IMG/VR virus record: IMGVR_UViG_3300024262_000296 | Coordinates: 1-21,333 of that record | Direction: 5' to 3' (one strand) | DNA: 21,333 bases | Source of the DNA: a virus | In this document: positions 1 through 21,333 of the stretch, piece after piece | How the letters are laid out: each line of letters opens with the position of its first letter | Numbering within the stretch: the first letter of the stretch is position 1 | Translations under genes and position numbers: made by a program | Notes under the pieces: generated by a model | What the model was told of the DNA's origin: nothing | Database searches by the model: none | What the model saw: only the letters and a program-made list of their open reading frames with translations

Positions 1-93
1 AAAGAACATTTAGTTATTATGTTAGGTAAAGATTGGTTCTCAGGTGCTTTATCAGCTGTTCAGAAAAAAGATTTTGAAGATGCTGCAAAGTAA
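1..93 (+). CDS. C-terminal 30 residues of an unidentified upstream gene
   Basis: Frame 1 is open from the window edge to a TAA at 91-93, followed by a second in-register TAG. The peptide contains the stretch LGKDWFSGALSAVQKKDF and ends in DAAK. The start lies outside the window and too little is present to recognise a family. The reading is supported by a clear intrinsic terminator 8 nt after the stop, which marks the end of a transcription unit. The next gene has its own promoter, so this gene belongs to the preceding operon. Confidence 0.6.
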   Translation, partial: KEHLVIMLGKDWFSGALSAVQKKDFEDAAK

Positions 94-100
94 TAGAAAA

Positions 101-131
101 GCGAGGTTTATAATTAATCTCGCTTTTTTTT
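101..131 (+). terminator. Rho-independent terminator
   Basis: An inverted repeat has arms GCGAGGTT (101-108) and AATCTCGC (116-123), 8 bp with one G-U pair and a 7-nt loop, followed by eight T (124-131). It lies just after the stop of the upstream gene. The T tract ends where the next promoter's -7 element begins, so terminator and promoter are fused back to back. Confidence 0.85.
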
Positions 132-132
132 A

Positions 133-140
133 TATATTTG
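133..140 (+). promoter_or_regulatory. Bacteroidota-type -7 promoter element (copy A)
   Basis: TATATTTG matches the Bacteroidota sigma consensus TAnnTTTG. It is followed by TAAAA and an A-rich leader, with the next ATG 20 nt downstream. No convincing -33 TTG box is seen; that region is occupied by the terminator hairpin and T tract. The same element and leader recur before the scaffold-like gene at 6905, which strengthens the call. Confidence 0.7.
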
Positions 141-159
141 TAAAATAAAATCAAATCAA

Positions 160-555
160 ATGAAAAAATTAAACATTAATGAGTTAAACATATTGGCTGA
201 ACTTTTAAGCCAATGTCAGAATGATAAGGATTTAAAAAGTCCTTCTACAATCATTACAGGAATAAGACTTACAAAGTCTGTTCATTCTTGCATCAAGAAA
301 TACTTTGAAGAACAAAAAGAATTGTTTACACGATTTGATGTTGAACAAGTAGAAAAAGATGGAAACACTTATTTTGATTGGAGCGATAATCCTGCAAAAG
401 AAAAAATCAATCAAGCATTAGCCGAACTTAATAGCTTCGAGTATAGTGTAGAGTATCTTAATAAGATTGATGAAGAAGATTTCATTATTTATACAAGAGG
501 GTTAAATAATCCTCAGATTGTATTCCTTTATGATTATTTAGTAAAAGAGGATTAA
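160..555 (+). CDS. Conserved-looking hypothetical protein, first gene of packaging operon
   Basis: This is a 131-aa soluble, acidic protein with no signal peptide or membrane segment. The sequence suggests mostly helix, with an aromatic C-terminal segment (FIIYTRGLNNPQIVFLYDYL). The ATG is 20 nt after a TATATTTG promoter element, in the leader AAATCAAATCAAATG that is also used by the gene at 6905; this fixes the start. It heads an operon whose next gene begins 1 nt after its stop and which leads into the terminase. I do not recognise the family. Its place before TerL suggests an accessory packaging or assembly role, but that is only inference from position. Confidence 0.85.
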   Translation: MKKLNINELNILAELLSQCQNDKDLKSPSTIITGIRLTKSVHSCIKKYFEEQKELFTRFDVEQVEKDGNTYFDWSDNPAKEKINQALAELNSFEYSVEYLNKIDEEDFIIYTRGLNNPQIVFLYDYLVKED

Positions 556-556
556 G

Positions 557-784
557 ATGGACGTTAGAAAAATATCAATAGGTGCTGACTACAAGAGCAA
601 TGCTATGCACTACATAGTAGGGCAAAAAGTGCTTGGGGATACTAATGAAATACATCTTATTAAGTTTGATGAAAAACAAAACTCTTTCAAAATATACATT
701 ATAAATTTAAAAAAAGAAATAGTTTTGTGGAAAGAATTTAATTCTAAAATACCAATATCAATCGAATATAATATAAATTTTTAA
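557..784 (+). CDS. Small hypothetical protein, 75 aa
   Basis: A short, lysine- and isoleucine-rich protein. Alternating hydrophobic and charged residues (EIHLIKFDEKQNSFKIYIIN) suggest a small antiparallel beta sheet. It begins 1 nt after the previous stop, with an AGAGG-like purine run upstream inside the previous gene. Its TAA (782-784) shares one base with the ATG of the following gene, so translation is probably coupled. It resembles short conserved proteins found near packaging genes in flavobacterial phages, as far as I recall; no function is known to me. The tight overlaps on both sides support a real gene despite its length. Confidence 0.8.
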   Translation: MDVRKISIGADYKSNAMHYIVGQKVLGDTNEIHLIKFDEKQNSFKIYIINLKKEIVLWKEFNSKIPISIEYNINF

Positions 785-1347
785 TGAAATCTCCATTTTA
801 CTTTATTGCAAAGCCAAAAAATGGAAAAAGATACGATAACACAAAAGATATATCAGGAATAGAATTTATTGTTAGTACTTCTGAAGAAGACCATAAGTTC
901 TCAAACCGATATGCTGAGGTTATTGAAGTCCCATTAGGCTACACCGGTCCTATAGAAATAGGAGACACTCTACTTGTTCATCATAACGCTTTTAAGTATT
1001 ATAATGATATGAGGGGTCGTCAAAAAAGCGGAAAAAGTTTTTTTAAAGATGATTTATTCTTTATTGAGACAGACCAATTTTTTATGTATAAAAAGAATGA
1101 TAAATGGTTTTCTTATGACAGATATTGCTTTGTTAAGCCAATTCCTGCAATAGAGTCTTATATAAAAAAACCATTTAAAAATGAGCCTCTTATGGCTAAA
1201 ATGATTTATCCAAATGATTATCTTTTAAGTCAGGGAGTTAATGAAGGGGATATTGTTTGTTTCACACCTGATAGTGAATATGAATTTACTGTTGATGGAG
1301 AGAAGTTGTATCGTATGTATGACCACCAAATAACAATTAAGCTATGA
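784..1347 (+). CDS. GroES-like (Cpn10) co-chaperonin, possibly tandem-domain
   Basis: A 187-aa protein whose N-terminal part lines up with Cpn10 in order. An opening strand (FYFIAKPK) is followed by GIEFIV and a polar stretch STSEEDHKFSNR, as in the GroES mobile loop. Then come EVIEVPLGYTG and IEIGDTLLVHHNAF, the equivalent of the family's KVGDIVIF strand. The C-terminal part repeats the theme: MAKMIYPNDYLL, GVNEGDIVCFTP, EYEFTVDGEKLYRM and a terminal ITIKL, like the ESDILAIV end of GroES. The length is about twice that of GroES (97 aa) and well above T4 gp31 (111 aa), so two Cpn10-like halves are possible. In the family, Cpn10 caps GroEL to fold substrates, and phage versions can help fold the capsid protein. 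This assignment comes from pattern recognition only. An unrelated beta-barrel protein is the main alternative. It overlaps both neighbours. Confidence 0.5.
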   Translation: MKSPFYFIAKPKNGKRYDNTKDISGIEFIVSTSEEDHKFSNRYAEVIEVPLGYTGPIEIGDTLLVHHNAFKYYNDMRGRQKSGKSFFKDDLFFIETDQFFMYKKNDKWFSYDRYCFVKPIPAIESYIKKPFKNEPLMAKMIYPNDYLLSQGVNEGDIVCFTPDSEYEFTVDGEKLYRMYDHQITIKL

Positions 1348-1910
1348 TAAATATTGTAGATGATTTTTTAGAAGAAGATATTTATAACTACGTTTATAAT
1401 AGCTTGACAAGTAATCAATTTCAAGAAGTTGAAGTTGGAGACAAAAAGTTTTGGGTTCAATATAGCAACGAAGAATTTGATAATTTTATTATCAATAAAT
1501 TAAGTGATATAGATAAAACTAAAAGAGAATGCCTATTAGGTTTCTTTAGAGTAGCAACTGAGGAGTTTGATACTGATTGGAGAATACACGCAGACTCAAA
1601 GGTGGGAGATATTAGACCCGAACGAGCACTTGTGTTGTATATATCTCCATCTACAAAAGAAGGGCTACACGGAACAGCTTTTTGGAAACACAAAAGGGAT
1701 GGTTACGAGATGCCTTTAGATGTGTCTAATGAAGAGGCAGATAGGTTTCTCTCAGAAGAAGCAAACAATTTAGATAATTGGGATTTACACTCTGTTGTTG
1801 GTTATAGACCAAATAGAGCGTTGATGTATCCTTCAAATTATTTTCATAGTAAATATCCAAATACAGGTTGGAAAGAAGGAAGAATGGTTTATGTAATGTT
1901 TTATAGATAA
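1344..1910 (+). CDS. 2-oxoglutarate/Fe(II)-dependent oxygenase
   Basis: A 188-aa protein with the 2OG-Fe(II) double-stranded beta-helix signature. H82-A-D84 in WRIHADSK is the HxD pair, H168 in YFHSKYP is the distal iron ligand, and R180 in EGRMVYVMFY lies 12 residues later, where the 2OG carboxylate is bound. Length and spacing fit the small prolyl-hydroxylase-like (P4Hc-type) oxygenases common in phages. Such enzymes use 2-oxoglutarate and O2 to hydroxylate proteins, nucleobases or small molecules; the substrate here cannot be told. No membrane segment or signal peptide is seen. The ATG overlaps the upstream stop (ATGA), so it is co-translated with the GroES-like gene. Its place in the packaging operon makes a virion or chaperonin-bound protein a conceivable target, which is speculation. 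Confidence 0.75.
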   Translation: MINIVDDFLEEDIYNYVYNSLTSNQFQEVEVGDKKFWVQYSNEEFDNFIINKLSDIDKTKRECLLGFFRVATEEFDTDWRIHADSKVGDIRPERALVLYISPSTKEGLHGTAFWKHKRDGYEMPLDVSNEEADRFLSEEANNLDNWDLHSVVGYRPNRALMYPSNYFHSKYPNTGWKEGRMVYVMFYR

Positions 1911-1913
1911 ATT

Positions 1914-2198
1914 ATGAGCACTAAAGATATAAAGTTAAAAATAATAGCGGCAGGTCATAAAGCCGTAGAAGAACTTATAAAAGTCGCTGAAGACGCTATA
2001 TTGAATCCAAATAGCGAAGGAGATGATTTAGCTGCTGATAAGTTAAAAAATGCAGCAGCAACAAAGAAATTGGCTATATTTGATGCGTTTGAGATTCTCA
2101 ATAGAATTGAGGCTGAAAAAGAAAGCATAGAGCTGTCTGAAAAAGGAGGAAGTAGAACTGATACAAGACAAGGCTTTGCAGAAAGAAAATCAAGATAA
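1914..2198 (+). CDS. Small helical protein upstream of TerL; candidate small terminase subunit
   Basis: A 94-aa, Lys/Ala/Glu-rich protein predicted to be almost entirely helical. A long amphipathic segment with NAAATKKLAIFDAFEILNRI could pack as a coiled coil, and a basic tail (TDTRQGFAERKSR) follows. It starts 4 nt after the oxygenase stop and its 3' end overlaps the start of the large terminase. Small terminase subunits are short, helical, oligomeric and encoded just upstream of TerL, so TerS is the natural guess. No helix-turn-helix that I would trust is visible, and TerS sequences are too variable to recognise by eye. The basic tail overlaps the TerL start region. Confidence 0.45.
   Translation: MSTKDIKLKIIAAGHKAVEELIKVAEDAILNPNSEGDDLAADKLKNAAATKKLAIFDAFEILNRIEAEKESIELSEKGGSRTDTRQGFAERKSR
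2144..2149 (+). promoter_or_regulatory. Shine-Dalgarno site for TerL, inside the upstream gene
   Basis: AGGAGG is a full Shine-Dalgarno core, unusual in this window where most starts have only A-rich leaders. It lies 8 nt before an in-frame CTG (2158) and 26 nt before the TTG (2176) that opens the annotated TerL frame. The spacing favours CTG 2158, or possibly ATA 2161, as the real start, which would add six or five residues. Confidence 0.5.
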
Positions 2199-4422
2199 AT
2201 TATATTATATAGTAAATGACTATATTCCTAAGAGTGTTATTTCTAATAAAAATAGAAATAAGTCTTGGCTATATGGCTATAATGACCAATACAATGTTGT
2301 TGTTATATCAAAGACAGGACAAATTGGAGATATAATAAATATATCAGGACTTTATATTGCATTGCCTCCTACTCCTGAAAAGTGTCTTCAAAGACACACA
2401 AGTAAATCTGAACAGTATTGGGAAAGACAGCCAATGCCGAAATCTCTACAAAGAATACAATCAATATTTCAATGGAATGAAATGCCTGCTGAATTTAAGA
2501 ACAGATGGGTGGATTATATTGAAACAGAATTTGATTATAGAGAGAATGGGCATTGGTTTATGAATAATGGAATAAAAACCTACATTACAGGTTCTCATTA
2601 TATGTACCTTCAATGGGCAAGTATTGACGTTGGTTATCCTGATTTTAGAGAAGCAAATAGAATCTATTGGATTTTTTGGGAAGCCTGTAAAGCTGACTCA
2701 AGGTGTTTTGGAATGATATACCTAAAGATTAGACGTTCAGGATTCTCTTTTATGTCTTCTTCCGAATGTGTAAACATAGGTACTCTTGCGAGAGATTCAA
2801 GGATTGGTATTTTGTCTAAAACAGGAGCCGATGCTAAAAAGATGTTTACAGATAAAGTTGTTCCGATAAACAGCAGACTTCCATTTTTCTTTAAACCTAT
2901 TATGGACGGTATGGACAAGCCAAAGACCGAATTAGCTTATAGGGTTCCTGCATCTAAGATTACCAAAAAGAATATGTTTGACTCTGAGGCGGAAATTATA
3001 GAAGGCTTAGATACTTCAATAGATTGGAAAAATACAGAAGAAAACTCTTATGATGGAGAAAAACTTATCTTTATAGCTCACGATGAGAGTGGAAAGTGGA
3101 TTAAGCCAAATAATATTAAAGAAAATTGGAGGGTTGTTAAGACTTGTTTGCGTTTAGGGTCTAAGATTATCGGAAAATGTATGATGGGCTCAACCTCAAA
3201 TGCTTTGTCTAAAGGTGGTCAAAACTACAAAGATATGTATGAAGACTCTAAGGTAAACATTCGTAATGCCAATGGTCAAACAAAAAGTGGATTATACTCT
3301 TTGTTTATACCTATGGAGTGGAATATGGAAGGATTTATAGACAAATACGGTATGCCTGTTTTTTATAAGCCAACTGAGCCTATACTTGGAGTTGATAATG
3401 GCTTGATTAAAAATGGAGCTATAGATTATTGGGAAGCAGAGGTTGATTCTTTAAAAAGTGATGCTGATGCTTTAAATGAGTTCTATCGTCAGTTTCCAAG
3501 AACAGAATCACACGCATTTAGAGATGAAAGTAAACAATCTTTATTTAACCTTACAAAGATATATCAGCAAATAGATTATAACGACAGCTTGATTAAAGAG
3601 CACTATCTAACAAGAGGTTCATTCCATTGGTTAGACGGTATGAAGGATACAAAAGTAGTATTTACTCCTGACCAAAGAGGTAGATTTTTAGTCAGTTGGA
3701 CACCCGCAAAACATCTTCAGAATAATGTTCATATAAGAAACGGAAATAAACACCCCGGCAATGAGCATATTGGGTCATTTGGTTGCGACCCTTATGATAT
3801 TTCTGCTGTAGTTGGAGGTAGAGGGTCCAATGGGTCCCTTCACGGTCTTACTAAGTTTAATATGGACGAAGCTCCTTCAAATGAATTTTTCTTAGAATAC
3901 ATAGCGAGACCTCAGACTGCTGAAATATTTTTTGAAGACGTGCTTATGGCTTGTGTGTTTTATGGTATGCCTATTCTTATAGAAAATAATAAACCAAGGT
4001 TATTATATCATTTTAAGAACAGAGGCTATAGAGGGTTCTCTTTAAATAGACCCGATAAACAATACAATAAGTTAACAAAAACAGAACGTGAGCTTGGAGG
4101 GATACCAAACTCTTCAGAAGATGTTAAGCAGTCTCACGCTTCTGCAATAGAATCATACATAGAAAAATATGTAGGTTTTGATATGGCAGCAAACTACAGA
4201 AGCCCTGACGAAATAGGAACTATGCCTTTCATAAGAACATTAGAAGATTGGGCTAAGTTTGATATAAATGACAGAACTAAATTTGATGCCTCTATTAGTT
4301 CGGGATTAGCTATTATGGCTAATCAAAAGCATTTATACTTGCCGGAGAAAAAAGAATCAAAAATTATTATTAACTTCGCAAGGTATTCAAATGATGGAAC
4401 TAATAGTCAATTAATTAGATGA
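2176..4422 (+). CDS. terL: Terminase large subunit (packaging ATPase/nuclease)
   Basis: A 748-aa DNA-packaging motor. The N-terminal ATPase has a degenerate Walker A-like region at K184-IRRSGFSF (R186-R187). Walker B is LIFIAHDESGKW, with D303 and catalytic E304. A motif III-like GSTSNA lies at 338-343. The C-terminal RNase H-like nuclease shows acidic residues at D538 (GCDPYD) and E603 (PILIENNKP), with a third candidate near E648/D649 before HASAIESY. The upstream segment NNGIKTYITGSHYMYLQWA is, as I recall, typical of crAss-related terminases. The length fits that group (about 700-750 aa). The only start codons that open the frame are non-ATG: TTG 2176 is listed, but CTG 2158 sits at ideal distance from AGGAGG. 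The frame is open back to a TAG at 2128. It overlaps the upstream gene by 23 nt and the portal by 4 nt. Confidence 0.9.
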   Translation: MQKENQDKLYYIVNDYIPKSVISNKNRNKSWLYGYNDQYNVVVISKTGQIGDIINISGLYIALPPTPEKCLQRHTSKSEQYWERQPMPKSLQRIQSIFQWNEMPAEFKNRWVDYIETEFDYRENGHWFMNNGIKTYITGSHYMYLQWASIDVGYPDFREANRIYWIFWEACKADSRCFGMIYLKIRRSGFSFMSSSECVNIGTLARDSRIGILSKTGADAKKMFTDKVVPINSRLPFFFKPIMDGMDKPKTELAYRVPASKITKKNMFDSEAEIIEGLDTSIDWKNTEENSYDGEKLIFIAHDESGKWIKPNNIKENWRVVKTCLRLGSKIIGKCMMGSTSNALSKGGQNYKDMYEDSKVNIRNANGQTKSGLYSLFIPMEWNMEGFIDKYGMPVFYKPTEPILGVDNGLIKNGAIDYWEAEVDSLKSDADALNEFYRQFPRTESHAFRDESKQSLFNLTKIYQQIDYNDSLIKEHYLTRGSFHWLDGMKDTKVVFTPDQRGRFLVSWTPAKHLQNNVHIRNGNKHPGNEHIGSFGCDPYDISAVVGGRGSNGSLHGLTKFNMDEAPSNEFFLEYIARPQTAEIFFEDVLMACVFYGMPILIENNKPRLLYHFKNRGYRGFSLNRPDKQYNKLTKTERELGGIPNSSEDVKQSHASAIESYIEKYVGFDMAANYRSPDEIGTMPFIRTLEDWAKFDINDRTKFDASISSGLAIMANQKHLYLPEKKESKIIINFARYSNDGTNSQLIR

Positions 4423-6854
4423 AAAACATAGCAATAGATATTACATCGTCAGCATTTCCAAGTCAATTAGCTTCTGACGCAGAGAAAGCAACATCTCAAT
4501 TTGGTTTACAAGTTGGGCAAGCTATTCAGTATGAATGGTTCAGAAAAGACGGAAGCAACTGTAGATACTACAGTCAATGGATAGAATTTAACAGATTAAG
4601 ACTTTACGCAAGAGGAGAGCAGTCTGTTGGTAAATATAAAAATGAATTAGCTGTTGATGGCGATTTATCATATTTAAACTTAGATTGGACTCCTGTCCCT
4701 ATTATTCCAAAGTTTGTTGATATTGTTGTTAACGGAATGTCTGATAGACTTTTCAAGGTAAAAGCATACGCTCAAGATGCTATGTCTCAAGCTAAAAGAA
4801 ATAGATTTCAAGGAATGCTTGAAGGTCAAATGGTTGCAAAACCTATACTTCAAACAATTAAAGAAAAAACAGGTGTTGATACGTTTATGATGGACCCTGA
4901 AAAACTTCCTGAAACAGACGAAGAACTTTCATTATATATGCAGCTTAACTATAAGCCTGCTATAGAGATAGCAGAAGAAGAAGCTATCAATACTATGTTT
5001 GACGAAAACAAATATGATAACATCAGAAAAAGACTTGATTACGATGCGACTGTAATTGGTATATCAATAGCTAAGCACGAGTTTCTTCAAGGTTCAGGAG
5101 TTCAAATATCTTATGTTGACCCGGCTAATGTGGTTTATTCATACACAGAAGACCCATTCTTTAGAGATTGTTTTTATTGGGGAGAAATTAAAACTCTTCC
5201 AATAACAGAGTTAATGAAGATTGACCAAAGTTTAACAAAAGAAGACCTTCAGGAAATTACTCAGTATAGTCAACAATGGTATGACTACTATAATGTTGCT
5301 CGTTTTTACGAGAATAGCGTTTTCTCAAGAGATACAGCTACCTTGATGTATTTCAATTATAAAACCACAAAGAAAATTGTTTACAAGAAAAAAATTCTTG
5401 ACAATGGAAATGCTCGTGTAATTGAAAAAGACGATAATTTCAATCCTCCTGTAGAGATGATGGAGGAAGGTAATTTTGAAAAAATAGAAAAAACAATTGA
5501 CGTATGGTATGAAGGGGTTATGGTTATGGGTACTAATATTCTTTTGAAGTGGGAGCTTTCTAAAAATATGGTTAGACCAAAATCATCATCTCAACACGCA
5601 ATACCAAATTACGTTGCTTGTGCTCCACGTATGTATAAAGGTATTATAGAGTCGTTAGTTCGTAGAATGGTTCCTTTTGCTGACCTTATTCAACTTACTC
5701 ATTTAAAATTACAACAAGTAATTAATAGAACAGTACCTGATGGTGTGTTTATTGATGCCGATGGTTTGAATGAAGTTGATTTAGGTACAGGTGCAGCTTA
5801 TAATCCTGAAGACGCATTAAGATTGTATTTTCAAACAGGTTCTGTTATTGGTCGTAGTTATACACAAGACGGAGATTTCAACAATGCAAGAGTTCCTATC
5901 ACTCAATTAAATTCAAGTTCAGGAGTAGGTAAAACTCAAATGCTTATCTCAAACTATAACCACTATATGGATATGATTAGGTCTGTAACAGGACTTAACG
6001 AGGCTCGTGATGGCTCTATGCCTGACCCTAATTCTTTAGTTGGTGTTCAGAAATTGGCAGCTCTTAATTCAAATACAGCTACAAGACATATTTTAGAGGG
6101 AAGTTTATTTATATACAAAACATTAGCTGAGGCTTTAACGTATAGAATAGCTGATATTTTAGAATACTCAGACTTTAAAGACGACTTTATCAATAAGATT
6201 GGTAGGTTTAATGTCTCAATATTAAACGATATAAAAGACCTTTATATTTATGACTTTGGTATCTTTATAGAGGTTTCTCCTGATGAAGAGCAAAAAGCAC
6301 AGCTTGAGGCAAATGTTCAAATGGCATTATCTAAAGGAGATATTAATCTTGAAGATGCTATTGATATACGTGAACTTAGAAATCTTAAACTTGCAAACCA
6401 ATTGCTAAAAATGAAACGAGTTAAGAAGCAAGACCGTGAAGAACAAATGGCAATGCAGAAACAAGCAATGCAGGCTCAGCAACAATTAAAGTCTCAAGAA
6501 ATGGCGGGTCAGTTAGCTATGCAAAAAATGCAAACAGAACTTCAAAGTAAAATGCAGTTAAAGCAGGCTGAAGTTGCTTTTGAAATACAATTGTTAGAGA
6601 AAGAAGTTGAATTTAAGTCTCAATTAATGGCTGAAGAGTTTAATTACAATCAGCAATTAAGAGGTATGGAAGTTGAGAATCTAAGCACACGAGAAAGAGA
6701 AAGAGAAGATTCTAAAGCAAAAAGAATAAGCCAACAAAATACGGAGCAATCAAAACTTATAAATCAACGCAAAAACAACCTGCCTCCATTAAACTTCGAG
6801 TCAAATGAAGATAGCTTAGATGGCTTTGATTTAGGAGAGTTTGAGCCACGATAA
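4419..6854 (+). CDS. Portal protein
   Basis: An 811-aa protein directly after TerL, sharing an ATGA overlap. The N-terminal region has RLYARGEQSVGKYKNEL followed by DLSYLNLDWTPVPIIPKFVD and NGMSDRLF (about residues 65-110). I associate this block with portals of crAss-like and related podoviruses. The centre is mixed alpha/beta, as expected for wing and stem. From about residue 650 to 775 the chain is a long Gln/Met/Lys/Glu-rich helix with heptad character, a plausible coiled-coil barrel reaching into the head as in P22-type portals. The tail is acidic (FESNEDSLDGFDLGEFEPR). The portal is the dodecameric channel for packaging and ejection at one capsid vertex. The assignment rests on this N-terminal block, on size and on position between TerL and the scaffold/capsid genes. 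Confidence 0.88.
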   Translation: MKNIAIDITSSAFPSQLASDAEKATSQFGLQVGQAIQYEWFRKDGSNCRYYSQWIEFNRLRLYARGEQSVGKYKNELAVDGDLSYLNLDWTPVPIIPKFVDIVVNGMSDRLFKVKAYAQDAMSQAKRNRFQGMLEGQMVAKPILQTIKEKTGVDTFMMDPEKLPETDEELSLYMQLNYKPAIEIAEEEAINTMFDENKYDNIRKRLDYDATVIGISIAKHEFLQGSGVQISYVDPANVVYSYTEDPFFRDCFYWGEIKTLPITELMKIDQSLTKEDLQEITQYSQQWYDYYNVARFYENSVFSRDTATLMYFNYKTTKKIVYKKKILDNGNARVIEKDDNFNPPVEMMEEGNFEKIEKTIDVWYEGVMVMGTNILLKWELSKNMVRPKSSSQHAIPNYVACAPRMYKGIIESLVRRMVPFADLIQLTHLKLQQVINRTVPDGVFIDADGLNEVDLGTGAAYNPEDALRLYFQTGSVIGRSYTQDGDFNNARVPITQLNSSSGVGKTQMLISNYNHYMDMIRSVTGLNEARDGSMPDPNSLVGVQKLAALNSNTATRHILEGSLFIYKTLAEALTYRIADILEYSDFKDDFINKIGRFNVSILNDIKDLYIYDFGIFIEVSPDEEQKAQLEANVQMALSKGDINLEDAIDIRELRNLKLANQLLKMKRVKKQDREEQMAMQKQAMQAQQQLKSQEMAGQLAMQKMQTELQSKMQLKQAEVAFEIQLLEKEVEFKSQLMAEEFNYNQQLRGMEVENLSTREREREDSKAKRISQQNTEQSKLINQRKNNLPPLNFESNEDSLDGFDLGEFEPR

Positions 6855-6875
6855 AAAAAATAAAAAAAAATATTA

Positions 6876-6883
6876 TATATTTG
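6876..6883 (+). promoter_or_regulatory. Bacteroidota-type -7 promoter element (copy B)
   Basis: TATATTTG lies 22 nt before the ATG at 6905, in an A/T-only intergenic stretch after the portal stop. Fifteen bases from 6874 (TATATATTTGTAAAA) and the last 15 bases of the leader (AAATCAAATCAAATG) are identical to those before the gene at 160. No clear -33 TTG and no terminator hairpin are seen here, so the scaffold/capsid genes may receive both read-through and new transcripts. Confidence 0.7.
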
Positions 6884-6904
6884 TAAAAAATTAAATCAAA
6901 TCAA

Positions 6905-8020
6905 ATGGAGAATTTTAAAGTAAGAGCGTTAGATGGTACTGAAGAAAAAAGTACTGCACAGGTAGAACAAGAATTGCTTCAAAGACACGAGCAACAATTT
7001 TCAGAAGTTAATAACCAACCACCGGCTAACGAACCACCGGTTGATACACCACCGGCTAACGAACCGCCCGCAGATGATAGTTCTAATGAGTTATCAGAAG
7101 AACAAGTTCTTTCTTATATTGGAAAAAGATATAACAAGCAAATAAATTCTCTTGATGAGTTAGCAGCTCAAAGAGAGGAAACTGAGGCTTTGCCCGAAGA
7201 TGTTGCTGCGTATATGAAATACAGAAAAGAAACAGGAAGAGGTTTTGATGATTATTTAAGTCTTAAAAAAGACTATGACTCAATGGACCCTGAAAGTTTA
7301 CTTAAAAGTTATTTGACTCTTACTCAAGAAGGTCTTGATGAAGATGATATTGATGTATTAATGGATTCGTATAGATATGACGATGAAGTTGATGATGAGT
7401 CAGATATTAGAAAAATAAAATTAGAAACAAAAAAAGCTGTTGCTGAGGCTAAGAAGTTTTTTAATTCTCAAAAAGAAAAATACAAGATTCCTCTTGAGTC
7501 AAGTGGAGGTCTTATTTCTGAAGAGGAAAAAGAGACTTATGAAAGTTATAAGCAATACACACAGCAAGCAAAGACGATAGAAGAGGAAAACGAGAGAAAG
7601 AGAAGTTGGTTTGACCAAAAAACAAACGAAGTTTTTAGTAATGAGTTCAAAGGTTTTGAATTTGAAATTGAAGACAAAAAAGTTACTTTTAATCCCGGAG
7701 ACCGAAGCGAGTTAAAAAAATTACAATCTACTCCTGCTAACTTTATTAATAAGTTTTTAGATGAGCAAGGTTTAATTAAAGATGCCGTAGGTTATCACAA
7801 GTCTTTAGCTGTTGCTATGAATCCTGAAAAATTTGCTAAGTTCTTTTATGAACAAGGAAAAGCAGATGCTGTTGATGGAACAATGAGGAATATTAAAAAT
7901 ATTCAAATGACGGAGAGAAGAGCTCCTGAGGTAACAAAATCAACTGATGGTATTCAAGTAAAAGCTGTTAATCCTGATTCGGGAAGGGGGCTTAAAATCC
8001 GAAGCATAAAAAAAATGTAA
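6905..8020 (+). CDS. Capsid scaffolding-like protein
   Basis: A 371-aa, highly charged, acidic and mostly helical protein between portal and major capsid genes, the usual place for a scaffold. Residues about 39-58 form a Pro-rich linker of two 10-residue repeats (PPANEPPVDT, PPANEPPADD). The middle is rich in Asp/Glu (LDEDDIDVLMDSYRYDDEVD) and coiled-coil-like Lys/Glu/Gln stretches. The C-terminus is short and basic (GRGLKIRSIKKM), like the capsid-binding tail of phage scaffolds. No protease catalytic signature is visible. The ATG is in the AAATCAAATCAAATG leader, 22 nt after a -7 element. An alternative is a minor internal head protein, but composition and position favour scaffold. The gene is followed after 19 nt by the capsid gene. 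Confidence 0.7.
   Translation: MENFKVRALDGTEEKSTAQVEQELLQRHEQQFSEVNNQPPANEPPVDTPPANEPPADDSSNELSEEQVLSYIGKRYNKQINSLDELAAQREETEALPEDVAAYMKYRKETGRGFDDYLSLKKDYDSMDPESLLKSYLTLTQEGLDEDDIDVLMDSYRYDDEVDDESDIRKIKLETKKAVAEAKKFFNSQKEKYKIPLESSGGLISEEEKETYESYKQYTQQAKTIEEENERKRSWFDQKTNEVFSNEFKGFEFEIEDKKVTFNPGDRSELKKLQSTPANFINKFLDEQGLIKDAVGYHKSLAVAMNPEKFAKFFYEQGKADAVDGTMRNIKNIQMTERRAPEVTKSTDGIQVKAVNPDSGRGLKIRSIKKM
7019..7065 (+). repeat. Short direct repeat encoding the Pro-rich linker
   Basis: The 17-mer CCACCGGCTAACGAACC occurs at 7019-7035 and again at 7049-7065, a 30-bp period in frame (10 residues). The GC-rich CCACCGG words are unusual in this AT-rich genome. The repeat number could vary by slippage without breaking the frame. 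Confidence 0.85.
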
Positions 8021-8039
8021 AATTTAAAATTTAGAAAAA

Positions 8040-9446
8040 ATGGCAAGTGCTTTATTAAACAATCCTACTTATGCTTTACAGCCTTCAGCTGAGCAAGTAG
8101 CATTACAGACAAACTATATTACCAACTTCAACTTCTTGAATCAGTATCTTCCTGATACTTACGAGAAAGAATTTGAGCGTTATGGTAATAGAACCATCGC
8201 ATCATTCTTGAGAATGGTAGGTGCTGAGATGCCTTCTAACTCTGACCAAATCAAATGGGCAGAACAAGGTCGTCTTCACATTAAGTACACTAACTGTACT
8301 TCAGCAGCAGCAGCAGCATCTAATACTGCAATTATTACTGTAGCTGATGCAGATGTTACTTATATTGCAATCAGAATTGGTCAAACAGTTATGATTCAAA
8401 ATAACGCAACAGGTGTTTACAACAAAGGTATTGTAACTGACGTTCCTTCAGCAACTACTTTTACAGTAGCTTACTACGAAGCAGGTGGTCAAACTTTCGC
8501 AGCAGCAGCTGTTTGTACAGTTTTCATCTATGGTTCTGAGTTCAAAAAAGGAACTAACGGAATGATTGGTTCATTAGAATCAGAAGACGATATTTACCAA
8601 AATAACCCAATTATCTTAAAAGATAAATATGCGGTAAATGGTTCAGATATGGCTCAAATTGGTTGGGTTGAAGTTACAACTGAAAACGGTGCTACAGGAT
8701 ACTTATGGTATTTAAAATCAGAGCACGAAACTCGTTTACGTTTTGAAGACTACATCGAAACTTCAATGATTGAGGCTGTTCCTGCTGCTACAGGTTCGGG
8801 AGCAAAACTTGCAGGTATGATGGGTTCTGAAGGTATGTTCTACGTTATAAACGAAAGAGGAAATGTATGGGGTGGTGGTACACCAACTACATTACAAGAT
8901 TGGGATACAATCATCTCTCGTTTAGACAAACAAGGAGCTATCGAAGAAAATGCTTTATTCTTAAATAGAGGATTTAGTTTTGACATTGACAATATGTTGT
9001 CTTCTCAAAACTCTTATGGTGCAGGTGGTACATCTTATGGTCTTTTTGACAATGATGAGCAAATGGCATTAAACTTAGGTTTCACAGGATTCCGTAGAGG
9101 TTACGATTTCTACAAAACTGATTGGAAATACTTAAATGACCCAACAATGCGTGGAGGTTTAAGTAATGTTGCTGCAACTGCAACAGGTACTGTAACAGGT
9201 GTTTTAGTTCCTGCGGGTTCTACTTCTGTGTATGACCAAATTATGGGTAAAAACGCTAAGCGTCCATTCTTACACGTAAGATACCGTGCTTCAGAAGCAG
9301 AGGACAGACGTTACAAAACTTGGATTACAGGTTCTGCCGGAGGTGCTCAAACATCTGACTTAGATGCAATGGAGGTTAACTTCTTATCTGAAAGATGTGT
9401 ATGTACTTTAGGTGCAAATAACTTCGTATTATTCCGTTTCGGATAA
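8040..9446 (+). CDS. Major capsid protein (HK97-fold expected)
   Basis: A 468-aa protein after the scaffold-like gene. The N-terminal block PSAEQVALQTNYITNFNFL and the following TYEKEFERYGNRTIASFLRM and VGAEMPSNSDQIKWAEQGR are patterns I associate with capsid proteins of Bacteroidota podoviruses. Residues about 85-166 form an Ala/Thr/Val-rich beta insertion (IGQTVMIQ, GIVTDVPSATTFTVAYY) resembling a module in two later virion proteins. The C-terminal part is Gly-rich with a long stretch of mixed strands and helices. Codon choice differs from the neighbours: many AAC, TTC, TAC, ATC and CGT codons, as expected for translation-optimised, highly expressed genes. The ATG has an A-rich leader (TTAGAAAAA). 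A strong terminator follows 14 nt after the stop. Confidence 0.88.
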   Translation: MASALLNNPTYALQPSAEQVALQTNYITNFNFLNQYLPDTYEKEFERYGNRTIASFLRMVGAEMPSNSDQIKWAEQGRLHIKYTNCTSAAAAASNTAIITVADADVTYIAIRIGQTVMIQNNATGVYNKGIVTDVPSATTFTVAYYEAGGQTFAAAAVCTVFIYGSEFKKGTNGMIGSLESEDDIYQNNPIILKDKYAVNGSDMAQIGWVEVTTENGATGYLWYLKSEHETRLRFEDYIETSMIEAVPAATGSGAKLAGMMGSEGMFYVINERGNVWGGGTPTTLQDWDTIISRLDKQGAIEENALFLNRGFSFDIDNMLSSQNSYGAGGTSYGLFDNDEQMALNLGFTGFRRGYDFYKTDWKYLNDPTMRGGLSNVAATATGTVTGVLVPAGSTSVYDQIMGKNAKRPFLHVRYRASEAEDRRYKTWITGSAGGAQTSDLDAMEVNFLSERCVCTLGANNFVLFRFG

Positions 9447-9460
9447 TAGAAGCATAAAAA

Positions 9461-9498
9461 ATAGGGAGTGTCTTCAAAGACACTCTCTATCTTTTTTT
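9461..9498 (+). terminator. Rho-independent terminator after the capsid gene
   Basis: A 13-bp stem (ATAGGGAGTGTCT at 9461-9473 against AGACACTCTCTAT at 9478-9490, one G-U pair) with a 4-nt loop TCAA is followed by C and seven T. An A run precedes it, so it could also work in reverse. It ends the scaffold/capsid transcript. Confidence 0.92.
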
Positions 9499-9532
9499 AG
9501 TTGTTAAATCAAATTAAATTAAATATATAAAA

Positions 9533-10276
9533 ATGGCAAAGTCAAAACAAGTAGATAAAATCTACAAATTATTAAACGGAAGTCCGTTATCTTACAGTTT
9601 AGCATCAAGAAACCACCCACGTTTTCCTTTAATGTGGTTTGATGAAGACAAAAATCAAAACAGAGCTCTAAGGTATTCTATAAATCAAAAGAGTCCTTTT
9701 GAAGATGAGCAAGATGGAAATGCTGTTATGGAGCCAATTATTTTTGAAGATGGCTTTCTTAGTGTTCCAAGAACAAATCCCGTGCTACAAGAATTTCTTC
9801 ATTACCACCCTTTGAATGGTATTACATTTACAGAGGTTGATAAGCAAAAAGAAGCAGGTGCAGAAGTTGAAGATATGAATATCGAAATTGACGCAATGGT
9901 TGCTGCACGAGAACTTTCAATTGAACAAATAGAGACTCTTACAAGAGTTATGTTTGGCAAAGACCCTTCTGTTGTACCAACGGAAATACTGAAAAGAGAT
10001 ATTTTAGTTTATGCTAAATCAGAACCAAGAGATTTCTTAAATATATTAAATGACCCTGAACTTCAATTTCAAGCTAAAATTCGTTTATTCTTTGAGAGTA
10101 AACTGTTAGCATTGAGAAACAATAACAAAGAGGTTTGGTTCAATACTTCTGCAAACAAGAAAAAGATGATTTCTGTTCCATTTGGACAAGACCCTTATGA
10201 GATGACAGGTCATTACCTTCAAAGTGATGAAGGTTTGGATTCATTAAAAATGTTAGAAACCATTCTTAGCGAGTAG
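9533..10276 (+). CDS. Conserved head-associated protein of unknown function
   Basis: A 247-aa protein alone between two terminators, just after the capsid gene. The N-terminal half has a distinctive block with SYSLASRNHPRFPLMWFDED, then RALRYSINQKSPFEDEQDGN and VPRTNPVLQEFLHYHPLNG. I believe this block recurs at this place in related flavobacterial phages, but I know no function. The second half is helical and acidic. No signal peptide, membrane segment or catalytic motif is visible. The ATG follows an A/T leader with repeated AAATT words. No TATATTTG element is visible upstream, so it may depend on read-through of the capsid terminator or on a promoter I cannot see. Candidates are an auxiliary capsid or head-completion protein, or a regulator of the late genes. 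Confidence 0.85.
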   Translation: MAKSKQVDKIYKLLNGSPLSYSLASRNHPRFPLMWFDEDKNQNRALRYSINQKSPFEDEQDGNAVMEPIIFEDGFLSVPRTNPVLQEFLHYHPLNGITFTEVDKQKEAGAEVEDMNIEIDAMVAARELSIEQIETLTRVMFGKDPSVVPTEILKRDILVYAKSEPRDFLNILNDPELQFQAKIRLFFESKLLALRNNNKEVWFNTSANKKKMISVPFGQDPYEMTGHYLQSDEGLDSLKMLETILSE

Positions 10277-10300
10277 TTTGTATTTTATTATTATAAAAAA

Positions 10301-10326
10301 GGGCACACAATGTGTCCTTTTTTTTT
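10301..10326 (+). terminator. Rho-independent terminator
   Basis: GGGCACA (10301-10307) pairs with TGTGTCC (10311-10317), 7 bp with one G-U and a CAA loop, followed by nine T (10318-10326) and preceded by six A. It closes the single-gene unit at 9533. Four bases after the T tract a -7 promoter element begins, the same arrangement as at 101-140. Confidence 0.88.
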
Positions 10327-10329
10327 ATG

Positions 10330-10337
10330 TATATTTG
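10330..10337 (+). promoter_or_regulatory. Bacteroidota-type -7 promoter element (copy C)
   Basis: TATATTTG followed by TAAAAAA, directly after a terminator T tract and 17 nt before the ATG at 10354. TATATTTGTAAAA is shared with copies A and B. It should drive the neck/tail operon. The upstream -33 position is occupied by the terminator stem. Confidence 0.72.
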
Positions 10338-10353
10338 TAAAAAAGATTTTAAA

Positions 10354-11304
10354 ATGATAAACGAAGTTAGAAATACAGTATTGTCCATTCTTAATAAGAA
10401 TAATTATGGATATATTTCTCCATCAGACTTTAATTTATTTGCAGTTAATGCACAAATGGAGATATACGAAGAATATTTTAGTAGCTATAATAAAGTTGTA
10501 AATGCTGAAAATGCTCGCTCTTCAGGAACTGATTATGCAGATATTGAAAGTCCTATTGCTGAAACGTTAGAAACTTTCTTAAAAACAAGTTATTTGTCTC
10601 ATATTGGAGGAAACTCTTTTTCTGCACCATCTATTACAACTACAGGAGATACTGCATATTATATTTTAAAGCTAATAACTCATTCAACATTATTAGTTTC
10701 AGGTACAAATACAGTATTAGTACCTATTGGACTTGGAGATAGTACTGCATCATTTTTATCAGATGGTATTTCTCAAGGAGATATTGTAGTAAATACCTCA
10801 ACAGATAATGCTGCAAGTGTTGTTTCTGTTGTTTCAAATAATGCAATAATACTTGATTCTGATATATTTACAGCTACACCTGAAAATTATAAGATATTTT
10901 CTCAAGTAGCTAAAGAAGCAGACAAAGTTAGTGTTGGAAAAATAACTATGTTAAACAGTTCTTTACTTACAAGTCCTTCAAATATATATCCTTCTTATAC
11001 ATTAGAAGGGAATAGAATTAAGTTATATCCATCTACGATTAACGATTACGGGCAAATAGAATGCGTTTATTTTAGACACCCTTTACCTCCGAAATGGACC
11101 TATATTACATTAGCAAGTGGAGAGCCTGTATTTGACCAATCTCAGGCTGATTATCAAGACTTTGAGTTACCTGAGGAAGATGCTTACAAATTAGTTACAA
11201 AAATGCTTGAATATTGTGGTATGTCTATCAGAGAAACTGAAGTTACTCAGTTTGGTATGACGCAGCAATCTCACGAGCAACCTACATTTAGTGTACAACA
11301 ATAA
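10354..11304 (+). CDS. Neck/ring (head-tail connector) protein
   Basis: A 316-aa protein opening the tail operon. The start is ATG 10354 (MINEVRNTVLSILNK). The frame extends upstream to a GTG at 10312, but that lies inside the terminator and promoter and is not a credible start. The N-terminal ~90 residues are helical (YGYISPSDFNLFAVNAQMEI). A beta module at about 121-187 follows (GISQGDIVVN, VVSVVSNNAIILDSDIF). The C-terminal part has IECVYFRHPLPPKWTYI, EEDAYKLVTKMLEYCGMSI and a Gln-rich tail. Between the capsid and nozzle genes, with another adaptor next, it fits a ring protein of the podovirus neck. I cannot say which ring it forms. The next gene starts 13 nt after the stop. Confidence 0.65.
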   Translation: MINEVRNTVLSILNKNNYGYISPSDFNLFAVNAQMEIYEEYFSSYNKVVNAENARSSGTDYADIESPIAETLETFLKTSYLSHIGGNSFSAPSITTTGDTAYYILKLITHSTLLVSGTNTVLVPIGLGDSTASFLSDGISQGDIVVNTSTDNAASVVSVVSNNAIILDSDIFTATPENYKIFSQVAKEADKVSVGKITMLNSSLLTSPSNIYPSYTLEGNRIKLYPSTINDYGQIECVYFRHPLPPKWTYITLASGEPVFDQSQADYQDFELPEEDAYKLVTKMLEYCGMSIRETEVTQFGMTQQSHEQPTFSVQQ

Positions 11305-11316
11305 AAATAAATACAA

Positions 11317-12228
11317 ATGGCATATTTATCACAATACCAATACTATGATAATGACGGAAACCAACCACAAGATGCTAATTGGGGGTCTTATCAGTATGTG
11401 AGCCTTGAGGATATAGTAAACAATTACTTATTAATGTACTCAGGAAACCATTCATTAGTGAATAATGAAGAGCGTTACAAAATATTATTTCACGCAAAAC
11501 GTGCTATTCAAGAGCTTAATTATGATGCGTTTAAAGAGGTAAAAGTTTTAGAGTTAAGCGTTGCTGATTCTTTAAGATTTGTGTTGCCGTCTGATTTTGT
11601 GAATTGGGTTCGCATATCTTTATATAAAAACGGTTGGCTTAGACCTTTAACTGAGAACATTCAGGTTTTATCTTCAAAGGCGTATTTGCAGGACCAACAA
11701 GGGAATATTTTATTTGATATTGACGGTAATATTCTTGAGCCTCAATATTCAAATATTGATTTTGATAGACTTACAAAAACCAAGAAAAGTATATATCTAA
11801 ATAGAGGTCATCAGTTTGACGGTATGGAAGGTTGGTGTTTTAATGGAGATTGGTACTTTGAAAAAAGGTTTGGATTAAATACAGAAACAGCTAATTTTAA
11901 CCCAACTTTCAATATCGACAAGAAAGCAGGGGTTATTAATTTTGATTCAAGTATGGCAGGAGAATCCTGTATTCTTGAGTATATTTCAGATGGTATGGAA
12001 GGAGGAGACAACTCTTTAATAACTGTAAATAAATTGTTTGAAAAATATATTTACGCTTATATTACTTATGAGATTCTTAATTCTAAACTTGGCGTTCAAG
12101 AATACATTGTTGCAAGAGCAAGAAAAGAAAAAACAGCTTTATTTAGAAATTCAAAAATAAGAATTAGCAATATACACCCGGGCAGACTATTGATGAACCT
12201 AAGAGGAATGGATAAGATAATAAAATAA
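11317..12228 (+). CDS. Head-tail adaptor / tail tubular protein
   Basis: A 303-aa protein just before the nozzle gene, where T7 gp11-like or P22 gp4-like adaptors are found. The N-terminus has a conserved-looking WGSYQYVSLEDIVNNYLLMY. A helical segment follows (ERYKILFHAKRAIQELNYDA), then strands with LPSDFVNWVRISLYKNGW. The C-terminal half continues with KLFEKYIYAYITYEIL and a basic helix (YIVARARKEKTALFRNSKIR). The helical-bundle-plus-strand layout with a helical C-terminus fits the adaptor fold, which forms a 12-mer between portal or ring and nozzle. The start ATG has an A-rich leader (AATAAATACAA). The nozzle ATG lies 1 nt after its stop, so the two are probably translated in step. Confidence 0.7.
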   Translation: MAYLSQYQYYDNDGNQPQDANWGSYQYVSLEDIVNNYLLMYSGNHSLVNNEERYKILFHAKRAIQELNYDAFKEVKVLELSVADSLRFVLPSDFVNWVRISLYKNGWLRPLTENIQVLSSKAYLQDQQGNILFDIDGNILEPQYSNIDFDRLTKTKKSIYLNRGHQFDGMEGWCFNGDWYFEKRFGLNTETANFNPTFNIDKKAGVINFDSSMAGESCILEYISDGMEGGDNSLITVNKLFEKYIYAYITYEILNSKLGVQEYIVARARKEKTALFRNSKIRISNIHPGRLLMNLRGMDKIIK

Positions 12229-12229
12229 T

Positions 12230-15200
12230 ATGGCAAATTTAACAAGAATTTTTATAGCAGGAAGAATGAATAAAATCGTTGATGAACGATTACTTCCTGA
12301 TGGAGAATATGTTGATGCTATGAATGTTAGAATGGGTTCTACCGAGAACTCAGAAGTGGGTGTTATCTCTAATACAAAAGGAAATACTCCGTTAACTGCA
12401 TTAGCATACATAAACGGAACTCCTCTTAGCGTAAATGCAAGATGTATTGGGGCTATTGCAGATAGTGCAAATGAAACAATATATTGGTTTATTCACGACA
12501 GCACTTTCCCTATAGGGGCTACAGGAAAACTTGATTTAATAGTTTCTTATAATGTTTATACTGACGTATTAACATATCATATAGTTAGCATAAACGATGG
12601 AGGTGGCGTAAATACAACTTTAAATTTTAATCCTACATACCTTATAACAGGAGTAGATATTATTGAAGACTTATTGTTTTTTACAGACGATTATAATGCT
12701 CCAAGAGTTATTAATACTAAAAAAAATTATCCTAATCCTATATCAAATATAGACCAACTAAATCCTGAATCAATTCTTGTAATAAAGAAGCCGCCTACTG
12801 AATCTCCTACAGTTCAACTACTTTCAACAAGTGGTCAGGAAAATTATTTAGAAGAAAGATTTATTTCTTTTGCATACAGATATGAATACGAAAACGGAGA
12901 GTGCTCTGCTACTTCTCAATGGTCAGATATTGCTTTTGTACCAAGACCTTTTCAGTTTAGTATTAACAGTATGCTTAATGAAGGTATGACAAATGCTGTA
13001 AATACAGCTGTTGTTACATATAATTCAGGAGGACCATTAGTTGTTGGAATTGACTTATTGTTTAAGCAATCTAATAACAATATAATTAAAATTATTGAAA
13101 AATTAAATAAAGCTGATTTAGGTCTTGCTGATTACAATGATTATCAATTTTCTTTTAATAATAGTAAAATTTTTACCATATTAAGAGATTCTGAAATACT
13201 AAGACTTTACGATAATGTACCTCGATTTGCTAAAGCCCAAACTATTATGGGTAATAGACTTATGTATGGTAACTATGTAGAAGGCTATGATTTACTTGAT
13301 AAAAATGGTCAACCTGTTAAATTTGAATATATTCCTACGTTAATTACTGAAGACATAGGTCTTGTGGCGATTCCTGATTCGACAGCTTCAGGAAGTTATA
13401 GCATTAATGGTCCTTTATCTATACCTAATTCAGTTGTATTTATTGACCTTACAGGAGCTAATCTTGTTGCAGGGTCATTTATAAGTTTAAGTATAAGAAT
13501 TGCTCATAGTGCTTTTTCAGGTACATTACCTGACCCTTCAGAAACAACAGATACTACAGAGTTTACATTTGACTTTTTTTTAAACCAAGATTATTCGTCA
13601 GTATATGAGTTAGCAACAAGTGTTCAGTTTCAGGAAGCTGTAGGTACTTCTGCAAGCATATTGCCTGTATATGACCCCACTCCGGGAGCCGAAACTTCTT
13701 GTGATGGTCAAACATTTACAGACTCAGTAAATTGTGCTTTACCTCAGAACTTAGATGCTTTAATAAAAGTAGGAAGTGGTATATCTGCTGTTGGACAACC
13801 TATAAAAATAATAACATCTCCTGCAAGTTCTCAGATAGGATTTCAAATTATTGCTATGAAATACGAGGATAATCCTGTTACACCAACAGGCTTTGTTTAT
13901 GAGTATTATTCAGTAATATATGCTGATGCTGTTTTTCAATTAATAGGAAATCCAAGAGGTTTGCATAGTAATAGAGGGTATGAGATAGGTATTGTTTATA
14001 TGGACGAATTTAATAGAGCTTCAACAGCTTTAGTAAGTCCTAATAATACAATATATATCCCTTGTGGTTTTTCAGACAAAAAGAACTCTATACAGGTTAA
14101 TATACCTATTACACAAAGAGCTCCTGAGTGGGCAAAAAGATATAAGTTTGTAATTAAACCCGATGAGGAAAATTACGAAACAATTTACTGTAATTTATTC
14201 TTTACTGACCCTGAGACTAATGCTGTTTGGTTTTATTTAGAAGGGGAAAATACCAAAAAGGTAGAGATTGGGGATAAGTTAGTTGTTAAGGCAGATACAG
14301 ATGGTCCAAGACAAAATTGTGCTTATGCTACAATATTAGATAAGCAAACCAAAGAAGCAGGATTTATAGAGCCTATAGACGATGTGCCTGTACCTCCGGG
14401 GTTATATGTAAAAATAAATCCTAATAGTTTTTCAGCAGTACTTGACCCTAATGCTATTGTAAATTTAGGAAGCGAAACTGTTTGTGCTCCAAAAGGAGGT
14501 AATTATCGTATTTTAAGATATACTGTAAACCAACCTGACCCTGCCAATCCGGGAATGTTCATAGATTATACAATTCCCGCAGGAAGCATAATAGAACTAA
14601 ATCTTGATTGGAACAGAGCAGGAGTTGGAGCCTCTTGTGAACGAAGAGGGTATATTCTTGACAAAAGACTTACGTCTTCTTCTGATTATGACAATTTTGA
14701 AGATTGGTGGAATGGAGATAATGTTCAGCAAATATTAGATACAGGAATATCTAAAGACGGAAGTACTGAATTAGAATACATACCTACTAATGGATATTTG
14801 AGTAGTACAAATTTTTCAACAATGTATCTTCAGTTTTATAGAAACCCTGTAACAAATGAATTATTGCTTCAAATGTCAACAGGTAAAAGCTGTACAGGTG
14901 TTGGTTATCCACGCTCAAGAAAATACTGCGTTACTTCTAATATTAATGTTTTTAGAGCTATTGATACTATTATATTTGAAACTGAACCTCAAGATGCTTT
15001 GCCTGATATTTTCTTTGAAAATAACTTATCTTTTTCTATTGATGCTGATGGAAACCACGAAGGTAATGTTCAAAGTCAAAACATTGCAGGTAATATCCCT
15101 GCTATCGTAAATACTGAGTTTTTTAATTGTTTTGCATTTGGAAATGGAGCAGAGAGTTATAAAATTAGAGACTCTATTATAGGTAGAAGTTTCAACTTGG

Positions 15201-17065
15201 GAGAAAGAGTTACTACGGTTGCTGAGCAAAACTACGAGGAAGCTGATAGATTTTCGGATATTACTTATAGCGGTAACTTTAATTTAGAGACCAATGTAAA
15301 TAGACTTAATGAGTTCAATAAAGGACTATCTAACTATAAAAACTGTGAGGCTTCTTTTGGAGAGATTTTTATATTGGACGGAAGAACAACAGATGTTCTT
15401 GTTTTACAAGAAGACAAAATATCTTACGTTTTAGCTGAGAAAAATTTGTTGTCAGACGCATCGGCAGGAGATATAATTACGGCATCTCCTGAGGTGTTAG
15501 GGACTCAGATAGCAAGAGTAGAGAAATATGGAATAAGTTTTAACCCTGAGAGTTATGTTCAGTGGGGATACGATAGATTCTTTACAGATGTCAAAAGAGG
15601 AGCTGTTCTTCAAATGAAAGGGGATTCTCCTCAAGGAGAGCAATTGGTTGTTATTTCTGACCAAAGTATGAGAACTTGGTTTAGAGATACTTTCAATAAC
15701 TCTTTTAATACTCAAAAACTTGGAGGGTTTGACCCATATATGAATGAGTATGTTTTGAGTATGAACAATATATTATTACCTGTAAGTCCTCAATGTTTAT
15801 CTTGTGGTGTAAGCCAAACATTTACATTGTCAGTTAATGAGGAATTATCTAAGCAAACTGTTTATTGTGTTGACTTAGGTCCACTTGTTGGGTTTACTCA
15901 AGTTAGTTGGATATTTACAAGTATAGAGGTTGGTGCTACATTTAACGTTGAAGTGAATTATAATGGAACAATAGTATCATCAGGTCCTACAAATGTTAAT
16001 GGAAGTTTGTCTTTTAATAAAAATAGCATATTAGTAGAGACAGCTGAAATAACGCTGACTTATACGGGAGATATGGTTGTGTCTGTTTTAGCAGATTGTT
16101 GTGAAGCAGAGCTTTTAAATATAGTTGAAGTTGTTCTTACAAATAACTCTGAGGCAGGTCAAACCATTCACTCTCAATACAGATATACAAATGGTGCTTT
16201 TGTTGGACCATTATTATCAAACTTGGTTTTGTTTGGAAGCGGCTCAGGTACGCCTCTTGTTTCAAGATATAATATAACGTCAGGATTTGTAGGAGAAGGA
16301 GGGTTTCCTCCTGAATCAAGTACAATGAGATTATCCACAAACAAAATATCTCCTGACACTTATGATTTTGATATTTTACAAGATAAGTTTAGGTACTTTA
16401 GAAGCCCTGTTTTGTTTGATAATAATGATATTGATATTCAGGCTTTGTTAGTTGCTTCATCAGTAGCAACGCCAAATGCAGGAAGTACGCCTTTATTCTA
16501 TGCAGATTTTACTGTTCCTGCAAGTGTTAATGGAGACTATTTATATTTAATTTGGGATTTAAGAGATTCAATACCTGCTGAGTTATGTTTTGCTTCAAGT
16601 GTTATAGACGCTTGTTGTGATTGTACTCCGGGTAATTACTTTTTAAATGCTGCTTTTATAAATTCAACTTCTATTTTTACAGATGCAGATATGACAACTT
16701 TTGCTCCAAATGGATTCTATTCTTTTGAAGGAATTGTTAGAGAGTTGGTAGATGGAGTATTATTACCTCCTCAAACTTGCAATGTCTGTGGTGTTGAAGT
16801 ATCTTTGTGTTTTGGAATAAGTGAAGAAGATGTATGTTGTAATTGCAATGATACTTGCGATACTGCGTTTAATCTTTACTATGTTAGCAATCCAACAGCA
16901 GCATCTGTTCTTGTTGGATACTACAATGAAAACGGAATATTTCAACAAAATTCACTACCTGCGGGAGCAGTAGATGTTACTTATTGCAGCATAGGAGCAC
17001 CAACTTGCAGTGAACCATTAGTAGAAGCAACTATAACTTTTCAATCTTGCGATTGTTTAATATAA
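12230..17065 (+). CDS. Tail nozzle/muzzle (stabilisation) protein with Cys-rich C-terminal extension
   Basis: A 1611-aa protein. The N-terminal block RIFIAGRMNKIVDERLLPDG followed by VDAMNVRMGS and EVGVISNTKGN is the opening I associate with podovirus tail-stabilisation proteins (T7 gp12-like beta-propeller nozzles; muzzle in crAss-like phages). Further matching parts are ERFISFAYRYEYENGECSA (~210-228), QRAPEWAKRYKFVIKPDEEN (~630) and GGFDPYMNEYVLSMNN (~1164-1179). From ~1189 (CLSCG) the protein leaves the nozzle pattern and becomes beta-rich and Cys-rich. About 15 Cys lie in the last 160 residues, many as CC, CxC or CxxC. A ~51-residue module at 1470-1520 is repeated in the next gene. It presumably forms the distal gate of the tail and its extension an exposed decoration. 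The usual nozzle continuation is instead in the gene at 18026. Confidence 0.82.
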   Translation: MANLTRIFIAGRMNKIVDERLLPDGEYVDAMNVRMGSTENSEVGVISNTKGNTPLTALAYINGTPLSVNARCIGAIADSANETIYWFIHDSTFPIGATGKLDLIVSYNVYTDVLTYHIVSINDGGGVNTTLNFNPTYLITGVDIIEDLLFFTDDYNAPRVINTKKNYPNPISNIDQLNPESILVIKKPPTESPTVQLLSTSGQENYLEERFISFAYRYEYENGECSATSQWSDIAFVPRPFQFSINSMLNEGMTNAVNTAVVTYNSGGPLVVGIDLLFKQSNNNIIKIIEKLNKADLGLADYNDYQFSFNNSKIFTILRDSEILRLYDNVPRFAKAQTIMGNRLMYGNYVEGYDLLDKNGQPVKFEYIPTLITEDIGLVAIPDSTASGSYSINGPLSIPNSVVFIDLTGANLVAGSFISLSIRIAHSAFSGTLPDPSETTDTTEFTFDFFLNQDYSSVYELATSVQFQEAVGTSASILPVYDPTPGAETSCDGQTFTDSVNCALPQNLDALIKVGSGISAVGQPIKIITSPASSQIGFQIIAMKYEDNPVTPTGFVYEYYSVIYADAVFQLIGNPRGLHSNRGYEIGIVYMDEFNRASTALVSPNNTIYIPCGFSDKKNSIQVNIPITQRAPEWAKRYKFVIKPDEENYETIYCNLFFTDPETNAVWFYLEGENTKKVEIGDKLVVKADTDGPRQNCAYATILDKQTKEAGFIEPIDDVPVPPGLYVKINPNSFSAVLDPNAIVNLGSETVCAPKGGNYRILRYTVNQPDPANPGMFIDYTIPAGSIIELNLDWNRAGVGASCERRGYILDKRLTSSSDYDNFEDWWNGDNVQQILDTGISKDGSTELEYIPTNGYLSSTNFSTMYLQFYRNPVTNELLLQMSTGKSCTGVGYPRSRKYCVTSNINVFRAIDTIIFETEPQDALPDIFFENNLSFSIDADGNHEGNVQSQNIAGNIPAIVNTEFFNCFAFGNGAESYKIRDSIIGRSFNLGERVTTVAEQNYEEADRFSDITYSGNFNLETNVNRLNEFNKGLSNYKNCEASFGEIFILDGRTTDVLVLQEDKISYVLAEKNLLSDASAGDIITASPEVLGTQIARVEKYGISFNPESYVQWGYDRFFTDVKRGAVLQMKGDSPQGEQLVVISDQSMRTWFRDTFNNSFNTQKLGGFDPYMNEYVLSMNNILLPVSPQCLSCGVSQTFTLSVNEELSKQTVYCVDLGPLVGFTQVSWIFTSIEVGATFNVEVNYNGTIVSSGPTNVNGSLSFNKNSILVETAEITLTYTGDMVVSVLADCCEAELLNIVEVVLTNNSEAGQTIHSQYRYTNGAFVGPLLSNLVLFGSGSGTPLVSRYNITSGFVGEGGFPPESSTMRLSTNKISPDTYDFDILQDKFRYFRSPVLFDNNDIDIQALLVASSVATPNAGSTPLFYADFTVPASVNGDYLYLIWDLRDSIPAELCFASSVIDACCDCTPGNYFLNAAFINSTSIFTDADMTTFAPNGFYSFEGIVRELVDGVLLPPQTCNVCGVEVSLCFGISEEDVCCNCNDTCDTAFNLYYVSNPTAASVLVGYYNENGIFQQNSLPAGAVDVTYCSIGAPTCSEPLVEATITFQSCDCLI

Positions 17066-18017
17066 TTAAAATATGGCAGTAAATACAACATATTATTTAG
17101 ATGCGGCTGATTTGTCATTAGCAACAGCCGTATATTTAGATTCAGCATTATCTTTCATAGCTCCCGATGGATTTTATGGAGATGGAGTAATATCAAGACA
17201 GCAGTCATTAGGAATGCTTTTGGCTGCTAATGCTTGTCCTACTTGTGCGACTCCTTGTGGAGGGACAATTTCAGGCTCAGGAGGGCAAGGGGTATTTTTA
17301 TTGAATTTAGATGCAGGAGGTACTCCTTCTGATATTGGAGCTATAGTAGTTACTTTTAATCCTGCATATCAACCTGACGGAATAAGAGCTACTTATGATG
17401 GAAATATTTATAATAAATTAAGTTCTCCGTTAGACGGGCTTCATCAAAGCACAGACCCAACTGCTTATACGGTAGTAGGGAGTTCAGGGTCTGATTGTGG
17501 TTTAGCAGGAAATACAACTAACTTTCCTACAATTAATGAGTATTTATATAGCGGAACAGGATTTGTAGCTACAGGTAACACTCAAAACATAACCGTAAAT
17601 CCCGGAGATGTATCTTTAAGTCCAACAACTGTTGGGAATTGTATTATGGTAATACCAAAACCAAATGCTACTCCTAATATTGTTAATTTAGAGTTTTTAG
17701 GACCTTGTGGTGGTACTGCTTGGACTTTAGCTATAGCTTGCCCTGCACTTTTACCATCTTTTTCAAGTACTGATATGAGAATAAATGCTAATATTCCTTG
17801 TGGAGATTCATTTACAGAAACTTATTATTTTGCTAAAGTTCATACCACTGCTGATTCATACGTTGGTCAATACGATTATGTTTTTGAAGATGCTTTTGGT
17901 GCTGTTCCTTTAGCTGATGGATACTATATGACGGACAACGTAGCGGTTCCAAATAAAGTTTTGCACGTAGTAAACGGAATAGTAACAACATTATCAAATT
18001 GCGTTTAATATAATTAA
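17056..18017 (+). repeat. Repeated 14-nt gene boundary (TTTAATATAATTAA)
   Basis: The identical 14-mer occurs at 17056-17069 and 18004-18017, each spanning the stop codon and spacer of a Cys-rich-ending gene. The stop codon falls at different places within it, so the coding frame is not the reason for conservation. The AT-only sequence makes chance likely, but the repeat brackets exactly the gene at 17073, as expected if that gene arose by duplication or insertion. Confidence 0.4.
17073..18008 (+). CDS. Cys-rich tail-associated protein with two copies of a module shared with the nozzle
   Basis: A 311-aa, Gly/Thr/Ser-rich, beta-type protein. Residues 7-62 (YYLD, D17, APDGFY at 24-29, R42, GMLL, C55-PT-C58, C62) line up with nozzle residues 1470-1520 with a one-residue offset. 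A looser copy closes the chain at about 252-310 (TYYFAKVHTT, VFEDAFGAVPLADGYYM, HVVNGIV, final Cys). Between them is a beta domain with DIGAIVVTFNP, DGIRATYDGNIYNKLSSP, NTQNITVNPGDVSLSP and FLGPCGGTAW. No signal peptide or membrane segment is present. It begins 8 nt after the nozzle gene and sits before the gene carrying the nozzle-like distal domain. A tail-tip decoration or receptor-binding accessory is my inference; no enzymatic motif is seen. Confidence 0.7.
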   Translation: MAVNTTYYLDAADLSLATAVYLDSALSFIAPDGFYGDGVISRQQSLGMLLAANACPTCATPCGGTISGSGGQGVFLLNLDAGGTPSDIGAIVVTFNPAYQPDGIRATYDGNIYNKLSSPLDGLHQSTDPTAYTVVGSSGSDCGLAGNTTNFPTINEYLYSGTGFVATGNTQNITVNPGDVSLSPTTVGNCIMVIPKPNATPNIVNLEFLGPCGGTAWTLAIACPALLPSFSSTDMRINANIPCGDSFTETYYFAKVHTTADSYVGQYDYVFEDAFGAVPLADGYYMTDNVAVPNKVLHVVNGIVTTLSNCV

Positions 18018-18025
18018 TTGAAAAT

Positions 18026-18853
18026 ATGGATTACACAATATCATATAGCGAAGGAGTTGCCGGTTGGGTATCTTTTTATTCTTACAATCCTGATTGGATG
18101 ATTGGAATGAACAATTATTTCTATACTTTTAAGGGAGGTAATATATACCGGCACAATGTAAATGAAAAGCGTAATACTTTTTATCAACCATGGTGGGATA
18201 GAGTGGACTACCCTATTGTGCCTTCTCCAAATGCATTTACACCAACGAGTATTCAGAGTGTTTTTAATAATTCAACTCTTGAAAATAAATTGTTTAAAAC
18301 TTTAAACTTAGAAGGAGATTCTCCTTGGAGTGCTACAATGATAACAGACCTTCAACTGTCAGGATTTATTGAGCAGAATTGGTTTGAAAAGAAAGAAGCA
18401 TCTTATTTTGCATTTGTTAGAAATAACACTATTGGAGAGTTTGCATTAAGAAGTTTGAATGGTATAGGAAATAGCCTTACTGTAACAGGTTCAGGCTCAT
18501 CAGCTGCAACAATAAACTTTAGTATATCTCCATTGGTATCAATAGGAAATATTATAAGCATTGGAGACTATGTATATTTTGGACACCCTACTCCAAATTT
18601 TGCAGGACAGGTTACGGCTATAAATGTAGATTTACCAAATGGGGTAAACCAAATCGTTATCAATAATGCAATGTTAGTACCTCTTTCGGTTCCAATTCCG
18701 GGGAATGTAAACTTTTTCTTCTATGTCAAAAACTCAGTTGCAGAATCACACGGAGTGTTAGGACACTATTGTACGTTTACTCTGCAAAATAGTTTTAATA
18801 GTAAAATTGAATTATTTGCAGTAGAAACAGAAGTTATGAAAAGTTTCCCATAA
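18026..18853 (+). CDS. Nozzle-like distal tail protein (probable split-off C-terminal part of the nozzle)
   Basis: A 275-aa protein. The start MDYTISYSEGVAGWVSFYSY, then PDWMIGMNNYFYTFKGGNIY and RHNVNEKRNTFY, then ENKLFKTLNLEGDSPW, ITDLQLSGFIEQNWFEKKEA and a closing KIELFAVETEVMKSFP are patterns I recall from the C-terminal portion of single-chain podovirus nozzle proteins. There they follow the FDPYMNEYVLS-type block. Here that block is near residue 1170 of the upstream nozzle gene, and these parts lie in a separate gene two frames downstream. Residues ~150-240 carry a beta module (SIGDYVYFG, AGQVTAINVDLPNGVNQIVI) like those in the capsid and ring proteins. It probably assembles with the large nozzle. 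The leader TTGAAAAT is A-rich. Confidence 0.68.
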   Translation: MDYTISYSEGVAGWVSFYSYNPDWMIGMNNYFYTFKGGNIYRHNVNEKRNTFYQPWWDRVDYPIVPSPNAFTPTSIQSVFNNSTLENKLFKTLNLEGDSPWSATMITDLQLSGFIEQNWFEKKEASYFAFVRNNTIGEFALRSLNGIGNSLTVTGSGSSAATINFSISPLVSIGNIISIGDYVYFGHPTPNFAGQVTAINVDLPNGVNQIVINNAMLVPLSVPIPGNVNFFFYVKNSVAESHGVLGHYCTFTLQNSFNSKIELFAVETEVMKSFP

Positions 18854-18859
18854 TTTTAA

Positions 18860-18867
18860 TATCTTTG
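18860..18867 (+). promoter_or_regulatory. Possible -7 element, near-leaderless
   Basis: TATCTTTG fits TAnnTTTG and is followed by TAA, as in the other three copies, but it lies only 6 nt before the ATG at 18873. Transcription would start at or next to the start codon, giving a leaderless mRNA. No -33 box is seen. It could be chance in AT-rich DNA, or it could uncouple the acetyltransferase gene from the tail operon. Confidence 0.35.
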
Positions 18868-18872
18868 TAACT

Positions 18873-19283
18873 ATGGAATTAACTATTAGACAACTTAACG
18901 ACAATGATTACCAAGATATACTTGTAGATTGGTGGACTGTTTGGGGGTGGACAGCTCCTGAAAAAGACTTTCTTCCTGATGACGGAAAAGGAGGTTATAT
19001 TGTATATGATGGAGATATTCCTGTTTGTGCAGGATTTATTTATATAACCAACTCAAGAGTTGCTTGGGTTGATTGGATAATTTCAAATAAAGATTATAGA
19101 GAAAAAGAAAAAAGAAAAAAAGCTATAACAATACTTATAGACACTTTAACTAATCTTAGTAAAATGTCAGGAAGTAAATACGCTTATGCTTTAATAAAAA
19201 ACGACAGTTTAATTCAAACGTATGAAAGTCTTGGTTATGTAAAAGGCGATTCGTACACAAGTGAAATGATAAAATTATTATAA
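18873..19283 (+). CDS. GNAT-like N-acetyltransferase
   Basis: A 136-aa protein with the order of the GNAT fold: an N-terminal strand and helix (MELTIRQLNDNDYQDILVDW), beta strands GGYIVYDGDIPVCAGFIYI and AWVDWIISNKDYR, a helix with LIDTLTNLS, then YAYALIKNDSLIQTYESLGY and a final strand. The late N-D-S/YESLGY segment is typical of the acetyl-CoA end of the fold. The usual pyrophosphate loop (Q/R-x-x-G-x-G/A) is degenerate: after DYRE comes KEKRKKAI, with no Gly, so CoA binding may be altered. GNAT enzymes transfer acetyl from acetyl-CoA to an amine; the substrate is unknown. The gene lies between tail and internal-protein genes with a 19-nt gap upstream and 1 nt downstream. Confidence 0.68.
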   Translation: MELTIRQLNDNDYQDILVDWWTVWGWTAPEKDFLPDDGKGGYIVYDGDIPVCAGFIYITNSRVAWVDWIISNKDYREKEKRKKAITILIDTLTNLSKMSGSKYAYALIKNDSLIQTYESLGYVKGDSYTSEMIKLL

Positions 19284-19284
19284 A

Positions 19285-20106
19285 ATGGGAGTAGCAACAG
19301 CAGTAGCAATAGGTGGTTTAGCTATATCAGCAGCATCAACTACAATATCATTTGTCCAAGCGGGGCAACAAAAAAAGGCTCAAAGAGCAGCAGTAGCAAA
19401 AGCTGCTGAGGCAATGGCAGAAGCCCGTAAAAAACTTGAAATAAACTATGCTGAAGAGTTATCTATAAAAAAAGAACCTTATGAGCTTGAGAGAGAAGCT
19501 ATGCTTGCTCAAGGAGCTTTAGCTATGCAAGCAGGAGTTGAAAGCGATAGAGGTGCTGAAGCTACAGCGGGCAAACTTCAAATGGCACAAAATGTAGGTC
19601 AAGCAGCAATAAGAGGAGTTATGGGGCAGGAATTAGGTGTAATCGAAGAGAAGATAATAAATGAAGATAGCAGATTAAGAGATGTTGGTGTTCAATTAGA
19701 TTTAGGCGAAGTTGAGGGTGCTCAGTTAGCAGCAAGAGATGCTGAAGAAGCAAGGGCTGCGGCTATGGCTCAAGGGTTTGAAGGTGTTTCAAATACTCTT
19801 CAACAAGGTCTTGCTATGGTTCCTTTGTTTCAGAAATCAGCCGCTACAAAACAACTTGGTAAAATGTGGTCAGAAGCTCAAAAATTAAATCCAAACCTGA
19901 CTCAGTCAGATTTTCAAAAACAATTTGCTTCCTTATCAGGAACAAAAGGTTACGGGTCGTTGGCAGGAGTTGGAGAAATGGACGCTAATGCTTTTAATGC
20001 AACTATGAGTGGATATTCAAAACGAGAATTAAAAGAAATGCAAAAAATAATGGCTCAAGCAAGGAGATTAGGTTCAAGCGCTGTTTCAGGAATTTTAGGA
20101 ACTTAA
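19285..20106 (+). CDS. Internal virion / ejection protein (T7 gp14-like in layout)
   Basis: A 273-aa protein. A hydrophobic N-terminal segment rich in small residues (GVATAVAIGGLAISAASTTI, residues 2-21) is followed by a basic Gln/Lys patch. A long Ala/Glu/Gln-rich coiled-coil-like region follows to about residue 165, then a looser Gly/Ser/Lys-rich C-terminus. This pattern, one membrane-inserting helix plus an Ala-rich helical body, matches small internal core proteins such as T7 gp14, which enter the host envelope during ejection. Its place after the tail genes and before another large Gln/Asp-rich protein also fits an ejection cassette. There is no sequence motif that proves it; a non-ejected head core protein is the alternative. 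It begins 1 nt after the acetyltransferase stop. Confidence 0.62.
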   Translation: MGVATAVAIGGLAISAASTTISFVQAGQQKKAQRAAVAKAAEAMAEARKKLEINYAEELSIKKEPYELEREAMLAQGALAMQAGVESDRGAEATAGKLQMAQNVGQAAIRGVMGQELGVIEEKIINEDSRLRDVGVQLDLGEVEGAQLAARDAEEARAAAMAQGFEGVSNTLQQGLAMVPLFQKSAATKQLGKMWSEAQKLNPNLTQSDFQKQFASLSGTKGYGSLAGVGEMDANAFNATMSGYSKRELKEMQKIMAQARRLGSSAVSGILGT

Positions 20107-20117
20107 TACTATAAAAA

Positions 20118-21333
20118 ATGGCAGGTACATACTATAAATATGCAGAACGGGACGCAGACTCGCAGATAAATTGGGCTGAGGTTGGCAAGGGTATAAGTGA
20201 TATGCTTGCCGAAACAAATCGTGTTAGACAAGAAAAGAAAGATGCGATTGATGCTGCTACACGACAATTTGCAACTGAGTTATCAAATGCTCCTCAAGGA
20301 CAAAACCAAGATATAAATAATTTTACTAATAAGTACGCCCATACTATGATGGAACAAATGCGTATTGATGAGCAGTTATTAAAGTCAGGACAAATGCCTC
20401 TTGATAAATATACATTAAGAAGACAAAATTATGTTGACGGAACAAATCAACTTTTTGACCTTTCTACATTATTTCAAGGTGAGCATAAGAAAAAAATGGA
20501 AGGGGTAAACTCAGGAGATTTGCAGGCAATAAACATATTCAATATGAGTACTGTAGAAGGGTATGGAGATTTTAATAACTCAGAAGCTGTAATAGACTCT
20601 ATGGGAGACGGAAGAGTAAACATTGGTTTATATGAAAATAAAATTATAGACGGCAAAACAGTAAAAGTTTTATCTAAAAACATAGCACCTGTAAATGTTA
20701 TCAGGGGTAAGATACTTCAAAATGTTCCTACATTTAAAGTTGAAGAAGCTACCACAGCTACAGTTAAAGGTTTTGGAGCAAGAAAAGATGTGCTGTATCA
20801 AGCCGCTACCTTGTTAGGAGCAGGTAGTATAACAGAGCTTATGGGTCCTGACTTCTTGGCTACAAATCCTGACCCTACTACTCAGAAAATAGTAAAAGAT
20901 ATGAACGAAGCTATTGATGACCAAATTAGTAGTTATTTCTCTAATCCATATAATATTACTTCTGTATTAACTCAAAACACAGGTAGTTATGGTGCTGATT
21001 CTTTTATATTTGATAAAGAAGAAGCTGCTAAAGATAGCTCAAAAATACTTGTAAAGGTTGACCCAAATACAAATATGACTACTTTGGATACAGATGGTCC
21101 AAACTATAAAGCACAAAAGGAAGAGGCTTCTGCTTGGGTTAAAACTAATATACTTAGCAAGATAGACCAAGAGAGAAGTATCAAAACCACAGCTCAAAAT
21201 CAATTACAAGAAAGAAGACCTAAAACTGCTGAGGAAAATGCTCGTACAGATATGGAGAAAGATGCTGAAAACTTTGCACTTAATACTTCATATATCTTGA
21301 CAGGTACTGATGCTCAGAAAGCTCAAGATATGG
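20118..21333 (+). CDS. Large internal virion protein candidate, 3' end beyond the window
   Basis: The frame is open from ATG 20118 (MAGTYYKYAERDADSQINWA) through 405 codons to the window edge. The ATG has an A-rich leader (ATAAAAA) 11 nt after the previous stop. The visible part is hydrophilic, Gln/Asp/Asn/Lys-rich and largely helical (EVGKGISDMLAETNRVRQEK, YAHTMMEQMRIDEQLLKSG). It has no signal peptide or membrane segment and ends in a Gln/Lys/Glu-rich coiled-coil-like stretch. The first ~100 residues look like the N-terminal helical part of podovirus internal or cargo proteins, which often exceed 700 aa. Following the gp14-like gene supports an ejection or cargo role. No lytic transglycosylase or other catalytic motif is seen in the part present. 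Confidence 0.7.
   Translation, partial: MAGTYYKYAERDADSQINWAEVGKGISDMLAETNRVRQEKKDAIDAATRQFATELSNAPQGQNQDINNFTNKYAHTMMEQMRIDEQLLKSGQMPLDKYTLRRQNYVDGTNQLFDLSTLFQGEHKKKMEGVNSGDLQAINIFNMSTVEGYGDFNNSEAVIDSMGDGRVNIGLYENKIIDGKTVKVLSKNIAPVNVIRGKILQNVPTFKVEEATTATVKGFGARKDVLYQAATLLGAGSITELMGPDFLATNPDPTTQKIVKDMNEAIDDQISSYFSNPYNITSVLTQNTGSYGADSFIFDKEEAAKDSSKILVKVDPNTNMTTLDTDGPNYKAQKEEASAWVKTNILSKIDQERSIKTTAQNQLQERRPKTAEENARTDMEKDAENFALNTSYILTGTDAQKAQDM

Follow-up and report, generated by a model that had tools for sequence, protein, structure and literature searches.

A probable two-chain podophage nozzle, split at a propeller-blade hairpin that bears a modular arm

The window, meaning the whole stretch of DNA analysed here, is a 21-kb viral metagenomic fragment (IMGVR_UViG_3300024262_000296, positions 1-21,333). 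It carries a podophage structural operon in which the genes for terminase, portal, capsid and further virion proteins lead to three genes for proteins of 1611, 311 and 275 amino acids, all encoded on the plus strand. A comparison of gene order places the muzzle genes after a ring/adaptor (ring/tail tubular) gene in the window, in Cellulophaga phages phi13:2 and phi38:1, in Flavobacterium phage elemoF and in crAss001. A conserved small gene is located directly after the 275-aa gene (18873-19283; phrog_17252, E 2e-42) and its product has weak similarity to acetyltransferases. Genes of similar length also follow the muzzle in phi13:2, phi38:1, elemoF and the Manatee Spring genome MW202828. Far upstream in the window (1344-1910) there is a gene for a 188-aa protein that, by eye, has the look of a 2-oxoglutarate/Fe(II) oxygenase (IHAD...H...R pattern).

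The 1611-aa gene begins with the N chain (residues 1-1180; 12230-15769), which ends in FDPYMNEYVLSMNN, the last strand before the break. This block begins at residue 1167. At the break the N chain continues into the INS domain (residues 1188-1465; 15791-16624), a Cys-containing beta-sandwich region that is recognised by a profile (E 3e-128). The remainder of the protein consists of Cys-rich tail modules (residues 1466-1611; 16625-17062), including a small Cys module at residues 1469-1520 (16634-16789) that is homologous to the start of the next gene product. That product, a separate 311-aa arm protein called X (17073-18008; delineated with profiles and alignment A5), is composed of a Cys module at residues 6-58, a middle domain at 69-225 and a related end module at 250-310. 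The third gene (18026-18853) encodes the 275-aa C chain, which opens with MDYTISYSEGVAGWVSFYSYNPD and would comprise the post-break strands, the last blade and the C-terminal domain. A sequence-only reading of this DNA had proposed that the nozzle part of the long gene stops at the FDPYMNEYVLSMNN block and continues at residue 4 of the gene at 18026, with Cys-rich extra residues and a whole gene lying between. This description holds at each point, the intervening material being residues 1186-1611 together with the X gene. There are 20 cysteines in residues 1186-1611 (4.7%) versus 13 in residues 1-1185 (1.1%).

The same reading stated that these parts form one chain in related phages, and this is the case for phi38:1 gp97, elemoF gp22, Tenacibaculum phage Gundel_60 and crAss001 gp44. 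The linker between the N and C parts is only 5 residues in phi38:1, 16 in elemoF and 5 in Gundel_60, and a profile alignment puts the join point of crAss001 gp44 near residues 1196-1203. The 1611-aa protein matches PHROG 14478 (E 9e-203), and its N chain aligns end to end with the single-chain proteins of phi38:1, elemoF and Gundel. The 275-aa protein matches PHROG 38031 and PHROG 18548 (E 2.5e-29 for the latter), and it aligns to the single-chain forms over its full length, from the break onward (alignment A1). The single chain of phi38:1 gp97 matches both PHROG 14478 and PHROG 18548. The window thus has the pattern of phi13:2, wherein an N part in PHROG 14478 and a stand-alone C part in PHROG 18548 are adjacent and collinear.

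The C chain also matches the Pfam model for the crassvirus muzzle C-terminal domain (PF25729, crAss_MUZ_C) at residues 72-134 (18239-18427), with 47.6 bits against a curated cut-off of 27 and an E value of 2.4e-12. Its proposed identity as the distal part of a nozzle or muzzle is therefore upheld. Similarly, a family profile aligns with crAss001 gp44 residues 1049-1281 across the break (hhalign probability 96, E 2.8e-9). The main muzzle model, PF25731 (cut-off also 27), has no match on the window N chain and scores 20.7 bits on the C chain, below the cut-off. Among the single-chain relatives Gundel_60 passes with 61.2, and phi38:1 and elemoF do not pass. The window nozzle is therefore best regarded as a homologue and variant, and not as a plain member of PF25731. 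PDB sequence searches with the C protein, the N chain and alignments A1, A3, A4 and A5 gave chance matches only, so the link to crAss001 is drawn from Pfam, hhalign and Foldseek, and the relation is a distant one.

The position of the break can be seen in an AlphaFold2 model of the C-terminal ~580 residues of phi38:1 gp97, which was built from a 99-row alignment that includes both window pieces. The propeller and C-terminal fold of a nozzle are recognised through this homologue model only, with the window pieces in its alignment. The mean pLDDT of the model is 74.7, with values of about 85-92 around the break. Its best PDB match by Foldseek is the crAss001 muzzle 7qol (E 6.4e-14), with 7qok also matched, and the next matches are podophage nozzle or tail proteins including those of SU10, T7, VP1 and P22. 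The TM-scores are 0.43 and below, in part because the model covers only part of a nozzle. There is a run of four strands at 316-350 (316-321, 326-331, 335-340 and 345-350), and the break coincides with the three-residue turn at 332-334, between strands 326-331 and 335-340. Judged from its secondary structure in the model, this run appears to form one propeller blade, which would put the break between its second and third strands. In T7 gp12 an N-terminal strand completes the propeller, and the chain terminates in an adaptor-binding platform (PMC6702177). If this layout holds here, the C chain would give strands to two blades and would make the ring contact.

There are 215 distinct homologous loci (identical pairs removed), which were gathered with the window C protein, a profile and the C parts of phi13:2, phi38:1, MW202828 and elemoF. 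They include 169 split and 46 single-chain loci, a ratio that is not a natural frequency because the sample is made of relatives of the queries. The columns of the break or join are constant across all 215 loci. At this point the single-chain forms have linkers of 2-20, 38-177 or about 1100 residues, and the N tails of the split forms extend for 42 to about 1000 residues. The two pieces of the split loci are most often separated by one predicted gene (129 loci), and otherwise by none (28), two (6), three (1), four (3) or five (2). Cultured representatives with the split are Cellulophaga phages phi13:2, phi18:3, phi19:3 and phi46:3. With the PF25729 match given above (E 2.4e-12), the common break in 169 loci puts the observation of a split nozzle far beyond chance. 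A search for the host via bacterial genome contigs found no relatives.

In a tree of 66 representatives, the window is found inside a 50-row clade whose members are all split. The split or single-chain label changes four times on this tree, with at least three of the changes forced by well-supported branches, and three times when three long-branch rows are removed. A single origin of the splits is disfavoured by these four (or three) changes, and one split clade is only marginally rejected (p-AU 0.047). The split is broad and old, and may have arisen once or a few times.

The sequence-only reading had pointed to stand-alone C pieces beside an intact muzzle as an arrangement at odds with its proposal. 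There is none in 40 long viral records, the class of record on which this check depends since the window record is too short for its own. A single C match is present in 38 of these 40, and each of 87 phage records with a match has it at one place. One exception (G038) is a 99.6-kb record with two single-chain muzzles (L306 and L307 on contig IMGVR_UViG_3300046002_004363), which is possibly two joined phages. In the other (G031), the C part itself is broken near column 145 and the end of the nozzle lies in a separate 120-aa frame (L257; G031:C1:7665-7985, 10700-11221). A second break or large insertion point near this profile column, within the C domain, is also observed in L291, L292 and L300.

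The same reading went on to suggest that a cassette had been inserted into the nozzle gene. Extra material is indeed present at one internal point, and a 'decoration' role for it is plausible. The split is common to a large clade and to the cultured phi13:2, and hence a fresh insertion peculiar to this phage is the part of the suggestion that must be given up. The reading was right on the anatomy; the split is old and its site is a modular port.

The INS domain is found in the N tail of 153 of the 169 split loci and in none of the single-chain linkers. The other 16 split loci lack it in their N tail, and thus INS is not needed for the split. The whole insertion models as beta-sandwich domains (pLDDT 89); a more specific fold was considered and set aside, the structural matches being generic beta-sandwiches with low TM-scores. 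Where a separate arm gene has the small Cys module, the module opens that gene in 125 of 126 loci. It was found in 14 of 21 records searched, with one or two matches per record, always within the long frame of the nozzle or a short one adjacent to it and never outside the muzzle locus. Seven loci, phi13:2 gp120 among them, have the middle domain of X as a fused part of the N chain, and X is present twice in L041. The gene boundaries among the added modules shift between phages, and the modules are ordered like one long chain that has been cut variously.

Some relatives have in-frame insertions at the break point in a chain that remains unsplit. Two single-chain muzzles (L295 and L297) carry about 1100 residues at the hairpin and no INS, showing that even a very long insertion does not require a split. 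In other loci (L276-L287, L272 and L224) the C chain is extended at its N terminus by an added domain of 97-262 residues, and PHROG 38031 (460 aa) is shaped like a C chain with such a domain. Extra domains can thus be attached on either side of the break.

Other contents of the cassette are worth recording. In L164, L166, L187, L224 and L272, the genes between the pieces include some that by eye resemble 2-oxoglutarate/Fe(II) prolyl-hydroxylase-type oxygenases, glycosyltransferases and a sugar epimerase, and these adjoin Pro-rich arm proteins. Judging from these likenesses, hydroxyproline glycosylation of the tail tip could take place in these phages. In L288, L294 and L302, the N tail is just 47 residues long and there is a different four-gene cassette (846-1004, 136, 291-293 and 87 aa), which includes a Gly-rich protein that looks tail-adhesin-like by eye.

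Selection on the pieces was estimated as dN/dS from nine comparisons with relatives, using a simple counting method with partly saturated synonymous sites. The C chain has values of 0.08-0.16 and the N core 0.10-0.22, followed by INS with 0.11-0.22, the N-chain tail modules with 0.17-0.39 and X, which evolves fastest, with 0.26-0.52 (the value of 0.52 comes from 86 codons). The C gene is under strong purifying selection, and the N chain likewise.

Given the observed homology and collinearity of the pieces, the position and breadth of the break, the conservation of both chains and the variability of the cassette, it is probable that a single podophage nozzle of the crassvirus muzzle type is encoded by the two outer genes as an N chain and a C chain, with the split at a blade hairpin and a modular arm carried there. 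Two strands of the broken blade would come from the C chain, as would the C-terminal domain and most of the last blade, in which case the two chains must interlock to form a working nozzle subunit. Their reassembly on the tail, as the sequence-only reading proposed, is a natural prediction from the sequence. The blade hairpin would act as a port for added modules, with the N chain carrying an open-ended arm made of INS, the Cys-rich modules and the separate X protein, which would attach to it. Because the chain is cut at the hairpin, this arm need not return to the propeller. An insert in an intact hairpin must rejoin its ends, a constraint from which a cut chain is free, and this may be why INS is found only with the split. 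Phages might then acquire, drop, fuse or swap arm genes and still retain the nozzle, and the arm probably contacts the host surface.

One possibility, to which we give less credence, is that the arm (INS, modules and X) serves mainly to brace the split nozzle structurally or to clamp it by disulfides, and not to contact the host. The low dN/dS of INS, its occurrence with the split and never in single chains, and the abundance of Cys in the region would suit a clamp. However, the outer arm differs in content between phages and changes fastest, as expected of exposed parts, and there are the 16 split loci whose N tail is without INS.

It is improbable that the C protein has become an independent tail protein while the N chain closes the propeller alone. 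The C gene does stand alone and sometimes has the added N-terminal domain described above, yet it retains the strands from the break onward and its full-length alignment to the single-chain forms, and its dN/dS is as low as that of the N core or lower. Moreover, the N chain always stops at one column, no conserved replacement strands come after it, and its tail is merely 42-47 residues in some relatives.

The start of the C gene is located a median of 6 nucleotides past the preceding stop, and its frame relative to the preceding gene is distributed over all three frames (69, 47 and 41 of 157 loci). This spacing and the use of all three frames point to separately translated proteins, possibly coupled, and argue against readthrough or frameshifting. 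It is very unlikely that the pieces are rejoined at the RNA or protein level (by a group I intron, intein, readthrough or frameshift) to give a mature nozzle of one chain. Some crAss-like phages are rich in introns and inteins (PMC7886860), and phi13:2 gp120 and gp121 are in the same frame, separated by a single stop and one further codon. However, there are no RNA family matches in window positions 11000-21333 and no intein in the Pfam search, so an RNA element or intron was discarded as a candidate, as were readthrough and frameshifting because the C frame is not conserved across loci. In addition, the intervening stretch is a conserved protein with dN/dS well below 1 and its own start and stop codons. 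An assembly error or the decay of a broken gene, to which a metagenomic fragment such as the window might be prone, is contradicted by the common break in 169 distinct loci and four cultured phages and by purifying selection on all pieces, and is hardly credible.

A nozzle of two chains thus remains the favoured reading, and its closest known counterparts differ from it in instructive ways. The crAss001 muzzle gp44 (PF25731/PF25729; PDB 7qok, 7qol and 8ckb) resembles it in the PF25729 match on the C chain, the profile alignment over the break, the best structural match and the place after a ring/tail tubular gene. In contrast, gp44 is one chain where the window has two genes with another between them, and PF25731 misses the window N chain. 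The large insertions reported for gp44 (PMC10172136) belong to IG2 and the crass domain, and are not presented as the splitting of a gene at a late propeller blade. Cellulophaga phi13:2 gp120/gp121 (Pachyviridae; PHROG 14478 and 18548) has the common split point, INS and an X-type middle domain, but it uses two genes rather than three, with the X-type domain fused to the N chain and an extra Big_9/cadherin-like domain. Podoviridae sp. ctfjg026 from Manatee Spring (MW202828) has three genes in the same order, with 49% identity in the N part and 50% in the C part, but its 183-aa middle gene product has only the first Cys module in common with X. The proteins of phi38:1, elemoF and Gundel_60 are homologous over the N core and C part, but are unsplit with linkers of 5-16 residues and no INS. 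T7 gp12 has a seven-bladed propeller followed by an adaptor-binding C-terminal part, and one of its blade loops holds an inserted tip domain (PMC6702177). It is similar in its propeller and C-terminal part and is a structural match to the phi38:1 model, but it is one chain with its insertion in blade 3 and has no multi-gene cassette.

Deposited genomes already contain the split (phi13:2 gp120/gp121 and MW202828), with the pieces annotated just as separate structural proteins, and PHROGs hold the N and C parts as separate families. We found no description of a split muzzle or nozzle in the literature searched, which was mostly outside subscription journals. PHROG 18548 and PHROG 38031, listed as having unknown function, can be reannotated as the missing end of the nozzle. 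A pressure-tight nozzle and a tip that makes contact have been established or proposed for T7 gp12 (PMC6702177) and crAss001 (PMC10172136), and for crAss001 a muzzle tip that contacts the cell and varies by insertions is a proposal (PMC10172136).

Although a nozzle has to contain DNA under pressure, one blade here appears to be built from two gene products, an arrangement that is kept in many phages. The break offers a natural split point for studies of propeller folding, and a two-chain nozzle is directly testable in cultured Cellulophaga phages of the phi13:2 group. Perhaps, and we raise this only tentatively, the blade hairpin is a general docking port and the repeated Cys module is a head-to-tail coupler of separately encoded arm proteins. 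If such coupling is true, the host-contact arm could be lengthened or exchanged gene by gene. The cassette is, in any case, a concrete place to seek host-range variation in phages of aquatic Bacteroidota, and the split with its modular port seems to be an ancient, conserved means of varying the tail tip without giving up the nozzle.
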